From NCBI RefSeq assembly GCF_002150005.2, contig NZ_MSPP01000004.1:62001-126000 (forward strand): 64,000 nucleotides of DNA. The letters are read 5' to 3'. Made by a program: the position numbers and the translations under genes. Each line of letters opens with the position of its first letter. The first letter of the stretch is position 1. Of this stretch, positions 1-64,000 are shown piece after piece. This DNA comes from Marivivens niveibacter. Its GTDB lineage: Bacteria > Pseudomonadota > Alphaproteobacteria > Rhodobacterales > Rhodobacteraceae. Below the pieces are notes generated by a model. It worked only from the letters and a program-made list of their open reading frames with translations. It ran no database searches and had not been told where the DNA came from.

Positions 1-1942
1 CGGCTGTGATCGTTTTATTGGGTACAATCTGATCTGACCGCAAATCGCGCACAACAGCGCTGCCTTGGTATTCGACCGCTGACGGTTGCATCCCTTTCAT
101 AAACGGCATCGCAATCTGAAAATCACCAACAGCGCGACCGTCCGCCAATGTGACAGGCCGCCCCGCTTTGGTCAGGAATTGCCATTGCGGCAAATCTAGA
201 TAAGCCAAAGCAGCGGTTAATGTGCTTTGCGTTTTCAAACCGAATTCCGCACGTGGTTCGTGCATGGTGATATCCGGCATCACCATTGTTGACCCCGCTA
301 TGTCGATCACACCGCCCTGTGGTGATGCGGATTGCCCTTGATCCAGTTCAATTCCCAAACGGTTATTAAGTAAGCTCACGAAACCAGACACCTTATCGAT
401 GTAAGGCATTTGGGGGTTTGGCCGAAACTGAGAGTATTCGACCCAGGTCGATCCGCCAATGCGCATATCCTCGGCCCCACCCATCCGTAGCCCAAGCGTT
501 AGATCCCGCACATCAAGCGCAGTCATATTGTCTGCAAACCAATTGCGTGCGGGCGTTTTCAAGGTTTCCGGCCAGAACGGCATCAGCGTCATCGCGTCAA
601 ACGCGTCCGAGGTCACATCCAGCGCAACACCCCAACCGTCTTGGTCAGCGGTAATGGTGCCATCCCCATTCAACACCTGTTCACCAGCCGCGATATTGAA
701 TTGGCCAATATCGATCTGGAACGGGGACAGGCGCAGACGCATATCAGCGGCTGCGCTGTCGATCACGCGCGGGGCATCATAAACGTCTTCGATCGCGATA
801 CCGATGTCGCGTGCTTCGAATTGCCCTTCAAAACTCTGTGGCCACCCCGCATCATTCCAATCACGCAGATAAGCCCGCCCTGTCGCCGTAAATCCGCCCC
901 ACGATGTATCCGCCGTGACGCGATCAAACCGAACTGTGCTGCTTTGTGGATCATATGACAAATAGCTACGGGCATTGCGGATCGGGATCGGACGGCTTTC
1001 GGGCGTTGGCTGAATAACACCATCCTGAATTTCAAAAGACGCAAACATCGGCCCTAGCTGCGCATCATCTTGGACGCTTGCACGGATCGACGCGTTGATC
1101 GGTGCGTCTACCACCGACATCCAACCCAATACTGGCACTTGCGCCGCCAAATCTGCTGCAATCCCGTTCGCAACGGTTAGACCTAACGTAGCCGCGCGGC
1201 GCCCTTTGGGGCTGTCATAGGACATGTCCACGGTCGTTACGAACGGACGACCAGACAATAACGCGAACTCCCCCCGCAGCGACACGACACCGCCACGTAG
1301 ATCGAGGCTGATTGTTCCACCGTCAACGGTATAGCTGCGGGCCGATCGCAAATCAGAATAATTCACGATGACGCCTTCGGCGCGGACCGTCTCTAACGCT
1401 TCTAGTGCGGGTTCTTCTAGCAGCTGATCGACCATATCCAGTAAATCAACCCAGCTATCAGCGGCACCTGCGCGCGGCCCGTTCGACTGGAATGATACCT
1501 CGACCGAACCGTCCGCAGACCGCAACAAACCGATTTGAGCGCCGCGCAGCACAACCTCTTGAACCAAAACTTCTTGCTTCAACACCAATCCGCGCGGAGA
1601 AATAAGCGTTTCGGCAACGGGCAAAACAGCGATTGTCTGATGATCGCCATCCCTAATCTGGGCATTTTCAACTCGCGCCCGCAGATGCAAATCACGGCCT
1701 AACGTTAGCCAGACTTGACCGATTTCCACTGATCCGCCTGACATCATTTGACTGCCGGACTGCTCTAACCGTTGTTCAATCCAATGTGGCGCACTGATTT
1801 CACGATCTAAAATGGCAAGGACGGCAACAACAGCAACAATCAGCGGAGCTACGATTAGCGCAATCGACACGCGCAGCAGCCACCCTCTACCGATCCGGCG
1901 CCGACCTGATGTTTGGTCGGTATCACCTTGCCCCTGATCCAT
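1..1942 (-). CDS. AsmA/YhdP-like envelope protein (DUF3971), 3' part cut by window edge
   Basis: Reading leftwards from an ATG at 1942, an uninterrupted frame of about 647 codons runs off the window. The N-terminus is a short basic cytoplasmic stretch (RRRIGRGWLLR) and one hydrophobic anchor (residues about 23-43). A long beta-rich periplasmic body follows, with AsmA/YhdP-style phrases such as 'GGSVEIGQVWLTLGRDLHLRA' near residue 65. Proteins of this type (DUF3971 followed by an AsmA-like C-terminal region, about 1,100 residues) are thought to bridge the inner and outer membranes and carry phospholipids. That role is known for E. coli YhdP and inferred here. It is divergent from the peroxiredoxin gene, with a 93-bp shared upstream region. 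The C-terminal half is not in the window, so its integrity cannot be judged. Confidence 0.75.
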   Translation of the reverse strand, partial: MDQGQGDTDQTSGRRRIGRGWLLRVSIALIVAPLIVAVVAVLAILDREISAPHWIEQRLEQSGSQMMSGGSVEIGQVWLTLGRDLHLRARVENAQIRDGDHQTIAVLPVAETLISPRGLVLKQEVLVQEVVLRGAQIGLLRSADGSVEVSFQSNGPRAGAADSWVDLLDMVDQLLEEPALEALETVRAEGVIVNYSDLRSARSYTVDGGTISLDLRGGVVSLRGEFALLSGRPFVTTVDMSYDSPKGRRAATLGLTVANGIAADLAAQVPVLGWMSVVDAPINASIRASVQDDAQLGPMFASFEIQDGVIQPTPESRPIPIRNARSYLSYDPQSSTVRFDRVTADTSWGGFTATGRAYLRDWNDAGWPQSFEGQFEARDIGIAIEDVYDAPRVIDSAAADMRLRLSPFQIDIGQFNIAAGEQVLNGDGTITADQDGWGVALDVTSDAFDAMTLMPFWPETLKTPARNWFADNMTALDVRDLTLGLRMGGAEDMRIGGSTWVEYSQFRPNPQMPYIDKVSGFVSLLNNRLGIELDQGQSASPQGGVIDIAGSTMVMPDITMHEPRAEFGLKTQSTLTAALAYLDLPQWQFLTKAGRPVTLADGRAVGDFQIAMPFMKGMQPSAVEYQGSAVVRDLRSDQIVPNKTITA

Positions 1943-2035
1943 TTTCGCCCGATGGTCCCTTTATTCTTAGTGTGGCTGCCCTAAAACGGAACTGTGCCGC
2001 GTGCCAACCCATTTTTCAATTCGATAGAGGATAGA

Positions 2036-2509
2036 ATGACAACCGCCCTACCCGAAGTTGGACAAACCGCCCCTGCCGTCAGCCTGCCACGCGATGGCGG
2101 AGAAATCGTTAACCTTGCTGATTATGCAGGCCAGCCCGTGGTTCTATATTTCTACCCAAAGGACGCAACACCTGGCTGTACCAAACAGGCAATTGGGTTC
2201 ACCGATCTTGCGCACGAATTCGAAGAAGCAGGTGTTGCAATTCTGGGCGTGTCAAAGGACTCGGTTGCGAAGCATGAAAAGTTCATTGCCAAAAACAACC
2301 TGTCTTTCGCGCTGCTATCTGATGAAGACAACGATGTTTGCGAGCGCTATGGCGTTTGGAAAGAAAAATCCATGTACGGCAAAAAATTCATGGGGATCGA
2401 ACGCACAACGTTCCTAATTGGTGCGGATGGTAAAATCGCGCAGATCTGGCCAAAGGTTAAAGTCCCCGGTCATGTCGAAGCCGTATTGGAAGCAGCAAAA
2501 AGCCTGTAG
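2036..2509 (+). CDS. bcp: Thiol peroxidase of the Bcp/PrxQ family
   Basis: A 157-residue peroxiredoxin that reduces hydrogen peroxide and organic hydroperoxides with thioredoxin-type reductants in the cytoplasm. The AhpC/TSA core is complete: 'YFYPKDATPGCTKQ' carries the peroxidatic Cys48 in the PxxxTxxC pocket, and 'GIERTTFLIG' supplies the conserved Arg. The resolving Cys found five residues later in E. coli Bcp is absent (CTKQAIGF), so it probably works as a 1-Cys enzyme or uses another partner. The ATG at 2036 is preferred over an upstream alternative at 1994 because a purine-rich GAGGATAG lies just before it and the family begins there. The ferritin-like gene follows after 61 bp, so the two may be co-transcribed. 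Confidence 0.93.
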   Translation: MTTALPEVGQTAPAVSLPRDGGEIVNLADYAGQPVVLYFYPKDATPGCTKQAIGFTDLAHEFEEAGVAILGVSKDSVAKHEKFIAKNNLSFALLSDEDNDVCERYGVWKEKSMYGKKFMGIERTTFLIGADGKIAQIWPKVKVPGHVEAVLEAAKSL

Positions 2510-2520
2510 TCGGTTGACCC

Positions 2521-2539
2521 CTGCCGCATCACGCGGCAG
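2521..2539. other. Perfect hairpin between bcp and the DUF455 gene
   Basis: CTGCCGC (2521-2527) and GCGGCAG (2533-2539) form a perfect 7-bp stem around a 5-base loop, starting 12 bases after the bcp stop. There is no T-run, so it is not a good Rho-independent terminator. It may stabilise or partly attenuate the transcript ahead of the next gene. Confidence 0.45.
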
Positions 2540-2570
2540 GACACCGCGCAAAGACAGATGGGGATGCGCG

Positions 2571-3392
2571 ATGAAAACGCTGGCAAAAATGGCATGCGAA
2601 GTTCTGGAAACGGCGGATGGCCGCGGCAAAGCTGCGCTATCGCGAAAATACGCCGCTGAATGGGTCGCATCGCGTCAGTCGGATACCCCAATTGAAATCG
2701 GAACAGCAAATCCGCCGATGCAACCATCGCGCCCCGACAAACCCGAATTGCTAGACCCGCGCGACGTGCCGCACCGCAAACCAGGCACGATCGAAGGCCG
2801 CATCGCGATCTTACACGCGGTTGCCCACATCGAATTGAATGCGGTCGATCTGCATTGGGATATTATCGCACGTTTTTCAGATACCCCTATGCCAATCGGT
2901 TTCTTTGATGACTGGGTGAAATCCGCAGACGAAGAATCCAAACATTTCAATCTGATATGTGACCGCCTCGAAGCATTGGGCAGCCACTACGGCGCTTTGC
3001 CGGCCCATGCGGGCATGTGGCGCGCCGCAGAAGACACCGCCGATGACCTGATGGGCCGTTTGGCAGTGGTGCCCATGGTCCTAGAGGCACGCGGATTGGA
3101 CGTAACCCCTGGCATGATCAACATCTTTAAACAGGCAAAAGACAAAGAAACCGTCGAAGCGTTAAAGGTCATTTACGCCGAGGAAGTCCACCACGTGTCT
3201 TACGGATCGAAATGGTTCCATTTCCTTTGCGGTCGCCACGACATGGACCCAAAGGTCGCATTTCACGATCTGGTCAAACGCTATTTCTTTAGCCAACTGC
3301 GTCCGCCCTTTAACGAAGAAAAACGGGCCGAGGCTGGCATCCCGCCAGATTTCTATTGGCCCCTTGCAGAAGAAGCAGGCGCAAAACGCTAA
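2571..3392 (+). CDS. Ferritin-like DUF455 family protein
   Basis: A 273-residue protein of the DUF455 ferritin-like family. Carboxylate/histidine helices typical of a di-iron four-helix bundle are visible: 'AHIELNAVDLHWD' (about residues 87-99), 'DEESKHF' (about 121-127) and 'YAEEVHHV' (about 204-211). These would supply the Glu and His metal ligands. No substrate has been established for the family; some members are loosely called rhamnosyltransferase or tRNA-modification-like, and no function is claimed here. The start at 2571 is chosen because upstream in-frame codons overlap bcp. It is the second gene after bcp, which fits an oxidative-stress or iron context, but that link is inference. 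Confidence 0.85.
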   Translation: MKTLAKMACEVLETADGRGKAALSRKYAAEWVASRQSDTPIEIGTANPPMQPSRPDKPELLDPRDVPHRKPGTIEGRIAILHAVAHIELNAVDLHWDIIARFSDTPMPIGFFDDWVKSADEESKHFNLICDRLEALGSHYGALPAHAGMWRAAEDTADDLMGRLAVVPMVLEARGLDVTPGMINIFKQAKDKETVEALKVIYAEEVHHVSYGSKWFHFLCGRHDMDPKVAFHDLVKRYFFSQLRPPFNEEKRAEAGIPPDFYWPLAEEAGAKR

Positions 3393-3570
3393 AACTTTGC
3401 CTAGATGCCAAGTCGTTAGGCATAAATCCGCGCAGAAACCCGCCTAAATCCAGTGCATTGCAGCAAATTTGCGCAAAACTGTTGCGACCCTTCTATCAGG
3501 TAGTTAACACTTCGCGGCAAGAGTGGATGGGAACACTCGCAAGATTGGGACGGGACGAAGGAAAACGCAC

Positions 3571-4887
3571 GTGCGAACACGGGTTATGGCTCGACTGCAC
3601 GCCGTATTGGAACGATATTTTCCAGAAAAACGGCTGTATCTACGTTCAGACACCGAAACACGCTTTGTGCGACTTCGGTCAGAAACTCAAATGTTTGTTT
3701 GGGTCACGGGGTCCATTGTTGTTGCGTGGACCATTATCGCGACCGCTATTGTCCTGATGGATTCCATCGGCGCTGGAAATTTCCGCGCACAAGCGCAGCG
3801 CGAACAGATTGAATACGAAAGCCGACTGCAGGCACTGGCGACCGAACGCGATCGCCGCGCGGAAGAAGCCGCAGCAGCATCTGCGCGCTTTGGTTCGGCG
3901 TTGGAACAGATTTCTATGATGCAGTCTGAACTGCTGCATTCCGAAGACCGCCGCCGCGAATTAGAAACCGGCATCGAAGTCATCCAATCCACTCTGCGCC
4001 GCACCATGCAAGAACGCGAAGCACTGTCCGAACGCATGGACACCCTGCAAGCCGCGATCGCATCGGGCGAAGGCACAGCAGGCGTTGGCGCGGGTAGCTC
4101 GGACGAAACGCTGGATCTGTTGGCTGCCGCTTTGGCAGATACCGCCGCAGAACGCGACATTATCGAAGCTAACGCGCAAGACGCGATTGAGCGCGCTGAA
4201 GAACTAGAACTTGAACTGCGCCTGATGGAAGACAAGAACGACGAAATCTTTCGCCAGCTAGAAGAGGCGATGATGGTTTCGGTCGAACCACTGGACAATA
4301 TGTTCCGCGCGGCAGGTCTGGATACTGACCGCCTGCTGGATCAGGTTCGTCAGGGTTATTCTGGCATGGGCGGCCCAATGATGCCGCTCCAAATGTCGAC
4401 CCGTGGCAGCACCGAAATCGATCCAGACGCCGCCCGTGCGAACGGCATCCTGTCTGAAATGGACCGCATCAACCTGTACCGTATCGCCGCTGAACGCACG
4501 CCATTTGCGATGCCTGTGTTCGAAAACTTCCGCTTTACTTCGGGCTATGGAATGCGCTGGGGCCGAATGCACTATGGTACCGACTTTGCCGGCCCTATCG
4601 GCACACCTATCCATGCGACCGCAGATGGCGTTGTGACGCATGCAGGATGGTCGACGGGCTATGGTCGATTGATTAAAATCCAACACGAAGCTGGAATCGA
4701 AACGCGTTACGCACATTTGAACGCAATTCGCGTCGAAGTCGGCCAAAGAGTCTCGCGCGGGGACCGTATTGGTGATATGGGGAATTCCGGACGTTCCACG
4801 GGCCCTCATCTCCATTACGAGGTCCGCGTGGGCGGTGAAGCTGTGAACCCGATGATCTATATAAGAGCTGGACAAGATGTTTTCTAA
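3571..4887 (+). CDS. Membrane-anchored M23 (LytM) peptidoglycan endopeptidase with coiled coil
   Basis: A 438-residue protein with a basic cytoplasmic N-terminus ending in 'LRSDTETRFVRLR', one transmembrane segment (about 42-63), a long charged coiled coil (about 75-240) and a C-terminal M23/LytM domain (about 320-430). The zinc motifs are intact: 'GRMHYGTDF' (HxxxD) and 'GPHLHYEVR' (HxH), so active D,D-endopeptidase activity is expected in the periplasm. The GTG at 3571 is preferred: AAGGAAAA precedes it and it gives the N-terminus usual for Rhodobacteraceae homologues; an ATG at 3586 is the alternative. The gene overlaps the bactofilin start by 11 bases. That pairing is common and suggests the bactofilin scaffold positions the hydrolase. 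Confidence 0.9.
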   Translation: MRTRVMARLHAVLERYFPEKRLYLRSDTETRFVRLRSETQMFVWVTGSIVVAWTIIATAIVLMDSIGAGNFRAQAQREQIEYESRLQALATERDRRAEEAAAASARFGSALEQISMMQSELLHSEDRRRELETGIEVIQSTLRRTMQEREALSERMDTLQAAIASGEGTAGVGAGSSDETLDLLAAALADTAAERDIIEANAQDAIERAEELELELRLMEDKNDEIFRQLEEAMMVSVEPLDNMFRAAGLDTDRLLDQVRQGYSGMGGPMMPLQMSTRGSTEIDPDAARANGILSEMDRINLYRIAAERTPFAMPVFENFRFTSGYGMRWGRMHYGTDFAGPIGTPIHATADGVVTHAGWSTGYGRLIKIQHEAGIETRYAHLNAIRVEVGQRVSRGDRIGDMGNSGRSTGPHLHYEVRVGGEAVNPMIYIRAGQDVF

Positions 4888-5371
4888 GAGCAAAATCAAC
4901 GAGCCGAGCGCAAAGCCAACCGAAGCAAAAGCGCCAGTGCCCGCCCCTGCCCCTGCACCGACCCCTGCTCCGGCAGATTTGAAAGTGTCTGCGCCCAAAG
5001 CAAAACCACCGGCGTCGATCCTGTCGTCTGACCTGCATATCAAGGGCAACCTGAAAACCACTGGCGATATCCAGATCGAAGGCGAAGTAGACGGCGACAT
5101 CCGCGCCCACCTGCTGACCATCGGCGAATCCGCAACCGTACGCGGTGAAGTGGTCGCAGACGACGTTGTCATCAACGGCCGCATCATTGGCCGCGTACGT
5201 GGCCTAAAGGTCCGCCTGACATCGACCGCTCGCGTCGAAGGTGACATCATTCACAAAACCATCGCCATCGAATCCGGCGCACATTTCGAAGGTTCGGTTC
5301 AGCGTCAGGACGACCCACTGTCCGCCTCGGGTGCTGCGAAACCTAAAATGCCTGCGGCAAAAGAAGAATAA
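4877..5371 (+). CDS. Bactofilin (polymer-forming cytoskeletal protein)
   Basis: A 164-residue protein with a Pro/Ala-rich N-terminal tail (about 10-35) and a central right-handed beta-helix of the bactofilin (DUF583) family. The regular hydrophobic/Gly pattern is visible in 'GNLKTTGDIQIEGEVDGDI' and 'IGESATVRGEVVADDVVING'. Bactofilins polymerise without nucleotide into membrane-associated filaments that organise local cell-wall growth. The C-terminal tail is short and Ala/Lys-rich. The ATG lies inside the last codons of the upstream M23 peptidase gene (11-base overlap), which implies translational coupling. A strong terminator follows 24 bases after the stop, so this is the last gene of its unit. 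Confidence 0.93.
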   Translation: MFSKSKINEPSAKPTEAKAPVPAPAPAPTPAPADLKVSAPKAKPPASILSSDLHIKGNLKTTGDIQIEGEVDGDIRAHLLTIGESATVRGEVVADDVVINGRIIGRVRGLKVRLTSTARVEGDIIHKTIAIESGAHFEGSVQRQDDPLSASGAAKPKMPAAKEE

Positions 5372-5394
5372 TCATTTCAGAATTGGAATGACGA

Positions 5395-5423
5395 AAGGCG
5401 CTGAGTTTTCAGCGCCTTTTTTG
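5395..5423 (+). terminator. Rho-independent terminator after the bactofilin gene
   Basis: AAGGCGCTGA (5395-5404) pairs perfectly with TCAGCGCCTT (5409-5418) around a GTTT loop, followed by T residues. It ends the M23-bactofilin unit just before the convergent DUF2189 gene. Confidence 0.88.
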
Positions 5424-5427
5424 TTGC

Positions 5428-6207
5428 CTAAACGGGATCGTATAAAACTCGCCGATACAAGTGCCAGGTTGCATGGCCCAAGATCGGCAAAACGATAAAC
5501 AGACCCAGAAAAACAGGCACCAACGCCACGATGGACAAAACCGCAATAATCACGGCCCAGACCAACATTGTCGTCAGGTTTTCAAACACAGCGCGTAGCG
5601 ACACCAACATCGCAGTCACAAAGTCGATTTCTTTTTCCAAAAGCAGGGGCAAGCTGACAACGGTCAGGCCAAACAGCAAAAACGCCAATATCGCACCAAC
5701 GACCAATTCCACAGCAACCATCGTCATGCCTTGGGGGGTTAAAAAAATATCGAAACTGGTCGTCACGTTTTTCATGACACTTAGCCCCATAAACAAGGCG
5801 AAAATCATATGCGCCAAAAACGTCCAGAACAGCACATAGATAACGATGATCGCACCGATCCACGGCACCTGACGTGTGCGTTCCTTCCACACAACGCCTA
5901 ATACCTCGGACCATTTCAGCGGCGTTCCATTTTCCAAACGGCGGCTGACTTCGTACAGACCGACCGCTGCAAATGGTGCGGCCAATGGAAAGGCCAATGA
6001 AATGGTCAAAACCCAGCTAACATGCCCTGCCCCGACCATGACCAACCCAAACCCAATCACGACGTAAACCGCGGAAAAAAACAGACCGAATTGCGGGGCT
6101 TGTCGAAAATCGTACCACCCCGCCGTCAATGAGACGAAAATATCGGCCAGCGTCAATTGGCCAACCAACGGTATTTGTGACGGCTGTGGATCAGTTAATT
6201 GTGTCAT
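5428..6207 (-). CDS. DUF2189 family integral membrane protein
   Basis: A 259-residue polytopic inner-membrane protein of the DUF2189 family. About six hydrophobic segments are visible, for example 'LFFSAVYVVIGFGLVMVG' and 'WVLTISLAFPLAAPFAAVG', with the family phrases 'FAAVGLYEVSRRLE' and a C-terminal 'GHATWHLYRR'. No biochemical role is established for the family. The start at 6207 is chosen over an upstream one at 6237 because GGGGAGAAGG lies at ideal spacing before it. The gene ends 5 bases from the terminator of the convergent bactofilin unit and begins about 120 bp from the 3' end of prfB, reading the same way. Confidence 0.85.
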   Translation of the reverse strand: MTQLTDPQPSQIPLVGQLTLADIFVSLTAGWYDFRQAPQFGLFFSAVYVVIGFGLVMVGAGHVSWVLTISLAFPLAAPFAAVGLYEVSRRLENGTPLKWSEVLGVVWKERTRQVPWIGAIIVIYVLFWTFLAHMIFALFMGLSVMKNVTTSFDIFLTPQGMTMVAVELVVGAILAFLLFGLTVVSLPLLLEKEIDFVTAMLVSLRAVFENLTTMLVWAVIIAVLSIVALVPVFLGLFIVLPILGHATWHLYRRVLYDPV

Positions 6208-6302
6208 GCGCGGCCTTCTCCCCTTGACCATGATCAAAGGCTAGGCCGCTGTGTCCAAAACACAAAATAGTATTTTAGATATGGGATTTGCGAATGGCCG
6301 CA

Positions 6303-6332
6303 AAAGCAAAGGCCCCAACTATGGGGCCTTGG
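6303..6332 (-). terminator. Terminator after prfB
   Basis: AAGGCCCC (6309-6316) and GGGGCCTT (6323-6330) form a perfect 8-bp stem with a 6-base loop. On the minus strand it directly follows the prfB stop and is trailed by a T-rich TTTGCTTTTG. Confidence 0.82.
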
Positions 6333-6333
6333 A

Positions 6334-7461
6334 TCAGTCTTCGGCGTTCGCGTCTGCGCGAGATTTGCCCGATGCGCCATGCGCCAACGTCGCGGCCATC
6401 AGACCATCCAGATCACCGTCCAACACGCCTTGGGTGTCCGATGTTTCAAACCCTGTCCGCAGGTCTTTGACCATCTGATAGGGCTGTAGAACATAAGAAC
6501 GGATCTGGTTGCCCCAACCTGCGTCGCCTTTCGCTTCGTGCGCGGCGTTGATGTCGGCGTTACGGCGATCCAGCTCCATCTGGTACAGGCGAGATTTCAG
6601 GGCCTTCATCGCGATATCGCGGTTCTGGTGCTGCGATTTTTCCGAACTGGTGGTCACGATACCCGTCGGGATGTGCGTAATCCGCACGGCCGAGTCGGTC
6701 GTGTTCACGTGCTGACCGCCAGCACCGGACGAACGGAACGTATCAATGCGGATGTCATTTGGTTGAACATCAATTTCGATGTTGTCATCAACCACGGGGT
6801 AAACCCAAACCGACGAAAACGACGTGTGACGGCGTGCAGCGGAATCATATGGTGAAATACGCACCAGACGGTGCACGCCCGACTCCGATTTCAGCCAGCC
6901 ATAGGCGTTTGGACCGCTGATTTTGTAAGACGCGGATTTGATGCCCGCCTCTTCGCCCGCGCTTTCGGACTGAAGTTCGACTTTGTAACCCTTTTTCTCG
7001 GCCCAGCGGACGTACATACGCGCAAGGATCGACGCCCAGTCACAGCTTTCGGTGCCGCCCGCGCCAGAGTTAATCTCAAGGAAGGTGTCATTACCGTCCG
7101 CTTCGCCATCCAGCAGGGCTTCGATTTCTTTTTTGGCGGCGGTTTCTCTCAACGCTTTCAATGCGGCCTCGGCCTCTTTGATGACGTCGTCGTCGCCTTC
7201 CATTTCGCCCAGCTCGATCAACTCAATGTTGTCATCCAGCTCTTGTTTCAGCGATTTGTATCCGTCGATCGCATCCACAAGCATCTGGCGTTCGCGCATC
7301 AGTTTCTGTGCGCCTTCGGCATCGTTCCACAGATCAGGGTCTTCAACGCGGGCGTTGAATTCCTCTAGACGGTATTCCGCCGTTTCCCAATCCATACGCT
7401 GAGCCAGCAGCTCTAGCGATTTTTCGATGGCATTTACAACGTTCTGCGTTTCGGCGCGCAT
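6334..7461 (-). CDS. prfB: Peptide chain release factor 2
   Basis: A 375-residue class I release factor that recognises UGA and UAA and releases the finished peptide at the ribosomal A site. The catalytic GGQ loop ('[17 protein letters not shown]') is intact. The codon-recognition tripeptide reads SPY ('[15 protein letters not shown]') where E. coli RF2 has SPF. The N-terminal helical domain (about 1-110) is complete. The gene is one continuous frame, so the programmed +1 frameshift that controls E. coli prfB is absent. It lies about 93 bases downstream of the PBP1A gene on the same strand, a neighbourhood common in alphaproteobacteria, and has its own terminator. Confidence 0.96.
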
Positions 7462-7554
7462 GTGACTACTCGCTTATTTCCTGCGGCAGAGAGCCGCGAA
7501 TTTCATGGGGTCATACCGCTTGCCCGCCGTGCGAGCAAGCCGAGAGTACGCGCG

Positions 7555-10062
7555 TTAGTACAGACCGCCCGACGACAGCGTGCCAAAGGACGCATTCGGG
7601 CCAACAGTCGCAGTGTTACCATCAGATGTGGTGACGCTGCGGGTTTCTTGTTGAACCTCATCAAACAGCGGCAGGTCAGCCGACATAGCAAAGCCACCGT
7701 CGAACATGATGCCAAAAATTGGCTCCTCGCCAACGCGGAAACATTCCGAAATCACGTTCGGACCAGTCGATCCGTCAGGCATACGCGCGCCAGTAAAACG
7801 ATCGATGTTAATGAACTGACAATCATCAGGCACGTTAAATGGGCCACCACCGTATTCGTTGATCGCTTCGGCCATGAAACGTTGGAACACAGGGCCACAG
7901 GTCGTGCCGCCATAAATGCCGCGTCCCAGCGGGTTTGGCGTATCATAACCGATGTAACAACCCGCCGCGATGTTGGACGAAAAACCAACGAACCACACGT
8001 CTTTGGCGTCGTTGGTCGTACCGGTTTTGCCTGCGATCGGAACAGGAAGGTTGATGACGCTGCTTGCTGTGCCGCGTTGAACCACACCTTCCATCATCGA
8101 CGTCAGCTGATAAGCAGTTACCGCATTCATGATACGTTCGCGGTTCGACTGAATTGTCGGTGCGTCGCCCGCTGGTAGTGACGGGATCGAACAGTCTACG
8201 CAGGTACGCGTATCGTGTTGATACACAGTTTCGCCAAAGCGGTTCTGAACGCGGTCTACCAATGTTGGCTCTACAACCTCACCGCCGTTTGCGAACATTG
8301 AATAAGCCGCGACCAGACGGAACAAAGTGGTTTCTTCGGACCCCAATGAGTTCGACAGGAATTCGCCCATTTCACCGTCGCCGTAGACGCCAAACCGTTC
8401 GGCGTAATCCGCGATAACGTCCATACCGACCTCTTGGGCCAGACGGATGGTCATCAAGTTTCGGGACTGTTCGATACCAGTACGCAGAGGTGTCGGGCCG
8501 TAGAATTGGTTGGACGAGTTTTGCGGACGCCACAAACCTTGTGGTGTGTTGATTTCAATCGGCGCGTCAACGACGATGGTTGCGGGCGAATACCCACTGT
8601 CCAACGCCGCTGCATAAACGAAGGGTTTGAACGACGAGCCCGGTTGGCGGAAAGCCTGCGTCGCACGGTTCAGTTCGGTTGCCTGATAGCTGAAACCGCC
8701 CTGCATCGCGATGACGCGGCCGGTGTTCACATCCATCGCCATGAACGCACCCTGCACGGCAGGGACTTGACGCAATGACCAACGCACGAAAGCGTCGCCT
8801 TCGGTCAGGCGGCGTACATGCACGACATCGCCGATTTTAAAATTGTCAAAGAAATCGCCAACCAGCCAACGGATATCTTCACGCGGCACGGTTTGCGTGC
8901 CATCGACACCCTCAATACCGACGGTAAGTTGTTGATCTTCGACGTTCAGGACAACGGCAGGCAGCCAATCACCGTCAAGCGTAACATCGCGCGGGACCGA
9001 CGTGGAAGACAACGCAGCCCGCCACAACTCTTCGGTTTCCAGCTGGTCGGTTTCGATCGTTTTGCCCGTTCCGCGCCATTGGCCCAGATTGCGGTCATAC
9101 TCTTCTAGCGCTTGTTGCAGCGCATGTTCCGCAACAATCTGCATATCCGCGTCAATCGTTGCACGGATCGATAGGCCGCCTGTGAAAAACTCTTCTTCGC
9201 CAAAGTTGCGCGATAGCTGACGGCGGATTTCATCGGTGAAATAGTTGCGAGGCGGCAATTGCGAGCGGAAACTGTCATAGTCGCCCGATTGAACGGTTCG
9301 CAGTGGCATCGCTTTTTCCGCTTCGGCGACCTCTTCGGTGATGTAACCGTCGTCTGCCAAACGGCCCAACACATAGTTACGGCGCGCTACGGAATCTTCG
9401 TACTGGCGAACGGGATGCAGGTTACCGGGACGCTGCGCAAGAGCCGCGAGATATGCAGCCTCGCCCGGGGTTAGGCGTGACAGCGGTTTGTTAAAGTAAG
9501 ACTGCGCCGCGGCCGTCACACCAGACGAGTTTTGTCCCAGAAAAATTTCGTTCAGATATAGTTCCAAAATCTGGCTTTTATCCATAACGCGTTCGATACG
9601 GACCGCCAAAATCAGTTCGCGGATTTTACGTTCAGCCGTACGTTCGGACGACAGAAGGAAATTCTTCATAACCTGCTGAGTAATCGTAGACGCACCGCGC
9701 ACATCTTCGCCACGGGACATGATGGCCTCTAACGCAGCGGCTGCAATACCGCGGATGTCATAGCCAGGGTGAGTAAAGAAATTCTGATCCTCGGCCGACA
9801 CAAAGGCGTATTGAACAATCTCGGGGATTTCTTCGATCGGTGTAAACAAACGGCGTTCGCGAGCGAATTCGTCGATAATTGCGCCTTCGCCGGAATACAC
9901 GCGGCTGATCGTGGCAGGCTGGTAACGGGACAAGGTTTCCGTCGATGGCAAATCCTTTCCGTAGAACGAAAAGATGCCCCCGATGCCCAGCGCCACCATA
10001 ACAAGACCAAGAGTGACCATCGTAAAGATAGCCCCGAAGAAGGACATGATAAAACGCAGCAC
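7555..10062 (-). CDS. mrcA: Bifunctional penicillin-binding protein 1A
   Basis: A class A PBP of 835 residues that polymerises lipid II and cross-links peptidoglycan in the periplasm. Order: short cytoplasmic tail and membrane anchor (about 6-30), GT51 transglycosylase with 'SAEDQNFFTHPGYD' and 'RGASTITQQ', an OB-like insert, then the transpeptidase with catalytic 'SSFKP', 'SRN' and 'KTGTTN'. A short C-terminal tail follows ('GNTATVGPN...'). The GTG at 10062 is chosen because AAAGGGG lies upstream and homologues start LRF(I/L)xSFFG; the ATG at 10047 is the alternative. A longer frame to 10146 would add residues unlike the family. prfB lies downstream on the same strand. Confidence 0.94.
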   Translation of the reverse strand: MLRFIMSFFGAIFTMVTLGLVMVALGIGGIFSFYGKDLPSTETLSRYQPATISRVYSGEGAIIDEFARERRLFTPIEEIPEIVQYAFVSAEDQNFFTHPGYDIRGIAAAALEAIMSRGEDVRGASTITQQVMKNFLLSSERTAERKIRELILAVRIERVMDKSQILELYLNEIFLGQNSSGVTAAAQSYFNKPLSRLTPGEAAYLAALAQRPGNLHPVRQYEDSVARRNYVLGRLADDGYITEEVAEAEKAMPLRTVQSGDYDSFRSQLPPRNYFTDEIRRQLSRNFGEEEFFTGGLSIRATIDADMQIVAEHALQQALEEYDRNLGQWRGTGKTIETDQLETEELWRAALSSTSVPRDVTLDGDWLPAVVLNVEDQQLTVGIEGVDGTQTVPREDIRWLVGDFFDNFKIGDVVHVRRLTEGDAFVRWSLRQVPAVQGAFMAMDVNTGRVIAMQGGFSYQATELNRATQAFRQPGSSFKPFVYAAALDSGYSPATIVVDAPIEINTPQGLWRPQNSSNQFYGPTPLRTGIEQSRNLMTIRLAQEVGMDVIADYAERFGVYGDGEMGEFLSNSLGSEETTLFRLVAAYSMFANGGEVVEPTLVDRVQNRFGETVYQHDTRTCVDCSIPSLPAGDAPTIQSNRERIMNAVTAYQLTSMMEGVVQRGTASSVINLPVPIAGKTGTTNDAKDVWFVGFSSNIAAGCYIGYDTPNPLGRGIYGGTTCGPVFQRFMAEAINEYGGGPFNVPDDCQFINIDRFTGARMPDGSTGPNVISECFRVGEEPIFGIMFDGGFAMSADLPLFDEVQQETRSVTTSDGNTATVGPNASFGTLSSGGLY

Positions 10063-10218
10063 TGGCGGATAACCCCTTTGGATAGTTGGGTTGCTTATAC
10101 GGTTACTATTTGGGCAGGTCAAAACACCAAACAGCGATTTCGGCAAGGAAATGCCGCTTTGACCGCAGTGAACCGCAATCGTGTTGCCCTGCCTTCAAAT
10201 CCCGATCAAATGCGCGTC

Positions 10219-10839
10219 ATGAGCACGCCAGAAAATATCCTAGCTACCTACGACCGAGTCGGCCCCGCATGGGCCCAACGTCGGGATCGCCGCCTGCAAG
10301 AACGCAAATGGCTGGACAAAATGATTTCGGCTGCCCCGCATCATCAGGGCCGCCGTCGAGTGTTGGATTTAGGCTGTGGCGCAGGCCGCCCGATTGCTGA
10401 ATATCTAGCGGATCGCGGCATCGCAGTGACCGGCGTTGATGGCGCACAAAGCATGATCGCGCTGTTCCGCAGCGTGTTGCCCCAGCAGACCGCCATCCAC
10501 CGCGACATGCGCGGGTTGTCATTGGGTCAAACCTATGACGCGATTTTAGCGTGGGACAGTTTTTTCCACCTATCGCCAGCCGATCAGCGCGCCATGTTTC
10601 CAGTGTTTGCGGCCCACGCTGCCGACAATGCGGCCTTGATGTTCACCTCTGGCCCCTATGAAGGCGTCGAGATAGGTGAAGTCGAAGGCGAAGCCGTCTA
10701 TCACGCATCCCTTTCGCCGGACGAATACCGCGCGCTTCTGTCTGAAAACGGGTTTACCGAATTGGCATTCGCCCCCGAAGACGCAGACTGTGGCGGACGC
10801 ACGATCTGGTTAGCCCGCTACAAATCCACAGATCATTGA
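10219..10839 (+). CDS. Class I SAM-dependent methyltransferase
   Basis: A 206-residue Rossmann-fold methyltransferase. Motif I is clear ('VLDLGCGAGRPI', about residues 48-59), followed by the acidic 'VTGVDGAQSMI' that contacts the SAM ribose and 'ILAWDSFFHL' in the motif IV region. The substrate cannot be told from sequence. It is probably a soluble small-molecule methyltransferase. Start: ATG at 10219 (MSTPENI); an ATG three codons earlier (10210) is possible. The gene is opposite in direction to both neighbours: its start faces the PBP1A start, and its last 7 bases overlap the 3' end of the convergent amidase gene. It therefore splits an amidase-PBP1A arrangement that is usually contiguous. 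Confidence 0.85.
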   Translation: MSTPENILATYDRVGPAWAQRRDRRLQERKWLDKMISAAPHHQGRRRVLDLGCGAGRPIAEYLADRGIAVTGVDGAQSMIALFRSVLPQQTAIHRDMRGLSLGQTYDAILAWDSFFHLSPADQRAMFPVFAAHAADNAALMFTSGPYEGVEIGEVEGEAVYHASLSPDEYRALLSENGFTELAFAPEDADCGGRTIWLARYKSTDH

Positions 10840-12053
10840 CGCCTTAATTCGTCGCGGGCCGCAGCATCAGCGGCCCACCTTTGCAGGCCCAACACTATCC
10901 CCGCAACGACCCGTGCGCGGCGCTCTGGGTCTTGCAATGCTTCGCGATCCGCAGGGTTGGACAAAAAGCCCACCTCAACCAATACCGACGGAAAATCAGC
11001 CGCATTCAGCACGGCCAATAATGCCTCGCGTTCCGGAGAGGAATTTACACGCGCTTTGGTATCCATCAGCGCCGTAACCAATTCTTGCGCCAGTTTCTTG
11101 CTTTCCGGTGCGGTGTCCAAACGTGCAAGGTCCATCAAAATCGTCGCAACCGTATCGTCCTGCCCTGACAGATCTATACCTGCCAACAGGTCCCCACGTT
11201 CATGCCGTTCTGCCATCCGCTGTGATGCTATTTCCTGTGCGCCCTGCGATAGGGTGTAGACCGAAGCGCCTGACGTCACCTCGTCCCCCTCTAACGCATC
11301 CGCGTGCAGGGACAAAAACACATCTGCCCCTGCCGCCCGCGCGATGGTCATCCGTTCCTCTAGCGGTACGAAAATATCGCTCGTGCGGGTTAATACAGCG
11401 CGCATGCCGCCAATACGGTTGATCGTTTCTGCAACTTCGGACGATAGGCGTAGCATCAGATCAGCTTCTTTCACATCGCCGCGCACTGCACCGGGGTCGA
11501 TGCCGCCATGGCCAGGGTCCAGAACGACGGTAAACACCCCATCATCATTGGCGGGAATATTCGCCGTCGTGGTTGGGTCAACCGCAGCCATCATATCCCA
11601 CCCTGGATCAACAGGGGCACCCGATTTTTGCACGTATTCATCCAAACTGGCCCTGCGCAGGCGCACCAATAAATGCGCCGTCCCGTCTGTGGTATTCACC
11701 GACATTCCCGCCTCTTCGACGGTCATGGGTTCGGCCAAATCCAACACCATACGTGACCACCCAGGCCGCAAAGCACCGAACCGCAGATCATCCACACGAT
11801 CCGATTGAAGCAGAACATCGCGCTCGGCGCCGCGCCAGTCAATTTCGCGAAAATCCATGATCAACCGCATCGGATCGGCCAGCGTATACACGCGATACGG
11901 CACCGGCTGCGATAAAAACAAATCCACCTCTGCCCCGCGACGAAGATCGCGAATTTCCGAATTCGTCACATCCAGTCGCGCAAGACCTGTGAAATCCTGT
12001 GCGGCTGAAAAAGTTGCGCACAAGGCAAAGACAATGGGTAGCAGTAATTTCAT
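10833..12053 (-). CDS. amiC: Periplasmic N-acetylmuramoyl-L-alanine amidase (AMIN + Amidase_3)
   Basis: A 406-residue secreted amidase that cuts the stem peptide from N-acetylmuramic acid, used in daughter-cell separation. An N-terminal signal peptide ends near 'SAAQD' (about residue 20). An AMIN targeting domain (about 22-125) precedes the catalytic Amidase_3 domain (about 175-395). Zinc and catalytic motifs are present: 'VLDPGHGGIDPGA', 'KEADLMLRL', 'FLSLHAD' and 'VLVEVGFLSNPAD'. The ATG at 12053 is chosen over an upstream codon at 12140 because GAGG precedes it and it gives a proper signal peptide. The start overlaps the aminotransferase stop by 4 bases (ATGA), so the two are probably translationally coupled. 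AmiC-type amidases are normally activated by LytM proteins such as NlpD; a candidate lies at 36-37 kb. Confidence 0.92.
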   Translation of the reverse strand: MKLLLPIVFALCATFSAAQDFTGLARLDVTNSEIRDLRRGAEVDLFLSQPVPYRVYTLADPMRLIMDFREIDWRGAERDVLLQSDRVDDLRFGALRPGWSRMVLDLAEPMTVEEAGMSVNTTDGTAHLLVRLRRASLDEYVQKSGAPVDPGWDMMAAVDPTTTANIPANDDGVFTVVLDPGHGGIDPGAVRGDVKEADLMLRLSSEVAETINRIGGMRAVLTRTSDIFVPLEERMTIARAAGADVFLSLHADALEGDEVTSGASVYTLSQGAQEIASQRMAERHERGDLLAGIDLSGQDDTVATILMDLARLDTAPESKKLAQELVTALMDTKARVNSSPEREALLAVLNAADFPSVLVEVGFLSNPADREALQDPERRARVVAGIVLGLQRWAADAAARDELRRQ

Positions 12054-13198
12054 GTCGTCCTCTGCGCCATAAATTCGGTCAGCCGACGCAGACCTTCCAA
12101 AATGTCTTCGTGGGCCCGAGCATAAGAGAACCGTATCCATTTATGCCCATCCGCCCCATCGAAATCCAATCCAGGGGTTACAGCAACGCCAGCCTGATCC
12201 AAAATTTCGGCAGCAAAACTCAGGCTGTCATCAGTGTAGGCAGACACATCAGCATACACATAAAACGCTCCATCAGGCGGCGCAAAAACGGAAAACCCTG
12301 CCTTTGGCAACCCCTCGATCATCGCTTTGCGGTTGGCCGCGTAAACATCCACATTGGATTGTAATTCCTCACGACAGTCCATAGAATACAGCGCCAAACG
12401 CTGCGCCGCATGGCTGGGGCAGATAAACTGGTTCTGTGCAATCCGTTCAACGACGCGAACGTGATCCTCGGGAACAACCATCCAGCCGACCCGCCATCCC
12501 GTCATGCTGAAATATTTAGAAAACGAATTCACCACATAGACGTCGTCCGTCACCGACACCGCTGTCACGGCTGGCGTTCCATAATCCAGCCCGTGGTAAA
12601 TTTCGTCGGAAATCAATGATGTGTCGTGCGCATTGCAAGCGTCAGACAGCGACTTTAGTTCGGATCTACCCAACATTGTGCCAGTGGGGTTTGCCGGTGA
12701 CGCGACGATCAAACCCTTTAGATCGTATTGGGCTACATCTGCGGGAACGGGCTGAAACTTTGCATCATAAATCGTTGGAATATCGACCGCGTTTATATCA
12801 AACGATCGCAAGATTTGACGATACGATGGATAACAAGGTGCGCCCAAACCAACCCGATCGCCAGTATCAAACAACGCCGTGAATGCCAGCAAAAACGCCC
12901 CCGACGCGCCAGCCGTCACAACAACTCGGTCTGGGTTCAGATCCACATCATACCATTCGCCATAGTGTTGCGCGATCCGGCTGCGCAATTCCGGCATGCC
13001 CAGCGCCACGGTATACCCCAACGGCCCCTCGGCCATATCCCGTGCCAATCGGTCCAAAGCTGCCTGCGGTGCGCCTGTAGACGGCTGCCCGACCTCCATA
13101 TGGATGATATGACGCCCCGCCGCTTCGGCCTTGCGAGCGGATTCCATGACATCCATCACGATAAAGGGATCGACCGCACTTCGTCTTGATACCCGCAT
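12050..13198 (-). CDS. PLP-dependent aminotransferase, class I/II (AAT-like)
   Basis: A 382-residue fold-type I aminotransferase. The PLP lysine sits in 'VVNSFSKYFSMTGWRVGW', the phosphate/pyridine contacts in 'ASPANPTG' and 'LISDEIYHGLDY', and the substrate-carboxylate Arg in 'KWIRFSYAR' near the C-terminus. This matches the AspC/AlaA-like subgroup, so an amino acid to 2-oxo acid transfer is expected, but the substrate is not determinable. It is the first gene of a two-gene unit with the amidase (ATGA overlap). It is divergent from the DsbA-like gene, about 126 bp away. Confidence 0.9.
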   Translation of the reverse strand: MRVSRRSAVDPFIVMDVMESARKAEAAGRHIIHMEVGQPSTGAPQAALDRLARDMAEGPLGYTVALGMPELRSRIAQHYGEWYDVDLNPDRVVVTAGASGAFLLAFTALFDTGDRVGLGAPCYPSYRQILRSFDINAVDIPTIYDAKFQPVPADVAQYDLKGLIVASPANPTGTMLGRSELKSLSDACNAHDTSLISDEIYHGLDYGTPAVTAVSVTDDVYVVNSFSKYFSMTGWRVGWMVVPEDHVRVVERIAQNQFICPSHAAQRLALYSMDCREELQSNVDVYAANRKAMIEGLPKAGFSVFAPPDGAFYVYADVSAYTDDSLSFAAEILDQAGVAVTPGLDFDGADGHKWIRFSYARAHEDILEGLRRLTEFMAQRTT

Positions 13199-13324
13199 GG
13201 CATGCCTCGTATTGTCTTATTACTGGGTACGTGTTTGCCGCCCCAAACGCCCCGCGTCAATCAGACCCTTGGCAACCGCGCCATGATATGCAGAACTCTG
13301 CCGGACGAAAAATCGGAGACCAAT

Positions 13325-14065
13325 ATGAAACGCCTCGCCTTCGCCCTCGCTCTTGGCCTCGCCTCGCCCGCGCTTTCAACCGATCTGACGGCTATGTCAG
13401 ATACCGAACGCGATGCGTTTCGCGCTGAAATCCGCGCCTACCTGCTGGACAATCCCGAAGTCCTAATGGAAGCTATTGGCGTTCTAGAAAATCGCCAAGC
13501 TGCAGCCGAAGCCGCAGCAGATCAACAGATGGCGATTAATAATCTGGACCTGATCCAGAATGACCCAGGCTCTTGGGTTGGCGGCAACCCTGACGGCGAT
13601 ATTACTGTCGTTGAATTTCTGGATTATCGCTGCGGCTACTGCAAACGGGCCTTTGACGAGGTTGAACAACTGATCTCAACAGATGGTAACATCCGCCTCG
13701 TGATCAAAGAGTTTCCTATCTTGGGCGAACAATCGACATTAGCATCTCAGTTTGCAGTCTCGGTCCTGCAACTCCATGGCGACGATACGTATAAATTTGT
13801 GCACGACACGCTCATGACCATGCGCAGCGACATCACCCCCGATGTCTTGTCACAAATCGCTTCTACCGTCGGATTGGACCCCGCCCCGATTTTTGAACAT
13901 ATGTCGTCTGACGAGGTCACAAATGTCCTGCGCACGAATATGGAGCTTGCCCAGCGACTAAATATCTCGGGCACCCCAACCTTTGTTATCGAAGATGAAT
14001 TGGTACGTGGCTACGTACCGCTAGATACCATGATCGCTATGGTCGACGCCCAACGCGCCGACTAA
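13325..14065 (+). CDS. Periplasmic DsbA-family thiol oxidoreductase
   Basis: A 246-residue secreted thioredoxin-fold protein. The signal peptide (MKRLAFALALGLASPALS) is followed by an N-terminal helical region (about 20-80, 'LLDNPEVLMEAIGVLE') typical of ScsC/Com1-like DsbA relatives. The thioredoxin/DsbA domain has the active site 'DYRCGYCKRAF' (CGYC) and the cis-Pro loop 'ISGTPTFVI'. It likely oxidises or isomerises disulfides of exported proteins; the N-terminal segment could mediate oligomerisation. ATG at 13325 has GGAGACC directly upstream. A second frame from 13202 is rejected because it adds a non-signal extension. Confidence 0.9.
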   Translation: MKRLAFALALGLASPALSTDLTAMSDTERDAFRAEIRAYLLDNPEVLMEAIGVLENRQAAAEAAADQQMAINNLDLIQNDPGSWVGGNPDGDITVVEFLDYRCGYCKRAFDEVEQLISTDGNIRLVIKEFPILGEQSTLASQFAVSVLQLHGDDTYKFVHDTLMTMRSDITPDVLSQIASTVGLDPAPIFEHMSSDEVTNVLRTNMELAQRLNISGTPTFVIEDELVRGYVPLDTMIAMVDAQRAD

Positions 14066-14099
14066 GCGCCCACCGACCGCGCAGCGGTCATGAAACAAC

Positions 14100-14122
14100 G
14101 CGGGGCCCGAAAGGCCCCGCAC
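14100..14122 (-). terminator. Hairpin terminator between dsbA-like gene and ispG
   Basis: GCGGGGCC (14100-14107) and GGCCCCGC (14113-14120) form a perfect 8-bp stem with a CGAAA loop. The genes are convergent and it can serve both; a T-rich TTGTTT follows on the minus strand and ACATTTT on the plus strand. Confidence 0.72.
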
Positions 14123-14135
14123 ATTTTAACAACCG

Positions 14136-15257
14136 TTATTCTGCCGCTTCGGATTGCGCATCAATCTGGGCGGCTTTCTTTTCGACCTCTTCAACGATGT
14201 GGTCAATCATCTGGTCGTTGCTCATCTTGTGGCTTTGCTTGCCAGCCAAATAAACCATTCCAGCGCCATTGCCTCCGCCTGTGAAACCGACATCGGTCAA
14301 CAATGCCTCACCGGGGCCATTCACAACGCACCCAATAATAGACAGGCTCATCGGCGTTTTAATATGCGCCAACCGATCCTCTAATATTTCAACGGTTTTG
14401 ATTACATCGAACCCTTGGCGGGCACAGCTGGGGCACGAAATGATATTCACACCGCGATGGCGTAATCCCAATGATTTTAGGATTTCATACCCAACCTTTA
14501 CCTCTTCGACTGGATCAGCGGACAAGCTGACGCGGATCGTGTCGCCGATCCCTGCCCACAAAAGGTTGCCCAGACCAATCGCCGATTTGATCGTGCCCGC
14601 CATCAAACCGCCCGCTTCGGTAATGCCCAAATGGATCGGCGCATCCGTGGCATCCGCCAACATTTGATAGGCTGCGGTCGCCATAAACACGTCAGATGCT
14701 TTGCAGCTGATTTTGAATTCGTGAAAATCATTATCCTGCAGGATTTTGATGTGCTCTAGCCCCGATTCAACCATCGCATCAGGGGTCGGTTCGCCATATT
14801 TTTCCAGCAGGTGTTTTTCCAGCGAACCCGCGTTCACACCAATACGGATCGAACAATTGTTGTCGCGTGCAGCTTTGATGACTTCTTTGACTCGGGACTC
14901 ATCACCAATATTACCGGGATTGATCCGCAAACAGGCCGCACCCGCCTCAGCCGCTTCGATACCGCGTTTGTAGTGGAAATGAATGTCAGCAACGATCGGC
15001 ACAGGGCTTTCGCGGCAAATCTCTTTCATCGCGGCGCTGGATTCAACATCAGGAACCGAAACGCGAACGATATCTGCCCCCGCCTCTGCCGCTGCAATAA
15101 TCTGACCGAGCGTCCCTTTGACGTCATGGGTCAAAGTATTCGTCATCGTCTGAACGGTGATCGGCGCGTCGCCACCAACCGGAACGTTACCCACCATGAT
15201 CTGGCGGGATTTACGGCGTTCAATGTTTCGCCATGGACGGATCGGATTATGTGACAT
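14136..15257 (-). CDS. ispG: 4-hydroxy-3-methylbut-2-enyl diphosphate synthase
   Basis: A 373-residue [4Fe-4S] enzyme of the MEP isoprenoid pathway that converts MEcPP to HMBPP. The TIM-barrel part begins with '[15 protein letters not shown]'. The cluster ligands are at the C-terminal domain: '[15 protein letters not shown]' (CxxC) and '[12 protein letters not shown]' (third Cys). Its length agrees with the short bacterial IspG. The ATG at 15257 starts a typical [10 protein letters not shown]-terminus. It follows the RodZ-like gene by 79 bases on the same strand and could be co-transcribed; the order RodZ-like then ispG is frequent in related bacteria. Confidence 0.96.
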
Positions 15258-15336
15258 CAGACACCTATCATTGCAGTCTGCCCCTTACCTAATTCGCTAC
15301 AGGCAAACAGGCAACGGCTGACAACACAAAGAAAGG

Positions 15337-16527
15337 TTACTGCTGAACCTCGGCCACGTTTACAACGCGGGCCAAATCTTCGTCATAGGATAGATCGGCA
15401 ACCGAATAGGCTTCGGACAAGGTATCAGCCGACAGTGCCAGATTCGAGGTCACAACGCCGCGTTCACCAACCGGACCGTATGGTGTGCCGTTGATCTGGA
15501 AATACACCGCACCAGATTCGCCAACACGCAAGGTGGGCGGTTCTTCGGTCGATGGCACGGTCCATGTGTCGCCTGCGTTCATGATACCTTCGAACAGAAC
15601 CGAACCATCAGACGCACGCACCCGCACCCATGCGGGGCGTACAGCCACCATGGCTAGCTCTGGTGCAGGGCCTTCAGTAACCTGAACAGTTCCCTGAAGT
15701 GGGGTTTCGATCGCAGCGCCTGCGTCCGCGACCACTGTTTCTTCAACGATTTCAGGTGCCAAAACACCAATCGAGGACGGGTTCAGCGACGAAATCGGGC
15801 CATCGCGGGCGATCATCACAGGCACATCCAACGCTTGCGGACGATACAGACGGTCCAACCCGTCAACGGCGGGCGCTTCGAACACGGCGGTCGTTGCACC
15901 GGCATCGTCACCAATAACGCCAACACCCGCCAATGGATCCAGATCCGCGGTCACAATTGGTGTGTTTTCAACAGGTGCGAAACGGACCTTTTGAACTTCT
16001 TGCAGAACGGTCCAACCGCCAAAACCCAATCCGCAGATCAGCGCAGCCAAAACCATAACCGACCCAACAGCGCCTGGTTCGATATTAGCAAACATGCTTT
16101 CGCCAGCCGGCACGAAAGGTGTGCGCGGCGATGCGAAAATGTCTTTGGTTGGCTGTTTATCTTCGAACACTGGTTTCGCTGCTTTGGGCGACGAAGCAGC
16201 GGCAGACATGCCATGCGCGGTGGTAAAACCGCTTTCTTTGCAGAACGTTTCATAGGCCCAGTCGCCATCCATATTCAGATAGCGCGCATAGGACCGAACG
16301 TAACCTGCGATAAAACCGGGGGTTTCGAATGCCGAAGGGTCAGCATTTTCAATGGCGGCGATATAGGCAGCTTTAATCTTCAGTTCACGCTGAACGTCCA
16401 ACAGGCTTTTGCCCATTGTCGCCCGTTCGCCGCGCATCAGATCCCCAAGACGAAGATCATAGGCGTCAAAGCCTTTGGCTTCTTCGCCTTCTGGCGCAGA
16501 TTTGCGTCTGAAGTTCAAACCAATCAT
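15337..16527 (-). CDS. RodZ-like protein (HTH + TM + DUF4115)
   Basis: A 396-residue bitopic inner-membrane protein. The N-terminus holds a Cro/CI-type helix-turn-helix (about residues 25-95, 'GKSLLDVQRELKIKAAYIAAIENADPSAF' region). A single transmembrane helix lies near 154-174, and a periplasmic DUF4115 domain is at the C-terminal end (about 300-375, 'WVRVRASDGSVLFEGIMNAGD' region). In RodZ the HTH binds MreB and helps shape the cell. The linker between TM and DUF4115 is long and low in complexity. A 15-bp palindrome lies 64 bases upstream. The relation to RodZ is by domain order; MreB binding is inferred. Confidence 0.85.
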   Translation of the reverse strand: MIGLNFRRKSAPEGEEAKGFDAYDLRLGDLMRGERATMGKSLLDVQRELKIKAAYIAAIENADPSAFETPGFIAGYVRSYARYLNMDGDWAYETFCKESGFTTAHGMSAAASSPKAAKPVFEDKQPTKDIFASPRTPFVPAGESMFANIEPGAVGSVMVLAALICGLGFGGWTVLQEVQKVRFAPVENTPIVTADLDPLAGVGVIGDDAGATTAVFEAPAVDGLDRLYRPQALDVPVMIARDGPISSLNPSSIGVLAPEIVEETVVADAGAAIETPLQGTVQVTEGPAPELAMVAVRPAWVRVRASDGSVLFEGIMNAGDTWTVPSTEEPPTLRVGESGAVYFQINGTPYGPVGERGVVTSNLALSADTLSEAYSVADLSYDEDLARVVNVAEVQQ

Positions 16528-16590
16528 GTGGCTGTCCCGCTGCCCTCAATGCCTTGGCGCTTTATACGATTCGTCCCCTCGTCAGCGCCT

Positions 16591-16605
16591 TGCTAAGCGT
16601 TAGCA
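16591..16605. promoter_or_regulatory. Palindrome TGCTAA-GCG-TTAGCA
   Basis: A perfect 6-3-6 inverted repeat between hemA and the RodZ-like gene, 64 bases upstream of the latter's ATG and 34 bases beyond the hemA stop. There is no T-run. It could be an operator or a weak processing hairpin. Confidence 0.4.
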
Positions 16606-16638
16606 TACACGAAACAACCATGCATGTGCATAAATTAG

Positions 16639-17862
16639 TTAACCTGCCATTTCGGCGCGATTCAGCGCACAGTGGCTCCATAGGTTATCCATAGCATGGA
16701 CCAATTTATCGATTTCCTTTGGCCCATGTACAGGCGACGGCGTGAACCGCAGGCGTTCTGTACCACGAGGAACAGTTGGGAAATTGATCGGCTGCACATA
16801 GATTCCGAAATCTTCTAACAGGTGATCAGACAGAATTTTGGTGTGTACTGGATTGCCGACGACCACTGGAACAATGTGCGATCCGTGATCGATGATCGGA
16901 AGGCCCAGCCCTTTTAGGCGCAATTTCAGCGCAGCCGCGCGTTCCTGATGCAGATCGCGCAGCGCCTGATCCGTTTTCAGATGGGCCACCGATGCAGCCG
17001 CACCCGCAGCCACAACAGGCGGCAGCGACGTGGTAAAGATAAAGCCAGGCGCATAAGACCGAACAGCATCACACATTTTCGCGGATGCCGCGATGTAACC
17101 GCCGTGAACACCGAATGCTTTACCCAATGTGCCGTTGATGATGTCGATGCGATCCAGCAGACCGTCACGTTCTGCAACGCCGCCACCGCGTGGGCCGTAC
17201 ATGCCAACTGCGTGGACTTCGTCCAGATAGGTCAGCGCACCAAATTCGTCCGCCAGATCACAGATTTCTTTGATCGGACCAAAATCGCCGTCCATCGAAT
17301 AAACGGATTCGAATGCGATCAGTTTTGGCGCGGCAGGATCGTCAGCGGCCAGTTTCGCGCGCAAATCGTCCAGATCGTTGTGTTTGAACACACGCTTTGC
17401 ACCACCGTTACGGCGAATACCTTCGATCATCGACGCGTGGTTCAGTTCATCCGAATAAATGATCAGACCAGGGAATAGCTTTGGCAGAGTCGATAGCGTC
17501 GCGTCGTTCGCAATATACGCGCTTGTGAACAGCAGCGAAGCCTCTTTCTGGTGCAGGTCTGCCAGTTCCGCCTCTAGGCGTTTGTGGTAAACCGTGGTGC
17601 CGGAAATATTTCGCGTACCGCCCGAACCCGCACCAGTTGCATCCAGCGCTTCTTTCATCGCAGCCAAAACAACAGGGTGCTGACCCATACCTAGATAGTC
17701 GTTGCCGCACCAGACAGTGATCGATTGTTCCGATCCATCATCTTTGCGCCAAACGGCATGAGGGTAATGGCCTTTGCGGCGTTCGATATCGATAAAGGTC
17801 CGATAACGGCCTTCGTCGTGTAGTTTACCGATCGCTGCATCAAGATGGGCGTTATAATCCAC
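16639..17862 (-). CDS. hemA: 5-aminolevulinate synthase
   Basis: A 407-residue PLP enzyme that condenses glycine with succinyl-CoA to 5-aminolevulinate, the committed step of haem and tetrapyrrole synthesis by the Shemin (C4) pathway of alphaproteobacteria. Diagnostic motifs: '[12 protein letters not shown]', '[13 protein letters not shown]', '[12 protein letters not shown]' and the PLP lysine in '[13 protein letters not shown]'. The GTG at 17862 gives [11 protein letters not shown], the usual beginning, with AAGGAAG just upstream; a TTG eight codons earlier is less likely. Length equals that of characterised Rhodobacter HemA. No convincing FNR site was found upstream. Confidence 0.96.
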
Positions 17863-18046
17863 GTCGTCTTCCTTATCGTCTGGCAAGCGTAGGTCGCTAA
17901 CGGCTCGTTCGAACGGTCTTATAGCCTTAGAACGCTTCTAACAATACGCTACCTTTTGACACGGGTCACGTTTGTTCGATCAAACCCGCCTCTGGACACC
18001 CAAAACCACAGGCCTAAGGTCATCCGCAATAGCGATAGGATATATA

Positions 18047-19417
18047 ATGACTCTTTCTCAGGTTTTGAACCGTATCGACGGCGATCTGGATGCAGCGACG
18101 GACCGTTTGTTCGACCTGCTGCGCATTCCATCGATCAGCACCGATCCTGCATACAATGACGACTGCGTAAAAACCGCCGAATGGATCGCCAAAGACCTCA
18201 CCGGCATTGGGTTTGACGCCTCTGTCCGCACAACGCCTGGTCACCCCATGGTTGTCGCGCATGGCGGCTCTGACGGCCCGCATGTTCTGTTTTACGGCCA
18301 TTACGATGTGCAACCAGTCGACCCACTAAACCTTTGGAACCGTGATCCCTTTGATCCAGTGATCGAGGATACCCCAAACGGCAAGGTCATCCGCGCACGA
18401 GGATCATCCGATGACAAAGGCCAGTTAATGACCTTCATCGAAGCCTGCCGCGCCATTGTCGCCGAAACCGGCGCCCTACCCTGCAAAATTACGATCTTTT
18501 TGGAAGGCGAAGAAGAATCAGGCTCACCATCACTGGTGCCATTCCTGCAAGAAAACGCGAAAGAGTTGTCCGCGGATATCGCCCTGATATGTGACACGGG
18601 CCTTTTCGATTACGACACACCTGCGATCACCACCATGCTGCGCGGTATGACCGGGCAAGAGGTTACAATCCACGGACCAGATATGGACCTTCATTCGGGC
18701 CGCTATGGTGGCCCCGCAATCAACCCGATCCGTGTCTTGTCTAAAATCTTGGGCAATTTGCACGATGACAATGGCCGCATTACCGTGCCCGACTTTTATG
18801 ATGGTGTTCCAGAGCTTACCGACGAACTGCGCGCGCAGTGGGACGGCTTGGGTTTTGATGGCGACGCATTCTTAGCCAGCGTTGGCCTGTCCGTGCCCGC
18901 AGGTGAACAGGATCGCACGATTCTGGAACAGGCATGGTCCCGCCCCACAGCCGAAGTAAACGGCATTACTGGCGGCTACACAGGCGATGGTTTCAAAACA
19001 GTGCTACCCGCCCAAGCTACTGCCAAAGTCAGCTTCCGTTTGGTTGGCGAACAGGACCCTCATAAAATTCAGGAAAATTTCCAAAATTGGGTGCGCGCGC
19101 AAATCCCAGCCGATTGCCGCGTCGAATTCCACGATCACGGCGCTGGCCCTGCCAGCGTCATGGCCACCACCAACCCAGCCTTTGAACAGGCGCGACTGGC
19201 TCTTTCTGACGAATGGCCCAACCCCGCCGCCTTTATCGGTGCCGGCGGATCGATTCCCGTCGCAGGCTATTTCAAAACGATTCTGGATATGGATTCGATG
19301 CTGGTCGGCTTTGCTCTGGACGATGATGCGATCCATTCGCCGAATGAAAAATACGATCTGCGCAGCTTCCACAAAGGGATTCGCAGCTGGGCCCGTATTT
19401 TGGACGCCATGACCTGA
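18047..19417 (+). CDS. M20 family metallopeptidase (dipeptidase/ArgE-DapE type)
   Basis: A 456-residue cytosolic di-zinc hydrolase. Metal-site motifs are visible: 'VLFYGHYDVQP' (HxD), 'ARGSSDDKGQ' (bridging Asp) and 'EGEEESGSPSL' (catalytic Glu pair). A lid/dimerisation domain lies in the middle (about 190-350). This arrangement fits the M20 dipeptidases annotated as Xaa-His or broad-specificity dipeptidase; the exact peptide substrate is unknown. The ATG at 18047 is chosen over an upstream codon at 17972 because AGGA precedes it and homologues begin near 'LSQVLNRID'. The gene is divergent from hemA and followed by a terminator. Confidence 0.9.
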   Translation: MTLSQVLNRIDGDLDAATDRLFDLLRIPSISTDPAYNDDCVKTAEWIAKDLTGIGFDASVRTTPGHPMVVAHGGSDGPHVLFYGHYDVQPVDPLNLWNRDPFDPVIEDTPNGKVIRARGSSDDKGQLMTFIEACRAIVAETGALPCKITIFLEGEEESGSPSLVPFLQENAKELSADIALICDTGLFDYDTPAITTMLRGMTGQEVTIHGPDMDLHSGRYGGPAINPIRVLSKILGNLHDDNGRITVPDFYDGVPELTDELRAQWDGLGFDGDAFLASVGLSVPAGEQDRTILEQAWSRPTAEVNGITGGYTGDGFKTVLPAQATAKVSFRLVGEQDPHKIQENFQNWVRAQIPADCRVEFHDHGAGPASVMATTNPAFEQARLALSDEWPNPAAFIGAGGSIPVAGYFKTILDMDSMLVGFALDDDAIHSPNEKYDLRSFHKGIRSWARILDAMT

Positions 19418-19488
19418 CCTTGGGGTGAATGGCCCGACAGGGCCAGAGGGGCGCATGCCCCCTGCCCGCCGCAGGCGCCACCGAAAGC

Positions 19489-19515
19489 GCGCCGCGATCT
19501 TCGCGGCGCTTTTTG
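19489..19515 (+). terminator. Terminator after the M20 peptidase gene
   Basis: A 9-bp stem (19489-19497 with 19501-19509) of GCGCCGCGA type closes over a TCT loop and is followed by five T residues. Confidence 0.82.
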
Positions 19516-19517
19516 CA

Positions 19518-19739
19518 TCAGCGCTTTAGAACAAATTCCCGCACTAGCTTTGCCGCCAACAGAACCCATGGCGTACCGTGCAGAACCAGATCGAAGATAT
19601 CGATCGGCTTTACCAACTCCCCAGCCACCAGCATCTTCAGCTTTTCCCAGATATGCGGCTCTGGCGCGAACGGCGCGAGTCCAAGCGTCAGCGATGCGAT
19701 CACCAAAATCTGCAAAGGAATAGAATCAAGAAAAGCCAT
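19518..19739 (-). CDS. Small membrane protein, unknown function (73 aa)
   Basis: A 73-residue protein with a hydrophobic N-terminal helix ('LQILVIASLTLGLAPF', about residues 8-23), a central 'EPHIWEKLKMLVAGELVKPIDIFDLVLHG' region split by charged residues, and a second hydrophobic C-terminal stretch ('TPWVLLAAKLV'). Homologues in Rhodobacteraceae are, to my recollection, often labelled 'RND transporter', which cannot be right for so short a protein. The ATG at 19739 follows AAGGTGG; a GTG one codon earlier is an alternative. It stands alone between a convergent peptidase terminator and the tRNA terminator. Function unknown. Confidence 0.7.
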   Translation of the reverse strand: MAFLDSIPLQILVIASLTLGLAPFAPEPHIWEKLKMLVAGELVKPIDIFDLVLHGTPWVLLAAKLVREFVLKR

Positions 19740-19777
19740 CACGCCACCTTAAATATTACAAAAATGAGATATATTAG

Positions 19778-19809
19778 ATAAAAAAGAAAGACGCCAGCGA
19801 ACTGACGTC
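19778..19809 (-). terminator. Terminator of the tRNA-Asp array
   Basis: On the minus strand GACGTCAG pairs with CTGGCGTC (one mismatch) around TTCG, between 19790 and 19809. A T-rich run TTTCTTTTTT follows. It lies 27 bases past the last tRNA. Confidence 0.8.
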
Positions 19810-19835
19810 TTTTCTTTTTACCCATCGGGTAAAAG

Positions 19836-19912
19836 TGGCGCGGTTGACGGGGCTCGAACCCGCGACCCCCGGCGTGACAGGCCGGTACTCTAACCAACTG
19901 AGCTACAACCGC
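19836..19912 (-). tRNA. tRNA-Asp(GTC), copy 3 in transcription order
   Basis: A 77-nt tRNA with the CCA end encoded. The acceptor stem GCGGTTG/CAACCGC, discriminator G, D-arm 'AGCTCAGTTGGTTAGAG', T-arm 'GGTTCGAGCC' and anticodon GTC (complement at 19876-19878) all read cleanly. It decodes GAC/GAU. Confidence 0.97.
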
Positions 19913-19943
19913 ACTCTGGCATCCTGTGTCGTTCGAAAAGAAG

Positions 19944-20020
19944 TGGCGCGGTTGACGGGGCTCGAACCCGCGACCCCCGGCGTGACAGGCCGGTACTCTA
20001 ACCAACTGAGCTACAACCGC
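19944..20020 (-). tRNA. tRNA-Asp(GTC), copy 2
   Basis: Identical to the neighbouring copies over all 77 bases, including encoded CCA and anticodon GTC. It sits between two identical 31-bp spacers and is presumably processed from a shared precursor. Confidence 0.97.
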
Positions 20021-20051
20021 ACTCTGGCATCCTGTGTCGTTCGAAAAGAAG

Positions 20052-20128
20052 TGGCGCGGTTGACGGGGCTCGAACCCGCGACCCCCGGCGTGACAGGCCG
20101 GTACTCTAACCAACTGAGCTACAACCGC
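20052..20128 (-). tRNA. tRNA-Asp(GTC), copy 1 (promoter-proximal)
   Basis: Identical 77-nt tRNA-Asp with encoded CCA. It is the first copy behind the predicted promoter at 20166-20194, with a leader of roughly 30 nt. Confidence 0.97.
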
Positions 20129-20165
20129 GTATCTTCTTTTCGGCGTTTCACCGAACGTGTTGGGG

Positions 20166-20194
20166 CTTCTAAGGCCAGTGCCCGACGGCGTCAA
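20166..20194 (-). promoter_or_regulatory. Promoter of the tRNA-Asp array
   Basis: On the minus strand a -35 TTGACG (20194-20189), a 17-bp spacer and a -10 TAGAAG (20171-20166) are found. This gives 5/6 and 4/6 matches to sigma-70 consensus. The expected start near 20160 lies just upstream of tRNA copy 1. Confidence 0.7.
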
Positions 20195-20236
20195 GCGCCC
20201 TCTGGCAAAAAAATGAAAGACTTTGAAAAAACCTGT

Positions 20237-20273
20237 GCAAAAAACAAAACGGGGCGGAAAAACCGCCCCGTTT
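20237..20273 (-). terminator. Terminator after the Ala/Asp-rich repeat protein gene
   Basis: AAACGGGGCGG (20247-20257) pairs perfectly with CCGCCCCGTTT (20263-20273) over an AAAAA loop. On the minus strand it is followed by a T-rich run. Confidence 0.88.
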
Positions 20274-20296
20274 CCAAACACTTATGGGATGAAAAA

Positions 20297-21313
20297 TTAC
20301 ATACCCAATGCGGATTTGATTTGATCGATCACGCTTTGGATCGCTTCTGGATTGTCGCCAGCCATCTCTACGGCTTTGGTCAGCTGTTCTTTGATCGCAT
20401 CCGATACCGGCGCGTTCTCCAGCATTGCGGTTACTTTCTCTGCGTCAAAGTTTTCAACAGACAATAGCGATGCCGGATCCATATCGCCCAGCATGCCCGA
20501 TGCTGCGCCAACCAGGCCGGTCATCGCACTGCCAGCAGCGTCAGCAGCGCTATCTGCAGCTTCGGCAGCGTCAGTTGCAGCTGCACCAGCAGCCTCTACT
20601 GCGGTGTCTGCCGCGTCCATAGCTGTGTCAGCTACGTCCGTCGCAGCGTCGGTGCCTGCTTCGATTGCAGCTTCGGTTGCGTCGGCGGCGGCTTCACCTG
20701 CTTCAATCGCGGCATCGGTTGCTGCGTCTGCGGCTTCGGCTGCGGTGTCTGCGGCTTCAGCGGCAACTTCTGCTGCTGCATCTGCTGCGTCGGTTGCCAT
20801 ATCGGTTGCTGCGTCAGCGGCTTCAGTCGCTGCATCTGCTGCTGCGTCAGCGGCTTCAGCTGCGGTTTCAGCAGCTTCGGCTGCAACGTCTGCCGCTGCT
20901 TCTGCTGCGTCGGTTGCAGCTTCGGTTGCTGCGTCAACTGCGTCAGTTGCAGCTTCAGCCGCTGTATCAACCGCGTCAGTAGCGGCGTCAGTTGCCGCAT
21001 CAACAGCGTCGGTTGCGGCTTCAGTTGCTGCATCAACAGCATCACCAGCTGCATCTGCCGCTGCCTCAACAGCTTCGCCAGCTGCATCAACAGCTTCATC
21101 AGCTGCTTCGGTGACTGCGTCCATCGCATCGGTCGATGCTTCAGCAGCAGCATCAACGGCATCGCCAGCCGCAGCAACAGCATCATCAGCAACGGTTGTT
21201 GCAGTGTCGGTCGCTTCGCCAATCGCCTCTAGCGGGTTACGGTCTTTGGCAACAAACTGGTAGCCGAAAAAACCCAGAATCGCTGCAATAACTAGAATAA
21301 TAGTCGCTCTCAT
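20297..21313 (-). CDS. Membrane-anchored acidic Ala/Asp/Thr-rich repeat protein (LEA-like 11-mers)
   Basis: A 338-residue protein of unknown function. One N-terminal hydrophobic helix (about 3-20) is followed by 'AKDRNP', then a long low-complexity region (about 33-265) made almost only of Ala, Asp, Glu, Thr and Val. Part of it follows an 11-residue period of the form AATEAATDAVD. No Lys or Arg occurs in the repeat region, so it is strongly acidic, and an extended amphipathic helix is likely. A non-repetitive C-terminal domain (about 280-338) contains 'VSDAIKEQLTKAVEMAGD'. The ATG at 21313 follows AAGGACAGG. The period resembles LEA group 3 or apolipoprotein repeats, but those are Lys-rich. 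Envelope spacer, membrane-stabilising or desiccation roles are all guesses. Confidence 0.8.
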   Translation of the reverse strand: MRATIILVIAAILGFFGYQFVAKDRNPLEAIGEATDTATTVADDAVAAAGDAVDAAAEASTDAMDAVTEAADEAVDAAGEAVEAAADAAGDAVDAATEAATDAVDAATDAATDAVDTAAEAATDAVDAATEAATDAAEAAADVAAEAAETAAEAADAAADAATEAADAATDMATDAADAAAEVAAEAADTAAEAADAATDAAIEAGEAAADATEAAIEAGTDAATDVADTAMDAADTAVEAAGAAATDAAEAADSAADAAGSAMTGLVGAASGMLGDMDPASLLSVENFDAEKVTAMLENAPVSDAIKEQLTKAVEMAGDNPEAIQSVIDQIKSALGM

Positions 21314-21491
21314 AACCTGTCCTTCCACTCATACAGGGGCCCAAAATAGGGCGAATGACCGGTTAATGGCATGACTGCGCACAACTTAAAAGTCACAAGC
21401 AACGGGGAATTATGCGTAAAATTGTCCAGTGCTTTTGCCGCTTGCAGAAAGTCGCCTAGATGCTTAGGTTGCACGCGAAATTCTAATAGAC

Positions 21492-21508
21492 AAAGGACCA
21501 AGGCCATA
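21492..21508 (+). promoter_or_regulatory. Shine-Dalgarno and rare ATA start of infC
   Basis: AAAGGA (21492-21497) lies eight bases before an ATA codon at 21506-21508. This is the only in-frame codon giving the conserved (I/M)ARRPHNAPP start of IF3, and no canonical start is at that spot. Rare starts on infC are known to allow IF3 to repress its own synthesis. Confidence 0.75.
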
Positions 21509-22051
21509 GCCCGCAGACCGCATAACGCACCACCCGTGCGTGAAACAGGACCCCGGACAAACGAACGCATCCGGGCACCAGAAATCCGCTTGATCGGCGC
21601 CGAAGGTGAAAACATCGGTGTCGTGACCCCTCAACGCGCAATGGCTCTTGCCGACGAAGCCGGGCTCGACCTAGTCGAGATTTCGCCCAACGCGAACCCG
21701 CCCGTTTGTAAGATTATGGACTTTGGCAAGTTCAAATACGAACAGCAAAAGAAAGAAGCCGAAGCACGGAAGAAACAAAAGGTCATTGAGATCAAAGAAG
21801 TTAAATTCCGTCCCGGCACCGACAAACACGACTATGACGTGAAAATGCGTTCGGTCCTGAAATTCCTGGACAACGGCGACAAGGTCAAAGTGACCCTGCG
21901 TTTCCGTGGCCGCGAAATGGCACACCAGGATTTGGGCCGTCAATTGCTGGAACAGATCGCCGAGGACGTGAAAGAACACGGTAAGATCGAGAACATGCCA
22001 AAGATGGAAGGCCGCCAAATGATCATGATGATCGGGCCGCAGCCTAAATAA
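21506..22051 (+). CDS. infC: Translation initiation factor IF-3
   Basis: A 181-residue initiation factor that binds the 30S subunit, keeps it apart from 50S and proofreads the start codon and initiator tRNA. The N-domain ('[20 protein letters not shown]'), the basic linker ('[16 protein letters not shown]') and the C-domain ('[18 protein letters not shown]', '[16 protein letters not shown]') are complete. The start is taken as ATA at 21506; a longer frame from 21371 adds 45 residues with no family resemblance. Use of a non-canonical start, which IF3 itself discriminates against, implies the autoregulation described for E. coli infC (ATT start). It is a single-gene unit followed by a hairpin. 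Confidence 0.94.
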
Positions 22052-22073
22052 TTTCGCCATCAGCGACAAATTC

Positions 22074-22097
22074 AGGGCCGCCCGTTTGGGTGGCCCT
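22074..22097 (+). terminator. Hairpin after infC
   Basis: AGGGCCGCCC (22074-22083) pairs with GGGTGGCCCT (22088-22097), with one G-T wobble, over a GTTT loop. Only a short T-containing tail follows, so termination may be moderate. Confidence 0.6.
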
Positions 22098-22329
22098 ATT
22101 CATTTATCGGCTTGCGCATCTATTTTAAAACAATCGCTCCACAAACCTCTACGATTATCGTTGTTCTTCAATAAAATTAGCCCCTTAGGCATTCACGAAC
22201 AATTAATCATCTGGGCACTAAGCCCCCACATTTCCGCAAAACGGGCCATCGTTGCGCATATTTTTGCCTTAAACCATGGGTATACCACCCCAAAGGTGGG
22301 AAGAGGTTCTACACTGCGAAAGGCAGGAT

Positions 22330-23274
22330 ATGCAGGATTTACCGAGTGACTTTGAAACCAACCTCGAGGATCTCGAGGGTGATGAATGGTTCGATGCGTT
22401 AGACGAGTTTGCCGAAACATACGGAACTTTCGAACCATTGGGGAACGACCATGTGGCTGCATTTTTGGATGCGGGCAAAAAACTCGTTGTCACATTTGAA
22501 TCGTTTTCAGACATCGAGGCCCATTCCGAACGGAACGAGCCGCGCGGCTTTGACTTTGTTCGCGCCTTTGGCTGGTCGCACCTATCGATCATCTCTCGCA
22601 ACGATAGCTGGTTCCGCGACAAATCGATCTACGGATATATTGACCGCCTCATCGACGACGGCTTTTTCGAAGATTTTGACGAAGTTCTGTTCTACGGCGT
22701 GCATCGTGGCGGCTACGCGGCTGCAGCCTATTCCGTCGCCGCGCCAGGTGCGCGGGTATTGGCCATTCGCCCTGTTGCTACGCTAGACCCGCAAATTGCA
22801 TCTTGGGATCGTCGGTATCTGACAGATCGTCGCCTAAATTTCACCGACCGGTTTGGGTATGCCCCAGACATGATCGAAGCTGCGGATCACTGCTACGTCC
22901 TGTTCGACCCACGTGAAGACGCAGACGCAATGCACACCGCCCTATTTACGCGTCGCAATACAACCAAACTCCGGTTACGCGGCTTTGCTGATCGAATTGA
23001 TATATCGCTAGACGACATTAAGGTACTAAATCAGATTGTCGGTCACGCTATGGCCGGAACACTGACCCAAGGCATCTTTTCCCAAGTTTATCGTGCCCGC
23101 CGACACTATATCCCGTACCTGCGATCTTTGGTCATGCTGTTGGAATCGCGCGGTGAAATCGAACGCGCCTCTCGCGTATGTCGTCATGTGCTGCAGGAAC
23201 GCCAACGCCCGTTCTTTGTTCGAAAACTGGCAGCATTCGACGAAATGTTGTCAACAGACGAACCTGTCGAATAA
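22330..23274 (+). CDS. Uncharacterised Roseobacter-type protein, alpha/beta-hydrolase-like
   Basis: A 314-residue soluble protein. The middle part resembles an alpha/beta-hydrolase core: 'VLFYGVHRGGYAAAAYSVAAPGARVLAI' (residues about 117-145) has the strand-elbow-helix pattern, but with HRGG in place of a GxSxG nucleophile. The N-terminal part carries 'DAGKKLVVTFES' and 'FGWSHLSIISRNDSWFRDK'; the C-terminal helices are Arg-rich ('VYRARRHYIPYLRSLVMLLE'). Similar proteins in this group have, as I recall, been labelled phosphoadenosine phosphosulfate reductase, but no PAPS-reductase motif is visible, so that name should not be trusted. ATG at 22330 has AGGCAGGA upstream; the alternative at 22276 lacks a good site. 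Function unknown. Confidence 0.72.
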   Translation: MQDLPSDFETNLEDLEGDEWFDALDEFAETYGTFEPLGNDHVAAFLDAGKKLVVTFESFSDIEAHSERNEPRGFDFVRAFGWSHLSIISRNDSWFRDKSIYGYIDRLIDDGFFEDFDEVLFYGVHRGGYAAAAYSVAAPGARVLAIRPVATLDPQIASWDRRYLTDRRLNFTDRFGYAPDMIEAADHCYVLFDPREDADAMHTALFTRRNTTKLRLRGFADRIDISLDDIKVLNQIVGHAMAGTLTQGIFSQVYRARRHYIPYLRSLVMLLESRGEIERASRVCRHVLQERQRPFFVRKLAAFDEMLSTDEPVE

Positions 23275-23317
23275 TCACGCTATGGCGCCCCGTCACACAA
23301 ATGTGTAAACGGGGCCC

Positions 23318-24367
23318 ATGACAGATACAGCCCCCACCCGCCTGACCATCCGCCGCCCTGATGATTGGCACCTTCACCTGCGTGATGGTGACATGCTGGC
23401 TGGCGTTCTGCCCCATACCGCCGCGCATTTCGGCCGTGCGATCATCATGCCGAACCTTGTGCCGCCTGTGACCACGGGCGCGATGGCAGCCGCCTACCGC
23501 GAACGCATCATGGCCGCCCTGCCCGAAGGTATGAAATTTGAACCGCTCATGGTTCTGTATCTGACCGAAGACACCGACCCAGAGGACGTCGCAGCCGCAC
23601 ACAAAGCGGGCATTGCGACTTCCGTCAAACTGTACCCTGCGGGCGCGACCACCAATTCGTCGTCCGGCGTGCGTGATTTCGATAAAGTCCGCCCAGTGTT
23701 GGAAAAAATGGCTGAAATCGGGATGCCATTGTGCGTTCACGGCGAAGTCACCGACAGCGACATCGACATTTTCGACCGCGAAGCCGTGTTCATCGACCGC
23801 GTCCTGCACCCGATCCGCAAAAAGGTGCCAGATCTGCGCGTTGTGATGGAACACGTAACGACCCAAGACGCTGTTGATTACGTCCGCGACAATCACAAAA
23901 ATCTGGGCGCGACGATCACTACGCACCACCTGATTATCAACCGCAACCACATCCTTGCGGGCGGGATCAAACCGCATTTCTACTGCCTTCCCGTTGCGAA
24001 ACGCGAAAAACACCGCATCGCATTGGTCGAGGCCGCGACATCGGGCGATCCGCGGTTCTTCCTTGGCACCGACTCGGCCCCGCATTCGGACCCGAACAAA
24101 CTGCAGGCGTGCGGCTGCGCAGGTATCTTTACCGCGCCAAACACCATGTCCTGTCTAGCCGAAGTGTTCGAAGCCGCAGGCAAACTGAAAAAGCTAGAGG
24201 CATTCGCATCGCTGAACGGCCCTGCGTTCTACAAACTGCCGGCATCCGAACAGACCATCACTCTGGTCAAAGGCGATCCGGTCCAGTACCCCGAAAAAAT
24301 CCACACGGGCGCAGGCGATGTGACCGTCTTTGACCCAGGTTTCCCGCTGCACTGGCGCGTTGAATAA
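23318..24367 (+). CDS. pyrC: Dihydroorotase (type II, PyrC)
   Basis: A 349-residue amidohydrolase that cyclises carbamoyl aspartate to dihydroorotate in pyrimidine synthesis. Metal ligands are present: '[10 protein letters not shown]' (HxH), the carboxylated Lys in '[15 protein letters not shown]', His in '[10 protein letters not shown]' and 'VMEHVTT', and the catalytic Asp in 'FLGTDSAPH'. Length fits the short class II enzymes of E. coli type. The gene starts 43 bases after the preceding unknown gene and is followed 15 bases later by pyrE, the next-but-one step, so pyrC-pyrE form an operon. Confidence 0.96.
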
Positions 24368-24382
24368 ACGAAGGAACAGATA

Positions 24383-25057
24383 ATGATCCCATCCTCTTAC
24401 CCGACCAAGGCCGAAATGGCCAAACTGACCGCTGGCATGCTGCTGGAAATCGGTGCCATCCATTTTAACGCAGACGAACCGTTTACCCATGCTTCGGGCA
24501 AAAAGGCTCCGACCTATATCGATTGCCGCAAACTGATTTCGTTCCCGCGCATCCGTTCGACCCTGATGGATTTCCTAACCGTATCCATCATGCGCGAAGC
24601 TGGCTTCGAAGCGTTCGACAACATCGCAGGCGGCGAAACCGCAGGTATCCCATTCGCAGCACTGGTTGCTGAACGTATGGCCCTGCCAATGACCTACGTC
24701 CGCAAAAAGCCCAAAGGCTACGGCCGCAACGCCCGCATCGAAGGCGCAATGACCGAAGGCCAACGCGCCCTGCTGGTCGAAGACTTGACCACTGATGGCG
24801 GTTCGAAACTGTCGTTCGTTGATGCGATCCGCGAAACTGGCGCAACCTGTTCGGCGACAGCTGTGATTTTCTATTACGGCATTTTCGAAGGCGTCGAAAA
24901 AACGCTGGCCGACCACGGCGTGCAGCTGATTCACCTGTGCACATGGTGGGACGTACTAGAGGTCGCCAAAGAACGCGGGACCTTTGACACCAACACATTG
25001 AACGAGGTTGAATCCTATCTGCGGGATCCCGCCGGTTGGGCAGAAGCCCGCGCATAA
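24383..25057 (+). CDS. pyrE: Orotate phosphoribosyltransferase
   Basis: A 224-residue type I phosphoribosyltransferase that joins orotate and PRPP to give OMP. The PRPP-binding signature '[14 protein letters not shown]' (about residues 130-143) and the flexible catalytic loop with '[17 protein letters not shown]' are intact. GAAGGAACAG lies before the ATG at ideal spacing. It is coupled to pyrC by a 15-base gap. The C-terminal extension (about 185-224, '[16 protein letters not shown]') is somewhat longer than in E. coli PyrE (213 aa), as is usual in this lineage. A long hairpin follows. Confidence 0.95.
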
Positions 25058-25085
25058 GCGCACCCATATATTTTGAGTTCGATTA

Positions 25086-25117
25086 TTTGCCGTCTACCAT
25101 CTATGGTGGGCGGCAAA
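25086..25117 (+). terminator. Long imperfect hairpin between pyrE and dnaB
   Basis: A 14-bp stem closes over TCTA: 25086-25099 pairs with 25104-25117, ending in TTTGCCG/CGGCAAA, with two G-T wobbles. There is no T-run after it, so it is either a weak terminator of pyrCE or an RNA-stability element. Confidence 0.45.
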
Positions 25118-25128
25118 TGACTCACAGG

Positions 25129-25137
25129 TTATCCACA
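25129..25137 (+). promoter_or_regulatory. Perfect DnaA box upstream of dnaB
   Basis: TTATCCACA at 25129-25137 matches the strong DnaA-box consensus TTATNCACA exactly and lies 80 bases before the dnaB ATG. Occurrence by chance within a 159-bp intergenic space is low but not negligible. Confidence 0.55.
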
Positions 25138-25216
25138 GAGTTATACATTTTGCCCTGACCAATCGGGATCGTTACAACGTCCAAATCGGGGAAAAATCAA
25201 AGCAGGCGGAAGTCAG

Positions 25217-26707
25217 ATGAACGAGATCGCAGGGTTCAATCCAAACGGCGTCGAAGAAGCAAACACCGACCCGATCCCCCATTCGATCGAAGCGGAACAG
25301 CAGCTGCTGGGCGCGATCCTGACGAACAACGACATCTTTGACAAAGTGGCCGAGGTGATCACCGCCGACCATTTTTATGACCCTGTCCACCAACGCATTT
25401 ACGACATCGCCCGCGCCCGTATCACCGCGAACGCGCTCGCATCCCCAGTGACGCTAAAGGCGTATATGAAAGACGACGCTGGCCTACAGGAATTGGGCGG
25501 CCCGTCGTATCTGGTGAAACTGGCAGGCTCTGCGATTTCGTCCTTTGCGGCCCGCGATTATGCGCAGATCATCTATGATTTCGCCGTCCGCCGCGAATTG
25601 ATCAAGGTCGGCAAAAACATCACCGACCGCGCGTCCAAGGTAGAGGTCGGCGCCGAAGCTGGCGTTTTGATCACCGAAGCCGAACAAGACCTGTTCAAAC
25701 TGGCCGAAAAAGGCAAAAGCGAAACAGGGTTTACATCCTTCGTCAAAGCCGTGACCGAAGCGGTGTCGACCGCCAACGCCGCCTATCAACGCGGCGGCGG
25801 TTTGTCGGGGATTTCGACTGGCCTGATCGATCTGGATAAAAAACTGGGCGGTTTGCATCCCTCTGACCTTTTGATCCTCGCGGGTCGTCCGTCGATGGGT
25901 AAAACATCGCTTGCCACCAACGTGGCGTTCAACATCGCCAAAGCCTACAAAAAAGGCCGCAAACCTGACGGCACCGAAGGCACCGTCGAAGGCGGCATTG
26001 TCGGGTTCTTCAGCCTCGAGATGAGCGCCGAACAGCTGGCCGCGCGTATTCTGTCCGAAGCGTCCGAAGTTCCATCCGAACAGATCCGCCGCGGTGACAT
26101 GACCGAATCCGAATTCCGCCGGTTCGTGGACGCCGCGACACAGCTGGAATCCTGCCCTTTGTTCATTGACGACACGCCTGCCCTGCCGATTTCGCAGGTC
26201 GCCGCGCGTTCCCGCCGCCTGAAACGTCAGCACGGTTTGGATGTGTTGATGGTCGACTACCTTCAGCTGCTGCGCGGCACGGGCAAAGGCGACAACCGCG
26301 TTCAAGAAATTGCGGAAATTTCGATGGGCCTAAAGGCAATCGCCAAGGAACTGAACATCCCCGTTATCGCCCTGTCCCAGCTATCGCGTACGGTAGAAAG
26401 CCGTGACGATAAACGCCCGCAGCTGTCGGACTTGCGTGAATCGGGTTCGATCGAGCAGGACGCCGACGTTGTTATGTTCGTGTTCCGCGAAGAATATTAC
26501 GTCGAACGTGAAAAACCGTCCGAGGACAGCCCGAACTATGCTGATTGGCAGGAACGTATGTCGCGCCTGCACGGCAAGGCCGAAGTCATCATCGGCAAGC
26601 AGCGTCACGGTCCGATTGGTTCCGTAGACCTGTCGTTCGAAGGCAAATTCACCCGTTTCGGCAACCTTGCGAAACAATGGCAACAGGACGCCGCCGAAGA
26701 GTACTGA
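25217..26707 (+). CDS. dnaB: Replicative DNA helicase
   Basis: A 496-residue hexameric helicase that unwinds DNA at the fork in the 5'-3' direction. The N-terminal DnaB domain ('[15 protein letters not shown]', about 20-120) and the RecA-like motor are complete: Walker A 'GRPSMGKTS' (about 221-229), Walker B '[10 protein letters not shown]', motif H4 '[11 protein letters not shown]' and '[16 protein letters not shown]', and the Arg finger region '[10 protein letters not shown]'. No intein is present. ATG at 25217 follows GCGGAAG. alr begins 43 bases downstream, a common alphaproteobacterial pairing. The upstream DnaA box suggests coupling to the replication-initiation cycle. Confidence 0.97.
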
Positions 26708-26750
26708 TTTTTCCCTTGCTCAGAACGGCTCTGCATATCACAAGACGCCT

Positions 26751-27788
26751 ATGGCTACTGGATTTCTGAATATTGACCTTGGTGCGCTCGTCTCGAATTG
26801 GCAGGCGCTGAATGCAAAATGTGATGGCAAGGCAGGCGCCGTTGTCAAAGCAAACGGTTACGGCCTAGGCGCAGGCCGCGTATCGGGTGCATTGGCTGCT
26901 GCTGGCGCCACCAAATTTTTTGTCGCTGCCGCCGAAGAAGGCGCAAAGGTCCGTCAGGCCGTTGGGCAAGATGCAGAAATCTACGTGTTTTCAGGCCACG
27001 GGCCAACCGACACAGGTATCATCGCTGAACAAAACCTGATCCCGCTGATCAATTCGCTGGACCAGATGACTCGCCACTTTGAAACGCTTGCTGGTCATCC
27101 GTTCGGCATTCAGCTGGACACCGGCATGAATCGTCTGGGCATGGAAATGTCAGAATGGCAGGCTGTCGCCCCTATTGCGTTGGAACAGGGCCCAAAATTG
27201 GTGATGTCCCACCTTGCCTGTGCCGATGAACCAGATCACCCGATGAACGCCTATCAGCTGGACGTATTCAAAAAAATGACTGACGGCATCACCGTTCCGC
27301 GGTCATTGGCGGCGACGGGCGGTATTTTGTTGGGCAAAGAATACCATTTCGACGTAACCCGTCCGGGCATTGGCATTTACGGCGCCGCACCTTTCGGTGA
27401 CGCTACCCCAGTTGTGAAACTGGACCTGCCCATCATCCAGACGCGCGATTTGGCCGAAGGCGAAGTTGTCGGTTACGGCAATAGCTGGCAAGCATCGCGC
27501 CCATCGATCATTGCTACCGTCGCAGGTGGTTATGCCGATGGTATCTTGCGCGCCATTTCAAATCGCGGCGCGTTATGGTCTGGTTCAACCCGCTGCCCAA
27601 TCGTTGGTCGCGTGTCTATGGACCTGATCACCGTTGACGTGACCGATCTGGAACACGTCCCCGATGCATTGACCCTGATCGGGCCGCATCAAAGCGCCGA
27701 TGATTTGGCGGATGTCGCTGGCACCATCGGCTATGAAATCCTGACCTCGCTAGCGGCGCGGTACAAACGTAAATACGTGCAACCGTGA
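26751..27788 (+). CDS. alr: Alanine racemase
   Basis: A 345-residue fold-type III PLP enzyme that interconverts L- and D-alanine for peptidoglycan. The PLP lysine is in '[13 protein letters not shown]' (about residues 33-45), with '[14 protein letters not shown]' and the second catalytic Tyr region 'VGYGNSW'; the C-terminal beta-domain ends in '[12 protein letters not shown]'. The start is the ATG at 26751 because the frame upstream overlaps dnaB. The stop overlaps the GTG start of the permease gene by 4 bases (GTGA), so translation is probably coupled. That links D-Ala supply with a lipid transporter only by position. Confidence 0.95.
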
Positions 27789-28558
27789 ATCCAGTCGCGC
27801 ATCTAGGCCGCGCTGTCATCGCGGCCCTTGCCTTTGTCGGGCGATTGTCAATTTTTGCGGGCACAACGGTTCTAAACCTTGTCCGTCCGCCATTTTATCT
27901 GCGCGAATTCTGGATCGCCGTTCTGCACATCGGTTATTTTTCCCTACCTGTTGTCGGCCTGACGGCGATTTTCACGGGCGGTGCGCTGGCATTACAAATT
28001 TACGCTGGCGGCGCACGTTTCAGCGCCGAGGCTGTCGTTCCGCAAATCGTGGCCATCGGCATGGTGCGCGAATTGGGCCCTGTTCTGGTGGGCCTCATGA
28101 TCGCAGCGCGTGTGACGTCTTCGGTCGCGGCAGAAATCGCGACAATGCGGGTGACCGAACAGATCGACGCACTGGTGACATTATCCACTGACCCAATGAA
28201 ATACCTAACCCTGCCTCGCGTTTTGGCGGCGACGCTGGTCATGCCTATTCTGGTCGGCGTTGGTGATATCGTAGGTATCTTTGGTGGTTTTGTCGTTGGC
28301 ACCGAAACGTTGGGGTTTAATGCCGCGACCTACGTCAAAAATACGGTCGATTTCCTGGAACCGTTCGACATCATTTCGTCCCTGACCAAAGGCGCGGTGT
28401 TTGGCTTTATCGCCGCATTGATGGGCTGTTTTTACGGCATGAATTCGGGCCGCGGCGCCCAAGGCGTGGGCCAAGCGACCAAAACGTCCGTAGTTGCAGC
28501 GGCCGTGCTGATCTTAGCGGCGAACTTTATCCTAACTCAGGCGTTCTTTGCGATATGA
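27785..28558 (+). CDS. MlaE-type ABC transporter permease
   Basis: A 257-residue permease of the MlaE/TTG2B family with an amphipathic N-terminal helix and about five transmembrane helices. Family hallmarks are '[11 protein letters not shown]'-like '[16 protein letters not shown]', '[16 protein letters not shown]' and '[15 protein letters not shown]', the last being the coupling region for the ATPase. MlaE proteins move phospholipids between inner and outer membrane. GTG start at 27785 overlaps alr. The stop overlaps the ATPase start (ATGA), so permease and ATPase are made together. No MlaD-like MCE substrate-binding gene is adjacent. Confidence 0.92.
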
Positions 28559-29301
28559 TCGAACTAGCGGACTTATATAAATCCTTTGGTTCCAATGACG
28601 TATTGCGCGGCGTTGACCTATTCGTGCCCAAAGGCCAGTCGATGGTTGTCATCGGCGGATCAGGCACGGGTAAATCGGTTTTGCTGAAATCCGTGCTTGG
28701 TTTGGTCACGCCAGATGCTGGCACAATCAAGGTTGATGGCACGAATATCCTCGAACAGCCCCGCGATGCGTTCCTTGCCCGTTTCGGAATGCTGTTTCAG
28801 GGCGGCGCGCTGTTTGACAGTATGCCCGTCTGGCAAAACGTCGCCTTCCGTCTGATGCGCGGCGAACTAAAACGCCCCAAGGCTGAGGCCCGCGAAATCG
28901 CCATCGAAAAACTGCGCCGCGTGGGTTTGGGCCCTGATGTGGCGGACCGCCTGCCCGCCGAATTGTCGGGCGGCATGCAGAAACGCGTGTCGCTGGCCCG
29001 TGCGATTGCGGCGAACCCCGAAATCATTTTCTTTGACGAACCGACCACGGGTCTGGACCCGATCATGTCTGGCGTGATCAACGATCTGATCCGCGAAATC
29101 GTCACCGAAATGGGCGCGACCGCGATCACCATCACCCACGATATGACCAGCGTTCGCGCCATTGCCGACCGCGTCGCGATGCTCCACCGTGGCAAAGTCC
29201 GCTGGGAAGGCGCCATTGGCGAACTGGACGACTGCGGCGACCCGTATGTCGATCAATTCATTCACGGCCGCCCTACTGGCCCGATCGAAACGCTGCGCTA
29301 A
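28555..29301 (+). CDS. MlaF-type ABC transporter ATP-binding protein
   Basis: A 248-residue ATPase that powers the adjacent MlaE-type permease. Walker A 'GGSGTGKSV', Q-loop 'MLFQGGALFDSM', signature 'LSGGMQKRV' and Walker B 'IIFFDEPTTGLDP' are all intact. The 'GGALFDS' after the Q-loop and 'SGGMQKR' in the signature mark the MlaF/Ttg2A group of lipid transporters. It overlaps the permease by 4 bases and the following PqiA-like gene by one base (TAATG), so the three are one operon. Confidence 0.93.
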   Translation: MIELADLYKSFGSNDVLRGVDLFVPKGQSMVVIGGSGTGKSVLLKSVLGLVTPDAGTIKVDGTNILEQPRDAFLARFGMLFQGGALFDSMPVWQNVAFRLMRGELKRPKAEAREIAIEKLRRVGLGPDVADRLPAELSGGMQKRVSLARAIAANPEIIFFDEPTTGLDPIMSGVINDLIREIVTEMGATAITITHDMTSVRAIADRVAMLHRGKVRWEGAIGELDDCGDPYVDQFIHGRPTGPIETLR

Positions 29302-29756
29302 TGACCAATTCAACTGGGCAAACCGTTCTAAAATTCCTGAACCTGTCCCTGTTGGTTTTGTTCCCCATCGGGTGGTTTGCGCCGCTCATGCGGGCCGCAT
29401 TCCTGCCGCTGTTCGGAATGTCGGAAATTTCGGTCATGACGGGCCTTCAATCCCTATGGGGCGAAGACATCCTGCTGGCCCTATTGGTCACCATTCTAGC
29501 GGTTTTTGCGCCCTATTTGAAAACCATCGGACTGGCGCTGTACCAATTCGGACTACTGGATCGCAAAGTAAAACCAGCGCTCCAATTCCTCGCGCGATTG
29601 GCGATGGCTGATATTTTCCTGCTGTCGCTATATATCGTCGTGATCAAAGGCATCGGAGTGGGCCGCATTGAAACCGCCTGGGGCCTGTATTTGTTCACGT
29701 TTTGCGTTCTGGCATCAATCGGCCTATCCATCGCACCGAAACGGGATGCGCAGTAA
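29301..29756 (+). CDS. PqiA-like small membrane protein
   Basis: A 151-residue protein with four predicted transmembrane segments, resembling a single half of paraquat-inducible protein A: 'LLVLFPIGWFAPLMRA', 'DILLALLVTILAVFAPYLKTIGLAL' and 'LARLAMADIFLLSLYIVVIKG' (the PqiA 'MxDVFxxA' region). The Cys pairs of full PqiA are missing. PqiA works with MCE proteins in lipid transport, so its place behind an MlaEF pair is meaningful. ATG overlaps the ATPase stop (TAATG). Partner choice is inference. Confidence 0.8.
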   Translation: MTNSTGQTVLKFLNLSLLVLFPIGWFAPLMRAAFLPLFGMSEISVMTGLQSLWGEDILLALLVTILAVFAPYLKTIGLALYQFGLLDRKVKPALQFLARLAMADIFLLSLYIVVIKGIGVGRIETAWGLYLFTFCVLASIGLSIAPKRDAQ

Positions 29757-29798
29757 TCACCGCTTGCCGCACAGGGCCTGATCGGGCAAAACACCGTC

Positions 29799-31175
29799 AT
29801 GGCAAAAGATCAGAATTTCGTTTGTTCCGAATGCAATGCGGCCTTTTCTAAATGGTCGGGCAAATGCGACGCCTGCGGCGCGTGGAACAGCATCACAGAA
29901 CGCAAACCACTGGCGGCAAGCCACGGCAGCAAAAGCCTGTCGGGTCGCCGCGGCCAAACAATCGAACTGACCGATCTGGCCACGCAAGAGGCCGAACCGC
30001 CCCGCACCGAAGCAGGCGTTGCCGAACTGGACCGCGTGCTGGGCGGCGGTTTGGTCAAAGCGTCGGCGCTATTGGTCGGCGGCGACCCGGGTATCGGCAA
30101 ATCAACCCTATTGCTACAGGCCGCCGCGCGTTTTGCCCGCAACGGGCTAAAGGTCATCTATATCTCTGGCGAAGAATCCGCCGCCCAAGTCCAAATGCGC
30201 GCCCGCCGTCTGGGTCTGGAACAAAGCCCTGTACAGTTGGCATCAGAATCCAACCTACGCGACATCCTGACAACGCTAGAGGCCGAAAAACCCGATCTGG
30301 TCATTATCGATTCCATCCAAACCATGTGGGCAGATACGGTCGATAGCGCACCGGGGTCGGTATCGCAGGTACGTGCATCGGCGCATGAGCTGACCAATTT
30401 CGCGAAAAAGAACGGCATCGCCGTGATCATGGTCGGCCACGTCACCAAAGAAGGCGCTTTGGCCGGTCCCCGCGTTGTCGAACACATGGTTGACACCGTT
30501 CTGTATTTCGAAGGCGAACGCGGCCACCAATTCCGCCTGCTGCGCGCGGTGAAAAACCGTTTCGGCCCCGCGTCCGAAATCGGCGTTTTCGAAATGACGG
30601 GCAAAGGCTTAATCGAGGTAAAAAACCCATCGGCCCTATTCCTGTCCGAACGCGGAAAACCGACCCCCGGGTCGGTCGTATTCGCAGGCATCGAAGGGTC
30701 GCGCCCTGTCTTGTGCGAAATTCAGGCCTTGGTCGCGCCATCGCCAACAGCCCAGCCGCGCCGTTCGGTTGTCGGCTGGGACGGCAGCCGTTTAGCAATG
30801 ATCTTGGCCGTTCTGGAATCGCGCTGCGGTATCGCATTTGCGGGATTGGACGTCTATTTGAACGTCGCTGGCGGCATGCGGATCAACGAACCCGCCGCAG
30901 ATCTGGCCGTTGCCGCCGCGCTGATTTCCGCCCGCGAAGACGCGGCAATGGGCGCTGACTGTGTCTTCTTTGGCGAAATCAGCCTAAATGGCACCATTCG
31001 TCAGGTGGTTCAGGCCGAAAATCGGTTGAAAGAAGCCCAAAAACTTGGTTTCACGACGGCAATCATGCCGGAGTTATCCAAAAGAGCCTCGGCCCCCGCG
31101 ATGGAGCTGAAGCAAATGCAGGACCTTGCGGGATTTGTGAACGACATTTTCGGGCCGCGCGATCAGGCGGGATAA
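29799..31175 (+). CDS. radA: DNA repair protein RadA (Sms)
   Basis: A 458-residue RecA-like ATPase that speeds branch migration in recombination repair. Order: C4 zinc finger ('FVCSECNAAFSKWSGKCDACGAW', residues about 5-28, where four Cys are visible), RecA core with Walker A 'GGDPGIGKST' (about 93-102), the diagnostic RadA loop 'KNRFGPASEIGVF', and a Lon-like C-terminal domain (about 290-450). ATG at 29799 follows a spacing of 42 bases from the PqiA-like gene. cvpA begins 10 bases after its stop, so radA and cvpA are likely co-transcribed. Confidence 0.96.
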   Translation: MAKDQNFVCSECNAAFSKWSGKCDACGAWNSITERKPLAASHGSKSLSGRRGQTIELTDLATQEAEPPRTEAGVAELDRVLGGGLVKASALLVGGDPGIGKSTLLLQAAARFARNGLKVIYISGEESAAQVQMRARRLGLEQSPVQLASESNLRDILTTLEAEKPDLVIIDSIQTMWADTVDSAPGSVSQVRASAHELTNFAKKNGIAVIMVGHVTKEGALAGPRVVEHMVDTVLYFEGERGHQFRLLRAVKNRFGPASEIGVFEMTGKGLIEVKNPSALFLSERGKPTPGSVVFAGIEGSRPVLCEIQALVAPSPTAQPRRSVVGWDGSRLAMILAVLESRCGIAFAGLDVYLNVAGGMRINEPAADLAVAAALISAREDAAMGADCVFFGEISLNGTIRQVVQAENRLKEAQKLGFTTAIMPELSKRASAPAMELKQMQDLAGFVNDIFGPRDQAG

Positions 31176-31185
31176 GGACAGATTG

Positions 31186-31740
31186 ATGGATAGCTTTACC
31201 ATTATCGACGGCGTCGTTGCCGGTATTATCGTTATTTCGGCGCTGCTGGCCTACAGTCGCGGTATCGTTCGCGAAACACTGGCCATTGTCGGCTGGATCG
31301 TTGCGGCAATTTTGTCTTTCATGTTCGCAGCCCCCGCTGGCGAATTGATCAGCACTTTTCCTGTGATTGGCGGCATCATCGACGGAACATGTGAATTGTC
31401 GATCATCGTCGGTTTTGCGGCTGTTTTCGCAGTCGCATTGGCCGTTGTGTCGATCTTTACCCCGCTGCTGTCGTCGATGGTGCGCAAAACCGCGCTGGAC
31501 CCAATTGATCAGGCATTGGGTTTCCTATTCGGCGTTGGTCGCGGCATCCTGTTGGTTGCTGTAGGTTTCTTCTTGTACAACACCATTCTGGCCAGCCAGA
31601 ATTTCGAAATTGTTGACGATAGCCGTTCGGCGAAGATCTTTAACGGAATGACCACCACGATCGAAGAACAGAACCCAGACGAAGCGCTGGGTTGGCTTAC
31701 TAACCGTTACAATGATCTTTTGGGTAGCTGCAGCGCGTAA
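31186..31740 (+). CDS. cvpA: CvpA family inner-membrane protein
   Basis: A 184-residue membrane protein with four predicted helices, including 'VAGIIVISALLAYSRGIVRETLAI' with the conserved RG(I/F)xRE turn of CvpA, and 'ALDPIDQALGFLFGVGRGILL'. In E. coli CvpA is needed for colicin V production, lies upstream of purF and affects envelope integrity. The same cvpA-purF order is kept here. ATG at 31186 follows AAGGACAG; the preceding TTG is an alternative. About 100 bases with a hairpin separate it from purF. Confidence 0.92.
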   Translation: MDSFTIIDGVVAGIIVISALLAYSRGIVRETLAIVGWIVAAILSFMFAAPAGELISTFPVIGGIIDGTCELSIIVGFAAVFAVALAVVSIFTPLLSSMVRKTALDPIDQALGFLFGVGRGILLVAVGFFLYNTILASQNFEIVDDSRSAKIFNGMTTTIEEQNPDEALGWLTNRYNDLLGSCSA

Positions 31741-31782
31741 CGCGCCCTTCTCAAAAAATTGTATGATAGTTTCGTGACAGTT

Positions 31783-31808
31783 GGCCCCCGACACAGTATC
31801 AGGGGGCC
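31783..31808 (+). promoter_or_regulatory. GC-rich hairpin in the purF leader
   Basis: GGCCCCC (31783-31789) and GGGGGCC (31802-31808) form a perfect 7-bp stem around a 12-base loop, ending 35 bases before the purF start. It could act as an attenuator or as a cvpA 3'-end hairpin. No PurR or purine-riboswitch sequence was recognised. Confidence 0.45.
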
Positions 31809-31843
31809 GCATCCTCCCTTTACTGGATTCGGAGCCAGAACGC

Positions 31844-33313
31844 GTGTCCAAACAGCTGCCCCCTGCACACCCTTTCGATGATGACAAACTGAAAGAGGAG
31901 TGCGGCATTTTCGGCGTCGTTGGCGTTGCCGATGCTGCCAATTTCCTGGCCCTAGGCCTTCATGCCCTGCAACACCGTGGCCAAGAGGCTGGTGGGATCG
32001 TGGTTCACGACCCAGAGCAAGGCTTTAACTCGGCCCGTCGTATGGGCTATGTCCGTGATAATTTTACCAGTGCAGAGGTTATCAAAACCCTGCCAGGCAA
32101 CGTCGGTATCGGACACGTCCGTTATTCGACCGCCGGTAACAAAGGTCAAACCGCGATCCGCGACGTTCAGCCGTTCTTTGGCGAATTTTCGATGGGCGGT
32201 GCGGCGATTGCCCACAACGGTAACCTGACGAATGCTGCTGCGCTGCGCCGTGATCTGATTGATCGAGGCGCTATTTTTCAATCCAGTTCGGATTCGGAAT
32301 GCATCATTCACCTGATGGCCCGTTCAATGGGCCGCACCATTCCCGACCGCATGGAAGAAGCGCTACGCAAAGCCGAAGGCGCGTTTTCCGTTGTCGCGAT
32401 GACTCGCACCAAACTGATCGGTGTGCGTGATCCGCGCGGCGTTCGTCCGCTGGTTCTGGGTAAATTGGGTGACGGTTACGCGCTGGCATCTGAAACCTGT
32501 GCGCTGGATATCGTTGGCGCAGATTTCATCCGTGAAATCGAACCCGGTGAAATGGTGGTCATCTCGGCGGAAAAAGGCGTGCAAAGCCATTTCCCATTCC
32601 GCCCACAGCCGTCCAGCTTCTGCATCTTTGAACAGGTCTATTTCTCGCGTCCTGATTCCATCTATGGCGGCCGTTCGGTCTACGAAACCCGCCGACAGAT
32701 CGGTGTTGAGCTGGCCAAAGAAAGCCCTGTTGAGGCTGATCTGGTTTGCCCTGTTCCCGATTCCGGCACCCCAGCTGCGATTGGTTATAGCCACGAAAGC
32801 GGCATTCCTTACGGCATGGGCATCATCCGTAACCAATACATGGGCCGTACGTTCATTGAACCGACCGACGCGATCCGCAACATGGGTGTGCGTCTGAAAT
32901 TGAACGTGAACCGTGCTCTGATCGCGGGCAAACGGATCATTCTGGTTGACGACTCGGTCGTGCGCGGCACTACCACCCGCAAAATCAAAGACATGCTGCT
33001 GGACGCAGGCGCAGCCGAGGTGCATTTCCGCATCGCATCTCCGCCTACCGCGTGGCCATGTTTCTACGGTGTGGACACCCCTCAGCGTGAAAAACTGCTG
33101 GCCGCCCAAATGAACGAAGAAGAAATGTGCGCCCACCTAGGCGTCGACAGTCTGAAATTCATTTCGCTGGATGGTCTGTACCGCGCGAACGGTATTGAAC
33201 AGGGTCGCGACAACAGCTGCCCACAATATTGCGATGCGTGTTTCTCGGGTGAATATCCGATCACACCAACCGACATGGTGGCAAAAGGGTTCGAGTTGAA
33301 GACCGCTGGCTAA
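31844..33313 (+). CDS. purF: Amidophosphoribosyltransferase (PurF), 4Fe-4S type
   Basis: A 489-residue enzyme for the first step of purine synthesis, glutamine + PRPP to phosphoribosylamine. The Ntn glutaminase starts at Cys20 ('KEECGIFGVVG'), so an N-terminal propeptide of about 19 residues must be removed. The PRTase signature is 'IILVDDSVVRGTTTRK'. Cys residues equivalent to the four [4Fe-4S] ligands of the Bacillus enzyme are visible: 'FCIFEQVYFSRPDS', 'WPCFYGVDT' and 'YCDACFSGEYP'. Start: GTG at 31844 gives the expected N-terminus; a longer frame from 31781 runs through the leader hairpin. A terminator follows. Confidence 0.95.
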   Translation: MSKQLPPAHPFDDDKLKEECGIFGVVGVADAANFLALGLHALQHRGQEAGGIVVHDPEQGFNSARRMGYVRDNFTSAEVIKTLPGNVGIGHVRYSTAGNKGQTAIRDVQPFFGEFSMGGAAIAHNGNLTNAAALRRDLIDRGAIFQSSSDSECIIHLMARSMGRTIPDRMEEALRKAEGAFSVVAMTRTKLIGVRDPRGVRPLVLGKLGDGYALASETCALDIVGADFIREIEPGEMVVISAEKGVQSHFPFRPQPSSFCIFEQVYFSRPDSIYGGRSVYETRRQIGVELAKESPVEADLVCPVPDSGTPAAIGYSHESGIPYGMGIIRNQYMGRTFIEPTDAIRNMGVRLKLNVNRALIAGKRIILVDDSVVRGTTTRKIKDMLLDAGAAEVHFRIASPPTAWPCFYGVDTPQREKLLAAQMNEEEMCAHLGVDSLKFISLDGLYRANGIEQGRDNSCPQYCDACFSGEYPITPTDMVAKGFELKTAG

Positions 33314-33337
33314 CAGCCGCTTTGCACGAAAGAATAC

Positions 33338-33368
33338 AAGGGTCGCCTATCAGGCGGCCCTTATTTTA
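33338..33368 (+). terminator. Terminator after purF
   Basis: AAGGGTCGCC (33338-33347) pairs with GGCGGCCCTT (33353-33362), with one G-T wobble, followed by ATTTTATT. Confidence 0.8.
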
Positions 33369-33501
33369 TTGGGATTATTGGCAATTTTCCGCGCAAGCAA
33401 ATTCCCGCGCAATCACAATATCCTGAAGGTCAGCCCCCGTTACATCCCCCTATTGGTCATGGCATCTACGGCGCACCACTCACGCCCGAAAAGAGGCATC
33501 C

Positions 33502-33756
33502 ATGACCCAAGACACGAATACCGTTGTCGCATCCGCGGCAACGCAAAATGACGTTTTGCCCACCGATCAACTGTCGGTTCTGGGCACATTGATGACCCCA
33601 ACTGGCCCGCGCGCCATCCTGCGCACCAGCAATGGCCATGTACGCACGGTGTCGGTCGGCGACCGCACATTTAACGGTCAGGTCGTCGCCATCGGTGAAA
33701 CCCGCGTGATCCTGAACGGGTTGGTAGGGCAAACAGTGCTGGATATGCCTAGCTGA
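33502..33756 (+). CDS. Small conserved-looking protein, unknown (84 aa)
   Basis: An 84-residue protein. An unstructured Thr/Ala/Gln start (about 1-22) precedes a compact beta-rich part: 'LSVLGTLMTPTGPRAILRTSNGHVRTVSVGDRTFNGQVVAIGETRVIL' is broken by turns and recalls the small SH3-like beta domain of PilP/GspC pilus proteins (a G-x-x-I-L-R then V-x-x-G-D pattern). No signal peptide or transmembrane helix is present, which argues against PilP itself. AAAGAGGCATCC precedes the ATG, and codon use matches its neighbours. It lies between the purF terminator and the SDR gene, 48 bases upstream. Function unknown. Confidence 0.65.
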   Translation: MTQDTNTVVASAATQNDVLPTDQLSVLGTLMTPTGPRAILRTSNGHVRTVSVGDRTFNGQVVAIGETRVILNGLVGQTVLDMPS

Positions 33757-33804
33757 CGCCGACGCGCCCTTGCGCGGCGGCGCGCAAACTGCCAAAGGGA
33801 TGGC

Positions 33805-34458
33805 ATGACGACAGACACACGCCCCACCGCCCTGATCACTGGCGCTTCGCGCGGCCTTGGCTCTGCTTTGGCTGAACGACTGGCCGAAACGCATCACATC
33901 ATCGCCGTAGGCAAAACCACCGGCGCGCTAGAGGAACTGGATGATCGCATTCAGGCCAAAGGTGGACAATCCACGTTGGCCCCGATGGACATCACGGTCG
34001 AGGCTGCAATGCAGCAGCTGTGCCGTTCGATTTTCGACCGTTGGGGTAAACTGGACCTGTGGATCCACGCGGCTGTGTTTTCACCGCCCCTGTCGCCCGC
34101 GCCCGATATGCCTGAAAAGGATTTCGACAAGGCGTTCAACACAAACGTCAAAGCAACGCAGCGCCTGATCGGCTATATCGCGCCCCTGCTGGGCACCGAA
34201 GGCCGCGCCGTATTCTTTGAGGACCCACGTGCTGGCGAGGCGTTCTTTGGCAGCTACGGCGCATCCAAAGCCGCACAAATCGCGATGGCGCGCAGCTGGC
34301 AAACCGAAACCGCGAAAATCGGCCCTTTGGTCAAGGTATTGGAACCAAACCCAATGCCGACCGCCGTACGCGCCCGTTTCTTCCCAGGTGAAAGCCGCGA
34401 AGGTCTGGCCGACATCCGCGACGAGGCGGATCGCCTGCTGCCCGAAATTTTGGGCTAA
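33805..34458 (+). CDS. Short-chain dehydrogenase/reductase family protein
   Basis: A 217-residue classical SDR, shorter than the usual 250. The NAD(P) motif 'ALITGASRGLGSALAE' (about 9-24), the N-A-A-like 'WIHAAVFSP' and the active-site 'YGASKAA' (YxxxK, about 152-158) are present. A Ser 13 residues before the Tyr is not evident ('VFFEDPRAGEAFFGSYGASK'), so the catalytic triad may be incomplete. The substrate cannot be inferred. ATG at 33805 follows AAAGGGATGGC, and a terminator follows closely. It may be co-transcribed with the small unknown gene upstream. Confidence 0.85.
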   Translation: MTTDTRPTALITGASRGLGSALAERLAETHHIIAVGKTTGALEELDDRIQAKGGQSTLAPMDITVEAAMQQLCRSIFDRWGKLDLWIHAAVFSPPLSPAPDMPEKDFDKAFNTNVKATQRLIGYIAPLLGTEGRAVFFEDPRAGEAFFGSYGASKAAQIAMARSWQTETAKIGPLVKVLEPNPMPTAVRARFFPGESREGLADIRDEADRLLPEILG

Positions 34459-34482
34459 GGCGAACAAACAATCCAAAAAATG

Positions 34483-34510
34483 GGCGGTCCACTGGGCCGC
34501 CTTTTTCTTT
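34483..34510 (+). terminator. Terminator after the SDR gene
   Basis: GGCGGTCC (34483-34490) pairs with GGGCCGCC (34494-34501), with one G-T wobble, over an ACT loop, followed by TTTTTCTTT. Confidence 0.85.
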
Positions 34511-34602
34511 GCATAGTTTTGACGCCACAGATCGGGAATTACGGCGGGATATGCTTGCCGCGTGTCCGTCGTTTCCGTAGGAAAGATGCGAAAGGACCAA
34601 AC

Positions 34603-35388
34603 ATGCGCATTCTTATTACGAACGACGATGGCATCAACGCACCGGGCCTAAAGGTGCTAGAGGCGATTGCCGCAGAAATCGCTGGTCCAACGGGCGAAGT
34701 TTGGGTTGTTGCGCCCGCCTTTGAACAGTCGGGCGTTGGGCATTGCATCAGCTACACCCACCCCACGATGATCGCGAAATTGGGCGAACGCCGTTTCGCT
34801 GCCGAAGGATCGCCCGCCGACTGCGTTCTGGCTGGTCTGTTTGATGTGCTGGCAGACAACCGCCCCGATCTGGTTCTGTCGGGCGTGAACCGCGGCAACA
34901 ATGCGGGCGAAAACGTCATGTATTCGGGCACTATCGGCGCCACGATCGAGGCATCCCTGCAAGGCGTTCCCGCAATCGCCATGTCGCAGTTTTTCGGGCC
35001 TGAAAACAACGCGCTGGATGACCCGTTTGAAACGGCTGTTCAGCATGGCGCGGCCACCGTTCGCAAATTGCTGGACCACGGCATCTGGGACGACGGCGAT
35101 TTCCGCCTGTTCTATAACGTGAATTTCCCGCCCGTCGCCGCCACCAACGTCAAAGGCCTGCGCGTCGGCCCCCAAGGGTTCCGCCGTGGCACGTCGTTCA
35201 GTGTTGAGCCGCACCAGTCGCCTTCGGGCCGTCGGTTCCTGTGGGTTAAGGGCGGCAATCAGCACGTCCCCACCCTGCCCGGCTCGGACGTGGCGCTGAA
35301 TTTAGACGGCTACATCAGCGTGACCCCCATGCGCGCCGAACTGACCGACCATACCGTTCTGGATAAACTACGGGACGCGCTGGAGTGA
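34603..35388 (+). CDS. surE: 5'-nucleotidase SurE
   Basis: A 261-residue metal-dependent phosphatase of nucleoside 5'-monophosphates, active in stationary phase. The N-terminal signature '[16 protein letters not shown]' holds the paired Asp metal ligands, and '[23 protein letters not shown]' carries the conserved Ser/Asn loop. AAAGGACC precedes the ATG at 34603; an upstream frame from 34480 crosses the terminator and is rejected. Its stop overlaps the GTG start of pcm by 4 bases, reproducing the surE-pcm-nlpD order known from many proteobacteria. Confidence 0.95.
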
Positions 35389-36023
35389 CATTCGACGCCG
35401 AGGCAAAGATGCAATTCCTATACGCCCTAAGATCCAAGGGCGTTACGGATGCACGCGTTCTGACCGCGATGGAACGTATCGACCGCGCGGATTTTCTGCG
35501 CGGTATTTTTGCCGAACGCGCCTACGAAGATATGCCCCTGCCGATTTCTTGTGGTCAAACGATCAGCCAGCCGTCTGTGGTTGGCCTGATGACGCAAGCG
35601 TTGCAGGTCACCAGCCGTGACAAGGTGTTAGAGGTCGGCACAGGTTCTGGCTATCAGGCCGCGATCCTGAGCCAACTGTCCCGCCGCGTTTACACAATCG
35701 ACCGTTTCCGCCGACTGGTTTCCGATGCCAAATCTGTCTTTGATCGGCTAGACCTGACCAATGTCATCAGCTTTGCCGGCGACGGCAGCTTTGGCCTGCC
35801 GGATCACGCGCCGTTCGATCGCATCCTATGTACTGCCGCCGCCGAAGATCCCCCCGGCCCCCTATTGGCGCAATTGCGTGTTGGCGGTATTATGGTCCTA
35901 CCTGTTGGCCAATCCGACACCGTTCAAAGCCTGATCCGCGTGACCCGCACCGAAGATGGTTTTGATTATGATGAATTACGTTCAGTCCGCTTTGTTCCCT
36001 TGGTCGAGGGAATGGGCGACTGA
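35385..36023 (+). CDS. pcm: Protein-L-isoaspartate O-methyltransferase
   Basis: A 212-residue repair methyltransferase that methylates L-isoaspartyl residues in aged proteins. The SAM motif '[15 protein letters not shown]' (about 79-93) and the family phrase '[20 protein letters not shown]' (about 50-69, the isoaspartyl-binding loop) are present, with '[14 protein letters not shown]' as motif IV. GTG start at 35385 overlaps surE (GTGA). nlpD-like follows after 45 bases, so surE-pcm-nlpD is one unit. Confidence 0.93.
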
Positions 36024-36068
36024 CCCGCTAAAAGCTCTGACAAACAGGGCAGTAAACGAGGTTTGAGT

Positions 36069-37271
36069 ATGATGAACAGTTTCACAGGCCTGCGTGCCGT
36101 TTTCTTGGCTGGCACCGCTGCGACTCTGATGTCGGGCTGTATGGAAGGTGGGTTCGATTTTGACCTGCGCGATTTAGGTGGCAGTGCGCTAGATACAACA
36201 TCTGCTGCGCAAAATCTGCCCTCGCGCCCAACACCCGATGATCGCGGCGTCATTTCATACCCCAATTATCAGGTCGCCATCGCCACGCGCGGCGACACGG
36301 TCACCACGATTGCCCAACGCCTGTCGATCAACCCAGGCGAATTGGCGCGTGCGAACGCGCTGTCGGTCAACACCGCACTCAACCAAGGTGCTGTTTTAGT
36401 CCTGCCTGGACGGGTCGCTGAACCCACCATAGCGACCGGCGCCACAATCGCGCCTGGCGCATCGTTGGCAACCGGTGAAATTGACGTGACCACTTTGGCC
36501 GCGGCTGCCATCGACCGCGCAGGTCCACAATCCGCAAGCACGACAGCCGCCCCAGTCGTCACATCCACCCCTATCGTGCAAGGCGGCGTTGAGCCGCTGC
36601 GCCACACCGTACAAAGCGGCGAAACGGCCTACACCATCGCGCGTCTGTACAACCTGCCTGTGCGCACCGTTGCAGAATGGAACGGCCTAGGCGCGGACCT
36701 GTCTGTCCGCGAAGGCCAATCGCTGTTGATCCCGCAGTCTGGGGTGGCGACCGCCTCTGACATCGAAACATCCGCACCGGGCCAAGGCACCCAAACCCCG
36801 ACGCCACCATCGGCAGCAACACCGTTGCCGACAGAAACCCCAGCCGCTGCTGCAACGGTCGCCGTCGCACCGATTGAGGCGCCCGTGTTGGAAACAACCG
36901 CCCCAGCTATCGCATCGGATGCCCCCCTGATTTACCCTGTACGGGGTACCATCGTGCGCGCTTATTCGGCGGGTTCTAACGATGGTATTGATATCTCAAC
37001 GACGGCAGGGTCCGATGTTGTCGCCGCTGCTGCAGGGTCGGTTGCTGCGATTACCAAAGACACCAACAACGTCGCGATCGTCGTTATCCGTCACGCCACA
37101 GATCTGCTGACCGTTTACACCAACGTCGACAACGTGACGATCAGCGAAGGCGCGACCGTCAGCCAAGGCCAAAAAATTGGTGTTGTGAAATCCGGTGATC
37201 CTGCGGTCGTCCATTTCGAGGTTAGACTATCAGGTATGAAATCGGCGGATCCCGAAGATTACCTCCCCTAA
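36069..37271 (+). CDS. NlpD-like lipoprotein: two LysM + degenerate LytM (M23)
   Basis: A 400-residue outer-envelope lipoprotein. The lipobox LMSGC gives Cys24 as the acylation site. Two LysM peptidoglycan-binding modules (about 64-113 and 177-223) are separated by Thr/Ala/Pro-rich linkers, followed by an M23/LytM domain (about 288-400). The zinc motifs are degraded: 'NDGIDI' has lost the His of HxxxD, and 'AVVHFEVR' retains only one His of HxH. It is therefore expected to be catalytically dead and to act as an amidase activator, as NlpD does for AmiC; the amidase at 10.8-12 kb is the obvious candidate partner. ATG at 36069 follows CGAGG; a TTG two codons upstream is possible. Confidence 0.9.
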   Translation: MMNSFTGLRAVFLAGTAATLMSGCMEGGFDFDLRDLGGSALDTTSAAQNLPSRPTPDDRGVISYPNYQVAIATRGDTVTTIAQRLSINPGELARANALSVNTALNQGAVLVLPGRVAEPTIATGATIAPGASLATGEIDVTTLAAAAIDRAGPQSASTTAAPVVTSTPIVQGGVEPLRHTVQSGETAYTIARLYNLPVRTVAEWNGLGADLSVREGQSLLIPQSGVATASDIETSAPGQGTQTPTPPSAATPLPTETPAAAATVAVAPIEAPVLETTAPAIASDAPLIYPVRGTIVRAYSAGSNDGIDISTTAGSDVVAAAAGSVAAITKDTNNVAIVVIRHATDLLTVYTNVDNVTISEGATVSQGQKIGVVKSGDPAVVHFEVRLSGMKSADPEDYLP

Positions 37272-37275
37272 TGCA

Positions 37276-37304
37276 AAAGGCGGGCCGCTGGGCCCGCCTT
37301 TTTC
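37276..37304. terminator. Bidirectional terminator between nlpD-like and DUF815 genes
   Basis: AAAGGCGGGCC (37276-37286) and GGCCCGCCTTT (37291-37301) form a perfect stem over GCTG, with As on the left and Ts on the right. It serves both convergent genes. Confidence 0.85.
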
Positions 37305-38145
37305 AATTCAGGGTGACGCCAACGCGCCCTGCAAGATCCGTAAAATATTGCCATGCCACGCGGCCCGATCGGCTGCCGCGTGTTGCCTGCCATTCGATGG
37401 CTTCGGCGCGCATTTGGTCTTCGTCGATCAGAACACCATAGGCCCGACAATATCCGCGGATCATGTCCAGATAATCGTCTTGGCTGCACGGGTGGAATCC
37501 CAACCACAATCCAAACCGATCCGACAAAGATACCTTTTCCTCGACCGCCTCGGCTGGATTAATCGCAGAGGCGCGTTCGTTTTCGATCATATCGCGCGGC
37601 ATCAGATGACGCCGATTGGACGTCGCATAAAGCACAACGTTATCTGGCCGGCCTTCGATCCCGCCGTCCAAAACCGCCTTGAGCGATTTGTAATGCGCGT
37701 CATCATGGCTGAACGATAGGTCATCGCAGAACAGAATGAAACGTTCTGGCCGCCCGCGTAGTAGGTTAAGGCAGCGGGTGATGCTGGGCAGATCCTCACG
37801 CTGGATTTCGATGATCTTTAACGCTGAAAAATCAGCAGAAACTTTGGCATGTATCGCCTTGACCAAGCTGGATTTTCCCATGCCCCGCGCACCCCAAAGA
37901 AGCGCGTTATTCGCTGGCATCCCCCGCGCGAATTGAACCGTATTCGCCATCAGTGTATCGCGGGACCTGTTGACGCCGACCAGCAAATCCACATCCACCT
38001 TTGACACGGTTTTTACAGGGGCCAGATGATCGGGGTCGGTTTTCCACACAAACCCCGGCGCAGATGCAAAATCCGGAGCGGCCAAAGGCGCCGGAGCGAT
38101 CCGCTCCAGCGCCTCTGCAATGCGTTTCAATGTGTCGTCATTCAC
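37303..38145 (-). CDS. DUF815 family AAA ATPase
   Basis: A 280-residue P-loop ATPase of the DUF815 family. Walker A '[14 protein letters not shown]' (about residues 82-95), Walker B '[14 protein letters not shown]' and a sensor-like '[11 protein letters not shown]' are visible. The N-terminal '[13 protein letters not shown]' helix is typical. No biochemical role is established; distant similarity to DnaA/IstB-type loaders is only structural. GTG start at 38145 overlaps the tatC stop by 4 bases (GTGA), so it is made with the Tat translocase, a link repeated in related genomes whose meaning is unknown. Confidence 0.85.
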
Positions 38146-38987
38146 GACTTTTCTTCCTCGTCTTCGTCCTCTTCAAACCACAGACCTTCGGCCTTTAGTT
38201 TGGCGATACGTTTCTTTTCGACGCGGCCAACCAACTGAATGGAAACTTCGTACAGGCCGTACACCACGGTGAACAAAATGACCTGACTGATGACATCAGG
38301 CGGCGTTGCCAAGGCTGCAAGCACCAGAATGGCCACCACCGCGTACTTGCGCACAGCCTTTAGGCCTTTGGCCGAAACCAGTCCAGCTTTGCCCATCAGC
38401 GTCAACAGCACAGGCAACTGGAAACATAGGCCAAACGCGATGATGAATTTGATGGTAAGCGAAAGGTATTCTTTGGCCGAACCTAAGAAAGCGATACCTG
38501 CCGATGCGTCCGTCGTCGTCGTTGCCTCACCCGCTTGTTGGAAGTTCAAGAAAAAGGTGAAAGCCATTGGCGTAATTACATAATACGCAAATGCGGCACC
38601 CAGCAGAAACATGATCGGCGACGCCAGAAGGAACGGCAGGAACGCGTTCTTTTCGTTCTTGTACAAACCCGGTGCCACAAACCGCCACAGCTGATAGCTG
38701 ATCACTGGGAACGACAAAACCAAACCGCCCAGCATCGAAATGGATACTGCAACAAAGAAACCTTCTTGCAGGGCGATCATGACCAATCCGCAATCGGCCT
38801 GTCCCTGCTCTGCCAGTGCCGAACACAGCGGTTGGGTCAGGAAATCAAAGATCGGGTTCCATATGGTAAAACATATCACCATGGCCACGATGAACGCCAG
38901 CAAAGACCGGATCAGGCGATTGCGCAATTCGGTCAGGTGTTCGATCAACGGGGCCGAGCTGTCCTCTAGTTCGTCAGCGGTGCTCAT
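38142..38987 (-). CDS. tatC: Sec-independent protein translocase TatC
   Basis: A 281-residue six-helix membrane protein that recognises twin-arginine signal peptides. The N-terminal '[22 protein letters not shown]' and '[23 protein letters not shown]' are diagnostic TatC phrases, including the Glu and Pro residues of the signal-peptide site. The C-terminal tail is acidic ('[10 protein letters not shown]'). It overlaps tatB (ATGA) upstream and the DUF815 gene downstream. The order tatA-tatB-tatC is standard. Confidence 0.96.
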
Positions 38988-39442
38988 TTACTGGCCTCCG
39001 TTTTTTCTGCTGGGCCGTGACCCATTTCTTTTTCCAGTTCGGCCCATTCCGCGTCTGCCTCGGCTTCGGTCGCGGTTTGCTCTGCGGCGGCTTCGGCCTC
39101 TTGGCGTTTGATTGCGGCCTGCGCCATCGCGTCGCTTAGCTTTTCTTTGGTGGCTTGACGTTCAGGCGTCAGGGTTTCGGCATCCCCCATGACCTGTTTC
39201 TTCACCGAATCTTTGGCGAATTTGGTCGGATTTGATGCCGCGTTCAGGCCCTGTTTGATTTCCTTTACGCCAGCCTGATCCGCAGCCTGATCCATCGCGC
39301 GGCTAAATTCCCGCGCCATGCCTTTGGCCTTGCCGACGTATTGCCCAACAGTGCGAAACAGACCGGGCAATTCCTGCGGCCCGACCACGATCAGCGCGAC
39401 AATGCCGATCACGACCATTTCGCTCCAGCCCATGCCAAACAT
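38984..39442 (-). CDS. tatB: Twin-arginine translocase subunit TatB
   Basis: A 152-residue subunit with an N-terminal membrane helix ('[26 protein letters not shown]'; the Glu and 'GPQELP' hinge are the TatB signature), an amphipathic helix, and a long charged tail rich in Ala, Glu and Lys. It forms the receptor with TatC for substrates such as cofactor-containing redox proteins. The stop overlaps the tatC start by 4 bases. tatA lies 24 bases upstream. Confidence 0.95.
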
Positions 39443-39466
39443 AGCTGTTTTCCTTATGTTTGGGGA

Positions 39467-39658
39467 TTAGGCTTTGTCTTTGTCGGTTTCTTCCGACTCG
39501 GCTTTGGCGTTTTCGATCTCTTCGTTCATACCTTTTTTGAACGATGTGATGCCTTTGCCGACTTCGCCCATGACCGAGCTGATTTTGCCACGACCGAATA
39601 GAACCAGTACGACGACTGCGATCAGGATAAGACCCATAGGACCGATGTTGTTTAGCAT
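39467..39658 (-). CDS. tatA: Twin-arginine translocase subunit TatA
   Basis: A 63-residue pore-forming subunit with a membrane helix ('[18 protein letters not shown]'; the FGRGK hinge is the TatA mark) and an amphipathic helix ('[14 protein letters not shown]'), ending in a short acidic tail. It is short compared with E. coli TatA (89 aa), but the essential parts are present. It is the first gene of the tatABC-DUF815 unit, and its promoter should lie in the roughly 130 bp toward the divergent WYL regulator. Confidence 0.94.
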
Positions 39659-39785
39659 TGTGTATCTCCCAACGTTGCGCGAGTGGCGCGTGTAACTGTT
39701 AACCCGACGCTATGAATGCTGTTGCCTGCGCGAAAGCCGGAAAAACGCAAAAACATTCAAAATGAGCAATGGATCGACAAAGTTT

Positions 39786-39814
39786 GTGACAGAAAACTGT
39801 CAGGAGGGTATAAT
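39786..39814 (+). promoter_or_regulatory. Strong promoter of the WYL regulator, leaderless
   Basis: -35 GTGACA (39786-39791), a 17-bp spacer and a perfect -10 TATAAT (39809-39814) are present. The predicted start falls on or beside the ATG at 39821, so the mRNA would be leaderless. A palindrome overlaps the -35 (39787-39802). Confidence 0.75.
39787..39802. promoter_or_regulatory. Operator-like palindrome TGACAG-AAAA-CTGTCA
   Basis: A perfect 6-4-6 inverted repeat lies across the -35 and spacer of the WYL-regulator promoter, 19 bases before its ATG. A dimer bound there would block polymerase, so autorepression by the adjacent HTH protein is the simplest reading. Confidence 0.6.
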
Positions 39815-39820
39815 CAGCCC

Positions 39821-40501
39821 ATGAAACGCTCTGACCGATTGCTATCTATTATCACTTTGCTACGCCAAACGGGCCCTCATCTGGCCGAAGATATCGCCGC
39901 AGAATTGGGGGTGACGGTCCGTACGATTTACCGCGATATGGATACATTGCGGCAATCAGGGGTCCCTGTCGTGGGCGAACGCGGCACGGGGTATTCCATC
40001 ACCGCCCCTGTTACCCTGCCCCCGATCAACCTCACCATGACAGAGCTGGAAGCCCTGCACATTGGCCTGATGGCGGTCGCACAAAGTGGCGAGGATGATT
40101 TGCAAGACGCCGCCCAATCGCTGGCGGATAAGTTGGACGCGATATTGTCCGAAGACGTCCAAACGTCAGTGCAAGGTTTGGCCCTACGGCCATACGCAGA
40201 AACAGGCCGCGCGTTGCGTCACCTTCCGGCCTTGCGTCAATCAATTCGCGCCCGCCAAAAGGTGGATATCACGCTAGGCGACAGGCAATTTACCCTGCGC
40301 CCACTGTCCGTAGACTATTGGGGCCGCGTTTGGACCTGTGCGGGTTGGAACGAAACCGACCGCGGCTTTGCCGAATTTCGCGTGGATCAGATCGACGCCC
40401 TGCGCAAACTGCCGTCCCTATTCGTTCAAGAGGCAGGAAAAACGCTAGACGATTTCAAACGTCAGAGGGAAACACGAAACACCGGTCACGGCGGATCATA
40501 A
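39821..40501 (+). CDS. WYL-domain transcriptional regulator (DeoR/YafY type)
   Basis: A 226-residue regulator. The N-terminal winged helix (HTH_11) is visible: 'RSDRLLSIITLLRQTGPHLAEDIAAELGVTVRTIYRDMDTLR' spans residues 3-44. A linker leads to a WYL-like C-terminal sensing domain (about 130-215) with 'LRPLSVDYWGRVWTCAGWNETDRGFAEFRVDQI', where WT/W replaces the classic WYL. Such proteins bind a small ligand or nucleic acid through the WYL fold. ATG at 39821 abuts the predicted transcription start. The gene is divergent from tatA by 162 bp and its last 47 bases overlap the convergent ABC ATPase gene. Confidence 0.88.
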   Translation: MKRSDRLLSIITLLRQTGPHLAEDIAAELGVTVRTIYRDMDTLRQSGVPVVGERGTGYSITAPVTLPPINLTMTELEALHIGLMAVAQSGEDDLQDAAQSLADKLDAILSEDVQTSVQGLALRPYAETGRALRHLPALRQSIRARQKVDITLGDRQFTLRPLSVDYWGRVWTCAGWNETDRGFAEFRVDQIDALRKLPSLFVQEAGKTLDDFKRQRETRNTGHGGS

Positions 40502-41537
40502 GCCACAGCGCCGTTCCCACCTGCGGCAAGAACACGTTTGGCACCTGCGCTTTTAGGATGGACCCATCGTAATCCATACGGAATTCGACCAGACTTTCTG
40601 ATCCCATAAAACGCGCACGTGTGACTACGCCGCGCGCGGGAACGCCGTCTTGAGGTGTGGGGTTTGGGCCGCGCCCATCCCGATCAAAATCAATCCGCAG
40701 ATGCTGAGGACGAATCACAATATCGACCATGCGGCCATTCTGCTGCCCCGGGCACAAGAACCGCCCGAACGGCGTTTCAGCCTGCGCATTATGAACCTGA
40801 CTGCGGATCACATTCACATCGCTGAAAAACGCTGCCGCAGCACGATCCACGGGGGCGTTGTAGACGTTATAGGGCGCGCCCTGCTGCACGATTTTACCGC
40901 GACGCATTAGAGCGATTTCATCGGCCATACGCATTGCTTCGGCAGGTTCATGAGTGACCAATAGAACGGCGGCGCCTTCGTCCTTTAGTACCTCTAGCGT
41001 TTGATCGCGGATGCCATCGCGCAGGCGGTTGTCCAACCCCGAAAACGGTTCGTCCATCAGCATAATCCGTGGACGCGGCGCCAAAGCCCGCGCAAGTGCA
41101 ACGCGCTGCTGTTCACCGCCCGATAATTCATGAGGATAGCTGTCGACGTGGCGCAGCATATCGACCTTGTCTAACAGTTGGTCGACACGCGCTTTGTTCG
41201 TGGAATATCCACCTTTTAGGCCAAACGCGACGTTCTGCGCGACTGGCAAATGGGGGAAAAGCGCAAAGTCCTGAAACATCAGACCAATCGAACGCCCCTC
41301 TGGCGGAACACGGAATACCGTGTCGCACACCAGATTTCCGTCGACGAAAATCTTGCCGCTATCTTGCATATCAACGCCCGCAATAATGCGCAGCGTCGTG
41401 GATTTACCGCAGCCCGACGGCCCCAATAAACAGGTCACCTGACCTGGCTGTACCTGCAGTGATACATCATCAACGACATTCAGCCCGTCAAATTGACGTT
41501 TGATGTTCTGGATTTCTAGTCGGGGAGTATTGGGCAA
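40455..41537 (-). CDS. ABC transporter ATP-binding protein, FbpC/iron(III)-like
   Basis: A 360-residue importer ATPase. Walker A 'GPSGCGKST' (about 39-47), Q-loop 'FQDFALFPHLPVAQNV', signature 'LSGGEQQRVALARAL', Walker B 'RIMLMDEPFSGLD' and H-loop 'LLVTHEPAE' are intact, followed by a TOBE-like C-terminal domain (about 245-355). The 'FxxALFPHLxVxxNV' pattern fits ferric-iron (FbpC) or spermidine/sulfate-type systems; no binding protein or permease lies nearby, so the substrate is uncertain. TTG start at 41537 with GAGAAG upstream. The 3' end overlaps the convergent WYL gene by 47 bases without a terminator. Confidence 0.85.
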   Translation of the reverse strand: MPNTPRLEIQNIKRQFDGLNVVDDVSLQVQPGQVTCLLGPSGCGKSTTLRIIAGVDMQDSGKIFVDGNLVCDTVFRVPPEGRSIGLMFQDFALFPHLPVAQNVAFGLKGGYSTNKARVDQLLDKVDMLRHVDSYPHELSGGEQQRVALARALAPRPRIMLMDEPFSGLDNRLRDGIRDQTLEVLKDEGAAVLLVTHEPAEAMRMADEIALMRRGKIVQQGAPYNVYNAPVDRAAAAFFSDVNVIRSQVHNAQAETPFGRFLCPGQQNGRMVDIVIRPQHLRIDFDRDGRGPNPTPQDGVPARGVVTRARFMGSESLVEFRMDYDGSILKAQVPNVFLPQVGTALWLMIRRDRCFVFPSDV

Positions 41538-41770
41538 CGGTCTACTTCTCTATTCCGACAGGATTGATCGGATTTACAAAGGCATTATCAATCTGACGGC
41601 TGTGGGGCAAGGGTGCGCAAAGTCCCACTGCGGGCGTTTACGTTTTCTTTGGTTCGCCGTATACATATGGGAATAGGAATGAGTGATTTTGACGAAATAC
41701 GAATTCGTTGTGTTTTGTCGTTAGTATAACTGCTGGTTGCTTTCTGACTGGCCGCAAAAAAGAAACCAGA

Positions 41771-42769
41771 ATGCCCCATACCAAACGTCAAAGCTCTGCT
41801 CAGGTCCTTAGTGTCTATAGCGCTGATGATGTATTTGTATCGAATGGCGTAGCCGAAGGCGACGGTTTGTCTTTTGCTGATGAGTTGGTTTTTGATGATG
41901 TTTATCAGGTCAAACCTTCTGCAACGCGCCACCGTTTGGCTTTGCATATTGACGGATCAATTTCCAAAATGGCCGTGGGCGCAGGCTCTGACATGGGCAA
42001 AGCAGGAAACGCTTTGTATCTGGACTGCATCATCACGTTCATGGCGTCCGACGGTTCCACACACGAAGGTATTGTGATTGTCGAAGTCGAAGATGGCGGC
42101 GTTGAAGACATCTTTTTTATGCCAATGACGCAAATGTCGACGCATGCAGATTACCGTTTGGTTGGCGTCAACCGCGACGGTGCCCTAACCCGTTTTGCAG
42201 AAATGAGCTGTGTATCCTTTGCAAAGGGCACGCATATTACGCTGGGATCAGGTGAACAGCGCAAGATCGAGGATCTGAAGGTCGGGGACAAAGTTTTAAC
42301 CCGCGACGATGGCCAACAGGAAATCCGCTGGATCGGTCAGAACACATTTCGCGCGACCGGAGAATTTGCGCCAGTCCTGATTAAAGAGGGCACGCTGCAT
42401 AACACAAACGACCTGATCCTATCCCCTGACCATCGAATTTTCGTTTACCAACGCGAAGACCGGTTAGGTGCAGGTCGTTCGGAATTATTGGTACGGGCAC
42501 GTCATTTGATTAATGGCGACACAGTGCAACAGGTAGACGGCGGATATATCGACTATTTCCAACTGCTGTTTGATGATCACCAGATTATCTATGCCGAAGG
42601 TATCGCAGCAGAATCTTTGCTACTGGATGAACGCACGCGAAATGCGCTGCCTGAAACAGCCGAAGCCTATCGTCACGCGCACCGTCACCACATGGATTAC
42701 GAAGTGCAGGAAAAACTGCTAAAATCAGGTAACGCAGCTGATCTACTGCGGAGTGCGTCAACTAGGTGA
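41771..42769 (+). CDS. Hint-domain protein (Hedgehog/intein fold)
   Basis: A 332-residue protein. The N-terminal part (about 1-145) is beta-rich without a signal peptide. A Hint domain of the type common in Rhodobacteraceae (about 147-285) begins at Cys147 in 'SCVSFAKGTHI', includes 'KIEDLKVGDKVLTRDDG', and carries the block 'LSPDHRIFVY' with the catalytic His; it ends with 'DDHQIIYAEGIAAESLL'. No conserved C-terminal His-Asn splice junction is seen, so autoprocessing, if any, would be cleavage-only. The C-terminal tail (about 290-332) is His/Arg-rich ('YRHAHRHHMDYEV'). Upstream is a 233-bp divergent spacer. Biological role unknown; Hint proteins of this type often sit in secreted or RTX-like proteins, but no such repeats are seen. 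Confidence 0.82.
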   Translation: MPHTKRQSSAQVLSVYSADDVFVSNGVAEGDGLSFADELVFDDVYQVKPSATRHRLALHIDGSISKMAVGAGSDMGKAGNALYLDCIITFMASDGSTHEGIVIVEVEDGGVEDIFFMPMTQMSTHADYRLVGVNRDGALTRFAEMSCVSFAKGTHITLGSGEQRKIEDLKVGDKVLTRDDGQQEIRWIGQNTFRATGEFAPVLIKEGTLHNTNDLILSPDHRIFVYQREDRLGAGRSELLVRARHLINGDTVQQVDGGYIDYFQLLFDDHQIIYAEGIAAESLLLDERTRNALPETAEAYRHAHRHHMDYEVQEKLLKSGNAADLLRSASTR

Positions 42770-42849
42770 CACTAAACGTATAGGGCCTCTAACTTTTCCG
42801 TTTCGCGATCCGTCTACGGGATCAAACCGATCAATAGTGCGGAAAACCA

Positions 42850-44040
42850 ATGCTCGATTCAGGCCACATCAACAAAGACCTCATCCAGAAACGTTTGGCT
42901 ATGCATGGCCTGACAGGACAAGAAGTCGCTTTGCTTCGCCGCAATAGCCATAAATTCATCGCGGCCATCCCCAAAGCGATCGAAGCGTTGCTGACGGTTG
43001 TCGGGCAGCATGATAAATATGGCGATTACTTCGCCAAAAATCCTGGGGCGTTGGAAAAAACTGGCCAACGTATGACCGAACATTGGACCTATGTTGCGAA
43101 CTGCGACTTTAACGATGGCTACGTCGCATCGGTAAAACGCATCGCGTCAATCCATACCCGCATCAATTTGGATCCACACCTACAGCTGGCTGGATACACA
43201 CACATGCGCGCAGCGTTCATCGAACATGCAGCAGATCGTGGGCTTTTGGGGCAGCGCAATCAAAAATTGGCAAATGCGATCAGCCGTGTCGTCACGCTGG
43301 ACATGGATTTGTCGTTGTCGCTGTATCTAGAATCCAAAACCAACGAAAACGAAGAACTGCGCAGACAACTGTCGAACGACTTTAGCCAGAAATTGGGCGG
43401 GATCGTAGATACCCTTGCAGGGTCGGCACAGCAAACGTCTAGCAGCGTACAAGAAGCATCCGAAGCCGCATCGGAATTGTTCGCGTCGATGAACGAAATC
43501 CGCGAAAAAATGGGACATGCCGCATCTGTATCTGAAACAGCTGCATCGCTGGCAGACAGCGCCAATAGTCAAGTCACGAGATTGGCTGAACAGGTCGATA
43601 CCATTTCCGAAGCTGTTCATATGATCAGTGAGATCGCGAATAAAACCAATCTGCTTGCGCTAAACGCATCGATCGAAGCTGCCCGCGCAGGCACCGTCGG
43701 ACGTGGATTTAACGTAGTCGCTGGCGAGGTGAAAAATTTGGCCGCGCAAACCACCCAAGTGACCGAAAAAATCAACGGTCAGATCGCCTCCATTCGCAAA
43801 GAAACAGATCAGGCCGTTAACAACGTGAACTGCATTCTGAGCCAAGTAAATGAAATGACGCATGCATCGGAAACGGTAAAACATGCGCTGACTGAACAAG
43901 GCACACGACTGGGCACAATCATCCGCACCAGCGTAGACCAATCGCGCATCGGTAGCCAGAACGTGGCCGAACAAGCCAATTCGCTACGGCAGACAGCTGA
44001 ACGGTTCCTAAAAGGCATTGTTTCACTGGGCCGCAGCTGA
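42850..44040 (+). CDS. Globin-coupled methyl-accepting chemotaxis protein (HemAT-type)
   Basis: A 396-residue soluble sensor: an N-terminal protoglobin (about 1-170) and a C-terminal MCP signalling domain (about 190-390), with no transmembrane helix. The proximal haem ligand is His102 in '[20 protein letters not shown]'. The MCP tip is clear: '[20 protein letters not shown]' followed by '[17 protein letters not shown]'. Such proteins sense oxygen or other haem ligands and signal to CheA through CheW. No che genes lie in the window. ATG at 42850 is 80 bases behind the Hint gene, and codon use matches its neighbours. Confidence 0.93.
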
Positions 44041-44085
44041 CGGATTACCTTGTCAGCGCAAGCAGGGCGGAATATAGCCAGCGTC

Positions 44086-45693
44086 ATGTTGGATACGAAC
44101 GAAAATCGCCCCGCCCTGCCCGCTGAAATTGCGCGTCGTCGTACGTTTGCGATCATTTCGCACCCGGACGCTGGTAAGACGACATTGACTGAAAAGTTTC
44201 TGCTTTTCGGTGGCGCTATCCAAATGGCTGGTCAGGTCCGCGCCAAAGGCGAAGCCCGCCGTACGCGGTCGGACTTTATGCAGATGGAAAAAGACCGCGG
44301 GATTTCGGTTTCCGCGTCGGCGATGTCGTTCGATTTCCGCAACTATCGGTTCAACCTTGTTGATACGCCCGGCCACTCGGACTTTTCCGAAGATACCTAC
44401 CGCACGCTGACTGCTGTGGACGCCGCAGTGATGGTGATCGACGGTGCAAAGGGTGTGGAAAGCCAGACCCAGAAACTGTTCGAGGTCTGCCGCCTGCGCG
44501 ACCTACCGATCCTTACGTTCTGTAACAAGATGGACCGCGAAAGCCGCGATACATTCGAGATCATCGACGAAATTCAGGAAAACTTGGCGATCGACGTGAC
44601 CCCAGCCAGCTGGCCTATCGGTGTCGGCAAAGATTTCGTTGGCTGCTACGATCTTCTAAACGACCGTCTGGAATTGATGGATCGCGCCGACCGTAACGTG
44701 GTTGCCGACAGCGTCGAAATTAACGGCCTAGATGATCCAAAACTGAAAGAGCTTGTGCCTGCGCACCTGCTGGACCAGTTCATGGAAGAAATCGAAATGG
44801 CGCGCGAATTGCTGCCCGTGCTAGACCCGCAAGCTGTGATGGACGGCACGATGACCCCCATCTGGTTCGGCTCGGCCATCAATTCGTTCGGCGTTAAGGA
44901 ACTGATGGACGGCATCGGTAAATATGGCCCCGAACCACAGCCACAGAACGCCGACCCGCGCGTTGTGAACCCCGATGAAAAAAAGGTGTCGGGTTTCGTG
45001 TTCAAGGTTCAAGCGAATATGGACCCTAAACACCGCGACCGCGTGGCCTTTGTCCGTCTGGCCTCGGGGCACTTTAGCCGCGGCATGAAACTAACGCATG
45101 TGCGTACGAAAAAGCCGATGGCAATTTCGAACCCTGTGCTGTTCCTTGCTTCGGACCGCGAATTGGCCGAAGAGGCGTGGGCCGGCGACATCATCGGTAT
45201 TCCGAACCACGGTCAGCTGCGCATCGGCGACACGCTGACCGAAGGTGAAGCGATCAAAGTCACCGGCATCCCATCGTTCGCACCAGAATTGCTGCAAAAC
45301 TGCCGCGCGGGCGACCCGATGAAGGCCAAGCACCTCGAAAAAGCGTTGATGCAATTCGCCGAAGAAGGCGCAGCAAAGGTGTTCAAACCTGCCTTTGGTT
45401 CCGGTTTCATCGTGGGTGTTGTTGGCGCGCTGCAGTTCGAAGTTTTGGCCAGCCGTATCGAATTGGAATACGGCCTGCCCGTGCGCTTTGAACCATCCCA
45501 GTTCACCAGTGCCCGCTGGGTACAGGGTGACAAGACGGCGGTCGACAAATTCATCAATGCAAACAAACAACACATCAGCCACGACAACGACGGCGACGTG
45601 GTGTTCCTAACGCGATTGCAATGGGACATTGATAGGGTTGCTCGCGATTACCCAGATGTGACGTTGTCGGCGACGAAAGAAATGATGGTCTAA
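44086..45693 (+). CDS. prfC: Peptide chain release factor 3
   Basis: A 535-residue translational GTPase that removes RF1/RF2 from the ribosome after peptide release. G-domain motifs: G1 'SHPDAGKTT', G2 within 'RGISVSASAM', G3 'DTPGHSDF', G4 'CNKMDRE'. The EF-Tu-like second domain and RF3-specific C-terminus ('GVVGALQFEVLASRIELEYGL') are complete. ATG at 44086 gives the family start; an alternative TTG at 44050 is less likely. RF2 (prfB, 6.3-7.5 kb) is the likely partner. A strong terminator follows. Confidence 0.96.
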   Translation: MLDTNENRPALPAEIARRRTFAIISHPDAGKTTLTEKFLLFGGAIQMAGQVRAKGEARRTRSDFMQMEKDRGISVSASAMSFDFRNYRFNLVDTPGHSDFSEDTYRTLTAVDAAVMVIDGAKGVESQTQKLFEVCRLRDLPILTFCNKMDRESRDTFEIIDEIQENLAIDVTPASWPIGVGKDFVGCYDLLNDRLELMDRADRNVVADSVEINGLDDPKLKELVPAHLLDQFMEEIEMARELLPVLDPQAVMDGTMTPIWFGSAINSFGVKELMDGIGKYGPEPQPQNADPRVVNPDEKKVSGFVFKVQANMDPKHRDRVAFVRLASGHFSRGMKLTHVRTKKPMAISNPVLFLASDRELAEEAWAGDIIGIPNHGQLRIGDTLTEGEAIKVTGIPSFAPELLQNCRAGDPMKAKHLEKALMQFAEEGAAKVFKPAFGSGFIVGVVGALQFEVLASRIELEYGLPVRFEPSQFTSARWVQGDKTAVDKFINANKQHISHDNDGDVVFLTRLQWDIDRVARDYPDVTLSATKEMMV

Positions 45694-46334
45694 AAAGCAA
45701 GCGCCCTTTCCGGGCGCTTGTTTTTTGAATCGTTAATTATTTTTAGAACGTACAAAACAGCGACGTAAATGATCGCTTCTGGCAACGAAAATAGCAGGCT
45801 CTCAGGCAGCGTCAGCGCGCTGTAAATCGCCAATAGCTGTGCGAATAGAACAACCAGGACTAGGCAGACCACAAAACGAAACGCATAAAGTGATAGTTTC
45901 TGTGTGCACGCCAAATCAAAGGCAACGGATATCGTCACACAGTGGATCAGAATGATGGCACCAGTAGACAGCAGCGACATCTGCGTTTGTGTTTCGTGAT
46001 CTAAACCGAACAAAAATTCCAAATCAAATTCAGACCCGATAAGACGTAGATAACCATTCATCAGGCAGAGCGTCAGGCTCCAGACAATGGAAACCGAGAA
46101 AATAACCAGTTCGGTGATCGTGGTTATCCAGATTGTCAAAAGGCTTGCCGTTATGAAAATACAGCACACCAATATCGTGCCAGCCATAACCGGCAATTGC
46201 GGGTGCACAGATAAAAACAGTGTGCTTCCAGTGGTAACTGAATGACCCACCGCTGCTAAAGTATAAACAATCAAAAATAGTCCACAGGCATTCCCAATAC
46301 GGTTTGCCCTTTGGTGATATGCGAGATCTGACAT
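45690..46334 (-). CDS. Small polytopic membrane protein, paralogue A (214 aa)
   Basis: An integral membrane protein with about six helices, for example 'ACGLFLIVYTLAAVGHSV', 'MAGTILVCCIFITASLLTIWI' and 'LYAFRFVVCLVLVVLFAQLLAIY'. A loop 'FDLEFLFGLDHETQTQMSLL' aligns with loops of the two genes upstream (see 46395-47015 and 47171-47776), so it is a divergent member of the same family. ATG at 46334 (the TTG at 46346 is less likely) follows GGAC. The 3' end converges on prfC, and its last codons (KNKRPERALAF) are encoded by the prfC terminator stem. Function unknown; it resembles a stand-alone sensor-type membrane domain without an output domain. Confidence 0.65.
   Translation of the reverse strand: MSDLAYHQRANRIGNACGLFLIVYTLAAVGHSVTTGSTLFLSVHPQLPVMAGTILVCCIFITASLLTIWITTITELVIFSVSIVWSLTLCLMNGYLRLIGSEFDLEFLFGLDHETQTQMSLLSTGAIILIHCVTISVAFDLACTQKLSLYAFRFVVCLVLVVLFAQLLAIYSALTLPESLLFSLPEAIIYVAVLYVLKIINDSKNKRPERALAF
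45698..45726 (+). terminator. Terminator after prfC, inside the 3' end of a convergent gene
   Basis: CAAGCGCCC (45698-45706) pairs with GGGCGCTTG (45712-45720) over TTTCC and is followed by six T residues. It overlaps the coding end of the membrane protein on the minus strand (45690-46334). Confidence 0.9.
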
Positions 46335-46394
46335 AAAATCGTCCAAACTAAATGCGCGGACCTTATCAGAAAATCACGATTGAATCAGCAAAAA

Positions 46395-47015
46395 TTAGGA
46401 ACTTTCATTCGTTCGCTCTGCGCAAAAGGCAAAAATCGCGCAAGCTGCTAAGAACATTAATACAATCGTTGGATACGACATTTGGCTATATAGCGCTTCA
46501 ATCGACGGGATGGATTTTCCGCCAATTTTTAGCACACCAATGCCCCCTAACATCGCCCAACTGACAATAGTCAAACCAAAGGCAAAATAACGGACCTTTT
46601 GTTTGCCCAATGCCGCGCTTAGCAATGCCAACGACAAGACAATAAAACCCATTGCTGTCATGTATGACATGCCGTCTGTAGGCAGAAGGTTGAAACCAAA
46701 AATGTTATCCAACTGCCACATCGGGTTGGATAATTTCAGAGCAAGTTCGAACCCGCACAAAGAGACAAGCCATAACAACGAAACCGAAAATGTTATGATG
46801 TCAAAGCTGCTTGTTAAACGCGATGTCATCAATCCGATGCCAAGCAGCATAAAACAAAATGACGTTGAGGCGACCATTGCGGGCATTGATGCACGCCAGC
46901 GCACCAAGATCTGAATATCCAGCCCCCAACCTGCACAAAGTCCAATGAAACCGTATAGCGCAATCGCTGCGCCAACATATTCTATCAGTACTTTTTTATG
47001 GGCATCTATATTCAT
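46395..47015 (-). CDS. Small polytopic membrane protein, paralogue B (206 aa)
   Basis: An integral membrane protein of about six helices, for example 'YVGAAIALYGFIGLCAGWG' and 'SFCFMLLGIGLMTSRL'. Shared with paralogue C are 'YxGAAIxxY', a GWG turn, 'MxxxxxSTxCFxxLG', the loop 'WQLDNIFGFNLLPTDGM' and the C-terminal 'YSQMSYPTIVLMFLAA'. No catalytic motif, signal peptide or output domain is seen. ATG at 47015 has AGGG nearby. A 60-bp gap separates it from paralogue A and 155 bp from paralogue C, so the three may be one unit or separate. The pattern 'P...(V/M)..(S/N)T..CF' recalls the membrane sensory region of some histidine kinases. Function unknown. Confidence 0.7.
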   Translation of the reverse strand: MNIDAHKKVLIEYVGAAIALYGFIGLCAGWGLDIQILVRWRASMPAMVASTSFCFMLLGIGLMTSRLTSSFDIITFSVSLLWLVSLCGFELALKLSNPMWQLDNIFGFNLLPTDGMSYMTAMGFIVLSLALLSAALGKQKVRYFAFGLTIVSWAMLGGIGVLKIGGKSIPSIEALYSQMSYPTIVLMFLAACAIFAFCAERTNESS

Positions 47016-47170
47016 TACTATAGCCCTATTCCGACCTCACATACTAAAGAACGGCAGTGCGTATATCCATGTTAGTAAAAACTATTCGAAAGTAGCAACA
47101 TATTCCGAACTAACTCGTTCATTTTATCCGACCCAAACTGTATTAAAGGTGACCGCCAAACCTGACTAAT

Positions 47171-47776
47171 TTAATCAGGCGAAACAGGTTGGTTCGATGT
47201 AGCAAATGAGGCCACGCCGATCACCGCAAGCAACAGTAGCGCCAACGTCGGGATAGACATCTGTTCGTACAACCGGACCACAGCAACTAGGTCAGAATCC
47301 CAGAATTTAGCGATCACAAACCCCAGCGCATTCAACCCAATAACTGCCATCAACAATACTGCGACTGATTTCGACGCAATGTCGCCAAAGGCTAAAACAG
47401 CTAAAGCGGTGGCTAACAAGCTAATCCCGAGGACTGTGCCCCAAGCCATTCCGTCCACAGGGCGAACTTCGAAATTCAGAACATCGACAAAGTTTTGATC
47501 TGGTTGGCTGACGTTGTGACCCAAAACAAATCCGAAAAATACGAACATGCTGATCAATGAAATCGAAAAAACCAATGCCTCGATCGCCGATTGATTGCGC
47601 ACGGTCATCATACAGCTGCCTAGCATTATGAAACACAGGGCGGTCGAGGGCACCATCCCAACACCATCAGAGGCACCGCGCACGATCGGGTCCACCCCCA
47701 TGCCCCAACCGACCAAAAGAACTAACATCGCGTATCCCGATATTGCGGCCCCCGTGTAATCAATCATTTTGTGCAT
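47171..47776 (-). CDS. Small polytopic membrane protein, paralogue C (201 aa)
   Basis: An integral membrane protein closest to paralogue B: 'DYTGAAISGYAMLVLLVGWGMG', 'MVPSTALCFIMLGSCMMT', loop 'FVDVLNFEVRPVDGMAWG' and C-terminal 'YEQMSIPTLALLLLAVIG'. About six helices, no output domain. The ATG at 47776 (MHKMIDYTG) is chosen over the longer frame to 47821 because a run of Gs (GGGGGGG) sits just before it as a strong ribosome-binding site. It is divergent from the DEAD-box helicase gene across 259 bp. Function unknown. Confidence 0.7.
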   Translation of the reverse strand: MHKMIDYTGAAISGYAMLVLLVGWGMGVDPIVRGASDGVGMVPSTALCFIMLGSCMMTVRNQSAIEALVFSISLISMFVFFGFVLGHNVSQPDQNFVDVLNFEVRPVDGMAWGTVLGISLLATALAVLAFGDIASKSVAVLLMAVIGLNALGFVIAKFWDSDLVAVVRLYEQMSIPTLALLLLAVIGVASFATSNQPVSPD

Positions 47777-48035
47777 AATACCCCCCCCACAACCGATGCG
47801 CGAAATATAAGACAGCCGCACAAAATTTATACGATATAATGCAAAACCTATACGAAAGAGCTTACTCTAGTGTTATTAGTCGCCTCTTACGCGTCTCCTG
47901 CGCAAAGATTGACCGCCGCGCCTTAACAGGGTAAGTAGCGCTCAATCTCGAGACGGGATTGTGACGGGGACGCGTTGGTAAATTTCTGTGTCCCAGAACC
48001 CCCGACCCAAGGGTGGGTCGCGAAAATGGACGCAA

Positions 48036-49451
48036 ATGACGAAATTCACCGATCTAAACCTTGATGCCAAGGTCCTTAAAGCGATTGCCGAAGCCGGCTA
48101 TGAAAGCCCGACCCCGATCCAAGCTGGGGCAATCCCGCCTGCACTAGAGGGTCGCGACGTGCTAGGCATCGCCCAAACCGGCACCGGCAAAACAGCATCC
48201 TTTACGCTGCCGATGATCACGCTTCTGAAACGTGGTCGTGCCCGCGCACGTATGCCGCGTTCGTTGGTGTTGTGCCCGACGCGTGAATTGGCTGCTCAGG
48301 TGGCAGAAAACTTTGACGTCTACGCGAAACACACCAAACTGACCAAAGCGCTGCTGATCGGCGGTGTGTCGTTCAAAGAGCAAGATGCTGCGATTGACCG
48401 CGGCGTTGACGTTCTGATCGCGACGCCGGGTCGTTTGATCGACCACTTTGAACGCGGCAAACTGTTGCTAACAGGCGTTCAGGTCATGGTCGTAGACGAA
48501 GCCGACCGCATGCTGGACATGGGTTTCATCCCTGACATCGAACGCATCTTTAACCTAACGCCCTTCACTCGTCAGACGCTGTTCTTTTCGGCGACCATGG
48601 CACCGGAAATTGAACGCATCACCAATACGTTCCTACAAGCCCCGGCAAAGGTTGAAATCGCCCGTCAGGCCACCGCGTCCGAACGCATTGAACAACATGC
48701 CGTTATGTTTAAAGCATCGCGCAAAGATCGCGCCTCCAGCGAAAAACGCAAAGTGCTGCGCGCGCTGATCGACGCACAGGGCGATACGCTGCAAAACGCC
48801 GTGATTTTCTGTAACCGCAAATCCGACGTGGATATCTGTTTCAAAAGCCTATCGAAATACGGCTACGATGCTGCACCGATCCATGGCGATCTGGACCAGT
48901 CGCAGCGTAACGCAACGCTGGATAAATTCCGCGCTGGTGAAATCAAACTGCTGGTCGCATCCGATGTGGCCGCGCGTGGTTTGGACGTACCGTCTGTGAC
49001 CCACGTCTTTAACTATGACGTGCCGGGCCACCCCGAAGACTACGTACACCGCATTGGCCGTACAGGCCGCGCGGGCCGTGATGGTAAGGCCATCATGATT
49101 GTAGAACCGCGTGACGAGAAAAACTTTGATGCGGTTGAAAAACTGATCAACAAAGAAATCCCGCGTCTGGACAACCCTGTCAAAGCCCCTGAGCCAAAGC
49201 AGAAGCCAGAAGACGCAGACAACGCAGAAAAGCCAAAGCGCACCCGCACCCGTCGTAAAAAGTCCGGCGAACCGGTCGCAGAGGCAACCCAAGAAGCTGC
49301 GCCAAAGGTTGAAAAACAGCCCGAACAGAAACCACGTCAATCGCGTGGCCGTTCGCAGCGCCGTGACCGTGACAACGATGTCATCGGCATGGGTGACGAT
49401 GCCCCAGCTTTCATCCGCCTATCCTTTGCGGAGCGTCGAGCGGCCAGCTAA
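48036..49451 (+). CDS. DEAD-box ATP-dependent RNA helicase
   Basis: A 471-residue RhlE-type RNA helicase. Motifs in order: Q-motif 'FTDLNLDAKVLKAIAEAGYESPTPIQ', I 'AQTGTGKT', II 'VDEADRMLD' (DEAD), III 'SAT', V 'ASDVAARGLD' and VI 'HRIGRTGRAGR'. A basic, low-complexity C-terminal tail (about 385-460, 'RTRTRRKKSGEP') likely binds RNA. Such helicases act in ribosome assembly and cold-stress mRNA remodelling. ATG at 48036 gives the family start; an upstream GTG at 47988 would add 16 residues. The stop overlaps the next gene's ATG by one base. A TTGACC (47909) upstream is a possible -35, but its -10 is weak. Confidence 0.93.
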   Translation: MTKFTDLNLDAKVLKAIAEAGYESPTPIQAGAIPPALEGRDVLGIAQTGTGKTASFTLPMITLLKRGRARARMPRSLVLCPTRELAAQVAENFDVYAKHTKLTKALLIGGVSFKEQDAAIDRGVDVLIATPGRLIDHFERGKLLLTGVQVMVVDEADRMLDMGFIPDIERIFNLTPFTRQTLFFSATMAPEIERITNTFLQAPAKVEIARQATASERIEQHAVMFKASRKDRASSEKRKVLRALIDAQGDTLQNAVIFCNRKSDVDICFKSLSKYGYDAAPIHGDLDQSQRNATLDKFRAGEIKLLVASDVAARGLDVPSVTHVFNYDVPGHPEDYVHRIGRTGRAGRDGKAIMIVEPRDEKNFDAVEKLINKEIPRLDNPVKAPEPKQKPEDADNAEKPKRTRTRRKKSGEPVAEATQEAAPKVEKQPEQKPRQSRGRSQRRDRDNDVIGMGDDAPAFIRLSFAERRAAS

Positions 49452-50074
49452 TGACCCGCCTATTGGCATTACTTTTCCTGCTGCTGCCCTTGTCGGCAGC
49501 GGCAGACGTTTGCACTGTACGTGTCCACGGAATGGACATCACCATTGATGCCGAACAATTCACTGACGATGATTTAACGGTTTCAACGGGCGAACAGCTA
49601 ATGACAGCGCCCAAACAAATGTGGGCGAACCTACGTGGCACCCTGCCCCCCTGTTCCTCCAATACCACGCTGACCTTTATGGGCAGTTTGATGGAAACCT
49701 ACACCCCCAATGGGTATTGTTTGGAATACGGCGATAACGATGCGGGGTATTTGCTATTACCTGGCAGCCGAAACTTTCGCGGACGCTGCGAAAGAACCAC
49801 CTGTGAACGCGTGAACGCCGCCGCAGACGAAGTGTCGGCCATCAACACACAAATGCGCAGTATCTTTGGTCGCCCACCCAGTTTCGAAGAAATCGCCCGC
49901 ACCGAAACGCTGGGAGCTATGGCGATCAAAGGCAGTGATAGGTTGCTGCGCGGACAATTAAACAACATCGCGACCACAGCGATTTTTACGGCACTAGGCG
50001 CGCCAGAAATTCTGGCGGCATCAACGGTGACCGTTGTGGCGCTGCAGGGCGCTGCATTCCTCTGCCACGATTGA
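49451..50074 (+). CDS. Secreted protein of unknown function (207 aa)
   Basis: A 207-residue exported protein. A hydrophobic signal peptide (MTRLLALLFLLLPLSAAA) is followed by a Cys-containing beta-rich part ('DVCTVRVHGMDITIDAEQF', 'GYCLEYGDNDAGYLLLPGSRNFRGRCERTTCE') with several Cys that could pair in the periplasm, then a helical C-terminal half ('NTQMRSIFGRPPSFEEIARTETLGAMAIKG'). No known domain was recognised. Its start overlaps the helicase stop (TAATG), so it is translationally coupled to the RNA helicase, which is an unexpected partner for a secreted protein. Confidence 0.68.
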   Translation: MTRLLALLFLLLPLSAAADVCTVRVHGMDITIDAEQFTDDDLTVSTGEQLMTAPKQMWANLRGTLPPCSSNTTLTFMGSLMETYTPNGYCLEYGDNDAGYLLLPGSRNFRGRCERTTCERVNAAADEVSAINTQMRSIFGRPPSFEEIARTETLGAMAIKGSDRLLRGQLNNIATTAIFTALGAPEILAASTVTVVALQGAAFLCHD

Positions 50075-50098
50075 AAAAGGCGGCCAATTGGCCGCCCG
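50074..50098 (-). terminator. Terminator at the RNase J 3' end
   Basis: GGCGGCC (50079-50085) and GGCCGCC (50090-50096) form a perfect stem over AATT. On the minus strand five T residues follow; it also ends the convergent plus-strand gene. Confidence 0.82.
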
Positions 50099-50103
50099 TT
50101 TCG

Positions 50104-51771
50104 TTAGCTTAACCGACTGACGATCAGCGTCACTTCGGGCTTTTTGCCAATTTCATTCTGACACGAATTACGGACAACGCGGCGCAGTTCTTTGTCCAAT
50201 GCGTCATCATCGAGCAGCGTCTTGTCATCAGCGCGGTTGATGTATTGGCTCAAGTCTTCTTCTAGCACGTCGACCAAAGGCGCGTTGTTGCGGCCCATTT
50301 CGGCCAAGCCCGTGGTTTCGCACCAAGGATCGCCCAGTGGTTCATCGTGTTCGTCGATGATCATGGTCACAACCACATGACCGTTCAGAGCCATGCGGAT
50401 ACGGTCACGCACGATGCCGTCGAATTGGCCGATCTGAACGCTGCCATCCAAATAGGTACGGCCCGTTTCGACAAATCCGCAAACCTGCGGTTCGTCCCCC
50501 GTGATATCAACCATCGTACCGTTTACGGCCACAACGCCCGTGATCCCGTTTTCCGCAGCCAGTTTCACGTGTTCACGTAGGTGACGGTGTTCACCATGCA
50601 TCGGAACGATCATCTGAGGTTTAATAATCTCGTGCAGCGTTTTCAGGTCTGGACGGTTCGCGTGGCCCGATACGTGATACAGACCGCCTCGGTCATCAAT
50701 GACGTCCACGCCCTTTTCAGACAGGTTATTCATGATGCGGATCACGCCGCGTTCGTTGCCTGGGATGACTTTGGACGAAAACAGGAACGTATCGCCCTCT
50801 TTCAACGACAAGCCCAGATATTTGCCTTGGGATAGCTGCGCGCTGGCGGCGCGGCGTTCGCCTTGGGAACCGGTTACCAGCAGCATCAGGTTTTCGCGTG
50901 GCAAGTGCTGCGCGTCCTCTGGGCTGATCACGGATGGGAAGCTGGACAACACGCCCGTTTCTAAACCGGCCTCGACCATGCGGCGCATCGCGCGACCCAG
51001 CAGCACGATCGAACGGCCCGCCTTTTCGCCAGCCATCGCCAACGTTTTTACACGCGCAATGTTCGACGCAAAGGTCGTCGCCACGACCATCGCAGGCTGC
51101 GCGGCGATCAGTTCAACCAATGGGTCCGTCAATTCGGCCTCTGACCGACCGGCGACTGGCGAAAATACGTTGGTACTGTCGCACATCAGGGCTTTCACAC
51201 CTGGTTTCGCGATTTCGGCCCACATGTCATCATCGAATGGTTCGCCCACGACTGGCGTGCGGTCGATTTTGAAATCGCCCGAATGCACAACACGGCCCTG
51301 CGGCGTATCGATGACCAAACCGCTGCTTTCTGGGATCGAATGCGAAATCGGGGCGAATGATACTTCGAACGGGCCGACCTGCGTGCGTGCAGGATAGGCG
51401 CCAACCGTTTTCACGATGCCATCAGGCAGGTGTTTTTCCTGCAATTTGCGCGACGCGATATTGGCGGTAAAAGTCCGCGCATAGATCGGCGCGCCCAGAC
51501 GTTCCCACAGCAGGCCCACAGCGCCAACGTGGTCTTCGTGGGCGTGAGTGATAAAGATGCCTTCGATCTGTTCCTTGCGCGCCTCTAGCCACGCAATGTC
51601 AGGCATGATCAGATCAACACCCGGCGTGGTATCCATGTCAGGGAACGTCACGCCCAGATCAACGACGATCAGCCGTTCTTTGTCTGGCGCGCCATAGCCG
51701 TAGACATAGGCGTTCATGCCGATTTCGCCAGCACCGCCCAAAGGCATATAGATCAATCGTTCTTTGGTCAT
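50104..51771 (-). CDS. rnj: Ribonuclease J
   Basis: A 555-residue metallo-beta-lactamase/beta-CASP ribonuclease with endo- and 5'-exonuclease activity in RNA processing. Metal motif 'ITHAHEDHVGA' (HxHxDH), 'VHSGDFKID' and 'IVPMHGEHRHL' are intact, together with the beta-CASP insert ('LMCDSTN', 'VTGSQGE'). The C-terminal domain (about 460-555) is present. It is the last gene of the nuo-birA-coaX unit and overlaps coaX by 4 bases (ATGA). In alphaproteobacteria RNase J occurs alongside RNase E. Confidence 0.95.
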   Translation of the reverse strand: MTKERLIYMPLGGAGEIGMNAYVYGYGAPDKERLIVVDLGVTFPDMDTTPGVDLIMPDIAWLEARKEQIEGIFITHAHEDHVGAVGLLWERLGAPIYARTFTANIASRKLQEKHLPDGIVKTVGAYPARTQVGPFEVSFAPISHSIPESSGLVIDTPQGRVVHSGDFKIDRTPVVGEPFDDDMWAEIAKPGVKALMCDSTNVFSPVAGRSEAELTDPLVELIAAQPAMVVATTFASNIARVKTLAMAGEKAGRSIVLLGRAMRRMVEAGLETGVLSSFPSVISPEDAQHLPRENLMLLVTGSQGERRAASAQLSQGKYLGLSLKEGDTFLFSSKVIPGNERGVIRIMNNLSEKGVDVIDDRGGLYHVSGHANRPDLKTLHEIIKPQMIVPMHGEHRHLREHVKLAAENGITGVVAVNGTMVDITGDEPQVCGFVETGRTYLDGSVQIGQFDGIVRDRIRMALNGHVVVTMIIDEHDEPLGDPWCETTGLAEMGRNNAPLVDVLEEDLSQYINRADDKTLLDDDALDKELRRVVRNSCQNEIGKKPEVTLIVSRLS

Positions 51772-52541
51772 TTCAGATCCTTATTAAAGTCGTTGATCAC
51801 GGTTAACCCGTGCATTGTCAGATCATCCTCGATTACGTCGAATAGCTGATCTACCTGTTCAAATAGACGGGCTAGCCCGCCTGTCCCGATGACTTTCATC
51901 GGCGCATCATATTCGTCGCGGATGCGCGCGCAGATTTCTTTCACTAGGCCGACATAGCCCCAAAACACGCCCGATTGCATACAGGCCACAGTGTTGGTTC
52001 CGATCACCTTTTCTGGGTGGCTGATATCGACATGAGGCAACGCCGCAGCTGCATGGTGTAGCGCCTCTAGGCTAAGGTTCACACCGGGGGCAATAACACC
52101 GCCGACATAGGCGCCGTCAGATGCCACCACGTCGAACGTGGTCGCCGTGCCAAAATCGACCACAATCAAATTGCCGCCGTGACGCGCAAATGCACCGGCA
52201 GAGTTCACCAAACGGTCTGGGCCAACGGTCGTGCCTGCATCAACGCGCGGAGCGGTGGGCAAAGCGCAGTCAGGTTTACCCACGACCAAGGGGCGGCAAT
52301 TAAAATAGCGATCGGCCAGAACGCGCAGATTGAACACAACGCGCGGCACTGTGGAACTGATAATCACCTGATTGATGTCCAGTTCCATTTTCTGGTGCGC
52401 CATCAGCGTGGACAACCAAACGAAATATTGGTCCGCGGTCCGCTGATGGTCGGTCGCAGTCCGCCACGTGGTGATGAAATCGGACCCATTCCAGATCGAA
52501 AACACCGTATTTGTGTTCCCGCAATCAATACAAAGAAGCAT
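51768..52541 (-). CDS. coaX: Type III pantothenate kinase
   Basis: A 257-residue ASKHA-fold kinase that starts coenzyme A synthesis from pantothenate. The P-loop-like 'LCIDCGNTNTVFSIW' (about 3-17), 'VDAGTTVGPDRLVNSAGA' and 'LIVVDFGTATTFDVV' are diagnostic. Unlike type I it is not feedback-inhibited by CoA (family knowledge). GGGACGGGG precedes the ATG. The birA stop lies 9 bases upstream and the RNase J gene overlaps downstream, so birA-coaX-rnj follow nuoN as one unit. Confidence 0.95.
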   Translation of the reverse strand: MLLCIDCGNTNTVFSIWNGSDFITTWRTATDHQRTADQYFVWLSTLMAHQKMELDINQVIISSTVPRVVFNLRVLADRYFNCRPLVVGKPDCALPTAPRVDAGTTVGPDRLVNSAGAFARHGGNLIVVDFGTATTFDVVASDGAYVGGVIAPGVNLSLEALHHAAAALPHVDISHPEKVIGTNTVACMQSGVFWGYVGLVKEICARIRDEYDAPMKVIGTGGLARLFEQVDQLFDVIEDDLTMHGLTVINDFNKDLK

Positions 52542-52550
52542 CCCCGTCCC

Positions 52551-53312
52551 CTAAAAATAAACGTCGGCAGCTGGGATCACCTGCGGGCCGCGCCCCGTGA
52601 TCAAAACCAGATTGCCGTCTAAATCAATGCTGTCAAAGATGCCGGTATACGTTTCGCGCGCCGTTTTGGCCGTGATAACTTCGCCCAAACGTGCCGCGTG
52701 CCGCATCCAATCCTCTCTGATCCGTTCAAAACCGAAGTACGTCAGTTTGCTTTCCTGCGTCACGTAGTTTGCGGCCAAAACTGTCAAAAAGTCGCGCCGC
52801 CCAATTCGTTTGCCTATTGCGCCAGCAACGCTGACCGGTGGGAACGCCGCGTCAGCCACAGTTTCGGGAACGTTCGCCAGATTGACGCCAATACCGATGG
52901 ACAGCCAATCGACCTTTTCGCCTTTGGTGCTGCTTTCCAACAGGATGCCCGCTACTTTGCCGCCGTCCAGCAAAACATCGTTCGGCCATTTCAGCGCAAG
53001 ACGTGACCGATCGATAAACAGGGCGAGGCTTTCGAACAGAGCAACCGCCGCCAAGAACGAACGCAGCGATGCGTCTTGGGGTGTCAGGTCGGGCCGCAAG
53101 ATCAGCGTCGATGCTAGATTCCCTGTGGGATCCACCCAGGCTTTGCCACGCCTGCCCCGCCCTGCGGTTTGGCGTTTGGCCATGATCCATGTCGGAACAC
53201 GGATCGAGGCCGCCCGACGGGCAGCCTCGTTCATGGTGCTGTCGACCTCGTCCAAAACAACAAGGTCGACACCTTCGGGCCAGCGTGGCCCGCTGTTTTC
53301 GTTAGTTAACAA
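52551..53312 (-). CDS. birA: Biotin-[acetyl-CoA-carboxylase] ligase
   Basis: A biotin protein ligase of about 253 residues without the N-terminal DNA-binding domain of E. coli BirA, so it only attaches biotin to BCCP. Motifs: '[18 protein letters not shown]' (biotinyl-AMP loop), '[20 protein letters not shown]' (Lys catalytic) and '[10 protein letters not shown]'. The start is uncertain: a TTG at 53312, overlapping the nuoN stop by 11 bases, is taken. No good ribosome-binding site is seen, so translation may be coupled to nuoN. A longer frame to 53369 overlaps nuoN far more and is less likely. Confidence 0.85.
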
Positions 53313-54735
53313 GCGCCAGCGCCGCGTCAGCCGCTGCAGGCACAATGCCGAACAGGTTGATGATACCAACCAGCATGATCGCTGCCGATGCCATCATAAT
53401 GCCCCATGCAACTGGCGACATTTTGCTGTCCATTTTGTCGGAGTCTTCGCCAAAGAACATGTAGTAAACGACGCGCAGGTAGTAGAACGCACCGATAACC
53501 GACGCGATACCAGCGGCAACCGTCAGCCAGACCAGACCAGCGTCCAGTGCAGCGCGGAACACGCCCAGTTTACCAAAGAAACCAACGAACGGTGGAACAC
53601 CAGCAAGGCTGAAGAACAGCGCCAGCAGAGCGTAAGCTTTCAGCGGCTCGCGTTTCGACAGCATGCCCATCGAACGGATGTCGGTGACTGGCTTGCCGTC
53701 TTTTTCCATCGACAGGATGAACGCAAAGGTACCGATGTTCATGGTGACGTAGATTGCCATGTAGACCAGCATCGCTTCGACACCCAGAGCGGTGCCCGCT
53801 GCCAGACCCATCAGAGCAAAGCCCATGTGCGCGATCGACGAATAGGCCATCAGACGTTTGATGTTGGTCTGGCCAATAGCAGCGATTGCACCAACGAACA
53901 TCGACAGGATCGCCAGCAATGCGATGATCTGTGTCCAGTCCGAGGTGATGCCGCCGAACGCGTCGAATGCAACGCGCGCGAACAAACCCATCGCAGCAAC
54001 CTTTGGCGCGGTTGCAAACAGCGCGGTCACTGGGGTTGGCGAACCTTCATAAACGTCAGGCGTCCACATGTGGAAAGGCGCGGCCGATACTTTGAATGCG
54101 AAACCTGCGAACAGGAACACCAGACCGAACAGCAGACCGATCGAAATGTCGTGGCCAACAGCATCATAGATGCCCGAGAACAGCGTGGTGCCGGTGAAAC
54201 CGTAGACCAGTGATGCGCCATACAGCATCAGACCAGACGACAGTGCGCCCAGAACGAAATACTTCAGGCCTGCTTCGGTCGATTTCACGCTGTCACGGCG
54301 CAGCGATGCCACGACGTATAGCGCCAGCGATTGCAGTTCCAGACCCATGTACAGCGCCATCAGGTCGCCAGCCGAAACCATGACCATCATGCCGACAACG
54401 GCCAGCACGACCAGCATTGGATATTCGAAACGCAGCAGATCGCGGCGCGACAGGAACTCTTGGCTTAGAACCAGAACAGCTGCGGTCGACAGCAGGATGG
54501 TCACTTTGGCGAAACGGGCGAACCCGTCGTTGGTGAACATGCCGTCAAATGCTGTCGCGTCCGAACCGCTTAGGCCGATCCAAGCAGCCAGTACGACGAA
54601 CACCGCCGCAGTCACCCACATCAGCATCGGGGCCAGTTTATCTTTGCCGGTGTATACCGCGAACAGCAGGCCACCCATCGCATAGAGTGCGAGGATGATT
54701 TCCGGCAAGACGATTTGGATATCGTTCGAGATCAT
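53302..54735 (-). CDS. nuoN: NADH-quinone oxidoreductase subunit N
   Basis: A 477-residue antiporter-like membrane subunit of respiratory Complex I, with about 14 hydrophobic helices. Hallmarks: '[15 protein letters not shown]', '[21 protein letters not shown]' with the proton-path Lys nearby ('[11 protein letters not shown]'), and '[17 protein letters not shown]'. It pumps protons together with NuoL and NuoM in the membrane arm. It begins 12 bases after nuoM, is followed by birA, and is the last Nuo gene in the cluster. Confidence 0.96.
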
Positions 54736-54747
54736 TAATCCGGCTCC

Positions 54748-56301
54748 TTAGTGTGCGGCAGCAGGTGCTGCGACAGCGACGGTCAGGTCGCTTGCGTCAA
54801 CAGCGGTGTGGTAGTTTTCGACCAGCGCGGAAACGCTAGGCCCAATGATGTCGGTCACGACCGATGGGTAGATACCCAACAGCAGGGTCATGAATACCAG
54901 AGGTGCAAAGATCATCTTTTCGCGGCTGGTCATGTCGGTGATCGACTTCAGGCTTTCCTTGATCAGTTCGCCCATGACAACGCGGCGGTACAGCCACAGC
55001 GCATAAGCCGCCGAGAAGATAACGCCCAGAGCCGCAACAGCAGCAACCCAAGTGTTGACTTTGAACACGCCCATCAGGGTCAGGAATTCACCAACAAAGC
55101 CCGAGGTGCCAGGCAGACCAACGTTCGCCATCGTGAAGAACATAAAGATCAGCGCGTAACCCGGCATACGGTTCACCAGACCGCCATAAGCGTCGATGTC
55201 ACGTGTGTGCATACGGTCGTAGATCACGCCAACGCAAAGGAACAATGCGCCAGAGATGAAGCCGTGCGAAATCATCTGGAAGATCGCACCGTCGATACCT
55301 TGCTGGTTCGCAGCAAAGATACCCATGGTAACGTAGCCCATGTGAGCAACCGACGAATAAGCGATCAGCTTTTTCATGTCTTCTTGGACCAGCGCGACCA
55401 ACGATGTGTAGACGATCGCGATTGCGGACATCCACAGAACCAGATCGGTCAGAACCGCGGTGCCAACAGGGAACATCGGCAGCGAGAAACGCAAGAAGCC
55501 GTAGCCGCCCATTTTCAGCAGAATTGCAGCCAGAACAACCGAACCAGCGGTCGGCGCCTGAACGTGCGCGTCAGGCAACCAAGTGTGGACAGGCCACATT
55601 GGCATTTTCACTGCGAACGACCCAAAGAACGCCAGGAACAGCATGGTCTGCAAACCGCCAACCACTGTGATCCCCAGAACCGAGAACGACGAAGTCGAGA
55701 AGGTGTGGGTCATCAGGGTTGGAATATCGGTGGTGCCAGCGTCTGCATACATCAGAACCATGGCGACCAGCATCAGGACCGAACCCAAGAAGGTATAGAG
55801 GAAGAATTTGAACGACGCGTAGATGCGGTTCTTACCCCCCCAGATACCAATGATCAGGAACATCGGGATCAGGCCTGCTTCGAAGAAGATGTAGAACAGA
55901 ACCAGATCCAGTGCCATGAACACGCCCAGCATCAGCGTTTCCAGCATCAGGAACGCGATCATGTATTCTTTGGTGCGGACTTTGACATCCCATGCCGACC
56001 AGATCACCAGCGGCATCAGGAATGTGGTCAGCATCACGAATAGGATCGAAATACCGTCGACGCCCATTTTGTAGTGCAGACCAAACAGCCATTCAGCGTC
56101 TTCGACGAACTGCATGTCTGTGTTTGATGCATCAAAGCCGAACAGGATGAACAGCGATACAAAGAAGGTTGCGACGGTGGCGATAATTGCCACCCATTTC
56201 GCGTTGCGCTGTGCACCTTCGTCATTTCCGCGCAGGAAAACAGCCAGAATGATAGCCGCAAGCGCAGGAATAAAGGTTACGATGGAAAGAAGGTTATCCA
56301 T
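54748..56301 (-). CDS. nuoM: NADH-quinone oxidoreductase subunit M
   Basis: A 517-residue antiporter-like subunit of Complex I. Signatures: '[22 protein letters not shown]' with the conserved Glu of the proton channel, '[21 protein letters not shown]' and '[18 protein letters not shown]'. The C-terminus is Ala-rich. Its ATG overlaps the nuoL stop by one base (TAATG), so the two are coupled. Confidence 0.97.
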
Positions 56302-58421
56302 TAGTGCGATCCCCCGGTGAGCGTGACCCAGGTTAGGATGCCTACGATGCCCAGAACCATCGCGAAGGCGTAAGTAAAGACGTAGCCGGACTGGGCGCGG
56401 CCTGCGAGTTTGGTCAGGAAGGGTACAACACCCAGTGCCAGACCGTTGATCCCGCCATCGATTGTGTTTTCGTCACCGCGTTTCCAAAGGAAACGACCAA
56501 TGGCCAGCGACGGACGGACGAAAATAGCGTCATAGAGTTCGTCAAAGTACCATTTGTTCAGCAGGAAGTTGTACAGCGGGCGCTGGTTCTCGGCCAGCTT
56601 GGCAGGGAACGCAGGGTTGCGGATGTACATGTACCATGCGGTGATGAAACCGATCAGCATTGCGATGAACGGGCTTGCCTTGACCCAAGCAGGGCTGTGG
56701 TGCGCGTCGTCCAAGATCTGTTCGGATTCTGCGGACATATAAATGGCACCGATTTCAGCTGCGTGATCGTCTGCCACAATGTGGCCTTCGTCTGCGGCAA
56801 CAGCGTGGTCATCCATCGCAGCAACGTCGCCATGATCATCAGCCGCGCCGTGACCGTCAGCTTCTGCATGGCCATCAACCGATGCTTCGACGTGATGAGG
56901 CATGCCAAAGAAGTCGACCATTTTGTCGTGATCGCCAAAGAATGGTTTGTACCAGATCATACCGGCGAAAATCGCACCCAGAGCCAGGACACCCAAAGGT
57001 AGTGTCATGACCAGCGGGCTTTCGTGTGCGTGTTCGTGTGCGTGGTGATCACCGCGTTCCTCACCAAAGAAGGTCAGGAAAATCAGGCGCCACGAATAGA
57101 ACGACGTGAACAGAGCCGCGATAACCAGCGCCCAGAAGGCAAAGCCATTACCAGATGCGAATGCGGATTCGATGATCGCGTCTTTGGACAAGAAGCCAGC
57201 GAAACCAAAGTAGGTCAGCGGAATACCAACGCCTGTGATCGCCAACGTACCGATGATCATCGCCCAGAATGTCAGAGGGATCTTCTTACGCAGACCGCCA
57301 TAGTTACGCATGTCTTGTTCGTGGTGCATCGCGTGGATTACGGAACCCGCGCCCAAGAACAACATCGCCTTAAAGAAAGCGTGCGTGAACAGGTGGAACA
57401 TCGCTGCGCCGTAGACGCCTGCACCAGCAGCAACGAACATATAGCCCAGCTGCGAACAGGTCGAATACGCGATCACGCGTTTGATGTCGTTCTGTACCAG
57501 ACCAACGGTCGCCGCAAAGAATGCAGTCGCTGCGCCCAAGTACATGATGAAGTTTTTGGTTTCTGGCGCGTATTCGAACAGCGGCGACATACGGCAGACC
57601 AGGAAAACACCCGCGGTAACCATGGTCGCGGCGTGGATCAGAGCCGACACAGGTGTCGGGCCTTCCATCGCGTCAGGCAGCCATGTGTGCAGGATCAACT
57701 GTGCCGATTTACCCATAGCACCGACAAACAACAGGAATGCCAGCAAATTCGCCGCGTTCCATTCCGTCCATAGGAAATGCAGTTGGGTCTCAGCCAGATG
57801 CGATGCTTCGCCAAAGATCACGTCGAACTGGATGCTGTCGGTCAGCATGAACAGACCAAAGATACCCAGTGCGAAACCAAAGTCACCAACACGGTTCACA
57901 ACGAATGCTTTCATCGCAGCCGCGTTCGCCGAAGGTTTTTTGTAGTAGAAACCGATCAGTAGGTAAGATGCGACACCTACGCCTTCCCAGCCAAAGAACA
58001 TTTGAACCAGGTTGTCCGAGGTCACCAGCATCAACATCGCAAAAGTGAAGAACGACAGGTACGCAAAGAAACGTGCGCGGTAGCTTTCTTTTTCGGTCCA
58101 GTTTTCGTCATGTGCCATGTAGCCCATCGAATACAGGTGAACCAAAGCCGAAACCGAGGTCACTACGATCAGCATGATCGCGGTCAGACGGTCCAGACGG
58201 ATACCCCACTGGGTTTCCAGAACGCCCGATTCAATCCAGTCCAGCAACGGAATGTATTGTGTGTGGCCGTCAAAGCTAAGGAATGTAATCCAGCTGAACA
58301 GCGCACAAACGAACAGGATGCCGGTGGTCAACCATTGCGCGGTTTTTTCACCGATCAGGCGCCAGCCAAAGCCGCCAATGATCGCGCCGACAAGCGGCGC
58401 AAGGAGGATGAACTTAACCAT
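56301..58421 (-). CDS. nuoL: NADH-quinone oxidoreductase subunit L, with His/Asp-rich insert
   Basis: A 706-residue Complex I subunit that carries the long lateral helix. Key sequences: '[22 protein letters not shown]', '[19 protein letters not shown]' (channel Lys), '[20 protein letters not shown]' and '[20 protein letters not shown]'. It is much longer than E. coli NuoL (613 aa). Much of the excess is a hydrophilic insert at about residues 505-577, rich in His, Asp, Ala and Gly ('[16 protein letters not shown]'), plus an earlier His-rich loop '[13 protein letters not shown]' at about 455-467. The insert is near the end of the TM bundle before the lateral helix, so it is likely to face the periplasm or cytoplasm as a flexible loop. 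Confidence 0.96.
56700..56905 (-). other. Low-complexity His/Asp-rich segment of NuoL
   Basis: The coding region of NuoL residues about 505-577 is dominated by GCA/GCG/GAC/CAT codons. It produces repeated (D/G)HA and DD-H motifs such as '[11 protein letters not shown]' and '[11 protein letters not shown]', suggesting metal binding or a charged spacer. Confidence 0.7.
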
Positions 58422-58427
58422 GTCGGA

Positions 58428-58733
58428 TTAGCCTTTCATCACGTTGACGTCTTCAACGTCGATGGTACCGCGGTTGCGGAAGAAACATACGAGGATCGCC
58501 AGACCGATCGCCGCCTCTGCTGCTGCCACCGTCAGGACGAACAGGGTGAACACCTGACCGACCATGTCGTTCAGGAACGACGAGAAAGCGACGAAGTTGA
58601 TGTTCACCGACAGCAAGATCAGTTCGATCGACATCAGCAGGATGATGATGTTCTTGCGGTTCAGGAACAGCCCGAAGATTCCGATGACGAACAGCGCTGC
58701 CGCCACCACGAGATAATGTTCAATTCCGATCAT
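58428..58733 (-). CDS. nuoK: NADH-quinone oxidoreductase subunit K
   Basis: A 101-residue Complex I subunit (ND4L) with three transmembrane helices. '[34 protein letters not shown]' contains the two conserved Glu of the proton path (MSIELIL), and '[13 protein letters not shown]' the second Glu. It sits between nuoJ and nuoL. Only 6 bases separate it from nuoL. Confidence 0.96.
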
Positions 58734-58773
58734 GTGTTCCGTCCCTCGCTATATTCTTTTGCGAATAGTGGCA

Positions 58774-59382
58774 TTACAGACCCTGCCCCGGTTTAACGTC
58801 CTTAAGCTCCATTGCTTTGGCCGGATCGCGGTACATCTGTGCCAGAATGTCCTGGCGTTTGATGTTCTGGCGATGGCGAAGGGTCAGAACGATGGCACCA
58901 ACCATCGCGACCAACAGAACCAGACCAGCCAATTGGAAGAGCATGATATATTTGTCGTAGATCAGATAACCCAGACCTTGTGTGTTGTGGATGCCGCCTT
59001 CGACTGGTGCGGCCAGACGGGCATCAACACCGTCCGAGAAGTTCCAAGCGCCATAAGCCATTGCCAATTGCAGCAGCAGAACCACACCGATCAGCAAGGC
59101 CAGCGGCATGTAGCGCGACATTTCCGCCTTAAGCTCGGCGAAATCGATGTCCAGCATCATAACAACGAACAGGAACAACACCGCGACCGCGCCGACGTAG
59201 ACGATGATCAGCAGCATCGCGATGAATTCTGCGCCCAGCAGAACGAACAGGCCAGCCGACGACAGGAACGCCAAGATCAGCCAGAGTACAGAGTGTACCG
59301 GGTTGCGCCCGATTACGGTGAATAGACCACCCGCTACGGTCGTCAGTGCAAAGCAATAAAAGGCGATATCTGCTACACTCAT
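58774..59382 (-). CDS. nuoJ: NADH-quinone oxidoreductase subunit J
   Basis: A 202-residue five-helix Complex I subunit (ND6). '[52 protein letters not shown]' includes the pi-bulge helix with the conserved Tyr/Gly of the quinone-to-proton coupling region; the C-terminus is hydrophilic. The start overlaps the carboxymuconolactone-family gene by 4 bases (ATGA). nuoK follows after 40 bases. Confidence 0.95.
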
Positions 59383-59792
59383 ACGTCGCTGTCCTTGTTG
59401 CTGTCCTCTTCCATAACCTCGTTTGCTAGGGTCATGGCTTTGGTCATTGCTGGGACGCCTCCGAACATTGCCGCTTGGGCGATGGTCTCGGCGACCTCTT
59501 GTTTCGTTGCCCCGGCTTCGCGTGCGTGGCGAACCGTTAGGCGGATCTGTGTTTCCGCCTGCGCGCCCATGATAGTCAAACCAGTCAGGGTCAGTAGCAG
59601 GCGGGTTTTGGCATCCAGACCTTCAGGATTAAAGGTCTTGCCCATTGTCGCTTCCATCATGTCGGCCGACAGGGTCGGCCACATGCCTTCGAACCCTTTG
59701 GGCATGAACGATTCCAGCGCAGGATTCATGGATTTGGCCCATTCCTGTCCGGCACGCATCATAGCGTCAAAAGGGTTCTTCGGATCGGTCAT
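59379..59792 (-). CDS. Carboxymuconolactone decarboxylase (CMD/AhpD-like) family protein inside the nuo operon
   Basis: A 137-residue all-alpha protein with the CMD core '[56 protein letters not shown]'. The CxxC pair of AhpD peroxidases is absent, so peroxidase activity is unlikely. The N-terminal part (about 1-45, '[17 protein letters not shown]') resembles a phasin-type helix. It is coupled by 4-base ATGA overlaps to nuoI upstream and nuoJ downstream, so it is made stoichiometrically with Complex I subunits. It may be an assembly or stability factor, but no such role is proven. Confidence 0.82.
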
Positions 59793-60283
59793 CGGTATGG
59801 TGCGTCCAGTTCAAGGTTACGCGCGATTTCAGCTTCCCAACGTTCGCCGTTCGAAAGCAGCTTTTCTTTGTTGTAGAAAAGCTCTTCGCGGGTTTCGGTC
59901 GAGAATTCGAAATTCGGCCCCTCGACAATCGCGTCTACTGGGCAGGCTTCTTGGCAGAAACCGCAGTAGATGCATTTGGTCATGTCGATGTCGTAACGCG
60001 TGGTGCGGCGCGAACCGTCCTCGCGTGGCTCTGCGTCGATGGTGATCGCCTGTGCAGGGCAGATCGCCTCGCACAGTTTACACGCGATGCAACGCTCTTC
60101 GCCGTTTGGATACCTACGCAGGGCGTGTTCACCACGGAAACGTGGGGACAGTGGGCCCTTTTCGTGCGGGTAGTTCAGCGTTGCTTTGGGCGCGAAGAAG
60201 TATTTCAGACCCAGCTGGAAACCTTTGATAAAGTCAGCCAGCAGGAAATATTTCGCGGCGCGGCCGTAATCGATCTGCGTCAT
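59789..60283 (-). CDS. nuoI: NADH-quinone oxidoreductase subunit I
   Basis: A 164-residue Complex I subunit carrying clusters N6a and N6b. Two ferredoxin motifs are intact: '[15 protein letters not shown]' and '[15 protein letters not shown]', each followed by the matching distal Cys-Pro. It passes electrons from NuoG to NuoB and quinone. The gene is 2 bases after nuoH and overlaps the CMD gene. Length is the alphaproteobacterial/mitochondrial type. Confidence 0.97.
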
Positions 60284-60285
60284 GA

Positions 60286-61323
60286 TCAGCCTCCAATTAC
60301 CCAGCGAGCCCAGAAGCCGCCAAGCACTTCGAATTTAGCAAGGAACGATACCAATACGACCCAAGCCAGCGACAGTGGCAGGAAGACTTTCCAACCCAGA
60401 CGCATCAGTTGGTCATAGCGGTAACGAGGGGTGATTGCTTTGACCATCGCGAAGATGAAGAAGCAGAACACCATTTTGATGAACATCCAGAAGAAACCAT
60501 CCGGCAGGAATTCAACTGGCGACAGCCAACCGCCTAAGAACAGCAGCGATACCAGCGCGCACATCAGAACGACTGCGGTCAGTTCGCCGATCATAAACAA
60601 CAGGAACGGTGTGGACGAATATTCAACCTGATAACCAGCAACCAGTTCGGATTCAGCTTCGGGCAAATCGAACGGAGGACGGTTGGTTTCAGCCAAGGCC
60701 GAGATGAAGAACAAGAACAACATCGGGAAGTGCGGCAGGAAATACCACGACAGGATGCCGTGACCATTTTGCGCAGCGACAATGTCACCAAAGTTCATCG
60801 AACCGGTCGAGATGATCACACCGATGATGATCAGACCGATAGATACTTCATACGAAATCATCTGAGCCGCCGAACGCAACGACCCAAGGAACGGGTATTT
60901 GGAGTTGGAAGCCCAACCGCCCATGATCACGCCGTATACTTCAAGCGAGGAGATCGCGAAGACATACAGGATGGCCACGTTGATGTCTGCCAGAACCCAG
61001 CCATCGTTGAACGGGATTACCGCCCAAGCGATCACAGCCATGATGAACGAAATCATCGGCGCCAGGAAAAACACGAATTTATCAGCACCGGCAGGTACAA
61101 CGACCTCTTTTACGATGTATTTGATAAAGTCAGCAAAGGATTGCAGCAGGCCAAAAGCACCAACGATGTTTGGACCTTTGCGCATCTGGACCGCAGCCCA
61201 GACTTTGCGGTCAGCGTACATCAGAAATGCCAGTGCGACCAAAAGCGGAACCAGAACCAAAAGGCACTGCCCCAGCGTCAGCAGCAAGATCCCTAGGTTG
61301 GTTGTGGTGAAGAATTCAACCAT
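60286..61323 (-). CDS. nuoH: NADH-quinone oxidoreductase subunit H
   Basis: A 345-residue eight-helix Complex I subunit (ND1) at the quinone chamber. Diagnostic phrases: '[37 protein letters not shown]', '[13 protein letters not shown]' and '[27 protein letters not shown]', all with the conserved charged residues of the E-channel. The preceding lipoprotein gene ends 10 bases upstream and nuoI follows by 2 bases. Confidence 0.97.
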
Positions 61324-61333
61324 ATTCGTTCCC

Positions 61334-61720
61334 TCAAACCGTCGGTATGCCAGATACGCCGCAATCGGCGACCGTGACTTCGGCGTCTATTGTTCTTAGC
61401 CCACGCGGCAGCGCAGGCGAGATTGTGTAAACAGCATCCGCAGTCCAAACACCACCATTCTGGTCGGTCAGTGTGCGAATGTGCCTCGCGAACCCGTATC
61501 CACGGATCAGCGCGTATTGTGCTGCGGCGCATCGGGCGTAACGTTCAACGTCCTCTGCACTGCTGGCCCCTGTCATCGCGACCTTGAATCCAACAAGGTC
61601 ACCATCCAACAGCCGTGTTTCGACCCCTAGGTATTCGGGGTTGCCCCCTGCCCCTGTTGTGGTCGGGGATGCCATGCACCCCGAAAGAGCCACCGCCAAG
61701 ATAATGACGAAGGCTCTCAT
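61334..61720 (-). CDS. Small lipoprotein inside the nuo operon, unknown (128 aa)
   Basis: A 128-residue protein. A signal sequence ends at the lipobox ALSGC (Cys15), so it is predicted to be lipidated. The mature part contains '[70 protein letters not shown]', with two further Cys ('YARCAAAQ' and 'VADCGVSG'). No known domain was recognised, although the C-terminal part resembles small uncharacterised lipoproteins of the Roseobacter group. It sits 5 bases from nuoG and 10 from nuoH, so it is transcribed with Complex I. Role unknown. Confidence 0.75.
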
Positions 61721-61725
61721 GGTTC

Positions 61726-63747
61726 TTACTCTGCCGCGACCTTGTTCGATTCGGCGCGTGCTTTGGCGTTAGCGGATAGTTCCGCCATCAAAGCCGAAGC
61801 GCGAGCGATCGGGTTGGTCAGGTAGAAATCGCGGAACGCAGGACGGAACGTCGCGTTGCCCATTTTTTCTGCCGGCAGCGGGGTCCATTCGTTCGATGGA
61901 ACCTCGTCGATCTGTGCCAGATGCGGAACAGCTGCAACCAGTGCCTGACGCAGTTGGGCAAGGCTATCCCATGGCAGCGCGTTACCCAGTTCAGCCGACA
62001 GTGCACGCTGAACGGCCCAGTTTTCTTTCGCGTCACCTGGTGCGAATGCCGCACGCATCGCCAACTGAGGGCGACCTTCGGTGTTTACGAACAGACCGTT
62101 TTCTTCGGTGTAGGCTGCCGATGGCAGGATCACGTCAGCGCGCATTGCACCGCGGTCACCGTGCGAACCTTGGTAGATCACGAATGGGCCTTCGCCGATT
62201 TCGACTTCGTCCGCGCCTAGGTTATAGATGACCTCTGCGCCGTTGGTTGCTGCCTCTACCCCGCCTTCGGTGACTGCGTTTACGTCCAATGCGCCAACGC
62301 GGCCGGCTGCGGTGTGCAGAACCATGAATTTCGAATTCGAGTTTTCAGCCAATTGCATCGCGTGGCCCAGAACAGCCAGACCGTCAGCTTCGTTCAGCGC
62401 GCCCTGACCGATGATCACAACGGTTTTCAGGTCTTTCGCTTCGCCAATGGTTTTCGACGACAGTTCAGCCAGTGCCGCGCGGTCGGTGCCAACGTGTGCA
62501 TAGTCGTATGTCAGATCAGCAGCTTCGCCGACCAGACCAACAGTCGCGCCGCGCAGCCAAGCTTTGCGGATACGAGCGTTCAGAACTGGCGCTTCGATGC
62601 GTGGGTTCGAACCGATGATTTGGATCATGTCCGCATCATCCAGATCTTCGATCGACGCGGTGCCAACATATGCCGAACGGTTGTCAGCTGGCAGACGCGA
62701 TTTGTCGGTACGGCATTCAACGTTGCCGCCCAGACCTTCGATCAACTGTTTCAGGCTGAATGCCGATTCTACGTTGACCAAATCACCGATCAGACCAGCG
62801 ACTTTTTTGCCTTTCATCGCTGCGGCAGCCGCGCTTAGCGCCTCGCCCCACGATGCTTTACGCAGTTTACCGTTTTCACGGATGTATGGAGTGTCCAGAC
62901 GCTGGCGGCTTAGGCCGTCCCAAACGTAACGGGATTTATCGGAAATCCACTCTTCGTTCACGCCGTCGTGGTTGCGCGGCAGGATACGCATAACCTTGCG
63001 GCCTTTGGTGTCCACGCGGATGTTCGAACCCAGCGCGTCCATGACGTCGATGGTTTCGGTCTTGGTCAGTTCCCAAGGACGCGCAGTGAACGAGTAAGGT
63101 TTCGAAACCAGCGCACCAACTGGGCACAGGTCAACGATGTTACCTTGCAGGTTCGAATCAAGCGTTTCGTTCAGGTAGCTTGTGATCTCTGCATCTTCAC
63201 CGCGGCCCGTTTGACCCATCTGAGTGATACCGGCGACTTCGGTGGTGAAACGAACACAGCGCGTGCAGCTAATGCAGCGGGTCATGTGGGTTTCAACCAA
63301 CGGTCCTAGGTCCAGATCGTCTACAGCGCGCTTTGGTTCACGGAAACGGCTGAAGTCGACGCCATAGGCCATCGCTTGGTCTTGCAAGTCACATTCACCG
63401 CCCTGGTCGCAAATTGGGCAATCCAGCGGGTGGTTGATCAGCATGAATTCCATCACGCCTTCGCGTGCTTTTTTGACCATAGGCGAAGTGGTCTTTACGA
63501 CAGGCGCCTGACCTTCTGGGCCAGGGCGAAGGTCTTTGACCTGCATCGCACAGGATGCGGCTGGCTTGGGCGGGCCACCTACGACTTCGACCAGACACAT
63601 ACGGCAGTTGCCTGCGATGGACAGTCGTTCGTGGTAACAGAAGCGAGGCACCTCGATTCCGGCTTCTTCACAAGCCTGAATCAGCGTCATGGCGCCGGGT
63701 ACTTCCAGTTCAATCCCGTCGATGATGATTTTCTTAAGATCGGACAT
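61726..63747 (-). CDS. nuoG: NADH-quinone oxidoreductase subunit G
   Basis: A 673-residue iron-sulfur subunit of Complex I, of the mitochondrial 75-kDa type. Ligands: a [2Fe-2S] set in '[22 protein letters not shown]' with a later 'ASCAMQ', the HxxxCxxC of N5 ('[17 protein letters not shown]') and '[16 protein letters not shown]' with 'LCPVGAL' (N4). The C-terminal half is a molybdopterin-oxidoreductase-like fold without cofactor. ATG at 63747 follows AAAAGG; a frame from 63876 is rejected. It heads the part of the operon seen here, and nuoA-F presumably lie just outside the window. Confidence 0.96.
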
Positions 63748-63883
63748 GGCCAGCCTTTTGGTTCTTGTCGCAACGACGTTTCGTTCCACGCAGATATAGC
63801 ACGCAGTTACGTATAGTCGCGGGCGTTCTAACGCGGCTTTTCGTTTGATACCAGCGCGAACGACACCAAAAGTCACGGATTTT

Positions 63884-63900
63884 TCAGGTTTTAAACCTGA
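63884..63900. promoter_or_regulatory. 17-bp palindrome TCAGGTTT-T-AAACCTGA
   Basis: A perfect inverted repeat in the gap between nuoG and the next upstream gene. It is not followed by a clear T-run on either strand. It could be a weak terminator of the upstream transcript or an operator in front of nuoG. Confidence 0.45.
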
Positions 63901-63918
63901 CAGTTTTTGTCAAAAATA

Positions 63919-64000
63919 TCAAACCCGCAAGATCCAAAAGATGACGGGCACCACAATGACAACCGGCATCAATGCGATGATCAGAACTGACGCAAATGGC
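63919..64000 (-). CDS. C-terminal end of a membrane protein, cut by window edge
   Basis: Reading the minus strand from 63999, a frame of about 26 codons ends at TGA (63921-63919). It encodes a hydrophobic helix, 'ASVLIIALMPVVIVVPVI', then 'FWILRV'. It is probably the last transmembrane segment of a small protein encoded upstream of nuoG, perhaps one of the small accessory genes often found in nuo clusters. Too short to identify. Confidence 0.4.
   Translation of the reverse strand, partial: PFASVLIIALMPVVIVVPVIFWILRV

Follow-up and report, generated by a model that had tools for sequence, protein, structure and literature searches.

The gene at 20297..21313 on the minus strand of the window (the whole 64,000-nucleotide stretch of DNA analysed here) encodes a protein that is read, with a probability of about one half, as an inner-membrane-anchored periplasmic stalk holding a three-helix adaptor domain off the membrane. 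The gene, its family, its synteny, the helical phase and charge of its linker, and a confident fold prediction for its C-terminal domain (C-domain) have been computed. The anatomy of the protein is well supported, and its function is what we infer from that anatomy. Membrane-anchored helical stalks are a known kind of protein, while the acid-striped straight helix together with the C-domain appears to be new. The family is syntenic and, as far as family libraries and a paper search show, undescribed; no description of it was recognised in a word search of open-access PMC papers, which is weak evidence of absence. A preliminary description made from the letters alone had seen here an anchored acidic protein built of LEA-like 11-residue repeats. 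Its observation is confirmed and is stronger than stated, and its interpretation is partly supported. It did not notice that a family is defined by the C-terminal domain, the phase of the helix and the position beside infC taken together.

The stalk gene lies between the divergent infC and three tandem tRNA-Asp genes, with the following features:

20297..21313, minus strand: coding sequence of 338 aa, with a transmembrane (TM) helix, an acid-striped Ala-rich linker and a C-terminal three-helix domain (open reading frame and models)
21254..21304, minus strand: single TM helix, about residues 4-20 (sequence and full-length model)
20486..21229, minus strand: linker, residues 29-276, with an acidic stripe at 99.0 degrees per residue and an Ala/Val face opposite (Fourier analysis)
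20300..20479, minus strand: C-terminal domain, residues 279-338 (LLSVENFDAEKV...NPEAIQSVIDQIKSALGM), a predicted helical bundle conserved in relatives
21320..21326, minus strand: Shine-Dalgarno-like GGAAGGA, six bases before the ATG (read from the sequence)
20246..20274, minus strand: intrinsic-terminator-like hairpin of 12 pairs, about 23 bases past the stop
21557..22051, plus strand: infC (IF-3), the part matched by Pfam domains, divergent neighbour (Pfam and NCBIfam)
19836..20128, minus strand: three tandem tRNA-Asp(GTC) genes, downstream

The start codon of the stalk gene is the ATG at 21313 (minus strand), and a GTG at 21328 is less likely as the start because the alignments of relatives begin at the ATG. 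The scan that gave the terminator-like hairpin yielded no sigma-70-type promoter match. An antisense open reading frame on the plus strand (20352-21263, 303 aa) is taken to be a mere reflection of the Ala/Asp/Glu codons. The three tRNA-Asp(GTC) genes repeat in units of 108 bp that match at 100% in TRF, including the spacers, and same-genus genomes have two tRNA-Asp copies (L063, L064, L123, L124).

The composition of the 248-residue linker is A117, D39, T27, E24, V15, G12, M5, S4, I3 and L2, with 0 Lys or Arg and a net charge of -63. This agrees with the earlier account of one N-terminal membrane helix followed by over 200 Ala, Asp, Glu, Thr and Val residues without Lys or Arg. Identity within the linker is highest at lag 11 (z 10.4 against shuffles) and then at lags 7, 22 and 29, all of which are near-whole numbers of alpha-helical turns. 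Eleven residues make three turns at 98.2 degrees per residue, and the canonical heptad corresponds to 102.9 degrees. In the Fourier spectrum, the Asp/Glu positions give a peak of power 59.1 at 99.0 degrees per residue, compared with a mean maximum power of 5.9 in shuffled linkers, and the observed power was reached in 0 of 200 shuffles. A helical wheel shows the acids gathered in a single sector that faces Ala and Val, with Thr along one flank. Over overlapping segments of 44 residues the power of the stripe is 10-14, falling to 6.2 in the last, and the phase drifts evenly along the linker without a jump. From the stripe, the wheel and the even phase, the linker is therefore patterned as a single long amphipathic straight helix. 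The 11-residue period, although real, is the by-product of an acidic stripe along a straight alpha-helix. The preliminary description was right about an amphipathic helix that is strongly acidic, tethered to the membrane and periodic in hendecads, and only its statement that the period is clear "in part" understates a stripe that spans the linker. In the full-length model the TM helix is followed by long helices at 27-143 and 148-265 and then by the C-domain. The long helices have a pLDDT of mostly 43-70 and may for this reason be only marginally helical.

The same anatomy of TM helix, linker and C-domain recurs among relatives. A total of 69 members were collected, with identical last 60 residues counted once; the weak member L016 (E 4e-7) is among the 69 and was excluded from two alignments. 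In 57 of the 69 linkers the stripe is significant at p<0.01 against 200 shuffles. These 57 have a median of 98.5 degrees and quartiles of 98.25-98.75, or about 3.65 residues per turn, and 55 of them peak at 96-101 degrees. The 12 linkers that lack a significant stripe have 52-168 residues and are Ala-rich, and five of them have more than 4% Lys/Arg. The linkers are between 44 and 511 aa long, with a median of 179 aa; the longest is that of L016 and the next longest is about 430 aa. The net charge is negative in all 69 linkers, although weakly so in some (e.g., -6 or -8), and 33 are devoid of any Lys or Arg. The C-domain and the TM helix align without large gaps, whereas the linker does not. 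Linker sequence and length drift in the family while the stripe persists. As a control, 2545 stop-to-stop frames of at least 120 aa from the window and 60 loci were scanned for Asp/Glu periodicity. Strong periodicity was found in 55 frames, 47 of which belong to the stalk family (median 98.5 degrees), the window gene being counted twice among these 47 since L061 overlaps the window. The other eight peak at 72, 145 or 180 degrees and none of them falls in the range of 95-103 degrees.

The family alignment gives the C-domain the consensus LLTxEGFDxDKVxEMIDxSxLxxxxKTxLKxAVExAxDNPELLxxxLxQxKxALGL. This domain of about 57 aa is predicted to be all-helical. Modelled alone with AlphaFold2, it has a mean pLDDT of 85.6 and helices at 8-11, 19-27, 33-48 and 50-64, and in the full-length model its pLDDT is about 88-93, which bears out the earlier remark that the C-terminal domain is distinct. 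The C-domains of 36 members gave no match above the curated cut-off in Pfam, and the window protein as a whole gave matches below curated cut-offs only in Pfam and NCBIfam. In PHROGs, which has no curated cut-off, the whole protein matches phrog_305 (tail tape measure) at E 5.9e-5 over residues 46-336. The C-domain alone has no match there at E up to 1, and the phrog_305 match is therefore read as linker composition. Comparison of the C-domain profile with PDB sequences gave five rows. The first, 8eoz ("C3HR3_4r", E 3.7e-5 over 17 residues), was set aside as likely spurious and is probably a designed protein, judging by its name; the remaining four are at E 0.59 or worse. The streptococcal fibronectin-binding protein FbaA (9mlu) is both the second PDB row and the top Foldseek row (E 1.9), neither of which is significant. 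VIA-align pairs the C-domain with generic small helical bundles at Z up to 5.9, a range described there as common for helical bundles. These structural rows point to no function, and a relative may still exist. By these comparisons the C-domain appears to be a small conserved domain, which we could assign to no catalogued family.

In a sample of 296 genomes of the same taxonomic family, 181 match the C-domain profile, mostly once per genome, with two matches in seven. A whole-protein search gave matches in 17 of 41 related genomes, some of them via the biased linker alone. In a class-wide sample the C-domain was found in 6 of 337 genomes, five of them from the same taxonomic family, and the match in the lone outsider is weak (E 3.6e-4, 39/66 positions). 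Named carriers are Actibacterium lipolyticum, Loktanella and uncultured Rhodobacteraceae (five loci), as well as Pseudorhodobacter turbinis. Because of these named hits, the family is assigned to the Rhodobacteraceae/Paracoccaceae. The infC gene is head-to-head with the stalk gene and wholly 5' of its start in 60 of 60 loci, which are a non-random set of chosen matches on longer contigs, mostly better-scoring ones. The distance from the start to the infC match has a median of 252 bases and a range of 18-539 in these loci. The replicon that carries the P. turbinis copy is 1.58 Mb long and is listed as a plasmid; there, too, infC adjoins the copy. A ferredoxin-NADP reductase-like gene is convergent downstream in 45 of the 60 loci; in the one member scanned it scores 97 bits with NF008178 (NCBIfam) against a cut-off of 390 and 23.1 bits with NAD_binding_1 (Pfam) against 22. 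No functionally telling partner gene is linked, the usual neighbours being infC and the reductase-like gene. In genome G009 the main gene (L009:1330-2208) is followed by a tandem second copy (L009:2412-2819) with a very short linker in a 135-residue frame.

Translation of the frame, on which the preliminary description depended, is upheld by several lines of evidence. The frame is coding, because homologous C-domains are found in the 181 genomes, because dN is well below dS in one close pair, and because of the Shine-Dalgarno-like site and the terminator-like hairpin. In this pair (L002/L003) dN is 0.039 and dS 0.383 in the linker, and dN is 0.022 and dS 0.340 in the C-domain.

The C-domain profile found no match in 115 of the 296 genomes, and the infC site was inspected in 21 match-less genomes, made up of three same-genus genomes that the whole-protein search had not matched and 18 of 20 listed negatives of the C-domain profile. 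All 21 have infC. By eye, no stalk gene was seen at this site in 17 of the 21. This was judged from the frames on the opposite strand, of which the three longest were inspected over about 1.5 kb (0.6 kb in L122). The other four (L125, L137, L133 and L135) have a frame with a TM helix and an Ala-rich stretch. In L125 and L137 the frames are complete, keep the TM helix and the Ala-rich linker, and end without the C-domain. The C-domain profile gives nothing at E up to 1 in any of the 21 loci, including L133, where a diverged C-domain can be seen by eye. The count of 181 of 296 may thus be an undercount. Within the genus of the window, the gene is absent in G001, G003 and G004, where the tRNA-Asp near infC is kept; among the gene-carrying genomes, tRNA-Asp is near the locus in G005 and G006 and not in G002. 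On an infC tree the presence and absence of the gene need about 16 changes, compared with a shuffled mean of 18.9, and because this tree is poorly resolved the number of losses is rough. The stalk gene appears to be an old one in the family, passed on mainly by vertical descent and dispensable in many lineages. Since it is missing from many relatives, its function is dispensable and not essential everywhere.

The topology counts cover 63 of the 69 members, the script having made no call for six. Lys or Arg precedes the TM helix in 61 of the 63, and 56 have a net-negative charge over the 15 residues that follow it. The second or third residue is usually basic in 36 N-termini that were compared, and the TM helix that follows mostly ends in Gly-Tyr. 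By the positive-inside rule this suggests an N-in, C-out orientation in which the linker and the C-domain are periplasmic. From the anatomy we also infer the self-association, the location and the partner binding of the stalk protein. The N-terminal helix would anchor it in the inner membrane with the N-terminus inside, and the linker would form a near-straight alpha-helix with Asp/Glu on one face and a broad Ala/Val face opposite. Fully extended, the linker would reach about 37 nm in the window protein and about 27 nm at the family median. Such lengths are enough to cross a periplasm. The Ala/Val face would probably pack two or more stalks into a straight bundle, or keep one helix extended, and the acidic face would keep the stalk soluble and off the anionic membrane. 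The stalk would hold its adaptor domain of about 57 residues near the cell wall or the outer membrane, where this domain may bind a putative wall or outer-membrane partner. The stalk would not be a fixed ruler, because the linkers span 44-511 aa.

In favour of the periplasmic stalk we count the recurrence of TM helix, linker and C-domain among relatives, the selection on the helix, the Lys/Arg before the TM helix, the net-negative flank after it, the conserved stripe, the negative charge of all linkers, the pLDDT of 85.6 for the C-domain, the predicted long helices and the precedent of TolA as a known layout. Against it we count the variable linker length, the low pLDDT of the long helices, the absence in 17 of 21 genomes, the loss of the C-domain in L125 and L137, the lack of a telling partner gene and the 12 of 69 linkers without the stripe. 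Among the three roles suggested in the preliminary description, that of an envelope spacer fares best. A surfactant or lipid coat is disfavoured, as the face opposite the acids consists of Ala and Val without Lys or bulky residues and is probably a poor binder of anionic membranes. We also put forward, more tentatively, the wider proposal that selection keeps the physical pattern over the sequence. A polyanionic helix with a single stripe, straight over tens of nanometres and turning once in 3.65 residues, might then serve as a periplasm-spanning stalk with a new three-helix adaptor, independent of Tol-Pal, TonB and Mic60, in a so far undescribed envelope family of the Rhodobacteraceae.

The charge of the linker (about -60 per chain) could itself be the function, as a fixed polyanion serving as a membrane-bound cation buffer in the periplasm, a hydration layer or a LEA-like protectant, with the C-domain secondary. 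The uniformly negative charge of the 69 linkers, 33 of them free of Lys and Arg, fits this explanation, as do L125 and L137 with their TM helix and linker and no C-domain. However, bulk charge does not need the acids to be held in one helical stripe, and some linkers are weakly charged, with a net of -6 or -8, for example. The alignment of the C-domain and TM helix without large gaps, which the linker does not share, and the absence of the gene in three same-genus genomes also speak against it, and we consider it unlikely.

If the C-terminus were inside instead, the protein would be a cytoplasmic stalk or scaffold, in which the C-domain acts as a polar or membrane scaffold. Some members do have Lys or Arg also just after the TM helix, as in the KDR of the window protein, but the charge distribution across the family (Lys/Arg before the helix in 61 of 63, net-negative flank in 56 of 63) makes this orientation improbable.

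The layout of the periplasmic stalk is shared with TolA, which, according to passages of PMC10666116 and PMC12204202, consists of an N-terminal TM helix, a domain II and a C-terminal domain. Domain II is given as 110-335 residues with a median of 192 aa in a passage of PMC12204202, which is close to the family linker median of 179 aa. Both proteins have a long helical region, here the helices at 27-143 and 148-265, which are a low-confidence prediction. The number of repeats in TolA is variable (PMC3477136), and a helical domain II is described as unusual outside the gammaproteobacteria (PMC12204202). These likenesses raise the question of a TolA/TonB-type force transducer, whose TM helix would sit on a proton-driven motor and whose stalk would pull an outer-membrane partner. 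The SHLS motor-binding motif described for the TM helix of TolA (PMC10666116, in part) is found in 0 of 69 members of the stalk family, and the linker is almost without Lys. In addition, the C-domain is predicted to be all-helical and about 57 aa long, the gene lies at infC and not in tol-pal, and the window protein has no match to the TolA model TIGR02794 (NCBIfam) at E up to 1. Two other genes in the same genome match the TolA model, both below the cut-off and with Pro-rich middle parts. A force transducer is thus very unlikely.

There is about as little probability that the protein is a phasin- or apolipoprotein-like coat of lipid or polyester granules. It resembles Phasin_2 in its Ala-rich helical composition, and sub-threshold matches to Phasin_2 and Apolipoprotein occur in 9 and 6 of 12 full-length members, respectively (Pfam, E up to 0.1). 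The window protein scores 21.7 bits with Phasin_2 against a Pfam gathering score of 24.9, and 14 bits with Apolipoprotein A1/A4/E against 90, so both fall under the curated cut-offs, and mostly on the biased linker. Another member reaches E 5.7e-7 with Apolipoprotein, the cut-off comparison covering the window protein only. Unlike a granule coat, the stalk protein is anchored by a TM helix and its linker has no Lys, and a phasin above the cut-off is encoded elsewhere in the genome.

Membership in the LEA, phasin and TolA families has failed in each case. LEA group 3 proteins, as characterised in a section of PMC8670023, contain an 11-residue amphipathic helix. The stalk protein resembles them in its 11-residue amphipathic helical repeats (lag 11, stripe at 99.0 degrees). 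Dure's LEA motif reportedly has Lys at repeat positions 6 and 8. Proteins of this group are soluble and are induced under water stress, and in the stalk protein a TM helix is predicted. The stalk linker has no Lys, the protein has a TM anchor and a folded C-domain, and no LEA family is among the Pfam matches of the window protein (E up to 1) or of 12 members (E up to 0.1), so the LEA-like assignment of the preliminary description does not hold, and the protein does not look like a stress protein of the plant type.

In the b subunit of ATP synthase, a long Ala-rich helix of hendecads is held by a TM anchor and acts as a stalk. The likeness to the stalk protein is one of build. Mic60/Mitofilin is also alike in having a TM anchor, a long helical region and a C-terminal helical domain, and weak Mitofilin matches occur in 2 of 12 full-length members (Pfam). 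The same genome has a Mitofilin-like gene elsewhere, which is itself below the Pfam cut-off. The C-domain profile aligned to the C-terminal part of its product gives a probability of 0.1% in hhalign, a comparison with one sequence that is below the Pfam cut-off.

DNA repeats of 21, 33, 66 and 120 bp are detectable in the gene. Synonymous codon identity in the window gene is 0.38 at lag 11 compared with a mean of 0.35 over lags 1-60, and because synonymous codons at lag 11 agree hardly above average, it is at the level of the protein that the repeat is kept. The helix is under selection, and not the DNA repeats alone. That the linker is unselected low-complexity sequence drifting through repeat slippage, as these DNA repeats and the wide length variation might suggest, is hardly credible given the codon test, the control frames (eight others at 72, 145 or 180 degrees against 47 of the family at a median of 98.5), the low dN relative to dS in L002/L003, and the absence of a wide spread of helical angles among the 57 significant members.

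With this protein, an abundant bacterial group gains a family and a domain that are widely conserved and apparently uncatalogued. The members of the family are easy to find and delete because of their constant address beside infC. The linkers form a natural length series (44-511 aa) of one design, which could be used as a probe of straight, highly charged helices and in studies of what spans or organises the periplasm in bacteria other than the gammaproteobacteria.

Other observations concern the surroundings of the locus and the genome. In 10 of 60 loci, too small a number to build on, the gene for an OmpA-domain protein lies past infC. Examples are L087:2546-4591, L100:2287-4071 and L097:420-2618, in which Pfam OmpA matches at E 1.6e-16 or better. 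The OmpA-domain proteins have long Ala-rich acidic repeats (e.g., AAADQ), with an acidic period of 72 or 180 degrees in these three. The phasin that scores above the Pfam cut-off (G000:C6:508830-509099, L150) may point to polyester granules. In the window, a 332-aa open reading frame follows infC (22276-23274) and has only a weak match to the XcbB/CpsF capsule-biosynthesis family at E 4e-4, with 19.7 bits against a cut-off of 125.
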